IMG/VR virus record: IMGVR_UViG_3300030329_001268
Location: 1-55,698 of that record
DNA length: 55,698 nucleotides
Source: a virus
Reading direction: 5' to 3' (one strand)
Within the stretch, counting starts at the first letter, position 1; the number at the start of each line of letters is the position of its first letter. This document shows positions 1 to 55,698 of the stretch, piece after piece. Under the pieces are notes generated by a model, which was not told the DNA's origin, did no database searches, and saw only the letters and a program-made list of their open reading frames with translations. The position numbers and the translations under genes are program-made.

Positions 1-271
1 TTGCTATTGTTGTATCTGTATCAAATGCTGTAGTTGTATCAAAGGTAGTAGTAGTATCATATGCAGTAGTAGTTCCAAAAGTACTTGTTGTGCTTCTGCT
101 TGTTGCTGTATCTCTAGTAGTATTATAAATAGCATTAAAGAATGTAGATAAACTACCATCTGTCTCTTTTACGACAGCATAGTTTACAAATTTGATAGTA
201 CCATCAGTTACTTTAATATGTACCTGTTTAGGTGTTTCTATCGAATCTCCATCCCAAATCTTGAGGGCCAC
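1..271 (-). CDS. Thr-rich tail fibre-like protein, N-terminal part, cut by the window edge
   Basis: This frame starts at GTG 271 behind a strong GAGGAG site with 6-nt spacing and runs off the left edge after 90 codons. The first ~45 residues look like a small folded domain opening MALKIWDGDSIE. After that come short repeats of the kind TTTxFDTTTAFD. The same repeat family fills the frame at 53962-55698 on the same strand, which also ends with a WDGDSW motif. The two pieces are probably one gene of a circular or circularly permuted genome. Placed end to end the frame is off by one. If base 1 and base 55698 are the same base, the frame joins perfectly, giving about 668 residues. No ATG start fits better. 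A fibre role is inferred from composition and from the position next to another fibre gene. Confidence 0.75.
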   Translation of the reverse strand, partial: MALKIWDGDSIETPKQVHIKVTDGTIKFVNYAVVKETDGSLSTFFNAIYNTTRDTATSRSTTSTFGTTTAYDTTTTFDTTTAFDTDTTIA

Positions 272-288
272 TTTCTACTCCTCTTCTA

Positions 289-2943
289 TTATACCACGTA
301 CCATACAAAACCAGTTTTCTTACCTGTTCCGTTAGTAGGTGCAGAAGTTACTATTGCAAAATCTCTAGTATCAAAATCAGTAAGCGCTACTTGTTTCATT
401 GTTCCATCATCATTAACTACTAACCTATCTCCATCTGCAAGAGTTGTAGAACTGGCAGCTGTTCCTCCATCCATTATATTTAACTCTGTCGCAGTTGATG
501 TTACACCATCTAATATATTAAGTTCTGCTGCAGTACTTGTAACTGATGTGCCATTAATAGATAAAGCATCAGTTTCTAAAGTACCATCAATATCAGCATC
601 ACCACTAATATCTAGTGTTGCAGCATCTAATTCACCACTAATAGTTATGTTTCTACCACCAGTAATGTCTTTATTAGCATCTGTAATAATTGCTTTACTG
701 GCTATTACTGTTCCATTTGTAATTCCGTCTATAAGATTAATATCAGCTGCACTTGCTGTAACACCATCTAAAATATTTAATTCGGCAGTAGTTGAAGTAA
801 CTCCATCCATTATATTAAGTTCAGAAGTTGTAGCAGTTACCCCATCCATAATATTTAATTCAGCAGGAGTAGCGCTAATTTGAGTTGTAGTAGCCGCAGC
901 CAAGACTGGAATATATCCGCCTTGGTTAATTAAATATTGTGTATGGTCTGATGTAGGATCTACTATAGAAAGAGTAGTTTCATTTGAATCTGCGGTTGCC
1001 CCTTCAAAAACAATTGCGTTTGAAGCCTCCATTGTAACTGTATCTGCTGTAGTAGTTGTACCTGCTACAGTCAATTTAGGAACTAATAGTTCGCCTGTAC
1101 TTGGATTATATCTTAAAGCACCAGTATCATCTAACAGCCCATTAGACTCGTCATGAAAAACTATAGGGAAATTAGTGTTTGCTGTACTGTCTGCTACTGT
1201 GGCTGTAGCTGCTAATGTTGCATTTGCTACTGTAGTTCCTGCAATTACACTTGCTAAAGTTGAACCATTAACAGTAATTGCATCTGCTTCCAACGTTCCG
1301 TCTATATCAGCATCTCCACTAATATCTAAACTAGTTGCGTCTACTTCACCTGCAACAGTAACAACACCACTTGACAGCGTTATTAAATCTGTATCACTAG
1401 TATGTCCAATTACTGCACCATCAATTGCAATATTATCAACAGTAAGTGCTGTAAGAGTTCCAAGACTTGTAATGTTTGTTTGTGCCGCGCCTGTTACTGT
1501 AGCTGCTGTACCACTTGCATTACCTGTTACATTACCTGTAATATTACCAGTAAATGTTGAAGTAACTCCTGTAGTAGTAAGCATTCCAGAACTAGGATTA
1601 TATGTTAAACCTGTATCAGACTCTGCTCCCTGCGAACCTGTAGCACCATCTACAAATATTGGATATACTGTTTCGTTTGTGCTGTTATTTGCAGAAACTG
1701 TAATGTTATCAGCAGTTCCTGTAGTGTCCTGGTTAAGTGTACCAATTACAAAATCAAGTGTGTTATCTCCATCTTCATAAGTAACTGTAATACCTGTTTC
1801 AGTATTAGAACCAACCATCGCACCGACTGTATCGGCTATGTATTCGTTTAAAGGCGAACTATCTACAGTAATTGCATCGGCTTCCATCGTGCCATCAACA
1901 TCTATACTACCTGAAAGATCTATATCTCCTGTTACTGCTAAAGTACTTCCATTATAGGTTAATCCTGACTCTGCATCTAGTTCTGTTGTTGTAGCACCTA
2001 CTGTAACAAGTTCATTTTCTGTTGCATTGTTTAATGCAGAAATAGTTCCAGTAGCATTAAAATCTAAAGTATTATCATTGTCGTCATAGGTAACTGTTAC
2101 GTTTGTTTCAGTATTTCCGCTTACCATTGCGCCTACAGTATCTGCAATATATTCACTTAATGTAGTTCCATCTACTGTATAAGCATCAGCCTCAAGAGTT
2201 CCGTCAATATCTGCATCTCCTGAAATATCAAGAGTAGCTGCATCAAGTTCTCCTGATATTGTAATATTTCTACCACCGCTTATATCTTTATTTGAATCAG
2301 TGATAATTGCTTTACTAGCAATAACTGTTCCATTAGTTATACCATCTATAAGATTTATATCTGTAGCACTTGCTGTAACTCCGTCAAGTATGTTTAGTTC
2401 TGCTGTAGTAGAAGTAACTCCGTCAAGAATATTTAATTCTGCAGCAGTTGCTGTGACTCCGTCAAGAATATTTAATTCAGATGCTGTAGATGTTACTCCG
2501 TCTAATATATTCAGTTCAGCAGCTGTTGATGTAATTGCAGTTCCATTAAAATTTATTGCGTCTGCATATATTGTTCCATCAAAATAACCATCTTTAAATT
2601 CTAAAGAACTTGTACCTATATCAATATCATTATCTGTAACAGGAACTATTGCTCCGTCTTGAACTCTAATTTGTTCTACAGCAGCACTAGAAACTTCTAC
2701 AAAAAAACCAACTCTATTATTAGTTCCATCAACAACAACTTTATTTAAAAAGTCTAAATCTCCTATTTGAGGTACATTACCGCCTTGACCTGATGTACCA
2801 TCATGCCTATGTCCAGTGTTTGATGCACTACTTGAACTATAAGTAAATGCATTAACTAATTGATCATATTCATTATTAAATAATGCGGCTGTGATAGTGT
2901 CTCCATCACTAAATGAACTTTGCCTTGTATAACTTTGTGCCAT
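289..2943 (-). CDS. Repeat-rich tail fibre / virion structural protein (884 aa)
   Basis: The N-terminus (about 1-135) is a non-repetitive domain. The rest is built from repeats around the motif AAELNILDGVT, seen at least nine times, and around DISGDADIDGTLEADA. Such repeats are well known in marine phage fibre and other appendage proteins and suggest a trimeric beta-rich shaft. Two blocks of about 85 residues, around residues 155-240 and 715-805, are nearly identical in protein but differ at many synonymous sites, so an old internal duplication is likely. The start at 2943 has GGGGAGA inside the end of the upstream gene, with only three bases between the genes. It is probably a receptor-binding or shaft protein, but the exact role is not shown. 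Confidence 0.8.
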   Translation of the reverse strand: MAQSYTRQSSFSDGDTITAALFNNEYDQLVNAFTYSSSSASNTGHRHDGTSGQGGNVPQIGDLDFLNKVVVDGTNNRVGFFVEVSSAAVEQIRVQDGAIVPVTDNDIDIGTSSLEFKDGYFDGTIYADAINFNGTAITSTAAELNILDGVTSTASELNILDGVTATAAELNILDGVTSTTAELNILDGVTASATDINLIDGITNGTVIASKAIITDSNKDISGGRNITISGELDAATLDISGDADIDGTLEADAYTVDGTTLSEYIADTVGAMVSGNTETNVTVTYDDNDNTLDFNATGTISALNNATENELVTVGATTTELDAESGLTYNGSTLAVTGDIDLSGSIDVDGTMEADAITVDSSPLNEYIADTVGAMVGSNTETGITVTYEDGDNTLDFVIGTLNQDTTGTADNITVSANNSTNETVYPIFVDGATGSQGAESDTGLTYNPSSGMLTTTGVTSTFTGNITGNVTGNASGTAATVTGAAQTNITSLGTLTALTVDNIAIDGAVIGHTSDTDLITLSSGVVTVAGEVDATSLDISGDADIDGTLEADAITVNGSTLASVIAGTTVANATLAATATVADSTANTNFPIVFHDESNGLLDDTGALRYNPSTGELLVPKLTVAGTTTTADTVTMEASNAIVFEGATADSNETTLSIVDPTSDHTQYLINQGGYIPVLAAATTTQISATPAELNIMDGVTATTSELNIMDGVTSTTAELNILDGVTASAADINLIDGITNGTVIASKAIITDANKDITGGRNITISGELDAATLDISGDADIDGTLETDALSINGTSVTSTAAELNILDGVTSTATELNIMDGGTAASSTTLADGDRLVVNDDGTMKQVALTDFDTRDFAIVTSAPTNGTGKKTGFVWYVV

Positions 2944-2946
2944 TTG

Positions 2947-4587
2947 TTATTGTCTCCCCGATGGTATGTAATCTACATAAATTCCGTTAATTGTATATGG
3001 TGAATTTTGATTGTTACTAAAAATTCTAAAATAATTACTGTTGCCACTTCCTTCAACAGTTTGTCTAACAAGAGGATCTGTTTGTCCGCCAAACGTATAA
3101 CCTCCTGCTGTTCCAAAAGTTGCAGTTCCAAATAAACTAGGACTATCGACTGCTAATGTATAATCCGAAGGTTGAGGTGCTGTAAGCCTATCAAAATCGT
3201 ATTTTACTTTTAATTTTGTATCTACTGTTCCTTCAGGAGTAATAGACACACTTACGTATTTTAAAGTTTTTAGAGTTCCTAAATCTCCGTAATCTAATTC
3301 AGGAGTTTGGTATTTCGATAAAATATTAAGTTTGTTTCCTGCTTCATCTAATAAATTATCGCCTATATCATGATTATAAACTTTACCTGCATAATCACCA
3401 TGTAAGTATTGTTCTACTCCATTTGAATTAAATCCTGAAGTTGCTGCAGCACTCGCATCTATTCCTACAGTTTCAGACCATTGAAATTGTGTAATTCCTT
3501 GGTCGTTTGTTTTAATAGTACCTATAATTCCTCTTGAAGATCCGCCTGTATTTGCATCTCCATAGTATAAACGATACTGTGCTTTGTCTCGTATTACAAT
3601 ACTTGCAACATTATATGTTCCAATATTGTCTGCTATATTTTTTATGACAGGTGTAATGGCTCTACTAACTGAGCCTAACTCTACGTCACCAATTCTTGCT
3701 GTACCTGCAAGTGTTCGTATTCCATCAGGCGCTAAGAATACAAGATCACCTGCAATCTCTTGGATACTTCTTCCGTCTAAACAACCTATGTTTTGTGTAA
3801 TAGGTAAAATTGCTATATTATCACTATCATTTATATTAACTAATTTATAAATACTGTTTTTACAAAAGATTATTAAGTCATCCCTAAAAGATCTTAATCC
3901 TATTACTCTATCATCTAAAACAATATTTCCTGATCCTGTTGTTGTAAAATCATCTATATCATTTGTTCCACTATAAAAAATAGTATTTGGTGCTGTTGCA
4001 GCTCCTGCTACAACTAAATGTTTATCATGTATTGTACAGTATTTTGGATAGTGTGTTCCGCTTACTGTTATTTCTTTTGCATAATAAGTTCTGTTACTTA
4101 ATGTACCAGTACCTGTCATTTTAAAATAAAAAGGCTTGACTCCAGAACCTTCATCTGTTATTATAACTTCTCCGTACTCTGTGTCTCCTTCGTAAGTTAT
4201 AATCTGTGCTAAACTTTGTGAAGTTCTAGCAGAAGCACTACGACCTGTAAAAGTACTATAGTTGTCTCCACTACCTGAAACACTTGCTCTATTTATTTGT
4301 AACCAACTTGTTCCGTCTAGGCTAAAATATATGTTTGTTCCTGCGCAAACTATTACTCCGTCTGCATAAATATGTAGTCCTAGTATATCATTATCTACAT
4401 TAGGATTAGCGGCAGAGTCTCCTCCAAATAAAGAGTAACCATTTATTCTTCTGTATCCTCCTTGTACATCAACTTCAAAATTTTCTAAAAGTGTTGCGGC
4501 ACCAGGCTTTCGCATCATTTCAATAGGACTTGAAGATTTATCAAGCCCCCCTTCACATGGAAATGCAAATGGTTGTGATTGTGCCAT
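2947..4587 (-). CDS. Predicted tail hub / DNA-stabilisation protein (P22 gp10-like)
   Basis: This is a 546-aa protein without a signal peptide. The middle is rich in beta-strand patterns, with blocks such as VIGLRSFRDDLIIFCKNSIY that resemble the propeller-like repeats of phage tail hub proteins. It follows the adaptor gene with a one-base overlap (stop and start share 4587) and precedes the fibre gene. In P22-like necks the order portal, gp4-like adaptor, gp10-like hub is typical, and the 728-aa portal here supports that comparison. The assignment rests on context and fold-like patterns, not on a clear signature. Confidence 0.55.
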   Translation of the reverse strand: MAQSQPFAFPCEGGLDKSSSPIEMMRKPGAATLLENFEVDVQGGYRRINGYSLFGGDSAANPNVDNDILGLHIYADGVIVCAGTNIYFSLDGTSWLQINRASVSGSGDNYSTFTGRSASARTSQSLAQIITYEGDTEYGEVIITDEGSGVKPFYFKMTGTGTLSNRTYYAKEITVSGTHYPKYCTIHDKHLVVAGAATAPNTIFYSGTNDIDDFTTTGSGNIVLDDRVIGLRSFRDDLIIFCKNSIYKLVNINDSDNIAILPITQNIGCLDGRSIQEIAGDLVFLAPDGIRTLAGTARIGDVELGSVSRAITPVIKNIADNIGTYNVASIVIRDKAQYRLYYGDANTGGSSRGIIGTIKTNDQGITQFQWSETVGIDASAAATSGFNSNGVEQYLHGDYAGKVYNHDIGDNLLDEAGNKLNILSKYQTPELDYGDLGTLKTLKYVSVSITPEGTVDTKLKVKYDFDRLTAPQPSDYTLAVDSPSLFGTATFGTAGGYTFGGQTDPLVRQTVEGSGNSNYFRIFSNNQNSPYTINGIYVDYIPSGRQ

Positions 4588-5357
4588 TAAACTACTCTTA
4601 CTCTATCATCTGTTATATACTTAGGAGCAGGATTTAAAAGATTAGATCTCATTTGTCTTAATCCTCTATTATAATCATCTAATGCAAAGGCTGATGATTG
4701 TGCATCATCTTTAAACTGATGTATATAATATCTTGCTCTTGCAAGTAATACAGGAGCATACATATCAGGAAAAACAACTGTATCGCCATGAGCGCTTAAT
4801 GCTGTCGGTTGATTCCAAGCAAAAAACCAAACTTTGTAAACTTTGTCAGGTATTGGGCTTACTCCAAAATTTCTACCATCTGTGCTTCTAAACACAACAT
4901 TAGGTGTTCCCCAGTTTTGTGAATCAGCATCATCTATATTTTCTGCTTCTCTTCTAAAATCTTTCCAGTCTTCAAGAGTTACAAATCTAAGATTTCTACT
5001 AGTATAAGGAGCAGACTCTCCGCTTACCCCTATAGTAGTTAAATAAAAGTCATCCCAATTAATAGAACCATAATCATTTGCAGCTGAACTAGAAGATGCT
5101 TTTAATTCATACCATCGTGTACCTGCAACAGTTTCAACAGAAACATTTCCATACATAGGATCTGTTGCCCCACTTTCACCTGTTGCTAAAAAGGGCCATT
5201 GAGGTTCTGCTGTTACTATGTCGTGATAAGCACGATTAACACAGTCTTTTACGTGTGCTTGTACTCCTATAGCACTGCTAAAGTTTCCTGAAGTTAAAGC
5301 AACTTCATTTGTTTCTCTAAGCAATTCATTAGTTAATTGTAAATATGTTGTTGCCAC
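4587..5357 (-). CDS. Head-tail adaptor (P22 gp4-like) protein
   Basis: This 256-aa protein opens MATTYLQLTNELLRETNE, a helical start typical of podovirus connector or adaptor proteins that bind below the portal ring. A conserved-looking helix with AYHDIVTAEPQWPFL follows, and then a beta-rich domain. It sits between two tiny basic proteins and the predicted hub protein, in the usual neck gene order. The gene ends on the base where the next one starts, which suggests translational coupling. The family call is by pattern and position. A homology search against P22 gp4 or T7 gp11 would settle which adaptor type it is. Confidence 0.6.
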   Translation of the reverse strand: MATTYLQLTNELLRETNEVALTSGNFSSAIGVQAHVKDCVNRAYHDIVTAEPQWPFLATGESGATDPMYGNVSVETVAGTRWYELKASSSSAANDYGSINWDDFYLTTIGVSGESAPYTSRNLRFVTLEDWKDFRREAENIDDADSQNWGTPNVVFRSTDGRNFGVSPIPDKVYKVWFFAWNQPTALSAHGDTVVFPDMYAPVLLARARYYIHQFKDDAQSSAFALDDYNRGLRQMRSNLLNPAPKYITDDRVRVV

Positions 5358-5366
5358 TTATGTCTC

Positions 5367-5522
5367 CTAACAAGGTTTGGCTTTTTGCATACCACCACCA
5401 TAAGCCATTACTCTGTTTTTTCCTGCCTTTTTATCAAAATTACTTTTTGGACCTGATTTAGTCAGAGGTCTTCTTTTATTTTTTGGTTTTGGTTTTGGTT
5501 TCCAATCTCCTGGTTTTGGCAT
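5367..5522 (-). CDS. Tiny basic Lys/Pro-rich protein (51 aa)
   Basis: Starts at 5522 with an AGGGG site 6 nt upstream. The protein begins MPKPGDWKPKPKPKNKRR and ends in a Gly-rich stretch MAYGGGMQKAKPC. It is strongly basic, looks unstructured and has no recognised domain. It lies between the capsid and adaptor genes with 3- and 9-bp gaps, so it is cotranscribed with the structural genes. Short basic proteins with MAYGG-type endings recur near structural genes of marine phages. A minor virion component is a guess. Confidence 0.65.
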   Translation of the reverse strand: MPKPGDWKPKPKPKNKRRPLTKSGPKSNFDKKAGKNRVMAYGGGMQKAKPC

Positions 5523-5525
5523 GGT

Positions 5526-5702
5526 TTACCCCTTTTGTCTATTATAATTTTTTTGTTGTTTACCAAAGATTCTATCCCAACCTTTGCTATATAATTCTTT
5601 ATCTTTTTTACTTAAATGTTTTCCGCCTAACCCTAATTTTCTATTGCCTCTCTTCTTATTTTTTAAGATGACAGGTCTTGAATCTGTACCTACTTGTGGC
5701 AT
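5526..5702 (-). CDS. Small basic protein downstream of capsid (58 aa)
   Basis: Starts at 5702 (MPQVGTDSRPVILKNKKR) and ends three bases before the next start. It is Lys/Gly/Asn-rich, with a possible short helix around residues 30-50 (SKKDKELYSKGWDRIFGK). No family is recognised. It is the first gene after the capsid and its hairpin, so it may be expressed at a lower level than the capsid. Function unknown. Confidence 0.6.
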   Translation of the reverse strand: MPQVGTDSRPVILKNKKRGNRKLGLGGKHLSKKDKELYSKGWDRIFGKQQKNYNRQKG

Positions 5703-5725
5703 ATTTTTTACCTTTTAATTTAAGA

Positions 5726-5766
5726 GTATGGGGAGGAATACTCCGATAGAATACCCTCCCACATAC
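5726..5766 (-). terminator. Stem-loop after the capsid gene, possible partial terminator
   Basis: On the minus strand, GTATG, a bulged T and GGGAGG pair with CCTCCC and CATAC, giving an 11-bp G+C-rich stem around a loop of about 18 nt. It lies 18 bp past the capsid stop. There is no clean T-run after the stem, so it may reduce read-through or protect the capsid mRNA 3' end rather than act as a full terminator. Terminators right after the capsid gene are common in podoviruses. Confidence 0.45.
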
Positions 5767-5783
5767 AATGTTTTGCTAATCGA

Positions 5784-6782
5784 TTAGTCGATAGCGTAGA
5801 AAGCAGACACAAGCGCTTCGCTACGAAGTACATCACATCCATAGACATGAAGACCTCTAACGATGTCACCAAAACTGTCAGGATCACGGATCACTTCAGT
5901 TTGTGTAATTGCTTGTGCAGTAGCTGCAGCTGAGATATGTCCGCAAATTACTTTACCACTTGCTGTAGAAGCAGCAGCAATGTTATTAGACTTGTACATA
6001 TCAAAACCACGCAACTTACCGCTTGAGACTAAGCCATTTCTAAGAGAACCTTGACCTGCGTTGTAGTCAACTGACATTAGTTTAGAACTTGATTGAGACA
6101 GTTGCTCATACCAAGAAGGAGGAGCAAGAAACCATCTTCCTTCTTCAGGAATGTTTTGCTCATCCAGTAATCTAGCCATAAATGCCATTACATCAAGAGG
6201 ATCTGCTCCAGTACCATCAGAACCTGTAAGGTCGATAGAGTTAGAACCGCCTTGATGTTGCCCCATTGTTTGAGTAGCAGCAGCAGCGTCTGCACCTAAT
6301 ACGTGATCAGGTGAAGAACTAGATACTCCACTAAACAATTCGGCAATAACACCTTCGTCAAAAGCATCTTTAAGAGCGTAAGCTGCAGAAGAGGATGCTA
6401 CCTCTTTCCAGTTTACGTGAGACATAGATTTCTCAATGTCATCTACTTTGAATTTGAAAGCGTTTGCTACATCAACAGTAAGGGTTTCTTCCATGTCCGT
6501 CAACTTAGTTTGCGTTACGTCAGCCCCTCTTTCATACTGAAAAACAGTAATCGTAGGTTCTTTGACTATCCGTACTGTGTCACCAAATGCAGAAATATCA
6601 CCTGAGTAATCAGTATTTGTGATTGCTTCTGCAACTGAGGCTTTTCTAAAAAAGTTAAGTACCTTCTTGGAATAAACCTTAGGCATGAAGAATGCATTAG
6701 TTTGTCCAGATATGGAGTTCGCAAAGTTGCCGTTCTCATCAGTCGACTGCTCAAATAAAGCATCAGATTGATTATAAGCCAT
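5784..6782 (-). CDS. Major capsid protein
   Basis: A 332-aa protein directly downstream of the scaffold gene, as expected. The N-terminal part contains ISGQTNAFFMPKVYSKKVL and DTVRIVKEPTITVFQYERG. The middle has LLDEQNIPEEGRWFLAPPSW, typical of HK97-fold coats of marine podoviruses. Its codons look less AT-biased than its neighbours (many GCA, GTC and AAC), consistent with high expression. A hairpin follows the gene. The start at 6782 has AAGGTGAC 8 nt upstream. Confidence 0.85.
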   Translation of the reverse strand: MAYNQSDALFEQSTDENGNFANSISGQTNAFFMPKVYSKKVLNFFRKASVAEAITNTDYSGDISAFGDTVRIVKEPTITVFQYERGADVTQTKLTDMEETLTVDVANAFKFKVDDIEKSMSHVNWKEVASSSAAYALKDAFDEGVIAELFSGVSSSSPDHVLGADAAAATQTMGQHQGGSNSIDLTGSDGTGADPLDVMAFMARLLDEQNIPEEGRWFLAPPSWYEQLSQSSSKLMSVDYNAGQGSLRNGLVSSGKLRGFDMYKSNNIAAASTASGKVICGHISAAATAQAITQTEVIRDPDSFGDIVRGLHVYGCDVLRSEALVSAFYAID

Positions 6783-6816
6783 TTTAAGTCACCTTTAAAT
6801 GTTAATTGCGTTAATA

Positions 6817-7722
6817 TTAATCACCACGTATTCTACCTTCTTCTAAAGCCCGATCAATCTCTGATTCAAGACGATCAAACTCATCCATAGGTAGCGCAGC
6901 AATCTCCTCTTGAGTCCATATTTTAGGCTCTGCGACATCTACAGTTGTAGTCTTTGTAGATACCATTTCAGCAGCCTTTGAGTTTGAACTCATTGACTTA
7001 TCACGTTTCTGTTTATTTTCTTTAGCAGAAGTTATTCCTGTGTCTTGTTTAAATAGATCAATTGCTCGACCTGCTAAACCAACATTATTAGGATTATTAT
7101 AAACCCATGCTTGAATATCTTCAGGTTGAGATTTAGCCCAATCGTGAAATTCATCACTTTCTCGAATGTCTGCAAAGTCAGGATGTTTTTCAAACAATTC
7201 TGCTTCTGCTTCTTTTCTTTGAACAGATGCTTCTCTTTCTTGTAAGGCTTGGATTTTAGCATTTAAACCTGCAACCTTTGCCTCACTTTGTAAATGAGAA
7301 ACAGTCTCAACTACGTCATATACATCAGGATAACGTGCTTTAAATTGTTCAAGTTCTTCAAGAGTTTTAGGAGTTTCGTACTTAGGCTGTGAAGCAGTTG
7401 CTTCGTTTATAAGTTCTCGCTCTCTCTGTCTAAACTCGTTAAGTTTGCTATCGTAATGTGATTTCAAGTCATCATACCTTTTTTTGTAGTTAGGCTGTGA
7501 GTAAGGCTTATCTTTTGGTGCTGATGTTTCTTTGGTGTCTGTATCTTTATCAGACTTTTCTATAGTCTGTTTTTGATCAGGCGCAACAAATAAACTAGTA
7601 GCGTCTAAACCTTCTTTAGGCATAACATCATCCGTGTGCCAAGATTTCTTTGCATTATACGGATTAGGTATGGGTTCGTTTTTTACTTCTTCTTCAGAAG
7701 TTACATTTGCGTTGTCAGTCAT
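6817..7722 (-). CDS. Capsid scaffolding protein
   Basis: A 301-aa, highly charged protein immediately upstream of the capsid gene. Residues about 1-85 are acidic and disordered. About 85-185 is a long predicted coiled coil (KKRYDDLKSHYDSKLNEFR, then LQEREASVQRKEAEAELFE). The C-terminus is helical and charged (DEFDRLESEIDRALEEGRIR), as expected for the capsid-binding tip of a scaffold. The start has the strong site AAGGAGAG. The call relies on position, size and coiled-coil character. Confidence 0.75.
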   Translation of the reverse strand: MTDNANVTSEEEVKNEPIPNPYNAKKSWHTDDVMPKEGLDATSLFVAPDQKQTIEKSDKDTDTKETSAPKDKPYSQPNYKKRYDDLKSHYDSKLNEFRQRERELINEATASQPKYETPKTLEELEQFKARYPDVYDVVETVSHLQSEAKVAGLNAKIQALQEREASVQRKEAEAELFEKHPDFADIRESDEFHDWAKSQPEDIQAWVYNNPNNVGLAGRAIDLFKQDTGITSAKENKQKRDKSMSSNSKAAEMVSTKTTTVDVAEPKIWTQEEIAALPMDEFDRLESEIDRALEEGRIRGD

Positions 7723-7836
7723 TTTACTCTCCTTCCTTTGTGCTTACTATAACAAGGTGGCTTATTCCAAGAACGTCTTCTATATAAGTGCTTGACCTGT
7801 AAGGTGGCATCAAAAGGTATTTCTTTTTTAGATTAT

Positions 7837-7871
7837 GTAGAGGGCTGTCTGACTAGGACAGGTGGCTCTAC
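7837..7871 (-). other. Two-tier hairpin upstream of the scaffold gene
   Basis: GTAGAG pairs with CTCTAC, and inside it CTGTC pairs with GACAG around a 7-nt loop. It lies in the 155-bp gap between 7722 and 7878, one of few gaps in the late operon. No T-run follows, so mRNA processing or stabilisation for the scaffold-capsid message is as likely as termination. Confidence 0.4.
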
Positions 7872-7877
7872 GATTGA

Positions 7878-8615
7878 TTAACTGGGGGCTATGCCATACC
7901 GAGGATTTTGAAGCATCATTGCTTTTTTAGTTTCTTCGTCTTGTAAAGAAATAGGTTCAAGCGGTTGCTTTCCTGTCATCTTTACTTCAGAAGAAGCAAC
8001 AGCAATGTCAGCGTCTTCTTTATCGCTATCGGCTTTTTCAACATAGCCTCCAGTCTGTGCTAATTTGCGATCTGCATTCCCCTCTGCATCAGACATAAGT
8101 TGCTCTAATACATCAGGACCGATTTCCTCGGTTGCTTTTGCAGTTATCACAAATTCTCCATTCGACAACCTTGCAGGTATCGAATCGGAAACTTCGGATC
8201 CTGGACCTTCTACTGGACCAGAACCTGTAAATTCTCCTGCTGTTATCATAACCTTGTCAAATAGTTCACTTAGCCTATCATCGTCTTCTAAGGCTGATAA
8301 CAAATATTGTTCATCTTCGGGAGTCAAAGATGTTTTAATTACGTAATCTAAGTATTTATCTTCCATTACTGGATCAGAATCTTGCATTGCTTCTATATCT
8401 TCAGGACTAGGTTCTGTAAGCAATTGGTCATCTGACATTATTTTTTCATCTGCTAAAACTTCTTCTTCTCCTGAATCCATCATAGAATCCATTTGAGAAT
8501 CAATATCTCCTTCGACAAAATTACCTACAGCCTTACCCATACGTTCTTTGTCTTTCTTATATTGTGCTATGCCTTCTGTTGTATAGGCATATTTTTTTCC
8601 TTTAAGTTTTGGCAT
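7878..8615 (-). CDS. Acidic virion-associated protein
   Basis: A 245-aa, strongly acidic protein. Around residues 130-180 it contains GPGSEVSDSIPARLSNGEF followed by VITAKATEEIGPDVLEQLM. This SDSIPARLSNGEFV-type block recurs in structural-region proteins of marine phages. The rest looks disordered and rich in Asp/Glu. Its start (8615) overlaps the stop of the preceding 80-aa gene by 14 bp, with GGGGAGG as ribosome site. Probably a minor neck or head component; function not established. Confidence 0.6.
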   Translation of the reverse strand: MPKLKGKKYAYTTEGIAQYKKDKERMGKAVGNFVEGDIDSQMDSMMDSGEEEVLADEKIMSDDQLLTEPSPEDIEAMQDSDPVMEDKYLDYVIKTSLTPEDEQYLLSALEDDDRLSELFDKVMITAGEFTGSGPVEGPGSEVSDSIPARLSNGEFVITAKATEEIGPDVLEQLMSDAEGNADRKLAQTGGYVEKADSDKEDADIAVASSEVKMTGKQPLEPISLQDEETKKAMMLQNPRYGIAPS

Positions 8616-8844
8616 TATCCTCCCCTCTATTTAATGCTTCATTAACCTGTTCCTTCAATCGGAGCAATGTTTCCAGAGAATTGATCCTCCCCTGGGAGCG
8701 GAACATTTCCAGTTCCGATGTTGCCACCGCCAGTGCCTGTAGTTCCAAGTTCTTGCGGTCCACTAGGTATTCCTTCACCGCCTCCCATAGGACTCGGTTG
8801 TTGACCAATGGTAGCATCTTCTGGGCCAGTTTCTTGTTGAGCAT
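8602..8844 (-). CDS. Small helical protein overprinting the portal C-terminus (80 aa)
   Basis: Starts at ATG 8844 behind AGGA with 8-nt spacing, inside the portal gene. For 203 bases it is read in another frame than the portal. The product (MLNKKLAQKMLPLVNNRVLW ... LVDRKNLELQALAVATSELE) is a regular helical protein with a WEAVKEYL segment and an LRLKEQVNEAL helix. It resembles small phage proteins that carry a short Trp-containing helix and a RLQG/RSQG-type turn and are often encoded after the portal. The portal tail in the shared stretch is Gly/Pro/Thr-rich and looks disordered, as expected where the second frame is the constrained one. Confidence 0.7.
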   Translation of the reverse strand: MLNKKLAQKMLPLVNNRVLWEAVKEYLVDRKNLELQALAVATSELEMFRSQGRINSLETLLRLKEQVNEALNRGEDNAKT

Positions 8845-10828
8845 TTTGCATTCCTATAATTTGTGCCATCATAGCCGCTTCCTCAGGATCATTAAGTATC
8901 TCATCAGGATCAAGATCCAAACTATAGGCAAGTTCACTAATTAATTTAGACATCTTAACAAACGGAGCAACAGCAGGATTTTGTACAGTTTGTAAGAACA
9001 TAGTCAATCTTTGACTTCTTACTTCCTTCTGCATTAGGCTGTTAGTTCCCATTGCATTGATTTCTAAATCTCCCTCGATTCCTAACTTGCCTTCCATAAA
9101 TTGCATATTCCATTGGAAAAATGCTTCCCCTAAAGGCTTTAATAAGAAATCATCTAAATTCTTTACGACAGTTTTAATGTTTAAACTTGCAGCTCCTAAT
9201 AACATTGACATGCCTGAAGCAGTTCTTGTCATGCTTTGAACACCTGTTTGTCCATGTGAATATGATGGTATTCCTGTTTGTTCGTCTGCAAGTTGTCTAA
9301 ACCTATCAAACATCATCATGTTTTCAGGTGCAGTATTAGGAAATTTTAAACCATGTACTGCTTGTCCGGGCATTCCTGCTTGTCTGCGAAATATCTTTCC
9401 GGGATATATTTCCATTGATTGTCCGCCTACAAGTGCTGATTCATCTACATCAAATACTAAAGATCCTGCAAGTGCTAGGTTATCTATAGCCATTCTTGCA
9501 TGTCCGTTCATAATTTGTTGAGCGTCATCCATATTTTCAGCAACACCAATACCAAAGAAGTTATATGGGTTTCTTTCGTATGGGAATGCATGATATGGAA
9601 TACGATGTGGAGTAAAAGGATTTATTACTGCTCTTAAAAGTTTACCATTACATACCCAAGCATTTACTTGAACTTCATCTAAAGAATCTATATCTTCAGG
9701 AACATCAACTCCAACTTCTCTGAGGTATTCTGCATCCATAATACCCCAATATTCTAAAACTTCATATTTATCTGCATTACTATCTGAATCATCTACATCG
9801 TCTTTTAATTGAGTATCATAATGTTCTTCTACATAATTTGCGCCCATCATTAAACATTCACGTATTGCATCCTTATCAAAGTAAGGCATTTTGCGCAAAG
9901 CACGTAATTGGCTTTTGTTTAATTTGTGCCTATGGAATACATACTCACACTCATCCATATTAGTTGCTGCAGGATCAGGAAAGAAATCCCAAACACTTAC
10001 AAATTCTATTCTAGGTACTCTTACATCAACAGGAGCATATGTTCTTTCTCCATCTTCTCCTTCATCCCAACGACTTAAAGTTTTGTTAAAATTAAAAGGA
10101 CCTTTAACAATTCCTGTTCCTAAGAGTGCTGATTCAAGAAGTGCGTTTCTTATTTCAGATGAACCACTAGACTCTTCTATTTGATCATGGATTAATTTTT
10201 CCATTCTTCTTGCAGCTTTTTGTGCAGGTTTAACTTCAGGTATTTCAGGAATAGGTGAAGGACCAGGGGCTAACTGATCTTTAACTTCTTCGTCTATAAA
10301 CTTACCTGTTTCAAACGTTGCTCCTGCTCCTAAAACTTTACCATCTCCTTCATACCCTACAGAGAAAGGATCGTCTATTGGATCTTCTTCCATGGGTTCA
10401 GCAGTTGTTTCAATAGAAGGAGTAGGATTATTAGAATCTAAATGTGCAAAATCTAAAGCACCCTCAGGCATTTTAGTTTCTACTACACCTATAGGAAACT
10501 TCCCTGTGCCAAATACAACATCTATTAACTGCCCGAAAGCAGCAAGTACTTTAGTTTTTGTAATCTTTACAAAGACTTTAGACTTTTCAGACTCTCTAAA
10601 TTTTAATTTTTTATCGTATAAACCACGATAATTTCTATAAGATGTCAACCATCTTTGTTCATTTAAAATTCTTGCTTTTTTTGCTTTGTCAAAGCGAGAT
10701 ATAATAGTACCTGATAAATTTAATTTTTGGTTTTCTTCTAGTACTAAGGCTTGACCTTGCTCCCCTTCAATCTCTTCAAAGAAAGGAGCATCTGCATTAA
10801 GTGTATTTAATATATCTTTTTCGGGCAT
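8642..10828 (-). CDS. Portal protein (728 aa)
   Basis: A long portal by podovirus standards, close in size to the P22 portal. Features include an N-terminal region with ISRFDKAKKARILNEQRW. The central region includes MARMAIDNLALAGSLVFDVD and a segment of the kind MTRTASGMSMLLGAASLNIK, typical of portal clip and stem regions. A later helical region, ELAYSLDLDPDEILNDPEEA, is seen in many portal C-termini. The last ~70 residues are Gly/Pro/Thr-rich. It follows the large terminase by 3 bp. It forms the 12-mer DNA channel at the capsid vertex. Confidence 0.85.
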   Translation of the reverse strand: MPEKDILNTLNADAPFFEEIEGEQGQALVLEENQKLNLSGTIISRFDKAKKARILNEQRWLTSYRNYRGLYDKKLKFRESEKSKVFVKITKTKVLAAFGQLIDVVFGTGKFPIGVVETKMPEGALDFAHLDSNNPTPSIETTAEPMEEDPIDDPFSVGYEGDGKVLGAGATFETGKFIDEEVKDQLAPGPSPIPEIPEVKPAQKAARRMEKLIHDQIEESSGSSEIRNALLESALLGTGIVKGPFNFNKTLSRWDEGEDGERTYAPVDVRVPRIEFVSVWDFFPDPAATNMDECEYVFHRHKLNKSQLRALRKMPYFDKDAIRECLMMGANYVEEHYDTQLKDDVDDSDSNADKYEVLEYWGIMDAEYLREVGVDVPEDIDSLDEVQVNAWVCNGKLLRAVINPFTPHRIPYHAFPYERNPYNFFGIGVAENMDDAQQIMNGHARMAIDNLALAGSLVFDVDESALVGGQSMEIYPGKIFRRQAGMPGQAVHGLKFPNTAPENMMMFDRFRQLADEQTGIPSYSHGQTGVQSMTRTASGMSMLLGAASLNIKTVVKNLDDFLLKPLGEAFFQWNMQFMEGKLGIEGDLEINAMGTNSLMQKEVRSQRLTMFLQTVQNPAVAPFVKMSKLISELAYSLDLDPDEILNDPEEAAMMAQIIGMQNAQQETGPEDATIGQQPSPMGGGEGIPSGPQELGTTGTGGGNIGTGNVPLPGEDQFSGNIAPIEGTG

Positions 10829-10831
10829 GTT

Positions 10832-12472
10832 TTAATATCCAAAATCGGGATCGATTGGTTTATAGTTTGAATTTCTTTTTAGTTCTCTTATGCGCTGTAG
10901 AGGATCATTAATACGAGGTCTACTCATAATAAGATAGCGTAATGCATCATACGCATGATCGGATGCATTAGTGTCGACATCTTCAGGATTTGTTTTACTT
11001 AATGGTATACCTTGTAGTTCTCGAATCAAGTTAGGACAAGTGTTAAAAATTTGTAGTTTAGGTCGGCTCCCACTATTCTGAACTCTTAGATATTCGTGTA
11101 CCTGAATTTTGCCTTGTATTCTATTTTTATCGGCTCTTCTGAGTTTATGTCCTAGCTGCTGTAAAGTCTCACCAACAGTAGGACCAGTTGTTCCAGTTCT
11201 AGCCCAAGCTGCTGTATCTAATACACCTTGGACAGAAAAAGGATCTTCTATCTCCATTTCAGTTATTATACGACCTAAATCAAGACCTGTCAAGTTTTTT
11301 CTATAGAGTTCTCTGTAAATTATTAAAGTTCCATCACTTCTATCTACTGCTCCCCACAAACAACAACTCTCTGAAGAGTACCCATAGTCAATCCCTTTTA
11401 CTCGTTCCCAAACTATAGGAAGAGTAAAAGGTTCTATAACATGTATGCTAGGATCAAACTCAACAAAAGCAGCACCTTCTGCTACATCCCAATTACCTTC
11501 TAACAATTGTTTTCTTTGAATTGGAGGCAAGGCATTAAGCATTTCTTCATACCTGCCATCTTTTGCTAAGTAAGGATTATCGTCTAATTTAGCAGGAATA
11601 AATTTTCTTGTTAAGCCATCTTTTCCTTTAAAAGATTTATTATGTTCTGATGGTTCGATGTATCTTTTCTTTACCCAATGCGCACCCACACCTCCTGGGT
11701 TTGCTGTGCATCTAAGATAAGTTTCTATTTCAGGATCAGTCGTTCTAAGTCTTGAAGCAAGATAATTCCAACCAAACTCAGTAGGTAAATGTGTTATCTC
11801 ATCAAATCCAATCCAACTATATGCTTGTCCTTGGTATCTGTATACGTCTGCATCTCTTTCCAAGAAACCAAATTCTATTTTTGCTCCGCTTGGAAAGTTC
11901 CAAAGTTTTTCTACTTCACGAAACTTACAGCCAGGGAAAGCCAAAGGATATAACTCACGAGACTTATCAATTAGTTCTCTAAGTTCAGGCATAGATCTAC
12001 GAAGTATCAATGCTCTGTGTGCTTTTTTGTGAGCGTATCTTAGTGGATCAACTAACATCGCATAAGACTTGCCCCCTCCTGCTGCGCCTCCATAAAGAAC
12101 ATCTCTTTCAGGAGCAGCAAGAAAATCAGTTTGAGGACCTTCGTTAGCGTGAAAGACTACATTCTCAGTGGGCCTATCTTTTATTTCTTTTTGAACAGAA
12201 GGAGTAAGTTCTTTTATATCTGTATCTAAAACAACTTTATCTGCATTTGCGTTATCTAATTTATTTAAAACTTTCTTTTGTTTTTTTAGTTTTGCTTTAT
12301 GTGCAGATATTTGATTTTTTAATTTGTTTATTTTTTGTTCTTTCTTTTTAACAGATTTCCTAGCACTCATTTTTGCTTTAGTTTTAGAGTGATAGTTATA
12401 AGTACTTTTAGAACCTTTAGGTCTTCCTCGCTTTTTAGGCTTCTTGGTTTCGTCTTTCTTCTCTTGTACCAT
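10832..12472 (-). CDS. terL: Terminase large subunit
   Basis: The DNA-packaging motor ATPase and nuclease. A Lys-rich N-terminal extension (about residues 1-70, with RGRPKGSKSTYNYHSKTK and a coiled coil) precedes the ATPase. Walker A GGAAGGGKS lies near residue 129 and the Walker B-type segment WIGFDEITHL near 224. The RNase H-like nuclease begins at GIDYGYSSES near 363, followed by GVLDTAAW and a late DHAYDALRYLI. The lysine-rich extension is unusual and could bind DNA. The start overlaps the small upstream HTH gene by 38 bp. Confidence 0.93.
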   Translation of the reverse strand: MVQEKKDETKKPKKRGRPKGSKSTYNYHSKTKAKMSARKSVKKKEQKINKLKNQISAHKAKLKKQKKVLNKLDNANADKVVLDTDIKELTPSVQKEIKDRPTENVVFHANEGPQTDFLAAPERDVLYGGAAGGGKSYAMLVDPLRYAHKKAHRALILRRSMPELRELIDKSRELYPLAFPGCKFREVEKLWNFPSGAKIEFGFLERDADVYRYQGQAYSWIGFDEITHLPTEFGWNYLASRLRTTDPEIETYLRCTANPGGVGAHWVKKRYIEPSEHNKSFKGKDGLTRKFIPAKLDDNPYLAKDGRYEEMLNALPPIQRKQLLEGNWDVAEGAAFVEFDPSIHVIEPFTLPIVWERVKGIDYGYSSESCCLWGAVDRSDGTLIIYRELYRKNLTGLDLGRIITEMEIEDPFSVQGVLDTAAWARTGTTGPTVGETLQQLGHKLRRADKNRIQGKIQVHEYLRVQNSGSRPKLQIFNTCPNLIRELQGIPLSKTNPEDVDTNASDHAYDALRYLIMSRPRINDPLQRIRELKRNSNYKPIDPDFGY

Positions 12473-12716
12473 ATTTATTATCTATAATTTTTTTTAACCC
12501 TGCCGGGCTGATTCTTCTTCCTGTATGGTTTTCTAACCAATAACAGCCATCTCTTAGAGATATTTCTTCATTGACTACCATTTCTTCAACTGCTGTTAAT
12601 GCATCTAATTCTTTTTGAACAGGCTGCATATAACGTGAATCATCTTTAGATAACTTATATCCAAAAGGAACTGTAGAACTTGTTCTTCTTTTTAATTGAC
12701 TAAGTAAACTATCCAT
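12435..12716 (-). CDS. Small HTH protein resembling a serine-recombinase 'recombinase' domain
   Basis: A 93-aa protein. From VPFGYKLSKDDSRYMQPVQK through VNEEISLRDGCYWLENHTGR to ISPAGLKKII it follows the layout of the DNA-binding 'recombinase' domain of large serine recombinases: PYGY-type start, helical middle, then a final helix-turn-helix. There is no catalytic resolvase domain. It overlaps the terL start by 38 bp, so it is coupled to packaging genes. It may bind DNA at the packaging site or act as a second small packaging factor. The true small terminase candidate lies at 15041-15469. Confidence 0.5.
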   Translation of the reverse strand: MDSLLSQLKRRTSSTVPFGYKLSKDDSRYMQPVQKELDALTAVEEMVVNEEISLRDGCYWLENHTGRRISPAGLKKIIDNKYGTREERRNQEA

Positions 12717-12964
12717 CAGTGTTTTTTCTTCTTATTAATTTTTTGAACTTTATCGTCTGTAAATTCTACAACTCTATCAGGCTCTCCTTGCAGTTGTTCT
12801 AAATCAACAACCTTTCCTGATGAATCAAACTTGTAAGTCATATAATCACTATGTACTTCACCACGAATCCATAGTACAGGACACACTTTTAACCATTCAT
12901 AAAATATGTCAGGCATTTTATTTTCATCTCTAAACTGTTCTTCAAACGTATCACTTATAGCCAT
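12716..12964 (-). CDS. Hypothetical protein (82 aa)
   Basis: Stop and next start share base 12716, so the two genes are probably coupled. The protein is acidic with a Lys-rich tail (QKINKKKKH) and a central KVCPVLWIRGEVHSDYMTYK stretch of beta character. No family recognised. Position between the glycosyltransferase-like pair and the packaging genes gives no clear hint. Confidence 0.55.
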   Translation of the reverse strand: MAISDTFEEQFRDENKMPDIFYEWLKVCPVLWIRGEVHSDYMTYKFDSSGKVVDLEQLQGEPDRVVEFTDDKVQKINKKKKH

Positions 12965-12973
12965 TGGCTTCTC

Positions 12974-13702
12974 CTAAGATATATATTTAACATTATGCAG
13001 TCTGCGCCTCATTCTCGAAATTCTTTTCTTTGTCAAGTTTCCTAAGTGTTCTACTATTTCTTTTTCTTTTTTAGGTAGTCCTTCCGTATAAGGAAGAAGT
13101 TTGTCAAAACAATATGCATACGTTTCAACTACACTTGCTTTTTTATTATTTAATATGTCTATGTAATTATGTATAGAAGACTGTTCTCCTAGTACTCCAT
13201 ATGTCAAAGCGTCTGAAGCATTTATTGCGTCTTCTTTAAATATAGGATCATCTCTATGATTCATATATCTAGGCATAAAAAGTTTTTTAATATTTGGTAA
13301 TATGCCTTGGTCTTTAGCAGGAATCCGATGCCATTGTAAAGGGTTCATTATAAATAGTGAAAGATCAATCATTCCTTTATGCATATCTTTATCAATAAGT
13401 TTATAGTGTCTTGCTATTGTCGGATGGTCTGCATACACTGCTTGTCTGCTTAGACACATATCATAATTTTTTAATTTTTCTTTTTTAGGAAGATCTCTAT
13501 CTTTTATATTTAATATTAAACCGCTTTTAACAACTAAAGTAATATCGTCTACATTATGCAAAGCAGATGCAATTTTACTTTTTCCACATGGAACAATCTT
13601 GTATTGAAACTCAGGCATATTCATTTCAATAGAGTTAACTGTTAAGGCTGTTAAGTTATTAACCTCTAGGATTAAGATCTTTTGGATTTTTTGGTTTGAC
13701 AT
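12974..13702 (-). CDS. Hypothetical protein, possibly GT-A glycosyltransferase-like
   Basis: A 242-aa protein. The N-terminal strand-loop pattern QKILILEVNNLTALTVNSIE, followed by DITLVVKSGLILNIKDRDLP, resembles the nucleotide-binding half of GT-A enzymes. A later LSLFIMNPLQWHRIP motif looks like an acceptor-side loop. No clear DxD is visible, so activity is uncertain. It overlaps the next upstream gene (13659-14558) by 44 bp, and the two probably work together. This pair sits oddly between the terminase subunits. Confidence 0.4.
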   Translation of the reverse strand: MSNQKIQKILILEVNNLTALTVNSIEMNMPEFQYKIVPCGKSKIASALHNVDDITLVVKSGLILNIKDRDLPKKEKLKNYDMCLSRQAVYADHPTIARHYKLIDKDMHKGMIDLSLFIMNPLQWHRIPAKDQGILPNIKKLFMPRYMNHRDDPIFKEDAINASDALTYGVLGEQSSIHNYIDILNNKKASVVETYAYCFDKLLPYTEGLPKKEKEIVEHLGNLTKKRISRMRRRLHNVKYIS

Positions 13703-14558
13703 GCTTTATGTCTTTAAAGTAATTAAAAAAGTTATCTATTCGTTCTTGTGGATTATGTACTAAATAAGAAACAAGACCTGAGTATTCTGAAGATAAAAGA
13801 CGTTTTAAATCTAAAGGGTTGGGTTTATTATTAATATCTCCTCTCCACAATGCAGTATATATAGGGGTATATGTTCTAGGACTGCAACCTCTTTTATCAA
13901 ACAATCTTACTTCACTTCCTTGTGATAAACCTATTAATCCCATTTCAGAATTAGTACAACATCCTACGATCTCTGCTTGTTTTAATATTGAGTGGCCCGA
14001 TAGTTTTTTATTTATTATTCTATCTTTAAACTTTTTCTTTAAGTCGGCAAATACATAGGCAGAAGTAAGAGGATGACATTTAAGGTATGCGCCTTTTTCT
14101 ACTTCTTCTTGTACTTTCTTTGTATCTACTATATCATATAATATATTTGTACCAGGAAGAAAGATTACATATTTAGGTTTAAATTTTGTTCTTCGTAGTT
14201 TATATTTGTCTAGGCTTTTAATTGCTAGTTCTTTAAAAAGCATGTCTCCTTCTTCTGTCACTACTTCTTTTGCTGACTTTATCATTACTTCACAAGCATA
14301 ATGAAACGAAGCAGGTTTCATATAAATAAACTTAGACATAGCATCTGTATAAACATAGCCATGTATTCTAGGATCATCGGGAAAATCGTACCAAATATCG
14401 TACTCAAGGTTAGTATTGTAGTTTCCTTTTTTAGGAAGAAGTTTGTGTACTTTGTTTAATTTTTCATTTTCATCGTTTCTAAGAACGCTACCCGATTTAA
14501 AGAAATGAGCAGTCTTATTATTTAAAACATCATTGTAGGCTAAAGTTTCAATCGCCAT
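13659..14558 (-). CDS. GT-B-like protein related to capsule polysaccharide synthases
   Basis: A 299-aa protein. The second half contains KYVIFLPGTNILYDIV, AYLKCHPLTSAYVFADLKKK, KQAEIVGCCTNSEMGLIGLS and QGSEVRLFDKRG. This is the order seen in KpsC/KpsS and CDP-glycerophosphotransferase-like GT-B enzymes: an HP-type turn, then a Ser/Gly loop that binds the nucleotide, then a 'gk.v' strand. The substrate cannot be told. It overlaps the 51-aa gene upstream by 11 bp and the next gene by 44 bp. Possible roles are glycosylation of virion or host surface; both are inference. Confidence 0.5.
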   Translation of the reverse strand: MAIETLAYNDVLNNKTAHFFKSGSVLRNDENEKLNKVHKLLPKKGNYNTNLEYDIWYDFPDDPRIHGYVYTDAMSKFIYMKPASFHYACEVMIKSAKEVVTEEGDMLFKELAIKSLDKYKLRRTKFKPKYVIFLPGTNILYDIVDTKKVQEEVEKGAYLKCHPLTSAYVFADLKKKFKDRIINKKLSGHSILKQAEIVGCCTNSEMGLIGLSQGSEVRLFDKRGCSPRTYTPIYTALWRGDINNKPNPLDLKRLLSSEYSGLVSYLVHNPQERIDNFFNYFKDIKHVKPKNPKDLNPRG

Positions 14559-14703
14559 CTTCTAATTTCTCAAGTCTATCTTCAAATTCTTCTAAGCGCT
14601 CATCTACGTCTTTAAAATGATCTACAATAATATTTAAAGTTTCTTCTGTTCGCCTTCCTATAAGATTTATTTCTTTTTCAATTTGTTCTAACTTTGTAGC
14701 CAT
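14548..14703 (-). CDS. Small coiled-coil protein (51 aa)
   Basis: Begins MATKLEQIEKEINLIGRRTE and continues with DERLEEFEDRLEKLEDGD, an almost continuous amphipathic helix with heptad spacing. It overlaps its neighbours by 16 bp (upstream) and 11 bp (downstream), typical of tightly packed phage genes. No homologous family recognised. Role unknown; it could multimerise or be an adaptor. Confidence 0.6.
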   Translation of the reverse strand: MATKLEQIEKEINLIGRRTEETLNIIVDHFKDVDERLEEFEDRLEKLEDGD

Positions 14704-14891
14704 GTTATCTTTATGCCTCTTCGTTCAAGTTCTTTTATTACTTTGTGTTTCTTTTTAGGTTTAGCATTACTTGAATTTAAATAATCAAACAATTCTTTTT
14801 TAGGTGTGGCTTTTATGTAATGACGAATAACTTTAGTTACTCCTGTTCTTCTATCATAACTTTTTTCATTTGGTTTAAACTTTGTTGGCAT
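14688..14891 (-). CDS. Hypothetical basic protein (67 aa)
   Basis: Starts MPTKFKPNEKSYDRRTGVTK and contains HYIKATPKKELFDYLNSSNA and KPKKKHKVIKELERRGIKI. This layout of basic N-terminus, short helix, then 'KKKxKVxxELxRRGI' is common among small proteins of marine phages, including cyanophages. It may bind nucleic acid, but no function is known. It overlaps the upstream gene by 17 bp and the 51-aa gene by 16 bp. Confidence 0.65.
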   Translation of the reverse strand: MPTKFKPNEKSYDRRTGVTKVIRHYIKATPKKELFDYLNSSNAKPKKKHKVIKELERRGIKITWLQS

Positions 14892-15051
14892 TTTTATACT
14901 GCTTTTTTAACCATTCTTTATTTTTTTCTACATACTCTTCTTGATTATTATATGGCTTTTGCCCATGATGCCAACGTTCATAACAGTTTTCATCATACAT
15001 ATATCTACAATAACTTTCAAAAGAACTATGCCAATACCCATCAACCTTCAT
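14875..15051 (-). CDS. Small aromatic-rich protein (58 aa)
   Basis: Starts at 15051 inside the small terminase end (11-bp overlap). The product MKVDGYWHSSFESYCRYMYD ... NCYERWHHGQKPYNNQEEYV is rich in Tyr, Trp and His, with a C-terminal Lys-rich helix. It has the look of a compact conserved protein, but I do not recognise a family. Function unknown. Confidence 0.6.
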   Translation of the reverse strand: MKVDGYWHSSFESYCRYMYDENCYERWHHGQKPYNNQEEYVEKNKEWLKKQYKNANKV

Positions 15052-15469
15052 CTATTTCGACCTCTATAACATTAACTGGTTTTTCTACTTTAGCAGGAAG
15101 TATAAATACTCCGCCACCTACATTATGATTAACGTCAATACGCTCTTTTTTGGTGACACCTACACGATCTAATATTGTTTGCGCTGCTTGTAGTTTATTT
15201 GCTATTTGAGGAATAGGAGCATCAGTATTCATAATCTCTACTAACTTAAATGCGGCTTCAGGAGCGCTGTGAGCAAGAACATCCGTTGCGAGATCTACGA
15301 TCTCATTCTTCAAAGACTTAACAACTTGGTAATGATTCCCACTATAACCTGCTAGTTCTGCAGCTCTTTTAGGATTACCGCCTGTTTCAACTAAACAATC
15401 CAAGAACTTCTGTTGCTTTTCAGTTAGTTGTCTATCTTTGTTTGTTTGTGGTAAGTATGTATTTCCCAT
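15041..15469 (-). CDS. terS: Terminase small subunit
   Basis: A 142-aa protein. The N-terminus LTEKQQKFLDCLVETGGNPK followed by RAAELAGYSG is the classic HTH of phage small terminases. Then comes a helical oligomerisation region (DLATDVLAHSAPEAAFKLVE, QAAQTILDRVGVTKKERID) and an acidic tail. It is the first gene of the leftward late operon. A consensus sigma70 promoter ends only 10 bp before the ATG, so the transcript would be nearly leaderless. No convincing ribosome site is seen upstream. Confidence 0.85.
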   Translation of the reverse strand: MGNTYLPQTNKDRQLTEKQQKFLDCLVETGGNPKRAAELAGYSGNHYQVVKSLKNEIVDLATDVLAHSAPEAAFKLVEIMNTDAPIPQIANKLQAAQTILDRVGVTKKERIDVNHNVGGGVFILPAKVEKPVNVIEVEIDEG

Positions 15470-15478
15470 GATGACTCT

Positions 15479-15507
15479 ATTATAGGACTGGTTTACAAAG
15501 TTGTCAA
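15479..15507 (-). promoter_or_regulatory. Consensus sigma70 promoter for the late operon
   Basis: On the minus strand, TTGACA (15507-15502) is separated by 17 nt from TATAAT (15484-15479). Both boxes are perfect. The expected start of transcription is near 15472, two to four bases before the terS ATG at 15469. Confidence 0.8.
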
Positions 15508-15530
15508 GTAGTTTTATAAATAAATATTCC

Positions 15531-15559
15531 TTGACAAAAGTAAATCTGAAGTGTATAAT
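15531..15559 (+). promoter_or_regulatory. Consensus sigma70 promoter facing the early genes
   Basis: TTGACA at 15531 and TATAAT at 15554 with a 17-nt spacer. It points right, away from terS, with the two -35 boxes 23 bp apart. The first gene in that direction begins at 16228, so a transcript would have about 660 nt of untranslated sequence, or would be a separate non-coding RNA. Confidence 0.75.
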
Positions 15560-15741
15560 AAAGTAACACTGCCCAGGGTTACATACCTATCCCCACCTAC
15601 TTTATAACTTTAAAGTTAATCCCGCCAATACTGGTAAACATGTCAAACCTTTTCAAAATGTTCAATCACTTACTATATATAGGGGTAGTAGGGGTGGTCA
15701 CCTGCATCCCCCCTCATCAGTTTACATTATTTTACAACTTT

Positions 15742-15934
15742 TGTCAACATTTATTTTTGACCTGGCCCTAGCAAATTTTTAAACCTTTGTCAAGTATTAT
15801 TTTTTCCAGGCCCCTACCAAAATTTTAAAACTTTGTCAAGTCTTTTTAAAATTTTTTTTTCAACTACACTATTTTTTACAATTTGTCAAGTTTTAAAATT
15901 TTCCGGGACTAGCATAAATCTAGTAAACTGTCAA
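15742..15934 (-). repeat. Phased array of TTGACA repeats
   Basis: On the minus strand, TTGACA boxes begin at 15934, 15889, 15839, 15793 and 15747, with spacing of 45, 50, 46 and 46 bp. Single boxes further left are at 15646 and 15507. The flanks are also alike: usually ACTTGACAAA, an A/T tract, then TAG or TA exactly 17 nt downstream of the box. The last unit reads TTGACA-N17-TAAACT, a plausible promoter. The array may be a cluster of weak late promoters, an iteron-type origin, or a packaging site. Confidence 0.65.
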
Positions 15935-16017
15935 GATGTAAAATATTTTTCATATGTAAAGTAACTTTAAAACTTTGCAAACTTCACAAACTTCAAACAC
16001 TTAACTATTATTTTATT

Positions 16018-16040
16018 TTACTTTTAAGAGTAAGATAATT
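16018..16040. repeat. Palindromic element, copy 1
   Basis: TTACTTTTAAGAGTAA followed by GATAATT. The palindrome has one changed base compared with the other two copies (16992 and 21815). It lies 36 bp upstream of the -35 box of the early promoter at 16069. Confidence 0.6.
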
Positions 16041-16049
16041 GTCATATAT

Positions 16050-16066
16050 GATTCCATCCCGGAATC
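16050..16066. promoter_or_regulatory. Operator-like dyad at the early promoter
   Basis: GATTCC and GGAATC form perfect inverted arms around a 5-nt centre. The dyad ends three bases before the -35 box at 16069, so a bound protein could block or help polymerase. The binder is unknown. Confidence 0.45.
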
Positions 16067-16068
16067 GC

Positions 16069-16097
16069 TTGACAATGCTCTTAGAATGCCTTAGAAT
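16069..16097 (+). promoter_or_regulatory. Sigma70 promoter of the first early gene
   Basis: TTGACA (16069) and TAGAAT (16092) with a 17-nt spacer. The expected start near 16104 gives a leader of about 124 nt before the gene at 16228. The leader contains a boxA-like stretch and the 5' arm of the long inverted repeat. Confidence 0.75.
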
Positions 16098-16164
16098 CCC
16101 TTTAATGCTTACAATTGCAGGATAGACAAGCAGAGCGTTCTTTAAAAATTAGTAAATGATTCAC

Positions 16165-16206
16165 ACATCAGTTATAAGATGTTGTATTTTCCTCTATTTC
16201 ATAACC
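16165..16206 (+). repeat. Long inverted repeat, 5' arm
   Basis: A 42-nt arm starting ACATCAGTTATAAGATG. It is complementary to 16941-16983, on the far side of the gene 16228-16938. About 37 of 43 aligned positions match. The three transition differences all leave G-U pairs in the sense RNA. The arm contains CCTCTA, which can also pair locally with TAGAGG at 16215-16220, the ribosome site of the gene. Confidence 0.8.
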
Positions 16207-16227
16207 CTCAATTTAGAGGTGTAAATT

Positions 16228-16938
16228 ATGGCTAAATCACTAGCAAGGAAAAATAAAACTTTTGATAGTTTTAATTCAACTCAAAAATCGGCTCTTCTAA
16301 GCAAAGTTAAAACATGCATAGACGGGATGAGAGATTCAGAGTTTGAAATCAATAAGCACAACAAAAGGATTAAAGGCACGACTGGATTTATAAATCAGTT
16401 ATGGCAAATTCTTAGGACTAATGTAAGGATAACAACCTTGCCTCAAGTTGATATGATTCATGAATACATATGCACAACATATGGATGGACTATCAAACAA
16501 CAAGGCAAAGGTAAGGCAACTGAAGGAACATCGAGTTCCAAAGAAGTCTCACAGTTTTTCTCAAACATTAGACGTGCATATAAAAGAGAATCGGACAATG
16601 GGTTAGTTCCAGATTGTAGATTTAAAATGACTACAATGAAAAACGTTGAAAAAGATAAATTTGTCAATGTTACAGACTACCCGGAATTTGACCTCTTTAA
16701 AGAATGTCTTACTTATCAAGACATGATAAAAGCCCTTAATGAGTCAGTAGTCAATAATAGGTCAGTAGAATTCACAGCAATTCAAAATGATTCTAAATTG
16801 ATTAACACTCATGCAAGGAAATTAGAGAGAGAAGGCAATGAAAAAGCGCTGTTAGCACTTCAAAAAGATTATGAAAATCTTAAAAGAAAGCATAACATCG
16901 TCAACCCGGCGCCAAAAAAATCCAAAACAAAAACTTAA
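16228..16938 (+). CDS. First early-region protein, unknown (236 aa)
   Basis: I do not recognise a family. The protein is basic at both ends (MAKSLARKNKTFDSFNSTQK; tail PKKSKTKT) and mostly helical. It contains TGFINQLWQILRTNVRITTL and a C-terminal coiled-coil-like stretch (KALLALQKDYENLKRKHNIV). As the first gene behind a strong promoter with an operator-like dyad, it could be a DNA-binding regulator or a host-takeover protein. The ribosome site AGAGG lies 9 nt before the ATG and can be hidden in a local hairpin. The gene is enclosed by a 42-bp inverted repeat, which is very unusual for a phage gene. The protein is not transposase-like. Confidence 0.75.
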   Translation: MAKSLARKNKTFDSFNSTQKSALLSKVKTCIDGMRDSEFEINKHNKRIKGTTGFINQLWQILRTNVRITTLPQVDMIHEYICTTYGWTIKQQGKGKATEGTSSSKEVSQFFSNIRRAYKRESDNGLVPDCRFKMTTMKNVEKDKFVNVTDYPEFDLFKECLTYQDMIKALNESVVNNRSVEFTAIQNDSKLINTHARKLEREGNEKALLALQKDYENLKRKHNIVNPAPKKSKTKT

Positions 16939-16940
16939 TC

Positions 16941-16983
16941 GGTTATTGAGATAGAGGATTATACGACATTTTATAACTGATGT
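16941..16983 (+). repeat. Long inverted repeat, 3' arm, followed by a T-run
   Basis: This 43-nt arm begins two bases after the stop codon of the 236-aa gene and pairs with 16165-16206. It is followed by TGTTTTTTT, so when paired it has the shape of an intrinsic terminator. It contains TAGAGG, the same hexamer as at the gene's ribosome site. Confidence 0.8.
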
Positions 16984-16991
16984 TTGTTTTT

Positions 16992-17013
16992 TTACTTTTA
17001 AAAGTAAAATAAT
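16992..17013. repeat. Palindromic element, copy 2
   Basis: A perfect 16-bp palindrome TTACTTTTAAAAGTAA followed by AATAAT. It lies 54 bp before the start of the gene at 17061 and just after the T-run of the inverted repeat. It may be an operator or a phage promoter element. Confidence 0.6.
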
Positions 17014-17060
17014 AATGTCAGTAAGGTAAACATTTTAACATTTAATCTAAGGAGGGCCAT

Positions 17061-17417
17061 ATGTCCATATCGTTAAAAGATTTACCATATAAAACGCAGT
17101 CTGAGAGGAAGGCAACTGATGCTCTAATACAGACTCTGAGAGATCATTTAGATCCATCAACTAGAGTCAGTAAGGTAAGAGCGAGAGGTCAGAGAAAGAA
17201 GTGGGCTTTAAAGGATGGAAGAAATCCGAGAGCCTACGACCAGGATCTGCCTATAAAGTATGCTGAAAGAGTGACTGTTTATATGGAAACTAAACCTAAA
17301 GTCAGAAAGGTCAATCACCATTACAATATGTTGATGGGATATAAAAGATCAATATGGGCTTTACAATCACTCGTTAATGAGTTAGAGTATTCAATCGAGA
17401 AACTGAGAGGTAAATGA
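17061..17417 (+). CDS. Hypothetical basic protein (118 aa)
   Basis: Starts behind a strong AAGGAGG site. The protein is basic (KVRARGQRKKWALKDGRNPR) and has a helical C-terminus (YKRSIWALQSLVNELEYSIE). No family recognised. It lies in the early cluster of small genes and could bind nucleic acid. It is followed one base later by the next gene. Confidence 0.7.
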   Translation: MSISLKDLPYKTQSERKATDALIQTLRDHLDPSTRVSKVRARGQRKKWALKDGRNPRAYDQDLPIKYAERVTVYMETKPKVRKVNHHYNMLMGYKRSIWALQSLVNELEYSIEKLRGK

Positions 17418-17418
17418 T

Positions 17419-17649
17419 ATGATATATTCTGATTACATTGCACACTACATACAAACTGAATTGAAAAAAGATCCTAAAGGGATTGTCAGTGAGGTCGGGT
17501 ATGTAGATTCAAGCGAGTCTAACTGGGTTACTGGCCCGTTCAAAAAGAAAGTGTCAGTGACTGATAAATATAACACTAAGTATATTGTGACTGTCCAAGA
17601 GGTCAGATATACTACACCAACAGGAAGGACAATAACTTATGATACCTAA
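17419..17649 (+). CDS. Hypothetical small protein (76 aa)
   Basis: Starts two bases after the previous stop, with GAGAGG in the end of that gene. The sequence looks like a small beta-rich domain (KVSVTDKYNTKYIVTVQEVR). No family recognised. Its end overlaps the Gp88-family gene by 11 bp, which suggests coexpression. Confidence 0.65.
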   Translation: MIYSDYIAHYIQTELKKDPKGIVSEVGYVDSSESNWVTGPFKKKVSVTDKYNTKYIVTVQEVRYTTPTGRTITYDT

Positions 17650-18292
17650 GATTAGTTATACTAAGAAAATGCCTGGGCCTAGTTGGTCAGTAAGAGCATG
17701 GGAAAGATGTCCTGCTAAAGTTGATCTAAAGACAAAGGAAGTAGATGATGCTTGTAAGACTTGTTATGCTCGGTTCGGTAACTACAGGTTTAAGAATGTA
17801 GTAGCGGCTAGAGTCCATAATGAGAAAGCATGGAAGGAAGATACCTTTGTACCATTCATGGTCAGTATGTTAGATTCTCATAGGTATTTCAGATGGTTCG
17901 ATAGTGGTGATATGTATGATGTCAGACTGGCTGAAAAAATATATGAGATATGTAAGCAGACGGAATGGTGTAAGCATTGGATACCTACTAGGATGTATAA
18001 GATTCCTAAGTTTAAAGATGTAATAGACAGGCTGAACAAATTACCTAATGTGGTAGTCAGGTTTTCAAGTCCTAGTATAGAAGGTGAGATAATTCCTGGT
18101 AAGTATTCGTCTACTATTATACCCTTTACAGATACAAAGACAGATGCTACCATATGTTATGCGTATGAAAGAGATGGTAAGTGCGGTGATTGTAGGGCAT
18201 GTTGGTCGAAAGATGAGAAGGTCATCGCATATGTAGGACATGGACAAGTAATGAAGAGTGTCCTAAGGAAGAAAGGTTTAATTAACAATTAG
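17639..18292 (+). CDS. Gp88-family protein (Cys-rich, function unknown)
   Basis: A 217-aa protein with the layout of the phage 'gene product 88' family. It has an N-terminal Cys cluster (ERCPAKVDLKTKEVDDACKT, then CYA). A central FRWFDSGDMYDVRLAEKIYE block and a WIPTRMYKIP strand follow. The C-terminal CGDCRACWSKDEKVIAYVGH carries CxxC-x2-C. The spaced cysteines suggest a bound metal or cluster, and the core resembles the barrel of Cys-cluster enzymes. No reaction is known for the family. It overlaps the preceding gene by 11 bp. Confidence 0.75.
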   Translation: MIPKISYTKKMPGPSWSVRAWERCPAKVDLKTKEVDDACKTCYARFGNYRFKNVVAARVHNEKAWKEDTFVPFMVSMLDSHRYFRWFDSGDMYDVRLAEKIYEICKQTEWCKHWIPTRMYKIPKFKDVIDRLNKLPNVVVRFSSPSIEGEIIPGKYSSTIIPFTDTKTDATICYAYERDGKCGDCRACWSKDEKVIAYVGHGQVMKSVLRKKGLINN

Positions 18293-18304
18293 AGGTAAAA
18301 AAGA

Positions 18305-18652
18305 ATGAGTGATTCCACTATATTTTTTGATCTGACAGAGCAGGATATTGTTGATGTGGTCAATAGTGTTTGGACCTTGAAGGATCGTGAGGACTTGAAG
18401 GATGATTGCATAGATTATGTATGTGAGAATCTTGAAAGCAATGGTGAAGATCGTTATGCTGTGGCAGACAGAACGATAAAAGACATAATAATTAAATTCT
18501 TATCCTGTCATTGTGGACATGCAATGTCTACTAAAGACCTACTTAATATGTGGGAAGAACAGACAAGACTTAGAAGAGTGATGAAGAATACATGTGTGTG
18601 TGGTGTAGTGAACTGTCCTGAAGAATACCAACACACTACAAGCGGATACTAA
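18305..18652 (+). CDS. Hypothetical Cys-rich protein (115 aa)
   Basis: The acidic N-terminal half is helical. The C-terminal half holds cysteines and histidines in FLSCHCGHAMSTKDLLNMWE and TCVCGVVNCPEEYQH, so a zinc site is likely. Ribosome site AGAGG 8 nt upstream. No family recognised. It directly follows the Gp88 gene, and the two Cys-rich proteins may be linked in function, though nothing shows it. Confidence 0.65.
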   Translation: MSDSTIFFDLTEQDIVDVVNSVWTLKDREDLKDDCIDYVCENLESNGEDRYAVADRTIKDIIIKFLSCHCGHAMSTKDLLNMWEEQTRLRRVMKNTCVCGVVNCPEEYQHTTSGY

Positions 18653-18661
18653 GGGCCAGGA

Positions 18662-18683
18662 GATAGTTGCCTAAGAAACTATC
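18662..18683 (+). other. Intercistronic hairpin
   Basis: GATAGTT and AACTATC form a 7-bp stem around an 8-nt loop between the genes ending at 18652 and starting at 18703. It ends 7 bp before the GAGGAG site and may affect translation or mRNA processing. There is no T-run. Confidence 0.45.
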
Positions 18684-18702
18684 AGTTAGTGAGGAGCGTA
18701 TC

Positions 18703-18939
18703 ATGAAAGTATATGATGTTCGGAATGAGCCTAACACTCAGAACCATACAAGTAAGGTCTACGCTTTTGGAAACTTTCAAGTTAAAGTTAACAAAAGAGT
18801 AAGAGATTACAACTGGTTCAATGTGATAAGAGGTGGTCGGAACTACATCACTACTAAACCTAAATCGTGGACAAGACAGACAGGTTTTGGTAGAGTGGTA
18901 GAGTTCGGTAAACTTGCTTTGACTTTTAAAAGAGTCTAA
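18703..18939 (+). CDS. Hypothetical basic protein (78 aa)
   Basis: The ATG at 18703 is preceded by GAGGAG at 6-nt spacing, a better start than the upstream in-frame TTG at 18667. The product is a compact basic beta-rich protein (KVYAFGNFQVKVNKRVRDYN; GGRNYITTKPKSWTRQTGFG). No family recognised. It belongs to the early cluster. Confidence 0.65.
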   Translation: MKVYDVRNEPNTQNHTSKVYAFGNFQVKVNKRVRDYNWFNVIRGGRNYITTKPKSWTRQTGFGRVVEFGKLALTFKRV

Positions 18940-19054
18940 ATAAAAACACTTGCTAGTGTTACGTAGGGTTAGTTAGCCCTTGATCTAAAAACAAGATCTA
19001 AATGTAGCGGTGGTCGGAAGGAAAAAGAATTTAATAAGCATAGGTAATAAAGGT
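18940..19054 (+). other. Short structured gap in the early cluster
   Basis: Contains a hairpin AACACT-TGCT-AGTGTT near 18953-18968 and a second smaller stem AGGG/CCCT near 18966-18981. A CTTG/CAAG pairing follows. There is no strong T-run after these. An in-frame GTG at 19010 could extend the next gene, but it has no convincing ribosome site. Confidence 0.35.
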
Positions 19055-19228
19055 ATGACAATCAACAACTTACAAAAAGATATAGATAAGGCAGTTGAAG
19101 ACTTTGATACTATTTTAGAAGACAATAACTTTGGAAATTGGAACGATCCTGTACCCTTGAATCCTAAAGACGATGTCGAAGTGGAACAAAGTGAAGAAGA
19201 AACAAAGCCTCTTGACTTTAATATTTAA
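19055..19228 (+). CDS. Small acidic protein (57 aa)
   Basis: Starts MTINNLQKDIDKAVEDFDTI and ends in an acidic tail (DDVEVEQSEEETKPLDFNI). Strongly acidic small early proteins in phages can be inhibitors or DNA mimics, but nothing specific is seen here. The promoter of the next gene overlaps the stop region. A GTG at 19010 is the alternative start. Confidence 0.55.
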   Translation: MTINNLQKDIDKAVEDFDTILEDNNFGNWNDPVPLNPKDDVEVEQSEEETKPLDFNI

Positions 19229-19240
19229 AAAGTGTATAAT
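19212..19240 (+). promoter_or_regulatory. Sigma70 promoter before the methyltransferase cluster
   Basis: TTGACT (19212) and TATAAT (19235) with a 17-nt spacer. The -35 lies in the last codons of the preceding gene. The -10 flank AAAGTGTATAAT is very similar to that of the promoter at 15531. It would drive 19267 onward. Confidence 0.75.
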
Positions 19241-19266
19241 CTTATATATATATAAAGGTAATAAGT

Positions 19267-19473
19267 ATGAGTAGTAAAAGTAATATAATAAAACTTAAAA
19301 GTAAAAATATATATACTGTAGAATATATAGACTGGAAAAGTTTTAGTGTAGATATAAAAGCAGAAAGTGAGGAAGAAGCAGAACTCATTGTTCTTGCCAA
19401 CAAGTTTAACTGGAACAACAAAGAACCTAAGAAAAGAATCTTTGGTGTTTCATCAATCAACAAGAAGGAGTGA
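19267..19473 (+). CDS. Small hypothetical protein (68 aa)
   Basis: Starts 27 bp past the -10 box of its own promoter, with AAGG 8 nt before the ATG. The product shows a beta-beta-helix pattern (NIYTVEYIDWKSFSVDIKAE, then SEEEAELIVLANKFNW) and a basic tail. No family recognised. It ends 3 bp before the methyltransferase gene and is probably coexpressed with it. Confidence 0.65.
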   Translation: MSSKSNIIKLKSKNIYTVEYIDWKSFSVDIKAESEEEAELIVLANKFNWNNKEPKKRIFGVSSINKKE

Positions 19474-19476
19474 ACT

Positions 19477-19986
19477 ATGCATACTGTTTTAGACTTGTTT
19501 AGCGGTATCGGTGGGTTTAGCCTGGGCTTAGAAAGGACAGGTGGTTTTAAAACTGTTGCTTTCTGTGAGATGGATGAACACTGCCACAAAGTACTAAGAA
19601 AACACTGGAAAGATGTACCAATTTTTAATGATGTGAGGGAACTAAGTTATGAAAAACTCAAACAAGAAGGAATCGCCAAGCCAACTGTCATTACTGGAGG
19701 ATTTCCCTGCCAAGATATATCCGTTGCAGGAAAAAGGAAAGGAATCGTTGGAGAAAGATCAGGTCTTTGGTCGGAGTTTGCGAGGCTCATCGAAGATGTA
19801 CAGCCGAAGTGGGCGATTATTGAAAATGTATCAGCCCTTAGATCTAAAGGACTTACCTTGGTCTTACAAGATCTCAGCGAGATCGGGTACGATGCGGAGT
19901 GGCATTGCATTCCCTGTAGTGCAATTGGTGGGCTACACAGAAGAGATCGCATATGGATCATCGCAAGACCTATGGAGGACACCTGA
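19477..19986 (+). CDS. Cytosine-C5 DNA methyltransferase, catalytic part (split gene)
   Basis: A 169-aa piece with the SAM-binding and catalytic motifs of C5-methyltransferases. Motif I DLFSGIGGFSLGLE is near residue 6, GGFPCQDIS (catalytic Cys) near 75, ENVSALRSKG (motif VI) near 115, and LHRRDRIWIIA (motif VIII) near 154. The frame then stops at TGA 19984-19986. The expected target-recognition region continues in the +1 frame (to 20521), and motifs IX-X are in a third frame (20524-20751). It may work as a split enzyme like M.AquI, be joined by frameshifting, or be decaying. It would methylate phage or host DNA at an unknown site. Confidence 0.85.
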   Translation: MHTVLDLFSGIGGFSLGLERTGGFKTVAFCEMDEHCHKVLRKHWKDVPIFNDVRELSYEKLKQEGIAKPTVITGGFPCQDISVAGKRKGIVGERSGLWSEFARLIEDVQPKWAIIENVSALRSKGLTLVLQDLSEIGYDAEWHCIPCSAIGGLHRRDRIWIIARPMEDT

Positions 19987-20008
19987 CGCTCATTGTGATA
20001 GAGGCGCT

Positions 20009-20521
20009 GTGTCTGAAGAGAGGATGCAGAAGAAACTAGATGAGAACTTACCGATTAGTTTGAATGATCAGGTCGCACACCGAGATATGTGGGCTACACC
20101 TAACACGTTAGACCACTTGCCTCCAAGATCTAAGGAAGCAATGGAGAGGAACTTTGCAGGACCTCGTAAGGGTAGGACTAAGCCAAGCAACTTGAGAGAA
20201 CAGGTTCATCCTGACATGTGGCCCACACCTACAACACAAGATGCAGGTAAGGCTACTAAGAGATGGAGAGAGGACAGGCAGAACAATTTAACTGCCGCTG
20301 TGTTTAATCCTGATCACTGGCCCACACCTAGTTCAAGAGATTATAAAGGTGGTTACTTAGGTGGTCGTATCAGGAATGGTAAGCCAAGTATGGACACTTT
20401 AGATGTTGCAGTACAGTACACTGACAACCAAGAGAAAGATAAAAAGAAAGGTCAACTAAATCCTGAGTGGGTTGAATGGTTGATGGGTTATCCAGTAGAT
20501 TATACATTAGTTGAGGACTAG
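20009..20521 (+). CDS. Cytosine-C5 methyltransferase, target-recognition part (second frame)
   Basis: Coding character starts near 19960 in this frame: LWRTPDAHCDRG. It continues with three more repeats of the kind DMWATPNTLD, DMWPTPTTQD and DHWPTPSSRD, then EWVEWLMGYPVDYTLVED. The WxTP repeats and the EWLMGYP motif are typical of the region between motifs VIII and IX in phage Dcm proteins. If translated alone, the first usable start is GTG 20009 behind AGAGG (spacing 4). Joining to the first piece needs a +1 shift near 19960-19985. An assembly indel is possible too. Confidence 0.6.
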   Translation: MSEERMQKKLDENLPISLNDQVAHRDMWATPNTLDHLPPRSKEAMERNFAGPRKGRTKPSNLREQVHPDMWPTPTTQDAGKATKRWREDRQNNLTAAVFNPDHWPTPSSRDYKGGYLGGRIRNGKPSMDTLDVAVQYTDNQEKDKKKGQLNPEWVEWLMGYPVDYTLVED

Positions 20522-20523
20522 AT

Positions 20524-20751
20524 ATGAAAGAGCCAAAGCAGGTAGTAATTAGATCAGACTTAGAAAGATTTGCGCATTATGCAAAGAAGGTATGGGAGCA
20601 TGAGCCTGAAGGTGTTCCAAGAGTTTCGTATGGGATTCCGGGAAGAATTCAAAGGCTCAAGCAGTTAGGTAACAGTGTTGTTCCTCAGATACCTCAGTTT
20701 ATAGGTAACTGTATTTTAGATTATGAAAGTTTTAAGAGAGATAAATCTTGA
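20524..20751 (+). CDS. Cytosine-C5 methyltransferase, C-terminal motif IX-X part
   Basis: A 75-aa piece with the start ATG 20524 behind GAGGA at about 6-nt spacing, so it can be translated on its own. It contains GIPGRIQRLKQLGNSVVPQI, the motif IX/X region that completes the methyltransferase fold. VWEHEPEGVPRVSYG, just before it, matches the usual lead-in to that motif. In M.AquI the enzyme works as two chains split before this point, so a separate C-terminal chain is plausible. Confidence 0.75.
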   Translation: MKEPKQVVIRSDLERFAHYAKKVWEHEPEGVPRVSYGIPGRIQRLKQLGNSVVPQIPQFIGNCILDYESFKRDKS

Positions 20752-20776
20752 CAAGATTAAAATCTGTCCTTAAAAT
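20748..20776 (+). promoter_or_regulatory. Sigma70 promoter inside a dyad
   Basis: TTGACA (20748) and TAAAAT (20771) with a 17-nt spacer. The -35 lies within AATCTTGACAAGATT, a perfect 7-1-7 dyad that could be an operator. It would transcribe the structured leader at 20886-20921 and the SSB gene. Confidence 0.6.
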
Positions 20777-20885
20777 ATTACATACGAAATAATAAAAGAA
20801 ACTTTACTGAGTGATGTCAAATAAGCACACACGCACCTCACAACCCTAACCCAGGAGGCTTAAAGACATCTTGTTTCTATGGCAA

Positions 20886-20921
20886 GTAAGCAGTGGTAGG
20901 CTTACGCTCCTAAACTACCAC
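20886..20921 (+). ncRNA. Compact H-type pseudoknot upstream of the SSB gene
   Basis: Stem 1 is GTAAGC (20886-20891) with GCTTAC (20900-20905). Stem 2 is GTGGTAG (20893-20899), in the loop of stem 1, with CTACCAC (20915-20921). Loop 1 is one A, loop 2 is zero, and loop 3 is GCTCCTAAA (9 nt). All 13 pairs are Watson-Crick. These loop lengths are ideal for a classical coaxial pseudoknot. It lies in a 274-bp non-coding gap between two promoters and may be a riboswitch, a regulatory leader or part of a small RNA. Confidence 0.6.
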
Positions 20922-20950
20922 ACCTTCTTTTATATTTCACAAAAAAACAT

Positions 20951-20979
20951 TTGACTTATGGTTCGGATTTTGGTATAAT
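20951..20979 (+). promoter_or_regulatory. Sigma70 promoter of the replication genes
   Basis: TTGACT (20951) and TATAAT (20974) with a 17-nt spacer, 47 bp before the SSB start at 21026. It likely drives the replication operon that follows. Confidence 0.8.
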
Positions 20980-21025
20980 CCGCCTATGAGTTTGAATTAT
21001 AATGTAAGTAAGTAATGGAGGAAGT

Positions 21026-21463
21026 ATGGCTATACTAAAAAATGTAGTCGTTCATTGGGCTTCTCTTAGAGAACCTAATAGAACATTTGAACCTCATACT
21101 TATCAGATCACTGCGATTGTGGATAAGAAACAAGCCGCAGAGTTTGAAAGTAGGGGCCATAAGATTAAAGAAATAGATGAGCAACCTGCTCTTTTCTTTA
21201 AGCAGTATGACAAGCGACCTGACGGATCTTTGAATCCGCCTATTCGTGTAGTCGATGCAAACAAGAATCCTTTTGATCAACCGATTGGAAATGGTTCTGT
21301 TTGTAACATTCAATTTGATGAAAGAACTTTTGAAAATAAGTTCGGTACATTCCATTGGAATCTATTGAAAGCAGTTCAAGTTCTCAATCATGTTGAGTAC
21401 AACCAAGGCGGAGCAGTCGATGAGTTTGAGATCGAAGGCGATGCCGATGACATCGAATTTTAG
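21026..21463 (+). CDS. Single-stranded DNA-binding protein (T7 gp2.5-like)
   Basis: A 145-aa, OB-fold-like protein. The N-terminus AILKNVVVHWASLREPNRTF starts the fold. The aromatic-rich C-terminal core contains ENKFGTFHWNLLKAVQVLNH. It ends in an acidic tail with a final phenylalanine, EGDADDIEF, the hallmark by which gp2.5 and SSB proteins contact polymerase and helicase. It is shorter than T7 gp2.5 (232 aa). It is the first gene behind the 20951 promoter and precedes primase-helicase and polymerase. The start has GGAGG. Confidence 0.8.
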   Translation: MAILKNVVVHWASLREPNRTFEPHTYQITAIVDKKQAAEFESRGHKIKEIDEQPALFFKQYDKRPDGSLNPPIRVVDANKNPFDQPIGNGSVCNIQFDERTFENKFGTFHWNLLKAVQVLNHVEYNQGGAVDEFEIEGDADDIEF

Positions 21464-21477
21464 TAGGGGAAGTTCAT

Positions 21478-21744
21478 ATGGTTGATGATCAACGAATTGA
21501 AGATGAACTTTCTATTGATACTAAAATGGAAGGTGTCCCTAGAATCTTTAGAAGTGACCTGGACAATGATTTTTTGCGAGGAATATTCGACAGCATAATA
21601 AGAGTGCGGTCAGAGAAACAACAACTCGATTTACGAAGACTTGATGCGGTCATTCTCGAAAGAGGAAGGATAGATACTCTTGTTAATGCTCTTAGATCTC
21701 AAGAAGTAATAGACAAAGGAGACAAAGAGAACAAACAAGATTGA
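21478..21744 (+). CDS. Hypothetical charged helical protein (88 aa)
   Basis: Starts behind AGGGGAAG. The protein is helical and charged (FLRGIFDSIIRVRSEKQQLD, then RRLDAVILERGRIDTLVNAL). It lies between SSB and primase-helicase, so it may be a small replication accessory factor. No family recognised. Confidence 0.6.
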   Translation: MVDDQRIEDELSIDTKMEGVPRIFRSDLDNDFLRGIFDSIIRVRSEKQQLDLRRLDAVILERGRIDTLVNALRSQEVIDKGDKENKQD

Positions 21745-21753
21745 TGGTAATAT

Positions 21754-21809
21754 GGTGGTGCTAGTAGGTTAGACTGAACAAGTCTTTCTTCGTATCTTCT
21801 AGCACTACT
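21754..21809 (+). other. Two-tier hairpin leader before primase-helicase
   Basis: An 11-bp stem pairs 21754-21764 (GGTGGTGCTAG) with 21799-21809, including two G-U pairs. Inside it is a smaller AGACT-GAACA-AGTCT hairpin. The structure ends just before palindromic element 3. It could be an RNase processing site separating SSB from primase mRNA. Confidence 0.5.
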
Positions 21810-21814
21810 TTATT

Positions 21815-21837
21815 TTACTTTTAAAAGTAAGATAATT
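21815..21837. repeat. Palindromic element, copy 3
   Basis: The perfect 16-bp palindrome TTACTTTTAAAAGTAA followed by GATAATT. It lies 19 bp before the primase-helicase start and directly upstream of its ribosome site TTTAGGAG. Confidence 0.6.
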
Positions 21838-21849
21838 TTAGGAGCAAAC

Positions 21850-23562
21850 ATGAATACAGAATTTGTAGAATTTCACAAGCCTTGTCCTTCATGTAACAGT
21901 AGTGATGCTTGTTCTATAAACAATGACGGATCAGCAAAGTGCTTTAGTTGTGATGAGTTCTTTCCTGATTATGAAAAAGCAATGGGTGCAGACATGGAAA
22001 ACGTTACAAAATTAAAAGTTAAGGATGACACGATAGCGTTGGAAGTTCCTAAGAATGGAATTTTTACACGCATAGACCATAGAAACATATCTGAAAAGAC
22101 TGCGAGAAAGTATGGTGTTAAGATCATACATAAATACACCTCGGATGGTAAGCCTAAGGTAGGTGAACAGGTCTTTCCTTATTACACAGAGAATAAACTG
22201 ATAGCCACAAAGGTTAAGTATGAGACTCCTCCAGGTACTAAGAAGGACTTTAGAGTTACAGGAGAACTCTCAGAAAGTGGACTGTTTGGAGAGCAGTTAT
22301 TCAGGAGCGGTGGTAAGTACCTCACAATTGTAGAGGGAGAATACGATGCTCTAGCTGCATATGAAATGCTTGGATCTAAGTGGCCCGTAGTAAGTATTAA
22401 GACAGGGGCTACAGGAGCAGTCAGAGATATAAAGAATAGTCTTGAGTTTGTAGAAAGTTATGACACAGTTGTTATCTGTTTCGACAGAGACAAAGCAGGA
22501 CAAGAAGCGGCTAAGAAAGTTGCGAGACTTTTAACACCTAACAAAGCAAAGATAATGCGCATACCTAATGGGTTTAAAGACTCTAATGATATGCTTATGG
22601 AAGGTGCTAAGAATGCTTACAACCAAGCATGGTGGGATGCTAAGACATATACACCTTCAGGTGTTATCAATGTCTCTGATTATAAGTTAAAGTTTTTAAA
22701 TAGGGAAAAGAAGGACAGTGTTCCTTATCCTTATGCAGGACTTAACAATAAGTTATATGGACTACGTGCAGGTGAGTTGGTTACTTTCTGTGGTGGTACA
22801 GGATTAGGTAAGTCAAGTGTTACTAGAGAACTAGAGCATTGGCTTATCAAACAGACAGAAGATAATGTAGGTATCATTGCATTGGAAGAAGATCCTAACA
22901 GGACTATCAGTGGTATCTTATCTATAGAGGCTAATGCTAGATTATATATTGAGCAAGAACTTGAAAGGTTTACCAACGATGAAATAAATAAATACTTTGA
23001 CATTCTCTATAATGGTGACAATGAGAATCGTGTGTGGATTCATGCACACTTCGGTACGAATTCAATAGAAGATATATTTTCTAAGTTAAGGTACATGATC
23101 GTAGGTTGTGGGTGTAAGTGGATTGTAGTGGACCACCTACACATGTTAGTCTCTGCTACTACAGATGGTGATGAGCGAAGGGCCATTGATTCTATCATGA
23201 CAAAACTTAGATCAATCTGTGAAGAGACAGGAGCAGGAATGATACTTGTCTCACACCTAAGAAGGATAGATGGTAACAAAGGACACGAGAATGGAATACA
23301 AGTAAGTCTCAGCCACTTGAGAGGTTCGCAATCTATCGCACAGTTATCCGATTCTGTCATAGCCTTAGAGCGTAACCAACAGTCTGATGATCCTGATGAG
23401 TCTAATACTACTGTATTAAGAGTGCTTAAATCTAGGTACACAGGAGATGTAGGTTTAGCAGGAAGATTGCTATACGATAGAGAGACTGGTAGATTAAACG
23501 AGATTCCTTTGGCGGATTATGAAGACACTAATGATGACATAGAGTTCGATGACTATGCGTAG
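21850..23562 (+). CDS. DNA primase-helicase (T7 gp4-like)
   Basis: A 570-aa fusion of zinc-binding primase and DnaB-type helicase. The zinc site uses Cys 12, 15, 31 and 34 (PCPSC and KCFSC). The TOPRIM motif VEGEYDALAAYEM lies near residue 160. The helicase domain carries Walker A CGGTGLGKSS near 314, Walker B IVVDHLHML near 428, and a following LVSHLRR sensor. It unwinds DNA and primes lagging strands. The gene overlaps the polymerase start by 14 bp. A leader hairpin and palindromic element precede it. Confidence 0.93.
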   Translation: MNTEFVEFHKPCPSCNSSDACSINNDGSAKCFSCDEFFPDYEKAMGADMENVTKLKVKDDTIALEVPKNGIFTRIDHRNISEKTARKYGVKIIHKYTSDGKPKVGEQVFPYYTENKLIATKVKYETPPGTKKDFRVTGELSESGLFGEQLFRSGGKYLTIVEGEYDALAAYEMLGSKWPVVSIKTGATGAVRDIKNSLEFVESYDTVVICFDRDKAGQEAAKKVARLLTPNKAKIMRIPNGFKDSNDMLMEGAKNAYNQAWWDAKTYTPSGVINVSDYKLKFLNREKKDSVPYPYAGLNNKLYGLRAGELVTFCGGTGLGKSSVTRELEHWLIKQTEDNVGIIALEEDPNRTISGILSIEANARLYIEQELERFTNDEINKYFDILYNGDNENRVWIHAHFGTNSIEDIFSKLRYMIVGCGCKWIVVDHLHMLVSATTDGDERRAIDSIMTKLRSICEETGAGMILVSHLRRIDGNKGHENGIQVSLSHLRGSQSIAQLSDSVIALERNQQSDDPDESNTTVLRVLKSRYTGDVGLAGRLLYDRETGRLNEIPLADYEDTNDDIEFDDYA

Positions 23563-25309
23563 CCTTGTGTTTGACATAGAGACTGACGATTTAAACGCTA
23601 CTAAGTTGTGGTGTATGGTCGCTCAAGATTCTGAATCAGGTGAAATTTTTAAGTTTGCTCCTCAACAACTTGATTCAGGTCTTGAGTTACTTTCTAGGGC
23701 TGATAAACTAATTGGACATAATATTATAGGTTTTGATATTCCTGTTATAAAACAATTAACAGGTGTAGATTTATCAGATAAACATATAATAGATACTTTG
23801 GTATTGTCCAGGTTATTCAGCCCTAACAGAGAAGGCGGACACAGTTTAGAAATGTGGGGCCATAGATTAAGATTCCCTAAGATAGAATTTGAAGAGTTTG
23901 AAACGTACTCACCTCAGATGTTAAAGTATTGTGAGCAAGACGTAAGACTTAACAAACTTTTATTAGAAAGACTTAGACAAGAAGCAAGAGGATTTTCAGC
24001 AGAGTCTATTAGGCTTGAACATGAGATAGCACCTATATTGAAGCAACAAGAATCAGATGGGTTTGCTTTTGATATGAATAAAGCAGAGACTCTCTTATCA
24101 AAACTTTATAAGCGTATGGCAGAGGTTGAGCAAGAAGTACATGAGACTTTTAAACCTAAGATTATGCGAGAAGAAATCATCCCTCAATATACTAAGCAAG
24201 GAAAACTTTCTAAACTTGGTTTAAATATAGACACTAGAAAGAAAGTACATTTATCTGTAGAAGAACAGATGAAGTTTGCTGAAGGAGAAGAGACTATATT
24301 AAGGACACATAAAGAGCCTTTTAATTTAGGATCTCGTAAGCAGATAGGAGAATACTTACAAGACTTTGGTTGGAAACCTAAGAAGCGTACTCCTACAGGT
24401 CAGCCTGTGGTTGATGAAAAGATATTGAGTAGGATAAAAGATATTCCTGAAGCAAAACTAATAGCAGAATACTTACTGTTACAGAAAAGGATAGCACAGA
24501 TTGAATCCTGGGTAGAGGCAGTTGAGGATGATGATAGAGTACATGGTTTTGTCATCCCTAATGGTGCTATTACAGGGCGCATGGCACATAGAGCGCCTAA
24601 CATGGCACAAGTTCCTTCACTTAAAAGCCCTTATGGGAAAGAGTGTAGAGAATGTTGGACTGTATCTAAAGGACACAAACTTGTAGGTATTGATGCCTCA
24701 GGATTAGAACTAAGAATGTTGGCTCATTACATGGATGATGAGGAATTTACAGGAGAAATAATTCATGGCGATATTCACACAAGAAATCAAAAAATTGCAG
24801 GACTTCAATCAAGAAATCAGGCAAAAAATTTCATATATGCAATGCTCTACAATGCAGGAAACAAAAAACTTGGAGAGTTGGTTGGCGGAAGCGAAGAAGA
24901 TGGTAAAAGAATTAGAGAACGTTTCTTTGCTAGTCAGCCAACATTTAAGACTCTTCGAGATAGAGTATGCAAAGCAGCAACGAAAGGGTTCCTCAGAGGA
25001 TTAGATGGTAGAAAGGTACATATAAGGAGCGCACACACCGCTTTGAACACGTTACTACAAGGTGGTGGTGCTATCGTTATGAAGAGAGCCTTAGTTCTTT
25101 TAGACAGAGAAGCAAAGAAAAGAAAATTAGATTACAAATTTGTTGCTAATGTACATGACGAGTGGCAAGTTGAAGTTAAACAAGAACATGCTGAATACTT
25201 TGGTAAGTTAGGGATTCAAGCACTGAAAGAGGCAGGTGAGTATTATAAAATGCGCTGTCCTCTTGATGGTGAATATCAAATTGGAGGTGATTGGAGTGAG
25301 ACACACTAA
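23549..25309 (+). CDS. DNA polymerase, family A (T7-like)
   Basis: A 586-aa polymerase with a 3'-5' exonuclease. Exo motifs are DIET near residue 8, HNIIGFDIP near 55, and YCEQDVRLN near 127. Polymerase motifs are GAITGRMAHR near 340, GIDASGLELRML (motif A) near 380, RNQAKNFIYAMLYNAG (motif B) near 421, and NVHDEWQ (motif C) near 536. The residue matching E. coli Pol I position 762 is Tyr, as in T7. The usual Gly after the motif B Tyr is Asn here (LYNAG versus LYGAG in T7). The start may be ATG 23549 or 23555. Confidence 0.93.
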   Translation: MTMRSLVFDIETDDLNATKLWCMVAQDSESGEIFKFAPQQLDSGLELLSRADKLIGHNIIGFDIPVIKQLTGVDLSDKHIIDTLVLSRLFSPNREGGHSLEMWGHRLRFPKIEFEEFETYSPQMLKYCEQDVRLNKLLLERLRQEARGFSAESIRLEHEIAPILKQQESDGFAFDMNKAETLLSKLYKRMAEVEQEVHETFKPKIMREEIIPQYTKQGKLSKLGLNIDTRKKVHLSVEEQMKFAEGEETILRTHKEPFNLGSRKQIGEYLQDFGWKPKKRTPTGQPVVDEKILSRIKDIPEAKLIAEYLLLQKRIAQIESWVEAVEDDDRVHGFVIPNGAITGRMAHRAPNMAQVPSLKSPYGKECRECWTVSKGHKLVGIDASGLELRMLAHYMDDEEFTGEIIHGDIHTRNQKIAGLQSRNQAKNFIYAMLYNAGNKKLGELVGGSEEDGKRIRERFFASQPTFKTLRDRVCKAATKGFLRGLDGRKVHIRSAHTALNTLLQGGGAIVMKRALVLLDREAKKRKLDYKFVANVHDEWQVEVKQEHAEYFGKLGIQALKEAGEYYKMRCPLDGEYQIGGDWSETH

Positions 25310-25862
25310 TCAGTTAGCACTTTTTATGCAAGACAAACCTAAAAACAATACAACTTATAGGAAGAATGTTTTCTTTGAGGATGGACAATGGTGGTATCAA
25401 AGCGAACACCAAAAAAGCATAGGCTTTAGACAGACATTAGATTCTCATATCAGAAAGAATGCTAAAAAAATGTATGTCAATGGTAAGTATATACCTGTAT
25501 CACATCCTCTACATAAACCAGGGAATTATAAATCCTTTGAAGATGCCGCTTTTTCTAGTTTAGAAAAGTATGAATCTTCTACAGAAGGAGAAGTTTATAT
25601 TATAACAAACCCTGCTTGGAAAGGATGGATAAAGATAGGCATGGCTGTCGATGCTGAAGATCGTTGTAAACAATACCAAACTTCTAGCCCAATGAGAGAT
25701 TTTAAATTAGAATATAAAAGACCTTTTAATGATAGACGTGGTGCTGAATCACAAGCACATAAACTGTGTGCTAATGAAACAAAAGAAGTACATGGTGAGT
25801 GGTTTAAGTTAAATGTTTCTGTTGGAAAAAAGATCATAGACAATATAGAGAATAAACAATGA
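25296..25862 (+). CDS. GIY-YIG nuclease of the T5orf172/MUG113 type
   Basis: A 188-aa protein. GTG 25296 is the chosen start because GGAGG lies 8 nt upstream inside the polymerase end; ATG 25327 lacks such a site. The domain runs from GEVYIITNPAWKGWIKIGMA through VDAEDRCKQYQTSSP to ESQAHKLC and HGEWFKL, matching the T5orf172 variant of the GIY-YIG fold. It may act in host DNA breakdown or be a free-standing endonuclease. It is followed by another nuclease gene with a 4-bp overlap. Confidence 0.75.
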   Translation: MRHTNQLALFMQDKPKNNTTYRKNVFFEDGQWWYQSEHQKSIGFRQTLDSHIRKNAKKMYVNGKYIPVSHPLHKPGNYKSFEDAAFSSLEKYESSTEGEVYIITNPAWKGWIKIGMAVDAEDRCKQYQTSSPMRDFKLEYKRPFNDRRGAESQAHKLCANETKEVHGEWFKLNVSVGKKIIDNIENKQ

Positions 25863-26716
25863 AAAAATTAGACACGTTAGTTCAGGACATATACGCTAAA
25901 CTAGATACTCTTACAGAAGGGAAGTCATTAAATGTTTCACAAGAAACAGCAGATGCTTTTGGTGAAGCAATGAAACAAGCATTACTTAACTGGTCAAGTG
26001 AGCATCCTGTAGATAAGCCTACTTTAAGAATGTCTAATGTTGGTAAACCTAACAGACAACTTTGGTATGATATGAAATCAGAAAATAAGACAGCGAACTT
26101 TTCAGCGCCTGTACAAATAAAGTTTTTATATGGACATATCCTTGAAGAAGTTGTCTTGTTTTTGGCTAGACTTGCAGGACATAAAGTAGAAGATGAACAA
26201 AAAGAAGTTACTGTGTCCGGGATAAAAGGACATATGGATTGCAAGATTGATGGTGAAGTTATAGATATTAAGACTGCATCAGGCTTTGCTTTTAAAAAGT
26301 TTAAAGATGGTACACTTCCTGACAATGATCCTTTTGGTTATATGGCACAGATAGCAGGGTATGAAGAAGCAGAAGGAACTAAACATGGTGGCTTTCTTAC
26401 GCTTAATAAAGAGAACGGAGAACTTGCTTTGTTCAGACCTGAAGAACTTGATAAGCCTAACATAAAGGACAGAATAAAGTTATTAAAGAAACAAATAAAA
26501 TCTGACACTCCGCCTGACAGGTGTTACGATCCTATTCCTGATGGCTCTTCAGGTAATATGAAACTTCCTAGACAATGTGTATACTGTAGACATAAGTTTG
26601 TTTGTCACTCAGATGCAAACAAAGGAAAAGGATTACGAGTCTTTAAGTATTCTAAAAAGTATGAGTACTTAACAGATGTTCAGAAACTACCTAGAGTACA
26701 AGAAGTGACAGAATAA
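25859..26716 (+). CDS. PD-(D/E)XK exonuclease, Cas4/RecB-like
   Basis: A 285-aa protein. LRMSNVGKPNRQLWYDM and FLYGHILEEVVLFLARLAGH lead to the catalytic GIKGHMDCKIDGEVIDIKTA (D ... D-x-K). A QxxxY-type segment, DPFGYMAQIAGYEE, follows. Near the C-terminus are four cysteines (DRCYDP; RQCVYCRHKFVCH), suggesting a metal cluster like that in Cas4 and AddB relatives. It probably degrades host DNA or processes replication ends. It overlaps its neighbours by 4 bp and 1 bp. Confidence 0.8.
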   Translation: MKKLDTLVQDIYAKLDTLTEGKSLNVSQETADAFGEAMKQALLNWSSEHPVDKPTLRMSNVGKPNRQLWYDMKSENKTANFSAPVQIKFLYGHILEEVVLFLARLAGHKVEDEQKEVTVSGIKGHMDCKIDGEVIDIKTASGFAFKKFKDGTLPDNDPFGYMAQIAGYEEAEGTKHGGFLTLNKENGELALFRPEELDKPNIKDRIKLLKKQIKSDTPPDRCYDPIPDGSSGNMKLPRQCVYCRHKFVCHSDANKGKGLRVFKYSKKYEYLTDVQKLPRVQEVTE

Positions 26717-27003
26717 TGAATGGTAAAAAAGCAAAGAGACTTCGTAAGAGAGCCAAGGAACTTCTTGTAGAATGGTTGTATTCTATTATACCTGAAGACC
26801 AAGCAACAGAAGAAATAACTACAGCAAATATAGAACAATATTTGTCTAAGCAAACACACGTATATTTACAGCGTAAGTTTTTGTTGAGTGCTTTTAGTGT
26901 TCGTTGGATGTATAAGAGAGTAAAAAGAAATCCAAGTTTAACATTGGAACAATTAAATAAAGATTTAGAAAAAGAAAATACTAAGGTAAATGTATGGAAT
27001 TGA
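26716..27003 (+). CDS. Hypothetical basic protein (95 aa)
   Basis: Very basic N-terminus (MNGKKAKRLRKRAKELLVEW) and helical throughout (YLQRKFLLSAFSVRWMYKRV). Starts on the last base of the nuclease gene. It may bind nucleic acid, but no family is recognised. Similar small basic proteins occur near nuclease genes in marine phages. Confidence 0.65.
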   Translation: MNGKKAKRLRKRAKELLVEWLYSIIPEDQATEEITTANIEQYLSKQTHVYLQRKFLLSAFSVRWMYKRVKRNPSLTLEQLNKDLEKENTKVNVWN

Positions 27004-27164
27004 CACCACTAGAAAAAATAGAGGGTGCTTCTTTAGATGATCTTCTTATAGCAGTAGGTTCTATTCTTTTTGAAGGCACATCAATAAACGAATTTGACAT
27101 AGAATTATTATACCATTTAAAAGTTTTAATAGAACAAGAAATTAAGACAAGGAAAACACACTGA
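26994..27164 (+). CDS. Small acidic protein (56 aa)
   Basis: Starts at ATG 26994 behind AAGG and overlaps the previous stop by 10 bp. Its TGA overlaps the next ATG (TGATG). The product MELTPLEKIEGASLDDLLIA ... FDIELLYHLKVLIEQEIKTR is a short helical acidic protein without a recognised family. The tight packing on both sides supports it as a real gene. Confidence 0.65.
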   Translation: MELTPLEKIEGASLDDLLIAVGSILFEGTSINEFDIELLYHLKVLIEQEIKTRKTH

Positions 27165-27592
27165 TGCCAAAAAGAAAACCAAGAAAACGTAGACCAATTG
27201 AAAAAGGATTACCTAAAGGTTACGATTCTAAGTGGGAGTATGACCTACATAAAGAAGAACTACAAAATTGGGAACACCATAAAGGTATCATTGAGTATTC
27301 AATCCCACATAAATATCATCCTGATTTTATTCGTATCTTAGAAGATAAAGTAATATACTTAGAAGCAAAAGGAAGATTTTGGGATTATGCTGAGTATAAT
27401 AAATATAGATGGGTTAAGGAAGTGTTGCCCGATGATTGTGAATTAGTATTCTTATTCTCTAATCCTTCTGCACCTATGCCCGGAGCAAAAAGAAGAAGAG
27501 ATGGAACTAAAAGAAGTCATGCTGAATGGGCTGAATCTTCAGGATTTAAATGGTATAGCAGAGAAAGTCTGCCTGATAAATGGAGAGAGTAA
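27164..27592 (+). CDS. Endonuclease I (T7 gp3-like Holliday junction resolvase)
   Basis: A 142-aa protein. The active site layout fits T7 endonuclease I: Glu in SKWEYDL, Asp in HPDFIRIL, and Glu/Lys in YLEAKGRFW. It is followed by the typical CELVFLFSNPSAP and HAEWAESSGFKWYSRESLP ending. The N-terminus is very basic (PKRKPRKRRP). It resolves branched DNA during replication and packaging and helps host DNA breakdown. It shares bases with both neighbours (TGATG and TAATG). Confidence 0.88.
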   Translation: MPKRKPRKRRPIEKGLPKGYDSKWEYDLHKEELQNWEHHKGIIEYSIPHKYHPDFIRILEDKVIYLEAKGRFWDYAEYNKYRWVKEVLPDDCELVFLFSNPSAPMPGAKRRRDGTKRSHAEWAESSGFKWYSRESLPDKWRE

Positions 27593-27879
27593 TGGACAAA
27601 GCAATGGAATACGCACATAAAGTAATGGAAAAAGAAATAGAAGAAGACGCAGTTAATCATCCTCCTCATTACAACAATGGCAAGATAGAATGCATTGAAG
27701 CAATTGAAGCAATGCTAACACACGAAGAATTTGTTGGTTATCTAAGAGGCAACTCGTTAAAGTATCGTTGGAGATTTAGATACAAAAATGGGATACAGGA
27801 TTTAGATAAAGCAACATGGTATGAATCAAAACTAAAAAAAGTATTATTAAACAAGGAGCAAAATGAACAAGGAAGTTAG
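27592..27879 (+). CDS. DUF3310-family protein
   Basis: A 95-aa protein. ATG 27592 was chosen because it overlaps the previous stop (TAATG) and has GGAGAG upstream; ATG 27580 is possible. NHPPHYNNGKIECIEAIEAM, then YLRGNSLKYRWRFRYKNG and LDKATWYESKL, are the conserved core of DUF3310. The family is common in phages, and some relatives (T7 gp1.7) are linked to nucleotide phosphorylation. Its place next to RNR would fit nucleotide metabolism, but the activity is not shown here. Confidence 0.8.
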   Translation: MDKAMEYAHKVMEKEIEEDAVNHPPHYNNGKIECIEAIEAMLTHEEFVGYLRGNSLKYRWRFRYKNGIQDLDKATWYESKLKKVLLNKEQNEQGS

Positions 27880-29785
27880 TCTACCAACTCAGTACCAAGA
27901 GTTTATTCATCTTAGCAGGTACGCAAGATGGAACGAAGAATTAGGAAGAAGAGAAACCTGGCAAGAGACAGTTGCTAGGTACTTCGACTTTATGCAAGAA
28001 CATTTAAAATGGAATCACAAAACAGATATTTCTTCTGTTCGACCATTATTAGAAAGTGCTGTCCTTAACTTAGATATTATGCCAAGCATGAGAGCATTAA
28101 TGTCAGCAGGTAAAGCATTAGCAAGAGACAATGTTGCAGGTTTTAATTGTAGTTATGTTGCTGTTGATCATCCAAGGGCCTTTGATGAAACACTTTACAT
28201 CCTTATGTGCGGTACAGGTGTTGGCTTTAGTGTTGAGCGACAGTACATAAATAAACTTCCTGATCTACCTGAGAATTTATATAAAACAGACACAGTTATA
28301 AAAGTTGCTGACTCAAAGATTGGATGGGCTAAAGCGTATAAAGAATTACTTTCTTTACTTTACTCAGGACAAATACCTGAATGGGACCTTAGTAATGTTC
28401 GACCACAAGGAGCAAGACTTAAAACTTTTGGTGGTCGTGCTAGTGGTCCTGCCCCTTTAGATGATCTTATGCACTTTACAGTTAACATATTTACAGATGC
28501 TATTTCTAAAGGACAAAATAAATTAGTCTCAATTGACTGTCATGATTTGATGTGTAAGATCGCAGAAGTTGTTGTGGTGGGTGGTGTTAGACGTAGCGCT
28601 TTGATCTCACTCAGCAACCTCTCAGATGAGCGTATGCGAAATGCTAAGTCAGGTTCCTGGTGGGAACAAAATCAACACAGAGCATTGTCTAATAATTCCG
28701 TAGCCTACACAGATTCAGCAGAGATGGGAGCATTCATGAAAGAGTGGTTATCTTTATACGAATCTAAAAGCGGTGAGCGTGGTATCTTTAATCGTCAAGC
28801 GGCTGAAGAACAAGCTGCTAAGAATGGTAGACGAGAAGAGTACAAAGACTTCGGATGTAATCCTTGTAGTGAAATCATATTAAGAAATAAACAGTTCTGT
28901 AATCTAACAGAAGTTGTTGTTAGACCTGATGACACTTGGAAGAAACTTGAAAACAAAGTTAAGTTAGCAACAATTCTTGGCACGTTTCAAGCAACGTTAA
29001 CAGACTTTAGATACTTGACAAAATCTTGGAAAGATAACACAGAAGAAGAAGCATTGCTTGGTGTATCTCTTACTGGTATCATGGACAATTTAAAAATGAT
29101 TTCAGGATCTACTCTTCCCGGAAACTTAAACAAACTTAAAGAAACTGCTGTTGATACTAACAAATCCTGGGCTAAGAAACTAAAGATTAAACAATCTACA
29201 GCAATTACTTGTGTCAAACCTAGTGGAACTGTTAGTCAATTAGTAGATAGCGCTAGTGGTATTCATACAAGACATAGTGAATATTATATAAGGACAGTAA
29301 GAGCAGACAAGAAAGATCCATTAGCACAGTTAATGGTAGACCAAGGAGTATATCATGAAGATGATATTACTAAGCCCGACCATACTCTTGTCTTTTATTT
29401 TCCAGTCAAGTCTCCAAAAAATTCTATAACAAGATTAGATCTTAGTGCAATAGAGCATTTAGAAATTTGGAAAACTTATCAAGATAATTGGTGTGAACAC
29501 AAACCATCAGCCACAATTTCTGTAAGAGAAACCGAATGGTTAAAGGTTGGCGCATGGGTATGGGATAACTTTGATCGTATATCAGGTGTTTCGTTCTTGC
29601 CTTATGCAGATCACTCTTATCAACAAGCACCTTATCAAGAGATAACCGCAAAAGAATATAAACAATGGTTAAAGAAAACTACAGACACTGTAGATTGGAC
29701 ATTGCTTTCTGAATATGAAAAAGAAGACATGACTGAAAACACTAAAGAACTTGCATGTACAGCAGGGGCCTGTGAAATCTTATGA
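27863..29785 (+). CDS. nrdJ: Class II (adenosylcobalamin-dependent) ribonucleotide reductase
   Basis: A 640-aa monomeric-type enzyme. Key pieces are GFNCSYVAVDHP (first redox Cys), LYILMCGTGVGFSVER, VVVGGVRRSALISLS and CNPCSEIILR (radical Cys and Glu). Further pieces are the SLTGIMDN and CVKPSGTVSQL loops and the C-terminal ACTAGACEIL shuttle cysteines. It makes dNTPs from ribonucleotides and needs vitamin B12 from the host. AAGGAG precedes the start, which lies inside the DUF3310 gene (17-bp overlap). Confidence 0.93.
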   Translation: MNKEVSLPTQYQEFIHLSRYARWNEELGRRETWQETVARYFDFMQEHLKWNHKTDISSVRPLLESAVLNLDIMPSMRALMSAGKALARDNVAGFNCSYVAVDHPRAFDETLYILMCGTGVGFSVERQYINKLPDLPENLYKTDTVIKVADSKIGWAKAYKELLSLLYSGQIPEWDLSNVRPQGARLKTFGGRASGPAPLDDLMHFTVNIFTDAISKGQNKLVSIDCHDLMCKIAEVVVVGGVRRSALISLSNLSDERMRNAKSGSWWEQNQHRALSNNSVAYTDSAEMGAFMKEWLSLYESKSGERGIFNRQAAEEQAAKNGRREEYKDFGCNPCSEIILRNKQFCNLTEVVVRPDDTWKKLENKVKLATILGTFQATLTDFRYLTKSWKDNTEEEALLGVSLTGIMDNLKMISGSTLPGNLNKLKETAVDTNKSWAKKLKIKQSTAITCVKPSGTVSQLVDSASGIHTRHSEYYIRTVRADKKDPLAQLMVDQGVYHEDDITKPDHTLVFYFPVKSPKNSITRLDLSAIEHLEIWKTYQDNWCEHKPSATISVRETEWLKVGAWVWDNFDRISGVSFLPYADHSYQQAPYQEITAKEYKQWLKKTTDTVDWTLLSEYEKEDMTENTKELACTAGACEIL

Positions 29786-30015
29786 GAAGTAAAAAGAAAG
29801 AAGCAGTTCTATTATCTTTTAAAGTTGTATTAGATACTAAAGGAGTTCTTTGGACTGAAGTTGGAGGACTTCCAAATAAAGAAGTAAGAAACTGTTTTAA
29901 AAATAAAGAAGATGCTTATATGATAGACAAGTTAATTTCAGAAGGGAAAATAAAACTTAATGGACTTAATAAATATTTATCAGATGAACTTACAGCGATA
30001 ACTTATGCAGATTGA
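29782..30015 (+). CDS. Hypothetical protein (77 aa)
   Basis: Overlaps the RNR stop by 4 bp (ATGA) and the next gene by 11 bp. The protein is basic at its start (MRSKKKEAVLLSFKVVL) with a small alpha/beta pattern. No family recognised. It begins the run of genes between RNR and the accessory cassette. Confidence 0.6.
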   Translation: MRSKKKEAVLLSFKVVLDTKGVLWTEVGGLPNKEVRNCFKNKEDAYMIDKLISEGKIKLNGLNKYLSDELTAITYAD

Positions 30016-30745
30016 CTTTAGTGATTTAATCCATCCCTTGTCTGTTGACGAATTCATGACTGAATATAAAGACAGACAGCCTCTTATTGTTAAAGCAAAT
30101 GATTTGCGAAGAGACATAATGAGCCAAATAATAACATGGGAAAAGTTTTCTGATTACATACATAATGATAGAGCAGTATCAGGATTTCAAATTATAACTC
30201 CTAAAGGTAAACTATGCATGGAAAAGAATAATGCATTTAAAGGAAGGAAACCTAGTTGGTCAAAGATAGATTACTTTGATAAGAAATATGCGCATGATCT
30301 GTGGAACCAGGGATGTAGTATTATTCTTACTAAGGCATCTTTAATAAGTCCTGCCATGTCTGCATTATCAGGCGCTGTTGAAAGACAATTTGAAGGTAGT
30401 GCAGCTGACGCACATCTGTATTGTTCGCCAATTAAGAATGCTTTAACATTTCCTTGCCATCGAGATACTGACAATAACTTTTTAGTACATGCTATAGGAA
30501 AAGTGAGATGGAAAGTTTATGATGTTTTTGCAGGAAAAGAGTCTTATGCTAACTTAACATTGAAGCATGAAGAAAAAATGAAATTAAAATACGATGAAGT
30601 ATTAACAGTTGGAGATTTATTATATATCCCTACTGGACTTTATCATAAAGCAATTCCTCAAGGAGCAAGAGTATCTGTCTCTATTCCTTTAGGAGAAGGA
30701 AATAAAAAAAGATTAGATCGGAGATATTATGATTTCACCCCCTAA
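30005..30745 (+). CDS. JmjC/cupin_4-type 2-oxoglutarate Fe(II) oxygenase
   Basis: A 246-aa protein with the ribosomal-oxygenase layout. The first part, HPLSVDEFMTEYKDRQPLIV, is the usual lead-in ('...F...y..kpl.i'). The iron site is HRD in FPCHRDTDNNFLVHAIGKVR plus the distal His in LLYIPTGLYHKAIPQG. KVRWKVYD follows the HxD as in YcfD-like and JmjC enzymes. Relatives hydroxylate ribosomal proteins or other substrates. In a phage it could modify a host protein or a small molecule. It opens the accessory cassette and overlaps its neighbours. Confidence 0.75.
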   Translation: MQIDFSDLIHPLSVDEFMTEYKDRQPLIVKANDLRRDIMSQIITWEKFSDYIHNDRAVSGFQIITPKGKLCMEKNNAFKGRKPSWSKIDYFDKKYAHDLWNQGCSIILTKASLISPAMSALSGAVERQFEGSAADAHLYCSPIKNALTFPCHRDTDNNFLVHAIGKVRWKVYDVFAGKESYANLTLKHEEKMKLKYDEVLTVGDLLYIPTGLYHKAIPQGARVSVSIPLGEGNKKRLDRRYYDFTP

Positions 30746-30875
30746 GAAAAGTGACGATGCTAAAATCGTAGACATACTAGGATACTTTTGGTCTTTACCT
30801 ATTGAAGATCAAAAGCAAATCTTAGATATTTTAAATAAAGGAATGCAGGACAGACAAAAGGAAAATAAAAAATGA
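30729..30875 (+). CDS. Small protein (48 aa)
   Basis: ATG 30729 has CGGAG about 6 nt upstream, inside the oxygenase end. The stop overlaps the next ATG (ATGA). The product MISPPKKSDDAKIVDILGYF ... LPIEDQKQILDILNKGMQDR is helical and has no recognised family. Its tight coupling supports translation. Confidence 0.6.
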   Translation: MISPPKKSDDAKIVDILGYFWSLPIEDQKQILDILNKGMQDRQKENKK

Positions 30876-31564
30876 AAATTTTTATAGGTTATGACTCATA
30901 TTATCCTGAAGTTTACGAAGTTTGTAAACGTTCTATTCAAGACATGTCTGTTGAAGAACATGAGATTATTCCTTTAGTAAAGAAAGATTTAATAGACAGA
31001 GAGTTGTATTACAGAGAGCCACAAGGAGAATCTACTGAGTTTGCCTTTACTCGTTTCCTTGTTCCTCACCTTTGTAACTTTGAAGGTCACGCTTTATTTT
31101 GTGATGTAGATTTTCTTTGGAAATGTGATCCTATAGAAATTGCTGATTATGTAAGCGTGTGTTGTAATGCTGAAGAACATTCAATACATGTAGTAAAACA
31201 CCCACAATTAGTTACTCGCCCTCATGGTAAAATGATGGACAAAACCAACAGACCTTACGATAAAAAATATTGGTCAAGTCTTATGTATTTTAATAATGAA
31301 AAATGTAAAAGATTAAATATAGATTATGTCAGCACAACAGAAGCAGGAAACTTACATGGTTTTAAATGGCTAGATAGCGATGATCAAATAGGGGAACTTC
31401 CTGTTGCATATAATATGTTAGTTGGATATTACAACTTTAAAGACTTACCTTATACTAGACTACCTAAAGCAATTCACTTTACAGATGGTGGGCCATGGTT
31501 ACATCAATACCGAGATGTGGATTACGCAAAAGAATGGATACGGACAAGAAACAAAATAAAATAA
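30872..31564 (+). CDS. GT-A fold glycosyltransferase (GT8-like)
   Basis: A 230-aa protein. MKIFIGYDSYYPEVYEVCKR starts the nucleotide-sugar fold. ALFCDVDFLWKCDP holds the DxD metal-binding motif near residue 78. LPKAIHFTDGGPWLHQY near the end matches the 'HF.g..PW' ending of GT8-like enzymes. No membrane segment or signal peptide is visible, so it acts in the cytoplasm. It is one of two glycosyltransferases in the cassette. Donor and acceptor are unknown. Confidence 0.75.
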   Translation: MKIFIGYDSYYPEVYEVCKRSIQDMSVEEHEIIPLVKKDLIDRELYYREPQGESTEFAFTRFLVPHLCNFEGHALFCDVDFLWKCDPIEIADYVSVCCNAEEHSIHVVKHPQLVTRPHGKMMDKTNRPYDKKYWSSLMYFNNEKCKRLNIDYVSTTEAGNLHGFKWLDSDDQIGELPVAYNMLVGYYNFKDLPYTRLPKAIHFTDGGPWLHQYRDVDYAKEWIRTRNKIK

Positions 31565-32433
31565 GTTTTCTTAAACATAGAAAGTTTCAAGAAGATAAAC
31601 ACTTTAATGCTATATCTGAAAAAGATTTAAGCCCATTAGATTCTATACTTACTGTAGAAATAAATACTACAGAACTGTGCAATCGTACTTGTGTGTTCTG
31701 TCCTCGACACGATCCAAAAGTATTTCCAAATAGAAATCTACACATGACAACTAAAGGCGCAGAACATATTGCGAAAGAATTAGGAAAGAATAATTATAAA
31801 GGAAAAATTTCTTTTAGTGGCTTTGGAGAAAACTTTCTTAATCCTAAATTTGACAGGATTGTTTTTAGGTTTAGATTATATGTGCCTAATGCTACTCTTG
31901 AATGCAATACTAACGGAGATAAACTAACTAAAGAATATGCAAAGAAGTTGTTTGATGCAGGATTAGATTTGTTATATATAAATCTATATGATGGTATAGA
32001 ACAGATGGAATACTTTGATGATATAATGCAGTCTGCTATGATTCCTTCGTCTAAATATAAATATCGTATGCATTACAACGAAGAAGACTATGGTTTATTT
32101 TTAAATAATCGTGGTGGAAATATTGATTGGATAGGAATAGATGAGTCCGATGTCAAGTCTTTATATGGGAAAGTTTGTTACTATCCTTTTTATAAAATGT
32201 TTGTAGACTGGAATGGGGATGTCTTATTTTGTTCTAATGATTGGGGAAGAGAACATATTATAGGAAACCTACAACAACAGACATTAGAAGAAGTATGGTT
32301 TAGTAAGCCCATGAAAAAAATTAGAAATAAATTAGCCAGGGGAAACAGGTCGCATTCACCTTGTAATAAATGCAGTGTAAACGGAACGTTGTTTGGTGAA
32401 AGATCTTTTAAATTATTGACAGGTGATAGATGA
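31534..32433 (+). CDS. Radical SAM/SPASM-domain protein
   Basis: A 299-aa protein if started at ATG 31534; ATG 31495 is the alternative, and both overlap the previous gene. The radical SAM cluster is CNRTCVFCPR (CxxxCxxC) near residue 48, followed by FSGFGENFLNPKFDRI, the usual SAM-binding 'GGGE'-type strand. The C-terminal SPASM region carries CYYPFYKMFVDWNGDVLFCS and SPCNKCSVNG, a second cluster site. Such proteins do radical chemistry on peptides or sugars. The substrate is unknown, and the neighbours suggest a glycan or modified small molecule. It overlaps the next gene by 4 bp. Confidence 0.82.
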   Translation: MDTDKKQNKISFLKHRKFQEDKHFNAISEKDLSPLDSILTVEINTTELCNRTCVFCPRHDPKVFPNRNLHMTTKGAEHIAKELGKNNYKGKISFSGFGENFLNPKFDRIVFRFRLYVPNATLECNTNGDKLTKEYAKKLFDAGLDLLYINLYDGIEQMEYFDDIMQSAMIPSSKYKYRMHYNEEDYGLFLNNRGGNIDWIGIDESDVKSLYGKVCYYPFYKMFVDWNGDVLFCSNDWGREHIIGNLQQQTLEEVWFSKPMKKIRNKLARGNRSHSPCNKCSVNGTLFGERSFKLLTGDR

Positions 32434-33038
32434 AAAAAGAAGTATTACCGATGTATATAACAGGAAGATATGGTCTTGCAGTTTATCTAGGAGAATATTT
32501 TAATGCTATAACAAACCCTAGTGCAAGAGCCTATGGTGGTTTTGGTGATGGTACAAAAACTGCCGAAGAAATGCTTTTAGATAGTGGTCGTAATGTACAT
32601 GGAGAACTTTGGGGATGTGCTTCGACTTGTGATATTTTAATTAATTGTGAACACGATGGGTTTAATCAAATAAAATTGTTCGATGCTTTCTTTAATTATT
32701 GGAAATATAAACCTGAGAAACATATTATAAATATATCTTCAAGAGCCGCACAGCCTAACATTTCTAAAGGTTATCTCTATGCATCACAAAAGGCAGCTCT
32801 TAACCATTACACAAATAATGTAGTTTATAATTCTGATAAGGCTTGTAAGGTTACTACACTTAACTTGGGTTTAATGAAACACAAAACACTTCCTAGTATT
32901 TCTTACGAAGATGTAGCCGAAACGATTAAATGGATACTATATCATAAGCAAGAGATACCTGAGATAACATTACAACACCCTGCTAATTATCAAGAAATTC
33001 AAAATGAAAAAAAACTTAATAAACTTAACAGAGAATAA
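32430..33038 (+). CDS. Short-chain dehydrogenase-like protein
   Basis: A 202-aa protein. The N-terminal strand VLPMYITGRYGLAVYLGEYF resembles a TGxxGxG cofactor loop, but with altered glycines. HIINISSRAAQPNISKGYLY followed by ASQKAALNHYT has the SDR catalytic Ser and YxxxK (Tyr-Ala-Ser-Gln-Lys). The length is short for the family (usually about 250 aa), so it may be a trimmed enzyme. It could act on a nucleotide sugar made or used by the flanking glycosyltransferases. Starts on an ATGA overlap. Confidence 0.68.
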   Translation: MKKEVLPMYITGRYGLAVYLGEYFNAITNPSARAYGGFGDGTKTAEEMLLDSGRNVHGELWGCASTCDILINCEHDGFNQIKLFDAFFNYWKYKPEKHIINISSRAAQPNISKGYLYASQKAALNHYTNNVVYNSDKACKVTTLNLGLMKHKTLPSISYEDVAETIKWILYHKQEIPEITLQHPANYQEIQNEKKLNKLNRE

Positions 33039-33714
33039 AGACGTTATATTAGTAGGCAACTCAGTTGAAATATTACATTATAACAACGGGCCACTTATTG
33101 ATTCTTACGATACTGTTGTTAGATTTGGTAAAGGTTTTCCAACCCCTTCTATAGAACATGCGATAGGAAAACGTACAGATATTTGGCAGACTGGAATACT
33201 ACGAAGGCATATGGTTAATAAGTTTCCTGATGCTCAAGTCAGCCTCTTTAATAGAAGTAGAATTTATTTAGATAAAGAAATATTAAAAGAAAAACTTCCT
33301 AACTATACAACTATTAATATGTATACGGATGTTGAACTATATAAAATATATGAAGAGTTTGGATTCACAGATCCTGGTAAGTATTCACCTAGACCTTCAC
33401 AAGGTTTTATCGCCTTACTTTTTTTCACAAGAAAAATACCTACTTATAAAAGCCTTACCCTAATAGGCTTTGATTTTTTTGCTAAAAGATATGAGGATAA
33501 AGTAGGATCAGGCAGACCTTACAGTTGGCACAAGCCTCTTTTAGAAACCCCTAAAGAAAGAGATAATCCTCATTTAGTTTCTACAGAAAGAAACCATGCT
33601 CTTCAATTAGAAAAAGAAGGCAAGATTAAATGGATTAAACTATCTGACTTTAAAGAAGAAGACTTATCTATTCCTTCTTTTGCCCAGGATATAAACAGGC
33701 ACAGCCACAATTAA
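33004..33714 (+). CDS. GT29 sialyltransferase-like glycosyltransferase
   Basis: A 236-aa protein. KDVILVGNSVEILHYNNGPL then IDSYDTVVRFGK match the first sialyl motif of GT29 (VGNG-type loop, then 'D.VvRfn'). RPSQGFIALLFF and LTLIGFDFFAKR are like the second motif. It has no membrane anchor, unlike eukaryotic GT29. The last base of its stop region overlaps the stop of the convergent gene at 33711 (shared TTAA). It closes the accessory cassette and the rightward transcription block. The acceptor is unknown. Confidence 0.72.
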   Translation: MKKNLINLTENKDVILVGNSVEILHYNNGPLIDSYDTVVRFGKGFPTPSIEHAIGKRTDIWQTGILRRHMVNKFPDAQVSLFNRSRIYLDKEILKEKLPNYTTINMYTDVELYKIYEEFGFTDPGKYSPRPSQGFIALLFFTRKIPTYKSLTLIGFDFFAKRYEDKVGSGRPYSWHKPLLETPKERDNPHLVSTERNHALQLEKEGKIKWIKLSDFKEEDLSIPSFAQDINRHSHN

Positions 33715-34094
33715 TTTGCTAGTGGATTATCACTCTTAATTTTTTCTTCAAGATTATCTAACTCTGATTTTAAAACTGCAATGTCTCCTCGCAGTCCTGA
33801 AACATCTATAGTTTCATGTGTGTGAGTTTTTAATACTGCAACATCTTGTTCAATTGTTCCTATATCAGGAATATCTAAAGCCTTTAATTGCTCATCAATG
33901 GCTACCATTCTTTTGTCTAATTCTGCCATTCTGTCTGCCATTCCATCTACAGCAGTTATGTAATCATTCGTTGCACTTTCTATATTATCGATCCTGTTAA
34001 TTGTTTGAGCGCCTTCATAGCCGAAACCTGCTAATGTTCCTGCTACTGTAACTCCTGCAATTATTTGTCCAAGTCTATTATTTAACCATTCCAT
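33711..34094 (-). CDS. Membrane-anchored coiled-coil protein, end of the late operon
   Basis: A 127-aa protein with one N-terminal hydrophobic stretch (IIAGVTVAGTLAGFGYEG) followed by long coiled coils (MADRMAELDKRMVAIDEQLK; LRGDIAVLKSELDNLEEKIK). The layout resembles inner-membrane spanin subunits or holin-associated proteins, but it lacks a family signature. It is convergent with the GT29 gene, with overlapping stops and no space for a terminator. It overlaps the next upstream gene by 17 bp. Confidence 0.55.
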   Translation of the reverse strand: MEWLNNRLGQIIAGVTVAGTLAGFGYEGAQTINRIDNIESATNDYITAVDGMADRMAELDKRMVAIDEQLKALDIPDIGTIEQDVAVLKTHTHETIDVSGLRGDIAVLKSELDNLEEKIKSDNPLAN

Positions 34095-36339
34095 GATTTC
34101 CTCCGTCTAAGTTTGGTTGTAAGTTTCTCATTTGTGTTAATGTGTTTATTGATGCAGAAGCCAAGCCATAAAAACCTACAGTATTGTCAGGTAAAACTGC
34201 ATTAGCATACATTGTTTTTGGCTCATACCATGTAGGCTGTGGAGGCATTGACGCATTTCTATACGCATCAAAACCTTCCACATAGCCCATGTATGCAATC
34301 AATTGAGAAGAGTCTGCATACTCTCCTGTTTCTGATTGTTGCTCCTCCATTTCCTGTTGCTGTTGTTTTATATTTTGAGCAACAGTTGTAACCTCTTGTT
34401 TAGATTCTACTGTTGTAGTTGTTTCTCCCATATCTGTATTGGTTGCAACAGTTGTTTCTATTGTAGCAGTAGTTGTAGAAGTACCTGCTACTGTTGTTGT
34501 TTCTGTATTTGTTTCTGTGGCTGTATTTTCATTGGTTGTTTCTGTTGTGCTTGTTGTAGTGGCAACGGAAGCACTTGAAAAATTCTGACTACTTGTTCCT
34601 GTATTTATGTTTGAAGACATTGTAAGTACTTGCTGTGTCTGTGCAGCAGAGGCGCTGATCTGTGCTGATATTGAAGGGGAACTTGAAAAACTTACAGATC
34701 CTCCTGTTGATGAAGCAACTGTAGCCTGTGTACTTGCAGTATTAGATGTTCCTCCTGATGCCACTGTATTACCAGTAGAATGAACAGAATTACCTGCGGT
34801 TGTTCCGCTCATACTATTTACAGCTGCCAGTACTGTTCCTTTTACAACTTGTAATTGTTTTTCTAATTTATTTTCTTTTTCAGTTTCTTCTTCTATTTCT
34901 TCTTCAATAATTTCTTCTATATCTTCTTCTCTTTCTTCTTCTAATTCTTCTTCAGGTTCTTCTTCTGACATTTCTTCTTCAAACCATTCATCTAATTCTT
35001 CAATACTTTCAAATTCTAAAACTTCTTCTATCTGTTCTTCGCTTATCTCTTCCATTATAAGCATTCTTTCGGCTTCTTGAATTAAAGGCTCATTTACTTG
35101 TACTAAATAATCTACGTCATATTCTTCAAAGTCTGTCAAGAACTCTACAAATTCTTCTTCTGTTATTGGAAGTTCTTCTATAATTTCAGGAAGTTCTTCT
35201 TCTATAATGTATACTAAGTCATCAAAAGGAAGATGTTCTTCAGGCGGATCTAACCATATAAGTTCTTCAGGAATATCATCTATGACTATAGGAAGAAAAG
35301 GATCATCTACATGTTCTTGTGAATAAAACTCTTCGTAGTATTCTTCTACATAAAATTCTTCAGAAAAATATTCAGAAGGATCTTCATAATAATATTCTTC
35401 TTCTATGTAGCCATAGTCATATTCTTCTTCAGCATATCCATAATCAAATTCTTCTTGTTGTACAAAGTAAGCAACAGATTGTTGAGTTGTATAGCCTGGA
35501 CAAAAAGGTGCGTACTGAGGATCAAGATCACATTGCTGATCATCATATGCTTCCCAATATCCTGTACATAGATTACTGTATAAAGGATTTAATGTGCATT
35601 GCTGAACTAAATAAGCCGCTTCATAACCTGCACATTCAGTACTGCTTAAAGGATTAACAGAACAAGCATCATTGTATGTAAGAGATTTGTTTTCTAATAG
35701 AGTATTAAAACTACTATTGTTCCAGTCTTGGTTAACACACGTACTTAAATTTGTTGTGCCTGTATTACATTCATCAAAGAATAAATACTGTTTATAATTG
35801 TTAGAATCTCCTTGTATTCCTATAACAACATCGTGGGTTTTTATATCTAATGCACCATATCTAAATTCTATTTTAGAATTTTGCTCATATAAAAACATTT
35901 CAAAAGTGTTATCAGAATTGCTTCTATTATATTCTCTTAAATCATACCATCCTACTACAAAATAATCTTCAAAAGACTTGGAAAGTATTTTAGATTGGTT
36001 ATCTCTTATAAGATCAGTCCAAAAAGGATAGATGGTATAATTCGTGTCAGGTAAGGGATCAGGAGTATAGTCATTGCAATACGCTGTGGTGAAAGAAAAA
36101 CAACCATTAGTTGATATATATCCTTTGTCATATGTTTGATCAAAAAATTCAAAATCAAATCCTATGTCGACCAAGCCTGATCGACCATCATCACTTATAT
36201 TATATTGAGTTGTACCTGTTTGATTTCTCAGGTCGAGAATACTGGCTGTTCCTGTAGTCCAATCAGTTGCACTTAAATTAAAAGATAATAAAAGAGTTCC
36301 TAATAGTAGACTAAGTTTGGTTTTTAAATTCTCTAACAC
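34078..36339 (-). CDS. Secreted NIDO-like protein with Cys repeats and acidic low-complexity region (753 aa)
   Basis: Starts at GTG 36339 behind AAGG. A signal peptide is clear (KTKLSLLLGTLLLSFNLSAT). Residues about 25-200 look like a nidogen-type (NIDO) beta domain: DDGRSGLVDIGFDFEFFDQT, YISTNGCFSF, PFWTDLI, FEMFLYEQNSKIEFRYG. About 225-290 is three repeats of C-x-LNP-x5-C-x-GY-x-x-AY type. A Glu/Tyr-rich acidic region follows to about 490, then Thr/Ser-rich linkers and a short ordered C-terminus. It would be exported from the host cell or displayed at its envelope. Function unknown; superinfection blocking or lysis help are possibilities. Confidence 0.7.
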   Translation of the reverse strand: MLENLKTKLSLLLGTLLLSFNLSATDWTTGTASILDLRNQTGTTQYNISDDGRSGLVDIGFDFEFFDQTYDKGYISTNGCFSFTTAYCNDYTPDPLPDTNYTIYPFWTDLIRDNQSKILSKSFEDYFVVGWYDLREYNRSNSDNTFEMFLYEQNSKIEFRYGALDIKTHDVVIGIQGDSNNYKQYLFFDECNTGTTNLSTCVNQDWNNSSFNTLLENKSLTYNDACSVNPLSSTECAGYEAAYLVQQCTLNPLYSNLCTGYWEAYDDQQCDLDPQYAPFCPGYTTQQSVAYFVQQEEFDYGYAEEEYDYGYIEEEYYYEDPSEYFSEEFYVEEYYEEFYSQEHVDDPFLPIVIDDIPEELIWLDPPEEHLPFDDLVYIIEEELPEIIEELPITEEEFVEFLTDFEEYDVDYLVQVNEPLIQEAERMLIMEEISEEQIEEVLEFESIEELDEWFEEEMSEEEPEEELEEEREEDIEEIIEEEIEEETEKENKLEKQLQVVKGTVLAAVNSMSGTTAGNSVHSTGNTVASGGTSNTASTQATVASSTGGSVSFSSSPSISAQISASAAQTQQVLTMSSNINTGTSSQNFSSASVATTTSTTETTNENTATETNTETTTVAGTSTTTATIETTVATNTDMGETTTTVESKQEVTTVAQNIKQQQQEMEEQQSETGEYADSSQLIAYMGYVEGFDAYRNASMPPQPTWYEPKTMYANAVLPDNTVGFYGLASASINTLTQMRNLQPNLDGGNHGMVK

Positions 36340-37480
36340 ACGTTAGCCTTGATTTTTTTACCTTAGTTTTTTCGGCTCTGCATCTTTTAACATATCTGTC
36401 TTTAGCCTCTTGGTAGTCAGGTCTATCTTCAGGGTTCTGTCTCCATGCAGTTTTTGCTTCTTCCCCTATCTTACCTTCGTAAGGGCATGGAGTACCTGCC
36501 ATATGCATTGCTTTAAAAACTCTAGGATCCTGGCACAATACTCCAACTGCCGCTATTTTCATACCAGTATCATAAAGATATTTAGAAAGTTTTAAACGTT
36601 CACAATTCTCATCTCTTACTGCTTTACCGCCTGAAAGACCAAACACTTGTCCTTGAAACGCACCACTTACACCTGTAGTACAAAGGTCTTGGCTGTAACT
36701 CATAATAGAAGGAGCAATCGCAGAAGCAGGTGGCGCTTTTTGCGTGATATTCTGATTGATAGTCTGTTCAGACTTGCTCTCATTTATGTTCCGATTGGTG
36801 TTGTCAGAAGTACTAGTATTGACGTTATTATTATTGTTTGTATTTTCCGAAGTAACGTTTGACTCGGATGTATTTTTATTTATATTTGTATTTTGATTCG
36901 TGTTGTTGCTAGTACTAGTATTGACGTTATTATTATTGTTTGTATTATTTGATGTTGTATTATTATTGTTTGTGTTAGTCGAATTTACTGTACTAGATAC
37001 AGTTGAATTAGTTGTATTATTATTGGTATTAACACTAGTAGATGAACTAACGTTGTTATTGTTGTTTGTGTTGGTCTGCGTACCAGTTGTCGTAACAGTG
37101 TTGACATTGTTATTATTGTTTGTATTTGTTGCTGTTGAATTGTTAGTGTTTACGTTAGTTGCTGTTGACGTGCTTGTATTTACATTTGTCGTTGAACTAG
37201 TGTTATTATTAGTATTGACATTTGTGTTACTGTTTGTTGCTGTCGTTGTTGTTGTGTTGACATTTGTATTACTATTGGTGTTAACATTTGTATTACTGTT
37301 GGTGTTAACATTTGTATTACTGTTTGTTGTAGTTGTAGTATTTGTTGTATTTAATGAGTTAGCCTCACAATATTCTGTACCTGCTGTACATGTTCCTGTT
37401 TGAGTATCTGCCTTTACAGGAGTACCCAAGAAAAGAGCAGAGAGAAACAATGCTCCTAATAAAATTTTTTGTTTCATCAT
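36311..37480 (-). CDS. Secreted Asn/Thr-repeat protein with conserved C-terminal domain (389 aa)
   Basis: The start is ATG 37480 (or 37477) just after AGGAGGG; an in-frame TTG at 37498 would put that site inside the gene. The signal peptide is MMKQKILLGALFLSALFLGT, cut near VKADTQT. Residues about 45-240 are built of NTNVNTNS-like repeats. The C-terminal ~140 residues form a real domain: APSIMSYSQDLCTTGVSGAF, GKAVRDENCERLKLSKYLYD, GVLCQDPRVFKAM and paired Cys. It is probably exported, with the repeat as a flexible spacer. It overlaps the next gene by 29 bp and may be its partner. Confidence 0.72.
   Translation of the reverse strand: MMKQKILLGALFLSALFLGTPVKADTQTGTCTAGTEYCEANSLNTTNTTTTTNSNTNVNTNSNTNVNTNSNTNVNTTTTTATNSNTNVNTNNNTSSTTNVNTSTSTATNVNTNNSTATNTNNNNNVNTVTTTGTQTNTNNNNNVSSSTSVNTNNNTTNSTVSSTVNSTNTNNNNTTSNNTNNNNNVNTSTSNNTNQNTNINKNTSESNVTSENTNNNNNVNTSTSDNTNRNINESKSEQTINQNITQKAPPASAIAPSIMSYSQDLCTTGVSGAFQGQVFGLSGGKAVRDENCERLKLSKYLYDTGMKIAAVGVLCQDPRVFKAMHMAGTPCPYEGKIGEEAKTAWRQNPEDRPDYQEAKDRYVKRCRAEKTKVKKSRLTCVREFKNQT
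37247..37335 (-). repeat. 24-bp tandem repeat in the secreted protein gene
   Basis: The unit encodes NSNTNVNT and has about three near-identical copies (ACATTTGTATTACTGTTGGT-like on the plus strand). Different, less regular Asn/Thr repeats cover most of 36840-37240. Copy number is likely to vary between strains. Confidence 0.6.
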
Positions 37481-37506
37481 CTGCCCTCCTCTAAGCAAAG
37501 TTGAAA

Positions 37507-37659
37507 TTAACTTAATAAATCAAAATGTATAAGAACATCAAATAGTAAATAAGCAAATAAAAGCCTAAACATAAAACGATACCTAACGACATCGGCTGTT
37601 AAAGTTGCGAGGTCTTCTTTATTTATATGAACCCATTTTCTATAGTTGTCTTGTTCCAT
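37507..37659 (-). CDS. Small membrane protein (50 aa)
   Basis: Starts at ATG 37659, 8 bp after the hsp20 stop. After a charged N-terminus (MEQDNYRKWVHINKEDLATL) it has one membrane segment (YRFMFRLLFAYLLFDVLIHF). No strong ribosome site is visible, so it may depend on coupling to hsp20. It could belong to the lysis set, or be an anchor; function unknown. Confidence 0.5.
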   Translation of the reverse strand: MEQDNYRKWVHINKEDLATLTADVVRYRFMFRLLFAYLLFDVLIHFDLLS

Positions 37660-37667
37660 TTTATTCA

Positions 37668-38126
37668 CTATTTAATTTTAATTTTGATTGGTTTCTTTTC
37701 TTCAGGAATTTCTTTTTTAAGAAAGATATTTAACATTCCGTCTTTAAAGTTAGCACCTTCAACTACTATATCTTCTGATAAAGTAAATTGTCTTTTAAAA
37801 GAACGTTGTGCTATGCCTTTATGCAGTATCTTATTCTCTTCAATAACATCATTAACAATCTCTTTTGAAGAATCATAAGAAATTGTTAGCGTGTTTTCTT
37901 GGAGTTCTATATTAAGATCTTTCTTTGCTATTCCTGCAAGAGCAATTTCAATTACGAAATTATCTCCGTCTTGTAGCACATTGTATGGCGGATAACTTGG
38001 CAAACTTTTAGAACCTTGAGACATCTGAGAGATGCTGTCAAAAAGATTGTCAAATCCTACAAACAATGATGAAAATATGGGATCTCTAAAATCTACCATA
38101 CCATAAAAGTCATTTTTTCTGACCAT
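37668..38126 (-). CDS. Small heat-shock protein (Hsp20/IbpA family)
   Basis: A 152-aa protein. The N-terminal MVDFRDPIFSSLFVGFDNLF resembles IbpA. The alpha-crystallin domain runs from YNVLQDGDNFVIEIALAGIA, through KDLNIELQENTLTISYDS and GIAQRSFKRQFTLSEDI, to ANFKDGMLNIFLKKEIPEE. The C-terminal PIKIKIK is the IxI-type tail that helps oligomer assembly. It holds unfolding proteins in a refoldable state. Phage Hsp20s are known from marine cyanophages. It is one of few late genes with a long leader, which looks like a ROSE thermometer. Confidence 0.9.
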   Translation of the reverse strand: MVRKNDFYGMVDFRDPIFSSLFVGFDNLFDSISQMSQGSKSLPSYPPYNVLQDGDNFVIEIALAGIAKKDLNIELQENTLTISYDSSKEIVNDVIEENKILHKGIAQRSFKRQFTLSEDIVVEGANFKDGMLNIFLKKEIPEEKKPIKIKIK

Positions 38127-38248
38127 GATTTTCTCCTTATTATAAGCAAGATTAATATTAAAAATATACTCATTAAGAATATATTCAGTTAATGCCTCTC
38201 AGACCTCGTAATGAGCGTTCTAAGAGGACTTTATTAATTAGATAAAGA
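38127..38248 (-). promoter_or_regulatory. Candidate ROSE-like RNA thermometer in the hsp20 leader
   Basis: Next to the start codon, CUUGCUUA pairs with UAAGGAG (38150-38133) around a UAA loop, with one bulged G. This hides the ribosome site AGGAG and reproduces the ROSE signature in which UUGCU faces the Shine-Dalgarno with a bulged G. Upstream is a strong 9-bp hairpin (38227-38195: CCTCTTAGA with TCTGAGAGG). Weaker A/T stems lie between. ROSE elements control small heat-shock genes of proteobacteria. Temperature control here is inferred. Confidence 0.6.
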
Positions 38249-38407
38249 TTATCCCTTTAATCTAAATAATTTTGTTAAATCGTAAAGTTTATCTTTAACT
38301 TTTTCGTAGTACATTTTGCCTTTTGCAACAATGTCACGCATCATGTTTGGCTCACAATGCCACATGATAATCATTAGTATAATAATTAAACTTAATACAA
38401 CAGTCAT
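38249..38407 (-). CDS. Small membrane protein (52 aa)
   Basis: Starts at 38407, the base before the stop of the gene upstream. One N-terminal membrane segment (MTVVLSLIIILMIIMWHCEP) is followed by a basic tail (MYYEKVKDKLYDLTKLFRLK). It lies in the holin cluster and may assist lysis. No family recognised. Confidence 0.6.
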   Translation of the reverse strand: MTVVLSLIIILMIIMWHCEPNMMRDIVAKGKMYYEKVKDKLYDLTKLFRLKG

Positions 38408-38554
38408 TTATTTTTTTCCGCCTTTACCACGTCTAGGAATATAAGGTGATATACCTTCCCAAACTTTAGTAGCGGCTTTCTTTGCTTCACTACGTTTCTT
38501 TAGCATTACATATGCAAAGACAACAATAACAATAGCAATAATAGCATTTTCCAT
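38408..38554 (-). CDS. Small membrane protein (48 aa)
   Basis: Starts with a TAATG overlap on the holin stop. N-terminal membrane segment (ENAIIAIVIVVFAYVML), then a basic cytoplasmic tail (KKRSEAKKAATKVWEGISPY, RRGKGGKK). The tail and the small size recall membrane-anchored lysis accessory proteins. It is followed immediately by another single-span protein. Confidence 0.6.
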   Translation of the reverse strand: MENAIIAIVIVVFAYVMLKKRSEAKKAATKVWEGISPYIPRRGKGGKK

Positions 38555-39033
38555 TATTTATCCTCTTTCTTATTACTTGCACCAAAGTAAAATGACACGA
38601 CAGCACTTGCCAGTCCGCCAAGATAACCTAGTACTAAGTTGATTAATGCCTCACTATTTTGCTCAGGAGGCTGTAGCGTTACTAGGAAGATATATCCTAA
38701 GAATCCACCTAGTACAGCAATACCCATAATGCGTGGTGTCCAGTCTCTACCAAACATCTTACGTGCATCTTGTTTATCTGCTGTTTCTAGCGCAAAAATA
38801 TCAACATCAAGTTCTTTCATTTGCGCTTCAAAACTTAACTCTGCTTTTTTAACTTCTGCTAATTGTTCAGGTGTTGCAGTCTGCATAGCCTTTTCAATTT
38901 CTTTTGGTTTTGTTCCACACCCTAATACACTTGCAATTACATTAGCAGCTTGACCACCTAACGGGCCACCTAGCGCAGAGCCAAGAGTAGGAGCAACTGC
39001 ACCCACTATATTTTTAATCATATTAAATTTCAT
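38554..39033 (-). CDS. Holin (3TM, GTA-type)
   Basis: A 159-aa protein. The N-terminal helix is Gly/Ala-rich (VGAVAPTLGSALGGPLGGQA), a charged helical hairpin follows (EKAMQTATPEQLAEVKKAEL), and then come two membrane segments (IMGIAVLGGFLGYIFLVTLQ; LVLGYLGGLASAVVSFYFGA). This is the layout of the 'holin of 3TMs' family. It forms holes in the inner membrane at the end of infection. No separate endolysin gene is seen near it. Confidence 0.78.
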   Translation of the reverse strand: MKFNMIKNIVGAVAPTLGSALGGPLGGQAANVIASVLGCGTKPKEIEKAMQTATPEQLAEVKKAELSFEAQMKELDVDIFALETADKQDARKMFGRDWTPRIMGIAVLGGFLGYIFLVTLQPPEQNSEALINLVLGYLGGLASAVVSFYFGASNKKEDK

Positions 39034-39181
39034 TTAGTGCCTCTTCTAATTGGTTCTCTTCAATTTCCTCATACATTAAACGAAAATGTTCTAAACTCAT
39101 AAAGGATAAATCTTGTCTAATTTGATGCCTTCTATAAATTTCGTATGCATTTCTAAGTTGTTCTTCTGTATATAATATCAT
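39023..39181 (-). CDS. Small helical protein (52 aa)
   Basis: Starts at ATG 39181 and overlaps the holin start by 11 bp. The sequence MILYTEEQLRNAYEIYRRHQ ... LSFMSLEHFRLMYEEIEENQ is two amphipathic helices with a highly charged C-terminus. No membrane segment. It may couple the giant virion protein gene to the lysis cluster. Function unknown. Confidence 0.6.
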   Translation of the reverse strand: MILYTEEQLRNAYEIYRRHQIRQDLSFMSLEHFRLMYEEIEENQLEEALNEI

Positions 39182-39197
39182 ATTATAGTCCGTATTT

Positions 39198-42100
39198 CTA
39201 GGCTGTCAATCTTTTTTGAATTTTATTTCTAAGTGTGTGTCCGCCTAAATATTTTTGTCTTCTTTGTTGTAGAATATTTACAAAGCCTCCTTGATTCCAT
39301 TTAAACACAGTGCCTGTTCCTTTTTCTTCTACGTTTTTAACTGCTGTATCAGTAAATTCGATAGTAAAATAACCCTCATCAGGCTGATAAAACTCTGGGT
39401 TAAATAATTCATCTTCTGGATCAAAATGTTTTCTTGTTACATTTGCACCCATTCTGTTTGCAATTTTTCTAGCAATCCTTGGAATTTTTACATCATATAA
39501 TAAGCCTTGAAATTTTCCATCCCCATAAACTCTTTTTTCTTTCAAAGGCATTGAGTGATTTACATCAGGCTCTAACGATTTAATATGATTTAAAAAATCT
39601 TTCATTTCTTTAAATCCTAAGTCTTCTTGAATTTGAGAAAACAACTCAGCAGTTTTTCTTGTTAGATACCTTGATGAATTACCTTGTTCTTTAAACGCTT
39701 CTAAGGCATCTACTATTTCTATATAATCAAAAGCCTGTCCTGTAGATATTTTTTCAAGACTATTAGGAACATATGCTTCTCCTGTAACAGAATCTCTTGC
39801 CATTATAGTAAAATCTTTAGCAGAATAATTCTGTTCTACTAATGCTTTTTTTGCTTCAGGAGGTGTTCTTCTAATAATAAACTCGTCTGTCATAAAGTAA
39901 TCTTTACCCCACCTAGCAGCAATATTAGAGCCTCTATTAAATACTACATATTGTTGTCCCTCATTTAAAGCCATTTCTATTGCTGTTTGTATTCCTTTGG
40001 CTATCCATTCATCGTTTGAAAAAGGAAGATAAGCATATTTTGCACCTGCCGAATTATCTCCTTCAAGAATGTCTGTATATTGTAGTTGTTTCTGTACTAT
40101 TTTATTTGTCTTTGAAGATATTTTTTTCTTAAATCCACCTACAGTTTCTATGCCAAGACTTGTCAAGTTTTCTACAATATTATCAAATCTTCCTGACGCT
40201 CTTTTATGTGCATTCATTGGGCTAGATGTTTCATCTTTTATCCATTCTTCAAAAATTTCATCACCATCGTAATCAACAATTTCACCCGAACCCCTTTGTT
40301 CTGCTTCAAACCATCCATCTAAGTCTTCTCCCTTTATAGGCTTTGTCCATCTGTTGAGTTGATTCCATTCTTGTGCAGCAATTTCTTTAAGTGCTTTTTC
40401 TAAAGGCATAGAATCATTAATATTAAACGCATCAAGTAAAAAACCAAGCCTGTGATATTGGTTTATTTCAGGCATAAGTCTTTTAGCAAAAGTTTCGTCA
40501 TCTGATGTTATATATGGGCCAGTGGGATTCACTCCTGGTTTGACTCGCTCATTATAAACTAAACCATAACGTAAATATATATATTTTTCCCATTTTGACC
40601 AACCTGAATCTGACTCATGCATCCAAGGCGCTCTTGAAAAACTAGACCATTCTTCACTAACCTCTCCACCTATAGGCATGATTTCTTTTATGCCTTCCAT
40701 TACTTCTTTTTCTACAGTATCTAACTCTCTTATGTCTCGTTGTGTAAGAACTCCTACTGTCTCTGCCTTCTGCCAAAAATCACTTTGAAGTTCATCTACA
40801 AATTTAGCATGAGCCATTTCGTATTCCATGCCCTTTTGTCTTCCAGTTATTAAATATCTATCATTAGTTAGTATATGATATAAATAAGGACTGTCCTCTT
40901 GTAATATTTCAGTATAATGGTTAGGAGGAATCATTCCTTTTAAACTTTGAGGATTGTCTATAGTTACTATAGTTTCTGCATAATTTGATCCTCCTGGTGT
41001 CATCTCATTTTTATGAATTATTTCAAACCCTCCACTGCCTTGAAAACCATACTCTTCAGGATACCATTCTCGTACATATTGTCTTAGTTGTACTTCTGCC
41101 TCTTGAAGATTAACATCCTCTATATATTCTACAACAGCATTCCTAGATCCAAATTCAGCATACTCTTCAGGTCCTGAATAGCCAGTTTTATTTTCATCTA
41201 CTAGAGAAAAGCCTCTTTCTTGATTACCAAAAAGATAAACGTTGTCTAACGTTTTTTGTGCTTCTATTAAACTTTCTTCATGAGCAGCATCCATTGCATC
41301 TTGAGTATTCTGTAAATTATACCTATAGTTTGGATTTTGAGCATATCTAATTCTTGATATATTATCAATAACTAGTTCTCCATAAGGATCATTTATATCA
41401 TGCATGTAATCTTTATATACTTTTTCATAAAACTCTATTGGAATATCATCTATTTTAAATCCTGCTCCTTTTCCTCCAGGACTTCCTTGTAACAAATTAA
41501 AAATTTCACTTATTCCTTCCATAGATTCATTTAGCATTTCTTGTTGACCGCCCAACTGCATCATGGCTTCTTGATGATCACCGCTTTGGGCCGTTCCTCT
41601 GTTTAGAAGTTTAAGGTTTTCTTGAGAATCTGCTATTAATCTATCTATTGTTGCAGCCTTCGTCCCTATTTCGTCAATGTATTGTTCAGAATTAAATTCC
41701 TTTGGAAGGTTTATCTCTTGTATATATTCTAAAATACCTTTTTTATTTTTAACATAGAAAAGATCTATAAGAAAATTTTTGGAATCTAGGCTCAGATTAA
41801 AGTTTTCAGCGACCTCACCTTGTATTCCTTTTTTTACACCTGACCTTTCTACCCTCTCTCTAAGATTAATTACAGTATCTATTATATCTTCACTATCTAT
41901 TATACTATAATCTGTTCCATCAATAGGATCTACTATCTGTGGTCTTGTTGGACGTTGTGAAGGATCAAACCCTTCTACGTCAGCAAAGACAGGTTCTTCA
42001 AATGCCTTGGTTTCTTTAAGAGAAGTCATTTTTAATTGGGGTTGGTTTTCTTTAATCAAATCTAACATTTCATATTTATCCATGTTAGATACATCCGTTT

Positions 42101-45100
42101 CTTTATTATAAAATATATTATCTATCCATTCTTTTTCTGTTTTACTTACAGCCTGTTTTCTTTTAGGACTGTATACATAATCTATTAATGCTTGACCTTT
42201 TAAATTTTCAGGTGCGCCTTCTAAAGTAGTCGCTGCTTTCATAGTTAATCCTTCTATATGCTTTACTCTGTCGTCTTCAATAAAACCTTTTCTTTTTTCT
42301 GAAAGTATTCTTTTTGTTTCTAAATCACTTAGCGTACCGCCATGTATTTCATCCATATCCGCAGTATCTAAAAAGTCTGTTTCTTTCTGTCTTTTTAATA
42401 GGTTTTTTAATATAGGATTAACAACAACACCTGCTCCTGCAAAACCAAGCCTTTCCATTTCTTGTTCATAAGGCATTCCTGTATATTTATTAATCATTTC
42501 TGAAGGTTCTATTTTTACATTAGAAACAGGAAAAGTATCAGAGATTTTACCCCCTTCAAATTTTTTCAGCCTGTCACTTGCTTTTCCTCTTATGGCTCTC
42601 ATAGCCTTTTCCATATTTAAACTAGGCGCTCTTCCGTCATCTATTACAGGAAGTTTTCTAAATTGATCTTCATAAGCAACTAGTATTCTTAAAAATTGTT
42701 GAGGTGTTGTGTGTTCAAACTTTAATTCTTGTACAATTCTTTCTTTCATTTTATCTGAAATACCTAAAGGAACATACATATTACTATTTAAAGAAGCCCT
42801 TTCTTCTTCTGTTATTCTTCCTGTATCTTCCATATACATTTCTAAAATATCATTTACTTTACCAATAGGCATTCCTGATTTAAATTCATCTCTATATAAA
42901 TTTATAGCGCCTTGATGAGCCAAGGAAAGAGTCTGATAATTAAAGTAATTATTTTTTTCTGCTTTTAAATATGCTTCAAGAAACTTTAATTCAGTCGTAT
43001 CTTTATTAATATTCTTTCCTATTTGTCTTTTAAACTCTTTATTGTTTGATGTATATCTTGAAAGTTTTGACACCAAAGAATTTTCTACATATTGTGGAGT
43101 TACTTTCTTCCATCTCAAGCCTGTAAAGTTTGCTATGAGTTCTGCTGTAGGATCAAGTTCTTGCCCTGAAGCAAGTACAGGATCGTCTGAGAAAGATTTA
43201 AATAATTTATCTAATTGTGGTGCAGCGCCCGGAACAAAAGATTTCATAACATGATAAATAGCCATTTGACTATTGTTAATTGATTTTTCTGCTAAGTCTC
43301 CTCCTTCAGAACTATCCCAACCATCAATCTTATCTCCGTGTTCAGTACTTCCTGCCATTGCTTTTCTTACATCTGTAATGGCTTCTGTTAATAATGCTTC
43401 ACTTGCAAAAGGTTCTAAAAATCTACTTATTCCTTCATAGGCTGCATTACCTATTATCTCTTGCATTTCTTTTTCAGTTTTATTTCCGTCTGCAAGTTCC
43501 ATTGCAGCAACTCTTATTGGCTCTTTTATAGTATCATAAGGATCTACATAACTAAAATTATTAACATACAAAACACCTTCAGAATCTCTATAGTATAAAC
43601 GTTTTGTATATTTAGCATAGTCTGCTTCTAATAGATGTCTAATTGCATCGTCTGTGTTATCGTCTGTTCCTGACATCATTTGTGTAGCACCACCTAACAT
43701 TTCTGATCCCAGTCCTGCTGAAACAGTCATCCCTGCCATTCGTTGATAACCTCTTCGTCTTATTACAGGATTATCAGACATTATTTCTTTTGCCCCAATA
43801 TGTAGAGCATGATAACTAGTTCTTACCATTTCAGCAGGGAAAGAAAAGAAATTACCTAAAGGAAGTTTTCTTAGCCATTTAATTCCTGGAGGAACTAAGT
43901 CATAGTTAGGAATAGTCATTCTTACTTTAAATGCTGCTTCAGCGTCAATGGCTGCTTGACTATAATTAGGGCCATATGCTGATCTTAAAGTTTTAATTTC
44001 TTTTTCAAAAGCAGCAATTTTAAATAAGTCATCTTCTGCAATGTACAGTTTTTGTACTTGTTGAGGTATTTTAGAAAGTTTAGAATCTGTTAATCTGCTT
44101 GTTACTCCTTCAATACCAAACTGTTCAGCATCATTTATAAGCGCTCTATAGTCTCCAACTTTTGCACTTGTATTAACAATACCAAGACTATGGTATCTTT
44201 CATACCTAGCAATTTTTTCTGCATCATTTTCTTTTACTAGAAATTTAAAAGCGTCTACATTTTCTTCAGAAAAAGGATTCATTCCATTTGCTAACATAAA
44301 CATAGCACCGCCCATAGTATTTCTTAAATGAGTAATGTGATTAAACACTGTTTTAGAGGCTTGAGCATATCCTTTGCCTTGTAAATAATATCCGTAGGCT
44401 TTCATCATATTACTTTTCCAACGAGGCTGTTCTCTAAATATTCTATGTACACCTTTAGTAGTCCATTTTCCAGTCAATGCTCCCATTTTAGGATCAGTAA
44501 TTTGTTTCATTCCGGGCTGTCTTGTACTATGAAAATATATTCCTTTTCCTAATTCCCAAGCATTTGTCATAAACCTGTCTGTTTCTATAGCATCTGAAAG
44601 TTTTGTTAAAGATGTAAATACATTTCCTCTAACATCATCTGTTCTTCCAAGTAACTGTTGTACTTCTTTAGGAAAATCTTTTCTTGCTTTCATTGATCCT
44701 GTTAATCTTCCATGTATTTTTTCTACATATTGAAAAACATTTTCAGCTGCTTCTTTATCTCCTACAATGCCTTCAACTGTTGCTTTAGCATTTTTTGATA
44801 TAGCCTCATCTACAGGAGTACGCACTCCGTCTAATTCAATAACATTTTTACCTTGGTATTTTGTTATTTCAAATTTTTGACCATCAAGAGTTAAGAATCT
44901 TTTATTTAAATCTTTATCCACACTAATATTTTTTCTTATTTCTTTTTCAAAATAAGTTTGTGCTTCTAGTATGTGTTCTAAAGGAGGCTTATATCCTGTG
45001 CTGTATTTTAACCACGATCTTCTAAGGTACTTTCCTAAGTTGCTACCAATAACTTCTTTTACTTCATCAGGAACATACTCACTTTGCATATATAGTTTAC

Positions 45101-47390
45101 TTAACTCGTCTTGTTGATTACGAATTGCGAGTGCGTCTTTTTGTAAACTTTTAGGAAGATCTTTAAGTTCTACTTTATAAGGTGCAAAATCAGGATCTAA
45201 ATAATAATTTAATTGTGTAATTAATTCTTCTTTTCTTAGTTCTTTTCTTTTTGCCAAATCTCTCGAAATAAAATCAGGTTCTATTACATCTAAGTAAGGA
45301 GTTCCTATCCAAGGAGCATCATCTCCTTTCATTCTAGCAACTAAACTGTCAATACTTTTTTCAAGATTTACTACATGTCGTTCTGCGTTGCTTTGCCATG
45401 CTCTTTTTACTCTGTTAGTTTCTTGTATTAAGTCAAATAGTTTTGGAGTATAGTTTCCTCTTGACCTAAATATTTGTCCTCCTACCCATTGATAAGCATT
45501 TCTTTTCATTACATTATTCCAAGCACCCCAATCTTCTTTACCAAGACCTGCCATTTGCCAACCATGTCTTAACTCTTCAGGATCTTCAACAAACTTTTTA
45601 GGATCAGGCTTTCCTTTTTCTTTTTCTGCTCCAAACAAATCCATTTGTTTTTGTTCATCAGGAGTCTTTGCCAGTTGTTTTTCACCATACACAGTTTTAG
45701 CACTTACATGTGTGTTATATTCTGCAAGTAATTCAGGGTTTTCTTTTATTGATTCTCTGAAACCACGTAGTCTTTTCATTACTGCATCTTTTGCAGGTTT
45801 TAATCCTTTCTCCCATCCTGGCTGAATCGTTGTTTTATAAACTCCAAGTCCTAATAAATTTAATAAAGAACCTTCTACTAAGACACCTACTCTTGCTTCA
45901 AGTTGTGGCGAATCTTCTTGTGCAGCTAGGTATTGCATAAGATCATTTTTTTGTTCTTCGTCTGCGTATGCTCCTATCATATTAAATAGGCGGTCTTCTC
46001 TATATATATCCCAACCTGTTTGTTCTCCTAAAAGTGCAGCCACATTTCCTTTCATCCATTTATAAGCCCTTTTTCCTTTCTCTGACTTAATCATTTTTTT
46101 ACCTACATCAGGAAGAGCCTTGTACCATCCTGCTATATTTGCTGCAAGAGAAGATACATCAGAAATCATTTCTCCTCCCCAATAAGTAGGCTTTTTTAAT
46201 CTTAAAGAACGAATACCATCTCGCATATAAGTTTCTACATTTTCTTCACCAAACAAAACTTTTCCCATTTCAATATTCATATCACTAAATATTTGTTTAG
46301 GAAGATAATCGTCTACACCTTTTTTCCCTTTGCTTATTTGTTCTCTTATGTATGGTGATAACTCTTCATAATCTGAACTAGAAACCATCTCGCTATACAA
46401 ATCCATACTACTTGTACTTGGACCATCTCTCATAAGTCTATTGTTTGAGTTACCTGCTGTATTAAAAACATGATCACCAACTCTGCGAGGATTGTCAAGT
46501 TGTGAAATATCTTCTTCTGCATCGTATCTTCTAAAACTTGTTGCAGCAAGTAAGTCTTTTATTGATTCTTTATCGTAACCATTTTCTCTTAATGTCAGTT
46601 CTAATTGTCCTGTATTCATAGCAAGAGCAATAGCATCATATCCCATTTGTAATTGTTCTTCAGATATTTCTTCAAACACTCTGCCATCTTTTGTTACAGG
46701 AGAATATTGATCTTTACCAAGTAAAAGACCAATAAAAGTATCTTCTTTTTGATTAAAATTTTGACCTTTTTCGTCAAACAAATCATTTTGTACTATGCCT
46801 AAACGATTTAATACAGAAGAAGCAACCAAGGCTCGACCAATCTTTCCTTCTCCTTCTGCTTCAGCCACGACAAGACGAGCCAACATTTCTTCATCAGAAA
46901 TTTGCCTGTCGTCAAATACAATGGTTTTTTCTTTGGATAGGGCTACCTTAGGAATAAAGGTTCCATCTTTCTGTGATTTTGAAAGAAAAGGCGCTGTTGT
47001 ATAAGCAGAAGCAAGAACCATATAAGGATCTACAGTCTTCCAATTGGGAACAAACAAATCTATCATGCTGTTAGAAAAATTAGCGGCAGCAGGACCAAGT
47101 GTTCTTGCGGTATTATCCCAAAAACCTACTTTTTCTTTTTGAACTACACTTTCTTTAGGAGCAGAAAGTTCTATATCTTGTACCAACTCATTTACAAATT
47201 CTTCATCTTGAGATGAGGCAGTTTCTAAACCTAAAAATTTTTTGTAGCCATTTAAATCTCCATGTTCTTTATCTATATCATTTTTGTATTGAGAATAATA
47301 TTGATCTACAAGATCATGATCATTTATATCTTTAAGTTGAGGATACTTTTTTTTGTATTCTTGTATGTTTGTCAACAAAGAATCAGTCAT
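39198..47390 (-). CDS. Giant virion/ejection protein with SleB-like hydrolase and polyvalent-protein domains (2730 aa)
   Basis: The largest gene here. Around residues 160-320 is a SleB/Hydrolase_2-like wall hydrolase: SDEEMLARLVVAEAEGEGKI, GRALVASSVLNRLG, DQYSPVTKDGRVFEE. This is the usual position for a murein-degrading domain in ejection proteins, as in T7 gp16. The middle is long and helical. Near residue 2200 is KFVDELQSDFWQK and near 2477 is GIQTAIEMALNEGQQYVVFN. This pair recurs in large phage polyvalent proteins ('EIQSDW...' domain). It probably enters the host with the DNA and opens the cell wall. It is about twice the size of T7 gp16. The ribosome site is a weak AAAAGG. Confidence 0.75.
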   Translation of the reverse strand: MTDSLLTNIQEYKKKYPQLKDINDHDLVDQYYSQYKNDIDKEHGDLNGYKKFLGLETASSQDEEFVNELVQDIELSAPKESVVQKEKVGFWDNTARTLGPAAANFSNSMIDLFVPNWKTVDPYMVLASAYTTAPFLSKSQKDGTFIPKVALSKEKTIVFDDRQISDEEMLARLVVAEAEGEGKIGRALVASSVLNRLGIVQNDLFDEKGQNFNQKEDTFIGLLLGKDQYSPVTKDGRVFEEISEEQLQMGYDAIALAMNTGQLELTLRENGYDKESIKDLLAATSFRRYDAEEDISQLDNPRRVGDHVFNTAGNSNNRLMRDGPSTSSMDLYSEMVSSSDYEELSPYIREQISKGKKGVDDYLPKQIFSDMNIEMGKVLFGEENVETYMRDGIRSLRLKKPTYWGGEMISDVSSLAANIAGWYKALPDVGKKMIKSEKGKRAYKWMKGNVAALLGEQTGWDIYREDRLFNMIGAYADEEQKNDLMQYLAAQEDSPQLEARVGVLVEGSLLNLLGLGVYKTTIQPGWEKGLKPAKDAVMKRLRGFRESIKENPELLAEYNTHVSAKTVYGEKQLAKTPDEQKQMDLFGAEKEKGKPDPKKFVEDPEELRHGWQMAGLGKEDWGAWNNVMKRNAYQWVGGQIFRSRGNYTPKLFDLIQETNRVKRAWQSNAERHVVNLEKSIDSLVARMKGDDAPWIGTPYLDVIEPDFISRDLAKRKELRKEELITQLNYYLDPDFAPYKVELKDLPKSLQKDALAIRNQQDELSKLYMQSEYVPDEVKEVIGSNLGKYLRRSWLKYSTGYKPPLEHILEAQTYFEKEIRKNISVDKDLNKRFLTLDGQKFEITKYQGKNVIELDGVRTPVDEAISKNAKATVEGIVGDKEAAENVFQYVEKIHGRLTGSMKARKDFPKEVQQLLGRTDDVRGNVFTSLTKLSDAIETDRFMTNAWELGKGIYFHSTRQPGMKQITDPKMGALTGKWTTKGVHRIFREQPRWKSNMMKAYGYYLQGKGYAQASKTVFNHITHLRNTMGGAMFMLANGMNPFSEENVDAFKFLVKENDAEKIARYERYHSLGIVNTSAKVGDYRALINDAEQFGIEGVTSRLTDSKLSKIPQQVQKLYIAEDDLFKIAAFEKEIKTLRSAYGPNYSQAAIDAEAAFKVRMTIPNYDLVPPGIKWLRKLPLGNFFSFPAEMVRTSYHALHIGAKEIMSDNPVIRRRGYQRMAGMTVSAGLGSEMLGGATQMMSGTDDNTDDAIRHLLEADYAKYTKRLYYRDSEGVLYVNNFSYVDPYDTIKEPIRVAAMELADGNKTEKEMQEIIGNAAYEGISRFLEPFASEALLTEAITDVRKAMAGSTEHGDKIDGWDSSEGGDLAEKSINNSQMAIYHVMKSFVPGAAPQLDKLFKSFSDDPVLASGQELDPTAELIANFTGLRWKKVTPQYVENSLVSKLSRYTSNNKEFKRQIGKNINKDTTELKFLEAYLKAEKNNYFNYQTLSLAHQGAINLYRDEFKSGMPIGKVNDILEMYMEDTGRITEEERASLNSNMYVPLGISDKMKERIVQELKFEHTTPQQFLRILVAYEDQFRKLPVIDDGRAPSLNMEKAMRAIRGKASDRLKKFEGGKISDTFPVSNVKIEPSEMINKYTGMPYEQEMERLGFAGAGVVVNPILKNLLKRQKETDFLDTADMDEIHGGTLSDLETKRILSEKRKGFIEDDRVKHIEGLTMKAATTLEGAPENLKGQALIDYVYSPKRKQAVSKTEKEWIDNIFYNKETDVSNMDKYEMLDLIKENQPQLKMTSLKETKAFEEPVFADVEGFDPSQRPTRPQIVDPIDGTDYSIIDSEDIIDTVINLRERVERSGVKKGIQGEVAENFNLSLDSKNFLIDLFYVKNKKGILEYIQEINLPKEFNSEQYIDEIGTKAATIDRLIADSQENLKLLNRGTAQSGDHQEAMMQLGGQQEMLNESMEGISEIFNLLQGSPGGKGAGFKIDDIPIEFYEKVYKDYMHDINDPYGELVIDNISRIRYAQNPNYRYNLQNTQDAMDAAHEESLIEAQKTLDNVYLFGNQERGFSLVDENKTGYSGPEEYAEFGSRNAVVEYIEDVNLQEAEVQLRQYVREWYPEEYGFQGSGGFEIIHKNEMTPGGSNYAETIVTIDNPQSLKGMIPPNHYTEILQEDSPYLYHILTNDRYLITGRQKGMEYEMAHAKFVDELQSDFWQKAETVGVLTQRDIRELDTVEKEVMEGIKEIMPIGGEVSEEWSSFSRAPWMHESDSGWSKWEKYIYLRYGLVYNERVKPGVNPTGPYITSDDETFAKRLMPEINQYHRLGFLLDAFNINDSMPLEKALKEIAAQEWNQLNRWTKPIKGEDLDGWFEAEQRGSGEIVDYDGDEIFEEWIKDETSSPMNAHKRASGRFDNIVENLTSLGIETVGGFKKKISSKTNKIVQKQLQYTDILEGDNSAGAKYAYLPFSNDEWIAKGIQTAIEMALNEGQQYVVFNRGSNIAARWGKDYFMTDEFIIRRTPPEAKKALVEQNYSAKDFTIMARDSVTGEAYVPNSLEKISTGQAFDYIEIVDALEAFKEQGNSSRYLTRKTAELFSQIQEDLGFKEMKDFLNHIKSLEPDVNHSMPLKEKRVYGDGKFQGLLYDVKIPRIARKIANRMGANVTRKHFDPEDELFNPEFYQPDEGYFTIEFTDTAVKNVEEKGTGTVFKWNQGGFVNILQQRRQKYLGGHTLRNKIQKRLTA

Positions 47391-47408
47391 ATTTTAAAAC
47401 CTTTTAAT

Positions 47409-48770
47409 TTAGTTTTTTGGTAAATTTCCGGGATACACAACAGATTGAGGAAGGTTCTGTTTTCCTTCAATAATAGACTCTACAAACTGTTCTCTAGTCA
47501 TATCAGATGCAATGCCTAATAGTTCTAGTTCTCCAACACTATTATAAATATTCCATAAACTAGTATAATATTCTTCTGATTCTCTTTTGTCAGTAAAATC
47601 CCATGTTTTCTTTTTCGCTAACTCGGCAGCTCTATCAAAAAGATAGTCTTGTACTTTTGCTTGATAACTATTGTCTTCTTCTTTTCGTTGTAAAAAATCA
47701 GCGTTTGCTGCAGTTTCAGTCCATAACTCTTCTAGTACTTGAGCATTTTTAGTTTCTGACTCATTCCAAGCAGTGTAAAATGCTTCTTGTCCTTCAGGAG
47801 TAAAGACAGTTGATACTGCTTCAAACATGTCAACTGTAAAAGTAATAGGAAGTTTTCCTTTTCCAACTGGAGTAATTTCAGGTGTATCATCAACAGAACC
47901 ATCTGCATATTCTATACGCTTTCTATAACTTTGCATTGTTACTTTTTGTCCAGTTTCTTGATCTATCTTGTCAAAATATTCAATATTACTAAAAGTTGTT
48001 TTTACTATTTTTTTGTCGGTCTTTGCAATTTTTGTAGCAAGTTCTTGATCTCCTGATCCACCATCTTCTAAAGCAACTTGTAAAGCAGCTTTAAAAGATC
48101 TCATGTCATCAAAAACTTTTCCTTCTAAGTTTTCTAACGTAATTTCTTTTCCTTTTTGATCTGCTACATCATTGCCTAAAATACGACTTCCTACTCTTTT
48201 AAGTTTTTGCCATCCATACTGTGCTATGTTTTGAGGAACGTCATAGTCTTTTTCTATCCTTGCTTTTAAATCTTCCATAGTAAGACCTGAAATACCTCTT
48301 GCAGATTCAACAAGATTCATCCATTCTATTTTTTCCATTTCTGCATTTTTTTTAGCCTGTTCCATGATCCACGCAGAAGCAGTTCCCATAGTACTCTTTC
48401 CTTGTCTTTCAAATGCTGTTGCAAGTTTATTATATTCTTGATCATAAAAATGTTCATCATAAGATTTTCCTGAATCTACAATGGCTTGGTTTTGTTGTAT
48501 AACACTTTTAGAATTATCTAATACAGTCTGCATATTTCCATATGTTGTTGTATTTGAATTATGAAAATCATTTACTACACCATCTAAAAGCCAACCACCT
48601 ACTTCTCCTATAATCATCGCTTTTGTTAATTTGTCTTCTCTATCTTCTTTACGTTTCATTAATTCTTCTGAACGTTTTACTTGTCTATCTAAAAGAGCGA
48701 CACCAAAAGATGATGATGTGCCAGGACCAGATCCTTGTACTCCGCTATAACTATTATTTCCGTTTGCCAT
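47409..48770 (-). CDS. Predicted internal virion protein (453 aa)
   Basis: An acidic, mostly helical protein. It opens with Gly/Ser-rich MANGNNSYSGVQGSGPGTSS, then a helix DRQVKRSEELMKRKEDREDK and a hydrophobic AMIIGEVGGWLLDGVV stretch that could meet a membrane. Later parts are helical with short strands. Its position between the giant ejection protein and other internal proteins suggests a core or ejection role, like T7 gp15. No family recognised. Confidence 0.55.
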   Translation of the reverse strand: MANGNNSYSGVQGSGPGTSSSFGVALLDRQVKRSEELMKRKEDREDKLTKAMIIGEVGGWLLDGVVNDFHNSNTTTYGNMQTVLDNSKSVIQQNQAIVDSGKSYDEHFYDQEYNKLATAFERQGKSTMGTASAWIMEQAKKNAEMEKIEWMNLVESARGISGLTMEDLKARIEKDYDVPQNIAQYGWQKLKRVGSRILGNDVADQKGKEITLENLEGKVFDDMRSFKAALQVALEDGGSGDQELATKIAKTDKKIVKTTFSNIEYFDKIDQETGQKVTMQSYRKRIEYADGSVDDTPEITPVGKGKLPITFTVDMFEAVSTVFTPEGQEAFYTAWNESETKNAQVLEELWTETAANADFLQRKEEDNSYQAKVQDYLFDRAAELAKKKTWDFTDKRESEEYYTSLWNIYNSVGELELLGIASDMTREQFVESIIEGKQNLPQSVVYPGNLPKN

Positions 48771-48771
48771 T

Positions 48772-49386
48772 TTATCCTCTACCTAATAAACTATTACTTT
48801 CTTCTGATGGTTTTGGTTTTGCCATCAAACTAACTTCTTCAGGTACTTCAAAAGTTTCTATTTTTTGTGCCAATTCAGCAGGAATACTAGCGTCTGTAAT
48901 ATTTCCTGAAGCCTTTTTTTGTACCGCTTCTTCAAGACTATTAAGATCATTAGCAGATTTTGAAAGCATTTCTTCTGCATCTTCTTCTTCAAAGTCTTGA
49001 TCCTCTCCTCTATATATAGTATATTGAACACCTGCTTTTTCGCAAAGAGCCATAATCATATACATTAAAGGTTCAACAAGAATAAGAACCATATCAGGAT
49101 TCCATTTACCTTCTGTAAATCCTACATACAATAATTGCTGTACAATATCTGAAATAGGTACACCATCATTGACAGAACTTACTATACTTATATATGTATC
49201 TTCTTGTAAAAGACCTTGTAGTATATAATCTAATGCTTCTTGCATATCCGTAAATTCAGGCGGGCCTTCAAAAGGTTGTGGATTTTCAGGATCATTCATT
49301 AATGATTCACCAGGAATAGGTCTTTGCATTCTTCCTAATGCTTCTAATCCTGCTTCTTCGTACTGTACGTTTTGTTCAATTGCCAT
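48772..49386 (-). CDS. Acidic virion-associated protein (204 aa)
   Basis: Starts behind AGGAG. An acidic protein with a helical core, FTDMQEALDYILQGLLQEDT then DIVQQLLYVGFTEGKWNPDM and VLILVEPLMYMIMALCEKAG. A disordered tail carries Lys/Pro and Glu/Ser. It resembles small internal proteins near ejection genes in marine phages, but I cannot name a family. It ends one base before the next gene. Confidence 0.5.
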   Translation of the reverse strand: MAIEQNVQYEEAGLEALGRMQRPIPGESLMNDPENPQPFEGPPEFTDMQEALDYILQGLLQEDTYISIVSSVNDGVPISDIVQQLLYVGFTEGKWNPDMVLILVEPLMYMIMALCEKAGVQYTIYRGEDQDFEEEDAEEMLSKSANDLNSLEEAVQKKASGNITDASIPAELAQKIETFEVPEEVSLMAKPKPSEESNSLLGRG

Positions 49387-49395
49387 ATATTACTC

Positions 49396-50523
49396 CTATC
49401 CTAAAAATGTATTGCTAGGCACGTAGTTTCTAGTCATTCTAGGCGCTGCTTGTTCAGAGATAACTCCTGGCTCTACCCAAAAAGGTGTATACCTCTGATT
49501 TAAATACGCATGAAAATCTTCAAATCCGCTAAAGACTTGTGCTGACTGAGCATCCATATGAGAACCTCCATATCCGTATCCTTCTGACCTTACATCATTG
49601 TTAGTTCCTGTTGGACCAATAATACTTTCTAATTGAACTCCGTCTGAAGTATAGTATTGACCTACTGTTCCTCCATAAATAGTAGTAAATTCAGGATCTT
49701 CTCTTACACCTGCTGCTTCTAAAAGTTCATTTTTTACAAATTCACCAGGAACTTCTTTTCCTTTCTCTAAAATTTGTTCTTTTTGGTCTTCATAAATTTC
49801 TAATGCTTTATCTTTAAGAGATTTTTCTTCTGTAACAACTGTTTCGGTGTCTACTTCTTCTCGAGGTATATTGTCCGTTGCGTCAGGAGTTTGTGCTGTT
49901 TCTTCTGTAACATTTTCATTTTCTACTGTGCCTGTAGTTACTTCTGTAGTTTCAGGATAAGCCTTTTTCCATGCATCAGATTCTAATAAACTTTTAGGTT
50001 TAAAATCGGCAGCTTTAAAGGCTTCTTGTACTTCAGGAGTCATTTGATCATACCAAAGTTTTTCTCCGTCTTTCATAACAAAGGATTGTCCTTCCAATGT
50101 TCCTTTCCATCCATCTGAAAGCCATCTACTTGTATCATCTTTTAAAGTGTTGAATCCTGAAAAAGGATCAGCAAAATCTGTTAAGCCAACTTTGTTTCCT
50201 ATCCATTTTAAAGATCCTGTGATTGCTTCAGTAACTCCTTTATAAACAGTACCTGCTGCTTTTCCTGCATGATAAATACCTCTCATTACATGACCAAATG
50301 CTTTACCTGCAACATTACTTCCTGCTGCCAGTCTCGTTGCAAACTTTCCGAGGCTTCCCCAAAAAGATGCAGCGTAAGGCATAAGGAACATCATGCCAAT
50401 ATGACCAAGCATTCCCATTTTACCAAAGAATTTACCTACCTTTTTGAAAAGTTTTTTTATTCCTTTGCCAATTTTTTTGACAACTTTTTTAAAACCTTTC
50501 CAAATTTTACTTAACAATCCCAT
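49396..50523 (-). CDS. Predicted ejection protein with a cationic amphipathic N-terminus (375 aa)
   Basis: The first ~40 residues are almost only Lys, Gly, Phe, Ile and Val (GLLSKIWKGFKKVVKKIGKG, then IKKLFKKVGKFFGKMG), a pattern like membrane-active peptides. Small hydrophobic helices follow (LGHIGMMFLMPYAASFWGSL), and then a Glu/Thr-rich disordered middle (about 190-260). The C-terminal part is Gly/Tyr-rich (SEGYGYGGSHMDAQSAQVFS). It could bind DNA inside the head and then permeate or anchor in the host membrane during ejection. Both are inferred from composition and position. Confidence 0.55.
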   Translation of the reverse strand: MGLLSKIWKGFKKVVKKIGKGIKKLFKKVGKFFGKMGMLGHIGMMFLMPYAASFWGSLGKFATRLAAGSNVAGKAFGHVMRGIYHAGKAAGTVYKGVTEAITGSLKWIGNKVGLTDFADPFSGFNTLKDDTSRWLSDGWKGTLEGQSFVMKDGEKLWYDQMTPEVQEAFKAADFKPKSLLESDAWKKAYPETTEVTTGTVENENVTEETAQTPDATDNIPREEVDTETVVTEEKSLKDKALEIYEDQKEQILEKGKEVPGEFVKNELLEAAGVREDPEFTTIYGGTVGQYYTSDGVQLESIIGPTGTNNDVRSEGYGYGGSHMDAQSAQVFSGFEDFHAYLNQRYTPFWVEPGVISEQAAPRMTRNYVPSNTFLG

Positions 50524-50537
50524 TCTTATTTTCCTCC

Positions 50538-52598
50538 TTATCCAAAGAATCGTTTTACAAGTGCTTCAATAGTTCCTAGATTAGAACTCCAATTACTTGA
50601 TGCTTCACCTTCATTAGCAATTGCTGTTGCAAGTAATTGAGTTTTTCTAGTTTCTTCATTATCAGCCCATTTATTATCAAACGTTGCTTGATCTCTCATT
50701 TCTTGCCACAAAAATCCTAATGCCTGTGTGCTTAATCCAAAAGCGTTCATAGCATTTCTCATATTTGCTTCGTTGGCTGCAGCTGTATCAATCATATTTG
50801 ACTGCCTTCTCCATTGAACATTTGATTGTGCTACTGCTTGTGCATTGGCTTTGTTCCATTGTTCTCTATTAAAATCAACTTGATTATTATATTTATTAAT
50901 TTCTGTAACCATTGCAGCATTTGCTCTATTAAGGTCTGCTTCAATAGCAACTCTTCTTGCTTCTGCAGCGTTTTCTTGAGCAGCATTAAACTGTGCCATT
51001 GCAGTTTTTTGTTGAGCATTTGACAACTCTACCTGCTGTGCCATTGTAGCCATAAACTGCTGTGCTTGATTTGTTCCAATCATATTTGCATTTCGTGCTG
51101 CATTCTCAGCCGATTGGTTTGTAAGTAGTCGTTGTTGCTCAAGTTGAGCCTTTAGAACATGTCCTTGTTGTGCGTTACTTAAATTTTGCATATCCATACT
51201 TAAAAAAGACTGAGCATTTTGAGCAGCTAGTTTAGTATTAGCATCTAAGTTTGCCATATCTAAATTTGCCATGTTTGCTGCATTTTGTAAAACAGCAGTA
51301 TTTTCAGCACTAGTATCTGTTAATGATACAGTTTGTAAAAACTTACTATTAGATAATCTAGTCTGTTGTTCAGCACTAAAATTAGCCATGTCCATTTGAA
51401 AAACATTGTTAGCATTTGCTAATGCTGTTTGTTGTGCCATCTGAGCGTCTGCTTGTGCAGCTTGTGCTTCTATGCCTCTTTGATTAAAAACACTTTCTTT
51501 TATAGATTGAGCATTGCTTTGTGCTAAAGGAATTGCTGCAGTTATAAAACTATTTATTAAAGCATCTCTACCAACACTAGAGGCTTCTAATCCTCTTTTT
51601 GCTAACATATTATTAACTGCCGCTACAGCAGGTCTAGCAAATATAGGGATCTCTCCTTCTTCTACACCTTCTAATAACGTTGTTAATTGGTGAGAAACAA
51701 GCGCTTCTTCAGGAAGCCCTGCAATCATTCCTCGCTCTGCTTCTGTGTAATCTCCTACTTTATCTTCTAAAGCATCAGGATTGTTTCCAATATCTTGAAT
51801 TTGTTCTTCGGTTAATCCTGCTTTTCTTAGTTGTTTTTTAGCACGTAGCATTCTAGGAAGATTAGTACCTGCAACTTTTGCTGCTGTTGCTTTGGCTTGA
51901 GGACTAACAGTACCAGTAACTATTTGAGATAATGCCTGAGATGCTTGGTCTTGATCAACACTAATTCCTTGAGCCGAAAGACTTAGACTTGCTTCTTGAA
52001 CTTCGGCTACTGCTTCATCGCTTAATGTTCCTTCTTTTCCTTTAATAAAAGGACTGTCAGCAACTTTAGCAGCTGTCATTGTTGCTACAGGTCTGTCTTT
52101 TCCTCTTCTAGCAGCGGATGCTTTACCTGTTGCTACTGTTTCTTCGTCAGGTTGTACTATTTTTTCTGCTGTCGCATCACCTGGATCTACCATCTGCCTT
52201 GCTGAACCCGCAATGGCTTTGTTCGTCTTTGCTGTTTTTATTTTAGCAGAATCAGGAAGTTCTCCTGTTAATGCAGAAGATACTTTTTCTCTAACTGATG
52301 TTGCGCTTTCATCTGTAATATCTGCATATTGTCCGCTTCCTTGTCCTCCGGGTGTCCATTCATATCCTGTCTTAGCAGGATCATAATTAGGAACACCTGG
52401 GGTAGAAGGAGTATTAGGACTGTTAGGATCGTTAGGATCAGGGTTATTTGCATGATATGTATTGTATGCTTCCAGTGCAAACTCAAATTCATCTTGCGAT
52501 GAAAAATCTCTTCTATATGGTCTTACACCATGCCAAAGCCTGACTCTTCCGCCCTTTCTGTAATCTTCTCTAACTACTGTATTTCTTTTACGTGTCAT
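50538..52598 (-). CDS. Predicted internal virion protein, Ala/Asn/Gln-rich coiled coil (686 aa)
   Basis: Residues about 1-130 are basic then Pro/Gly-rich (NDPNDPNSPNTPSTPGVP). About 130-340 is helical with ATAAKVAGTNLPRMLRAKKQ and a DUF-like 'GLTEEQIQDIGN' turn. About 380-640 is an extended Ala/Asn/Gln-rich helical region (QAQQFMATMAQQVELSNAQQ; NAAEARRVAIEADLNRANAA). Such long Gln/Ala coiled coils are typical of internal core proteins such as T7 gp14/15. It lies in the ejection-protein cluster and is preceded by TM and connector genes. Confidence 0.6.
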   Translation of the reverse strand: MTRKRNTVVREDYRKGGRVRLWHGVRPYRRDFSSQDEFEFALEAYNTYHANNPDPNDPNSPNTPSTPGVPNYDPAKTGYEWTPGGQGSGQYADITDESATSVREKVSSALTGELPDSAKIKTAKTNKAIAGSARQMVDPGDATAEKIVQPDEETVATGKASAARRGKDRPVATMTAAKVADSPFIKGKEGTLSDEAVAEVQEASLSLSAQGISVDQDQASQALSQIVTGTVSPQAKATAAKVAGTNLPRMLRAKKQLRKAGLTEEQIQDIGNNPDALEDKVGDYTEAERGMIAGLPEEALVSHQLTTLLEGVEEGEIPIFARPAVAAVNNMLAKRGLEASSVGRDALINSFITAAIPLAQSNAQSIKESVFNQRGIEAQAAQADAQMAQQTALANANNVFQMDMANFSAEQQTRLSNSKFLQTVSLTDTSAENTAVLQNAANMANLDMANLDANTKLAAQNAQSFLSMDMQNLSNAQQGHVLKAQLEQQRLLTNQSAENAARNANMIGTNQAQQFMATMAQQVELSNAQQKTAMAQFNAAQENAAEARRVAIEADLNRANAAMVTEINKYNNQVDFNREQWNKANAQAVAQSNVQWRRQSNMIDTAAANEANMRNAMNAFGLSTQALGFLWQEMRDQATFDNKWADNEETRKTQLLATAIANEGEASSNWSSNLGTIEALVKRFFG

Positions 52599-52609
52599 TG
52601 TTTTTCCTA

Positions 52610-52852
52610 TTATTTAACCTCAAATAGTTTATCAAGTTTATCTTCTAATTTATTTAACATACGAACTAATCGATCCATGTTTGTTTCTAATTCTTCTTTT
52701 GTTACATAATCTCTTGCAACTTCTTCTCTAGTTTTATTTAAAAGAACATCTATTCTTTTATTCTCATTAGCATTTTCTCTCATCCCATATATTATAGGCG
52801 CTAATACTAACGTTATAAAAGCGATCCAAATTTCCATTGCTTGTAATTCCAT
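52610..52852 (-). CDS. Small membrane-anchored coiled-coil protein (80 aa)
   Basis: An N-terminal membrane segment (EIWIAFITLVLAPIIYGM) is followed by a charged coiled coil (DYVTKEELETNMDRLVRMLN, KLEDKLDKLFEVK). This is the layout of XhlA-like and inner-membrane spanin-like proteins. The start may be ATG 52852 or ATG 52837, and both have only weak ribosome sites. A lysis or membrane-contact role is plausible. Confidence 0.6.
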   Translation of the reverse strand: MELQAMEIWIAFITLVLAPIIYGMRENANENKRIDVLLNKTREEVARDYVTKEELETNMDRLVRMLNKLEDKLDKLFEVK

Positions 52853-52854
52853 TT

Positions 52855-53412
52855 CTAGTTTCCAAATTCTTTTTTAAATTCTAAATTATAAGCATTCTGA
52901 CGTTTAGTAAAATAATCAGGATCTGCTTCTTTTCCTTCTACAAAGTTTTTTACTTCGTTATTTGTTTTTTTCCAAACTTTATAATAATCAGTTTTTCTAA
53001 GTTTAGATGCATATTTAAATGTTTTTTCGTGGTTCTGCATAAAGAAAATAATATATTCACCATTTGTTATATCTGTATTTCCTACTACTTCACTCCATTC
53101 AGGATGATCTTCTACAAAAACTAATCCTCTTTCTTCTGCAAGTTTTTGTGTTTTTCGTGCTACTTTAAAAGTTTCTTGTATGCTCCATCTATCTTTTTCA
53201 AAAATAAGTAAAGTTATATCGTGTTTACTTAGATCCATTTCTTTAACACAAATTGCAATATCTTCATCGGGCCTATCATTATTAAACTCTATAATGTTTA
53301 ATCTTTTAGAAATTCTTGCTTCTTTAGCATATGGACAAACAGGTAAATTTCCAAAATCAATATTAGGTTTTTCTACAAAATTTTTGATCCATAGATCAAT
53401 TGCATGTTTCAT
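52855..53412 (-). CDS. Hypothetical protein with a CPYA motif (185 aa)
   Basis: The N-terminal half has NLPVCPYAKEARISKRLNII, a conserved-looking Cys-Pro-Tyr-Ala turn, then ITLLIFEKDRWSIQETFKVA. It resembles the CPFA-type start of DUF1415 proteins, but the match is loose. The rest is helical and charged. It begins on the last base of the upstream stop (53412). Function unknown. Confidence 0.5.
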   Translation of the reverse strand: MKHAIDLWIKNFVEKPNIDFGNLPVCPYAKEARISKRLNIIEFNNDRPDEDIAICVKEMDLSKHDITLLIFEKDRWSIQETFKVARKTQKLAEERGLVFVEDHPEWSEVVGNTDITNGEYIIFFMQNHEKTFKYASKLRKTDYYKVWKKTNNEVKNFVEGKEADPDYFTKRQNAYNLEFKKEFGN

Positions 53413-53960
53413 TAAACAATTACCGAGATAACTAATTTTTTATACGTCTGTCCGTAATGGTCTTCTATTGTTTCAGGAGTTGTATACGTTATCCATCCCT
53501 CATTAACTGATTTATCCCATGCTGCTTCCATTCCTGATCCTTCAAAAGTCCATGTTGAAAAAGTTGTTTCATCAGGAGCAAGACTTTTAAAAAAAGCATC
53601 TAACTTTTGATGGTACTCTGCTGTGTAACTCCAACCTTGGCTTCCACTTGCATCTTGTCGCATAAGATCCATCATGTGACAATACATTCCATTTTTCTCA
53701 CGTATTGCATAATTATAATTTACAATCCGACCATCTATATCTATTTTAAAAATAATAGATCCTGTACTTGAATCTTCATACCTGGCTCTTAATGCTTCAA
53801 ACTTTTCATCATTAGTACTAGAAACAGTTAATTCAAATTCTTCCCATACAATATTCGGAATAGGACTAGCATCTAAATAAGGTAAAGATTTATCAAAACA
53901 ATCTCTTAAAATAGCCTGATCTATATCACTATAATTAATTTGTGTTACAGTCATTGTCAT
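53412..53960 (-). CDS. Hypothetical protein between fibre and membrane genes (182 aa)
   Basis: ATG 53960 is chosen because GGGAGGAAG lies 8 nt upstream, at the end of the fibre gene; an upstream ATG at 53987 would place that site inside the gene. The protein shows alternating strands and helices (FELTVSSTNDEKFEALRARY, GSIIFKIDIDGRIVNYNYAI) and a C-terminal GWITYTTPETIEDHYGQTYK. It may be a fibre-assembly or baseplate-like partner. No family recognised. Confidence 0.55.
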   Translation of the reverse strand: MTMTVTQINYSDIDQAILRDCFDKSLPYLDASPIPNIVWEEFELTVSSTNDEKFEALRARYEDSSTGSIIFKIDIDGRIVNYNYAIREKNGMYCHMMDLMRQDASGSQGWSYTAEYHQKLDAFFKSLAPDETTFSTWTFEGSGMEAAWDKSVNEGWITYTTPETIEDHYGQTYKKLVISVIV

Positions 53961-53961
53961 T

Positions 53962-55698
53962 TTAATCTTCCTCCCACGAATCGCCATCCCAATATCTAGC
54001 GTTATGCGCAGATCCCGATGCTACTTCTGTTTCAATAATAGAACCAGTGTTTCCTGTTGCAGTACTTCTTTCAAAAACTGTAGTGTTTGTATCAAACGTT
54101 GTAGTTGTACTTTTAGTAGTGTCTGTTGTTTTACTCGTTCCACTTGCTCTACTAGTTGCAGTGCTTTTACTTGTTCCTGTAGCATATGCAGTTTGAAAGG
54201 CAGTAGTAGTATTTTTACTAGTTGCAGTTGCTTTACTAGTTGCAGTTGCAAAAGCAGTTGTAGTAGTTCCTGCTGTGTTTGTTTGGAACGAAGTATCAGT
54301 TGCTTTGCTCGTTCCTGTAGCGCTTGTAGTATCTTTAGTAGTTGCTATTGTTGTATCAGTAGCGGTAGTTTTACTCGTTCCAGTCGCTTTTGAAGTATCA
54401 TAAGCAGTTGTTGTGTTTGTATCAAATACGCTTGTTGTACTTCTACTTGTTGCTGTAGCGCTTGATGTGTCGTATGTAGTAGTTGTATCAAACGTTGTAG
54501 TAGTGTTTGTTCCTCTACTAGTTCCTGTTGCAATTGCAGTATCCGTATCAAAAGTTGTAGTCGTACCATAAGTAGTTGTAGTATTAGTTGCAATTGTTGT
54601 ATCAGTTGCTGTAGCCTTACTAGTTGCTGTTGCTTTTGAAGTATCATACGTAGTTGTAGTATCAGTATCAAAAGTTGTAGTAGTATTTGTTGCTATTACA
54701 GTGTCTTCGTCTGTTGACTTACTGGTAGCAGTAGCATAAGCAGTTGCAGTATCAAAAGTTGTAGTAGTGTCAAATGATGTAGTAGTGTTTGTTGCTATTA
54801 CAGTGTCTTCATCTGTTGATCTACTTGTGCCTGTTGCTTTACTTGTTGCAGTATTGAAACTATAAGTTGTTCCAGTTGTTTTACTTGTATTATAAGTAGT
54901 TGTAGTATTAAAACTATACGTTGTTCCAGTATCTCTACTTGTTCCAGTATTTTTGCTTGTTCCTTTACTAGTATTAAATGTAGTCGTTCTGCTTGTATTA
55001 AATGTAGTAGACCTGCTTGTATTATATGTTGTTGACCTACTCGTATTAAATGTTGTAGTTTTGCTTGTATTAAAAGTATAACTAGTATTCCTAGATCCAG
55101 AGGTACTCTTAGTTCCTGAAGTTGCTGTACTAAAACTATAACTTGTATTAAAACTGTATGTAGTATTTCTACTTCCTGATGTGCTAGTACTTTTAGTTCC
55201 TGATGTCGAAGTTGATCTTGAAGTACTATTACTCAGTTGGTTATTTTTTCCGTAATACGTTGTCCAGGTTGTCGTTGTATTAAAACTATATCCTGTATTA
55301 GTGTTAAAACTGTATGAAGTACTTCTGCTTCCTGATGTACTTGTTGTGCCTGATGTTGTGGTATTAAAACTATATCCTGTATTAAAACTGTAACTTGTAG
55401 ATTTACTTCCTGACGTATTAAACGTAGTTGTTCTACTTGTATTATATGTAGTATTTCTACTTGTATTAAACGTAGTTGTTCTACTTGTATTATATGTTGT
55501 CGACCTACTTGTGTTATATGTAGTATTAAACGAAGTAGTTGTATTAAACGAAGTAGTAGTGTTTGTAGCACCGCTAGTTGCTGTAGACTTACTTGTATTA
55601 TACGTAGTTGTCGTATTCGTATCGCCTGATGTTGCTGTATCAAAAGTCGTTGTAGTATCAAACGAAGTTGTAGTCGCAGTACCATACGCTGTTTCAGT
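53962..55698 (-). CDS. Thr-rich tail fibre-like protein, repeat region and C-terminus (578 aa visible)
   Basis: The frame is open from the right window edge to TAA 53964-53962. Nearly all of it is short repeats such as TTFNTSRSTTYNTSR, YSFNTSYSFSTATSG and TATSKATDTTIATNT. Thr, Ser, Asn and aromatic residues recur every 4-8 positions, as in beta-helical shafts. The last ~30 residues form a small end: SIIETEVASGSAHNARYWDG and DSWEED. The N-terminus is the fragment at 1-271. The two edge pieces suggest a genome circularised or permuted within this gene. It is likely a fibre or surface-decorating protein with highly variable repeats. Confidence 0.7.
   Translation of the reverse strand, partial: TETAYGTATTTSFDTTTTFDTATSGDTNTTTTYNTSKSTATSGATNTTTSFNTTTSFNTTYNTSRSTTYNTSRTTTFNTSRNTTYNTSRTTTFNTSGSKSTSYSFNTGYSFNTTTSGTTSTSGSRSTSYSFNTNTGYSFNTTTTWTTYYGKNNQLSNSTSRSTSTSGTKSTSTSGSRNTTYSFNTSYSFSTATSGTKSTSGSRNTSYTFNTSKTTTFNTSRSTTYNTSRSTTFNTSRTTTFNTSKGTSKNTGTSRDTGTTYSFNTTTTYNTSKTTGTTYSFNTATSKATGTSRSTDEDTVIATNTTTSFDTTTTFDTATAYATATSKSTDEDTVIATNTTTTFDTDTTTTYDTSKATATSKATATDTTIATNTTTTYGTTTTFDTDTAIATGTSRGTNTTTTFDTTTTYDTSSATATSRSTTSVFDTNTTTAYDTSKATGTSKTTATDTTIATTKDTTSATGTSKATDTSFQTNTAGTTTTAFATATSKATATSKNTTTAFQTAYATGTSKSTATSRASGTSKTTDTTKSTTTTFDTNTTVFERSTATGNTGSIIETEVASGSAHNARYWDGDSWEED

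Follow-up and report, generated by a model that had tools for sequence, protein, structure and literature searches.

ROSE-like elements are recognised by a hallmark, U(U/C)GCU paired imperfectly with the Shine-Dalgarno (SD) sequence in a 3′ hairpin that follows one or more 5′ hairpins (PMC3669281). In the short element of Pseudomonas ibpA, hairpin II alone senses heat while hairpin I stays folded, and removal of the bulged-G defect locks the switch (PMC3669281). Among phages, only one RNA thermometer, that of lambda cIII, had been described before the one of SPbeta blyA (2023 paper, PMC10586365). The hsp20 gene is a core gene of T4-like cyanophages with a guessed role in capsid maturation (PMC3037559). 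Its control in these phages is not addressed in the open-access papers that we found, and two papers on cyanophage Hsp20 mention neither its leader nor a thermometer. In the open-access literature, we came across no description of a phage hsp20 with a ROSE element or any other thermometer. The element of the SAR11 hosts may have been noticed before, in a survey including strain HIMB5 that has an unnamed 'possible RNA thermometer', the gene not being named in its main text.

The window, that is, the whole stretch of 55,698 nucleotides analysed here, is the IMG/VR virus record IMGVR_UViG_3300030329_001268 (55.7 kb) of an ocean bacteriophage. It encodes portal/adaptor, terminase, primase-helicase, DNA polymerase and ribonucleotide reductase proteins, and its closest isolates by Hsp20 are the Pelagibacter phages HTVC103P, HTVC104P and HTVC115P. 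Its leader abuts hsp20, thus lying directly upstream of a small heat-shock gene as ROSE-like elements do, and the following features were located.

37668–38126, minus strand: hsp20, 152 aa, an IbpA-type small heat-shock protein (Pfam HSP20 4.5e-15; PHROG 432 Hsp20 4.3e-35).
38127–38248, minus strand: complete hsp20 leader, 122 nt, from the stop of the upstream ORF to the hsp20 start codon (from the sequence).
38133–38138, minus strand: Shine-Dalgarno AAGGAG, with the ATG 6 nt away (from the sequence).
38133–38150, minus strand: hairpin II, CUU[G]CUUA-UAA-UAAGGAG, SD-hiding, bulged G at 38147 (from the sequence, folding and a match to model R1, described below, that ends here).
38144–38150, minus strand: anti-SD CUUGCUU, including the ROSE hallmark UUGCU (from the sequence).
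38162–38186, minus strand: third hairpin, 10 bp, a subfamily-specific insert between hairpins I and II (from folding and relatives).
38195–38227, minus strand: hairpin I, a 9-bp stem and a bulged-G tip AC[G]CUC-AUUAC-GAGGU, bulged G at 38216 (from the sequence and folding).

Downstream of hsp20 (34078–37498, minus strand) lie two large low-complexity proteins without a Pfam match, one Asn/Thr-rich with a signal-like start (36311–37498, minus strand) and one Glu/Thr-rich (34078–36339, minus strand). The region 39198–47390 is one 2730-aa ORF, also without a Pfam match.

The preliminary description of this locus had proposed a pairing that hides the SD sequence, with a single bulged G, a three-base loop and a spacing of 6 nt to the start codon, and all of these could be read directly in the sequence. 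The pairs of hairpin II are C-G, U-A, U-G, then the bulged G38147, and C-G, U-A, U-A and A-U, with UAA as the loop. The four consecutive U paired with the SD sequence that characterise fourU elements are absent, as the anti-SD of the window is CUUGCUU. Two further stems upstream, one of 9 bp, had also been described, and these are hairpin I and the 10-bp hairpin; the bulged-G tip of hairpin I had been passed over. We observed that this tip is identical at 15 of 16 positions to hairpin I of another virus locus, L110. At the site of the third stem, a hairpin was present in all 11 insert-bearing sequences of the window's subfamily (z from −2.6 to −5.2), and L011 and L013 lack it. ROSE-like elements are defined by two to four hairpins, the 5′ ones being more stable, and we counted three in the window and two in most relatives. 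The 137-nt fold of the window had z = −2.2, which was equalled by 4 of 200 shuffles. Among the window's other genes, 35 have a ribosome site, and one of these shares the U(U/C)GCU..AGGA pattern; the local pattern alone is therefore only weakly unusual. The window by itself is insufficient as proof of an element; it is the comparative data that provide strong evidence.

When phage records were searched at the nucleotide level with the 1-kb window locus, there was no match, and the relatives were therefore gathered via protein. The comparison set consisted of isolate Hsp20 leaders and about 230 IMG/VR loci, which were collected via conserved Hsp20 peptides, a route that under-samples distant sHsps; start codons of the IMG/VR genes were assigned by a script. 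Of the phage hsp20 leaders of this set, 86 were non-redundant and had a ribosome site, and 81 of them contained the core U(U/C)GCU..AGGA, versus 9 of 282 control genes from the same loci. Four of these nine (L015, L023, L197 and L105) in fact represent elements of hsp20 or dnaK that were counted under another start, and the frequency of the core motif in other genes is about 2%. The motif stood just before the start in 207 of 219 distinct 60-nt phage leaders, and the leaders that have it span isolate Hsp20s down to 31–46% protein identity. We also searched all of IMG/VR for the exact 18-mer of the window hairpin II and obtained 38 occurrences, 36 of them directly before Hsp20; the other two were before HSP70/DnaK (L015) and in unrelated sequence (L010). 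The claim of a ROSE-type leader on a phage hsp20 is thus upheld, the U(U/C)GCU–SD hallmark being present in the window and kept in relatives. The leader is real and, far from being special to this phage, it is what marine phages generally have before hsp20.

A few loci of the set deserve separate mention. L015 (IMGVR_UViG_3300008012_006474) is a phage contig that encodes a full DnaK (11928–13873, minus strand; Pfam HSP70 1.7e-275), and it has a two-hairpin element before dnaK (R1 score 19.3 bits) and another before hsp20; a gene for a ClpS adaptor lies nearby. In L105 (1182–1454), the element precedes an ORF of 71 aa of no known family, inserted between the element and an hsp20 that has lost its own motif; it seems that the switch stayed in place as the leader of a newly formed unit of two genes. 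In L005 and L033 (IMGVR_UViG_3300002231_000115), the leader is intact and hsp20 is frameshifted after about 40 codons, by sequencing error or decay.

Next, we examined whether the structure, and not the motif alone, is conserved. A bulged-G hairpin I with a score of 14 or more was present in 91% of the phage leaders and in 7% of shuffled leaders; in nearly all leaders, this hairpin stands upstream of the SD hairpin with a single G bulged out of its 5′ arm ahead of C-C or C-U. For covariation, we discarded a MAFFT alignment of 51 mixed leaders, in which hairpins of unequal length were misaligned, and turned to hairpins of equal length. In 18 gaplessly aligned hairpins I, 96.8% of the cells were paired despite rewriting of the outer stem, with 31 double-change cells against 10.2 in shuffles (reached in 0 of 500) and a covariation of 0.711 versus 0.204. 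When the partner was slid by one column, pairing fell to 48–60%. The outermost pair of hairpin II alternates in step between C-G, U-G, A-U and G-C and is paired in 83 of 84 leaders, the best of 2000 shuffles giving 79. Compensatory changes among related phages, which the preliminary description had proposed to look for, are therefore present in hairpin I and in the outer pair of hairpin II. The structure is thus backed by covariation, as in ROSE-like elements, although weakly inside the window's own subfamily, where hairpin II is invariant and has no covariation of its own and the counts are weak as aligned.

The Rfam ROSE models had further been proposed as a test of the leader, and in this respect it failed: the window gave no match to a ROSE model, whether the scan applied the gathering score or admitted E-values as high as 10. 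None of the phage leaders tested reached the gathering score of ROSE, ROSE_2 or ROSE_3 (RF00435, RF01832 and RF02523). Sub-threshold matches to ROSE_3 were present in 15 of the tested phage records, the best being that of the Melnitz methylophage (34.1 of 43 bits, E 1.6e-6 per record); by coordinates, those of Melnitz, C48C1, S-8S53, L084, L110 and L113 lie on the hsp20 leader. For comparison, real Bradyrhizobium loci score 77–80 bits with RF00435 in the same kind of search. The SAR11 loci scanned (among L294–L371) gave no Rfam ROSE match.

We also built a covariance model, R1, from eight other marine phage leaders, leaving out the window subfamily. Its sole significant match in the window was at 38174–38133 (E 0.0012, R1 E-values being rough) and comes mainly from hairpin II, hairpin I being displaced by the inserted third hairpin. 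R1 matched 56 of 99 Pelagibacteraceae genomes, the best ten loci all lying before Hsp20. Over 249 Pseudomonadota, its best four matches were again all before Hsp20; Rfam itself assigns one of the four, a bacterial hsp20 leader, to ROSE_3 with 67 bits. Although R1 was built from viruses, it matches this locus, and a virus-only model therefore recovers a recognised bacterial ROSE element. Phylum-wide R1 matches above an E of about 0.005 were discarded as noise, as no recognisable hsp20 lies behind them. Judged from its sequence by the published hallmark, the window leader is a divergent, short ROSE-type element; it is outside the Rfam ROSE families by their cut-offs, and therefore we do not file it under them.

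These data also bear on the idea that the leader owes its resemblance to chance in AT-rich DNA. UUUGCU..AGGA does stand before one other window gene, with its start near 37460, but there it is not conserved (L003/L005), and we regard that copy as a chance occurrence. For the hsp20 leader, the motif counts given above, the covariation and the R1 match in the window refute chance, to which we attach practically no probability.

We then analysed what precedes the element. Of 84 phage leaders, 26 had TATAAATA upstream of the SD hairpin and 25 had TATAAT there, where shuffled leaders gave means of 0.6 and 5.6, respectively. The promoter-like boxes in the examples printed, and in many relatives, precede hairpin I, a position that would suit a leader that is part of the mRNA; the window leader (38127–38248) itself showed neither a clear promoter nor an intrinsic terminator. 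As the window and its close relatives have TATAAT in CTTGCTTATAATAAGGAG, the conserved block might instead be read as a promoter with TATAAT as its −10 box, the leader then being untranscribed. However, in other leaders the loop sequence from which TATAAT arises is free to change (UAUUU, UAACG, UUUUA and others) while the paired arms are kept, no promoter-like site was scored at the TATAAT position, and the boxes of other phages are upstream of hairpin I. We rejected TATAAT as a −10 box on the varying loop between constant arms, and a promoter at this block is very improbable.

In the SAR11 hosts, all 52 hsp20 leaders (Pelagibacteraceae loci L294–L371) have the U(U/C)GCU..SD hallmark. All 52 also have TTGAA boxes, followed in many by CCATA-like RpoH boxes. 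Three promoter-like types, namely T4-late-like, sigma70-like and, in SAR11, TTGAA..CCATA (RpoH-like), thus stand before one RNA, and the type differs among T4-like phages, podophages and SAR11 while the RNA is constant; these assignments are sequence matches and not mapped promoters. At the level of sequence comparison, the same RNA is found before hsp20 in cyanophages, pelagiphages and SAR11 hosts. The SAR11 proteins group as a single clade in the Hsp20 tree, nested among phage sequences, and the clade of the window is at another place among the phages. The tree and the shared leader together indicate that the bond between gene and leader is old, and that transfer may have gone in either direction. 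It had been suggested that the phage captured host control together with the gene. That the RNA is common to SAR11 hosts agrees with this, but the promoters differ and SAR11 Hsp20 is nested in a phage clade.

In our view, the leader very probably acts as a short and divergent translational switch of the ROSE type, which would be closed in the cold and melt on warming, with possible feedback by Hsp20. What the data show is the fold, how it is conserved and covaries, how closely it is tied to Hsp20 and that it is akin to bacterial ROSE elements; the response to temperature and the protein feedback are inferred. Hairpin I, joined by the third hairpin in the window's subfamily, precedes a marginally stable SD hairpin II. 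At low temperature, the ribosome site would be closed and Hsp20 made slowly; on warming, the bulged-G hairpin II would melt and translation would rise. This opening and closing of hairpin II is proposed by analogy with Pseudomonas ibpA. The predicted energy of the SD hairpin of the window is −5.3 kcal/mol at 5°C, −3.1 at 20°C and −0.9 at 37°C, and would be −4.4 kcal/mol at 37°C without the bulged G. Mean predicted SD accessibility was only modestly lower in phage leaders (0.37–0.43) than in control genes (0.48–0.56), and when whole leaders were folded across temperatures, it rose little with temperature in the phage leaders. Both results count against the switch, though the nearest-neighbour folding software ignores the non-canonical pairs of ROSE elements.

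The predicted opening, shallow in many leaders, would suit an RNA structure that is static and senses nothing, its role being to keep translation low or to shield the 5′ end of the mRNA, and transcripts are often stabilised by stable 5′ hairpins. However, a destabilising bulged G together with U(U/C)GCU is kept specifically before chaperone genes (Hsp20, once DnaK) in unrelated phages and bacteria, and the family that the leader resembles is experimentally thermoresponsive (PMC3669281). We consider a purely static role improbable.

A different emphasis is suggested by the protein. E. coli IbpA binds its own ROSE-bearing 5′UTR and represses the translation of its own mRNA. This self-repression depends on Arg93, a residue that chaperone activity can almost do without, and the aromatic Tyr34 and the basic residues 97/98 are also required (PMC10474464). 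The leader could accordingly be mainly a binding site for Hsp20 and a sensor of aggregation, temperature being incidental and the load of capsid folding in the infected cell, rather than heat, releasing translation. We observed that the phage Hsp20s have Arg93 in 75 of 78, an aromatic residue at 34 in 87 of 87 and R/K at 97 in 75 of 78. The window Hsp20 has the equivalents of Arg93 (Arg108), of the aromatic residue 34 (Tyr45) and of the basic residue 97. In the thermally stable ocean, moreover, the need of lytic phages for a heat sensor would not be obvious, and capsid protein is made in quantity. Residue 98, on the other hand, is basic in only 8 of 78 phage Hsp20s and not in the window, and Arg93 is general in alpha- and gamma-proteobacterial IbpAs, so that its conservation is not specific evidence. 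Self-repression is also compatible with thermosensing, as E. coli uses both. We hold it possible, though on balance doubtful, that protein binding is the main function; as a serious second input to the ROSE-type switch, Hsp20 feedback of the E. coli IbpA kind is plausible. Free Hsp20 oligomers may bind the leader and keep the ribosome site closed, and misfolded proteins (e.g. capsid) would titrate Hsp20 away and release it.

A wider proposal, which we put forward tentatively and with rather less than even confidence, is that of an undescribed ROSE-type branch on the core hsp20 of abundant ocean phages (T4-like cyanophages, pelagiphages, methylophages and the window's podophage group), and also on dnaK in one or more phage contigs. 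In phages it might act mainly as a sensor of proteostasis, Hsp20 shutting its own leader until titrated by the capsid-folding load, and the promoter would have changed while the RNA was kept. If the switch operates as proposed, it becomes testable whether lytic marine phages tune their chaperone supply to sea temperature, and whether marine phages use Hsp20 as their own folding-load sensor. The analysis further contributes a ROSE-type element that had no annotation in SAR11, together with a covariance model able to find it where Rfam fails to.

Among known systems, the phage element resembles the short ROSE-like elements of Pseudomonas ibpA (PMC3669281) and Rfam ROSE_3 (RF02523) in the two-hairpin 5′UTR of an IbpA-type sHsp gene, and in a hairpin II whose U(U/C)GCU pairs with the SD sequence while the start codon is left free. 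Hairpin I of ROSE_3 (..UGCC..GGG.. with an unpaired G) also has a likeness to that of the phages. Unlike these, the phage element occurs in viruses and SAR11, is AU-rich and scores below the Rfam cut-off; its promoter-like sequences in phages are T4-late-like or sigma70-like, and the window has the extra third hairpin. At 37°C, the SD hairpin of the window is also predicted to be weaker than that of the bacterial ROSE_3 locus L385 (−0.9 versus −2.6 kcal/mol). With the classical ROSE1 of Bradyrhizobium hspA (RF00435), which is likewise alphaproteobacterial, it shares the SD-hairpin hallmark and the sHsp gene; ROSE1 has three to four hairpins, whereas the phage element has mostly two, or three, and does not match RF00435. 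The gene family, the SD-hiding leader and the kept Arg93/Tyr34/Arg97 are shared with the E. coli ibpA thermosensor (PMC10474464), unlike which the basic residue 98 is not conserved in phage Hsp20 and feedback in the phage is proposed only. Like lambda cIII and SPbeta blyA (PMC10586365, PMC4166951), the window would have an RNA of a phage genome with temperature-dependent translational control. However, the cIII RNA has two conformers and takes up the closed one on heating, blyA has a fourU element on a lysis gene, and neither is of the ROSE type or on a chaperone gene. The Synechocystis hsp17 thermometer (PMC4166951) is similar in its sHsp gene and 5′UTR location, but it is a single short hairpin, whereas cyanophages have the two-hairpin proteobacterial type; a ROSE-like sequence in Anabaena indicates that cyanobacteria are not free of such sequences (PMC4166951).
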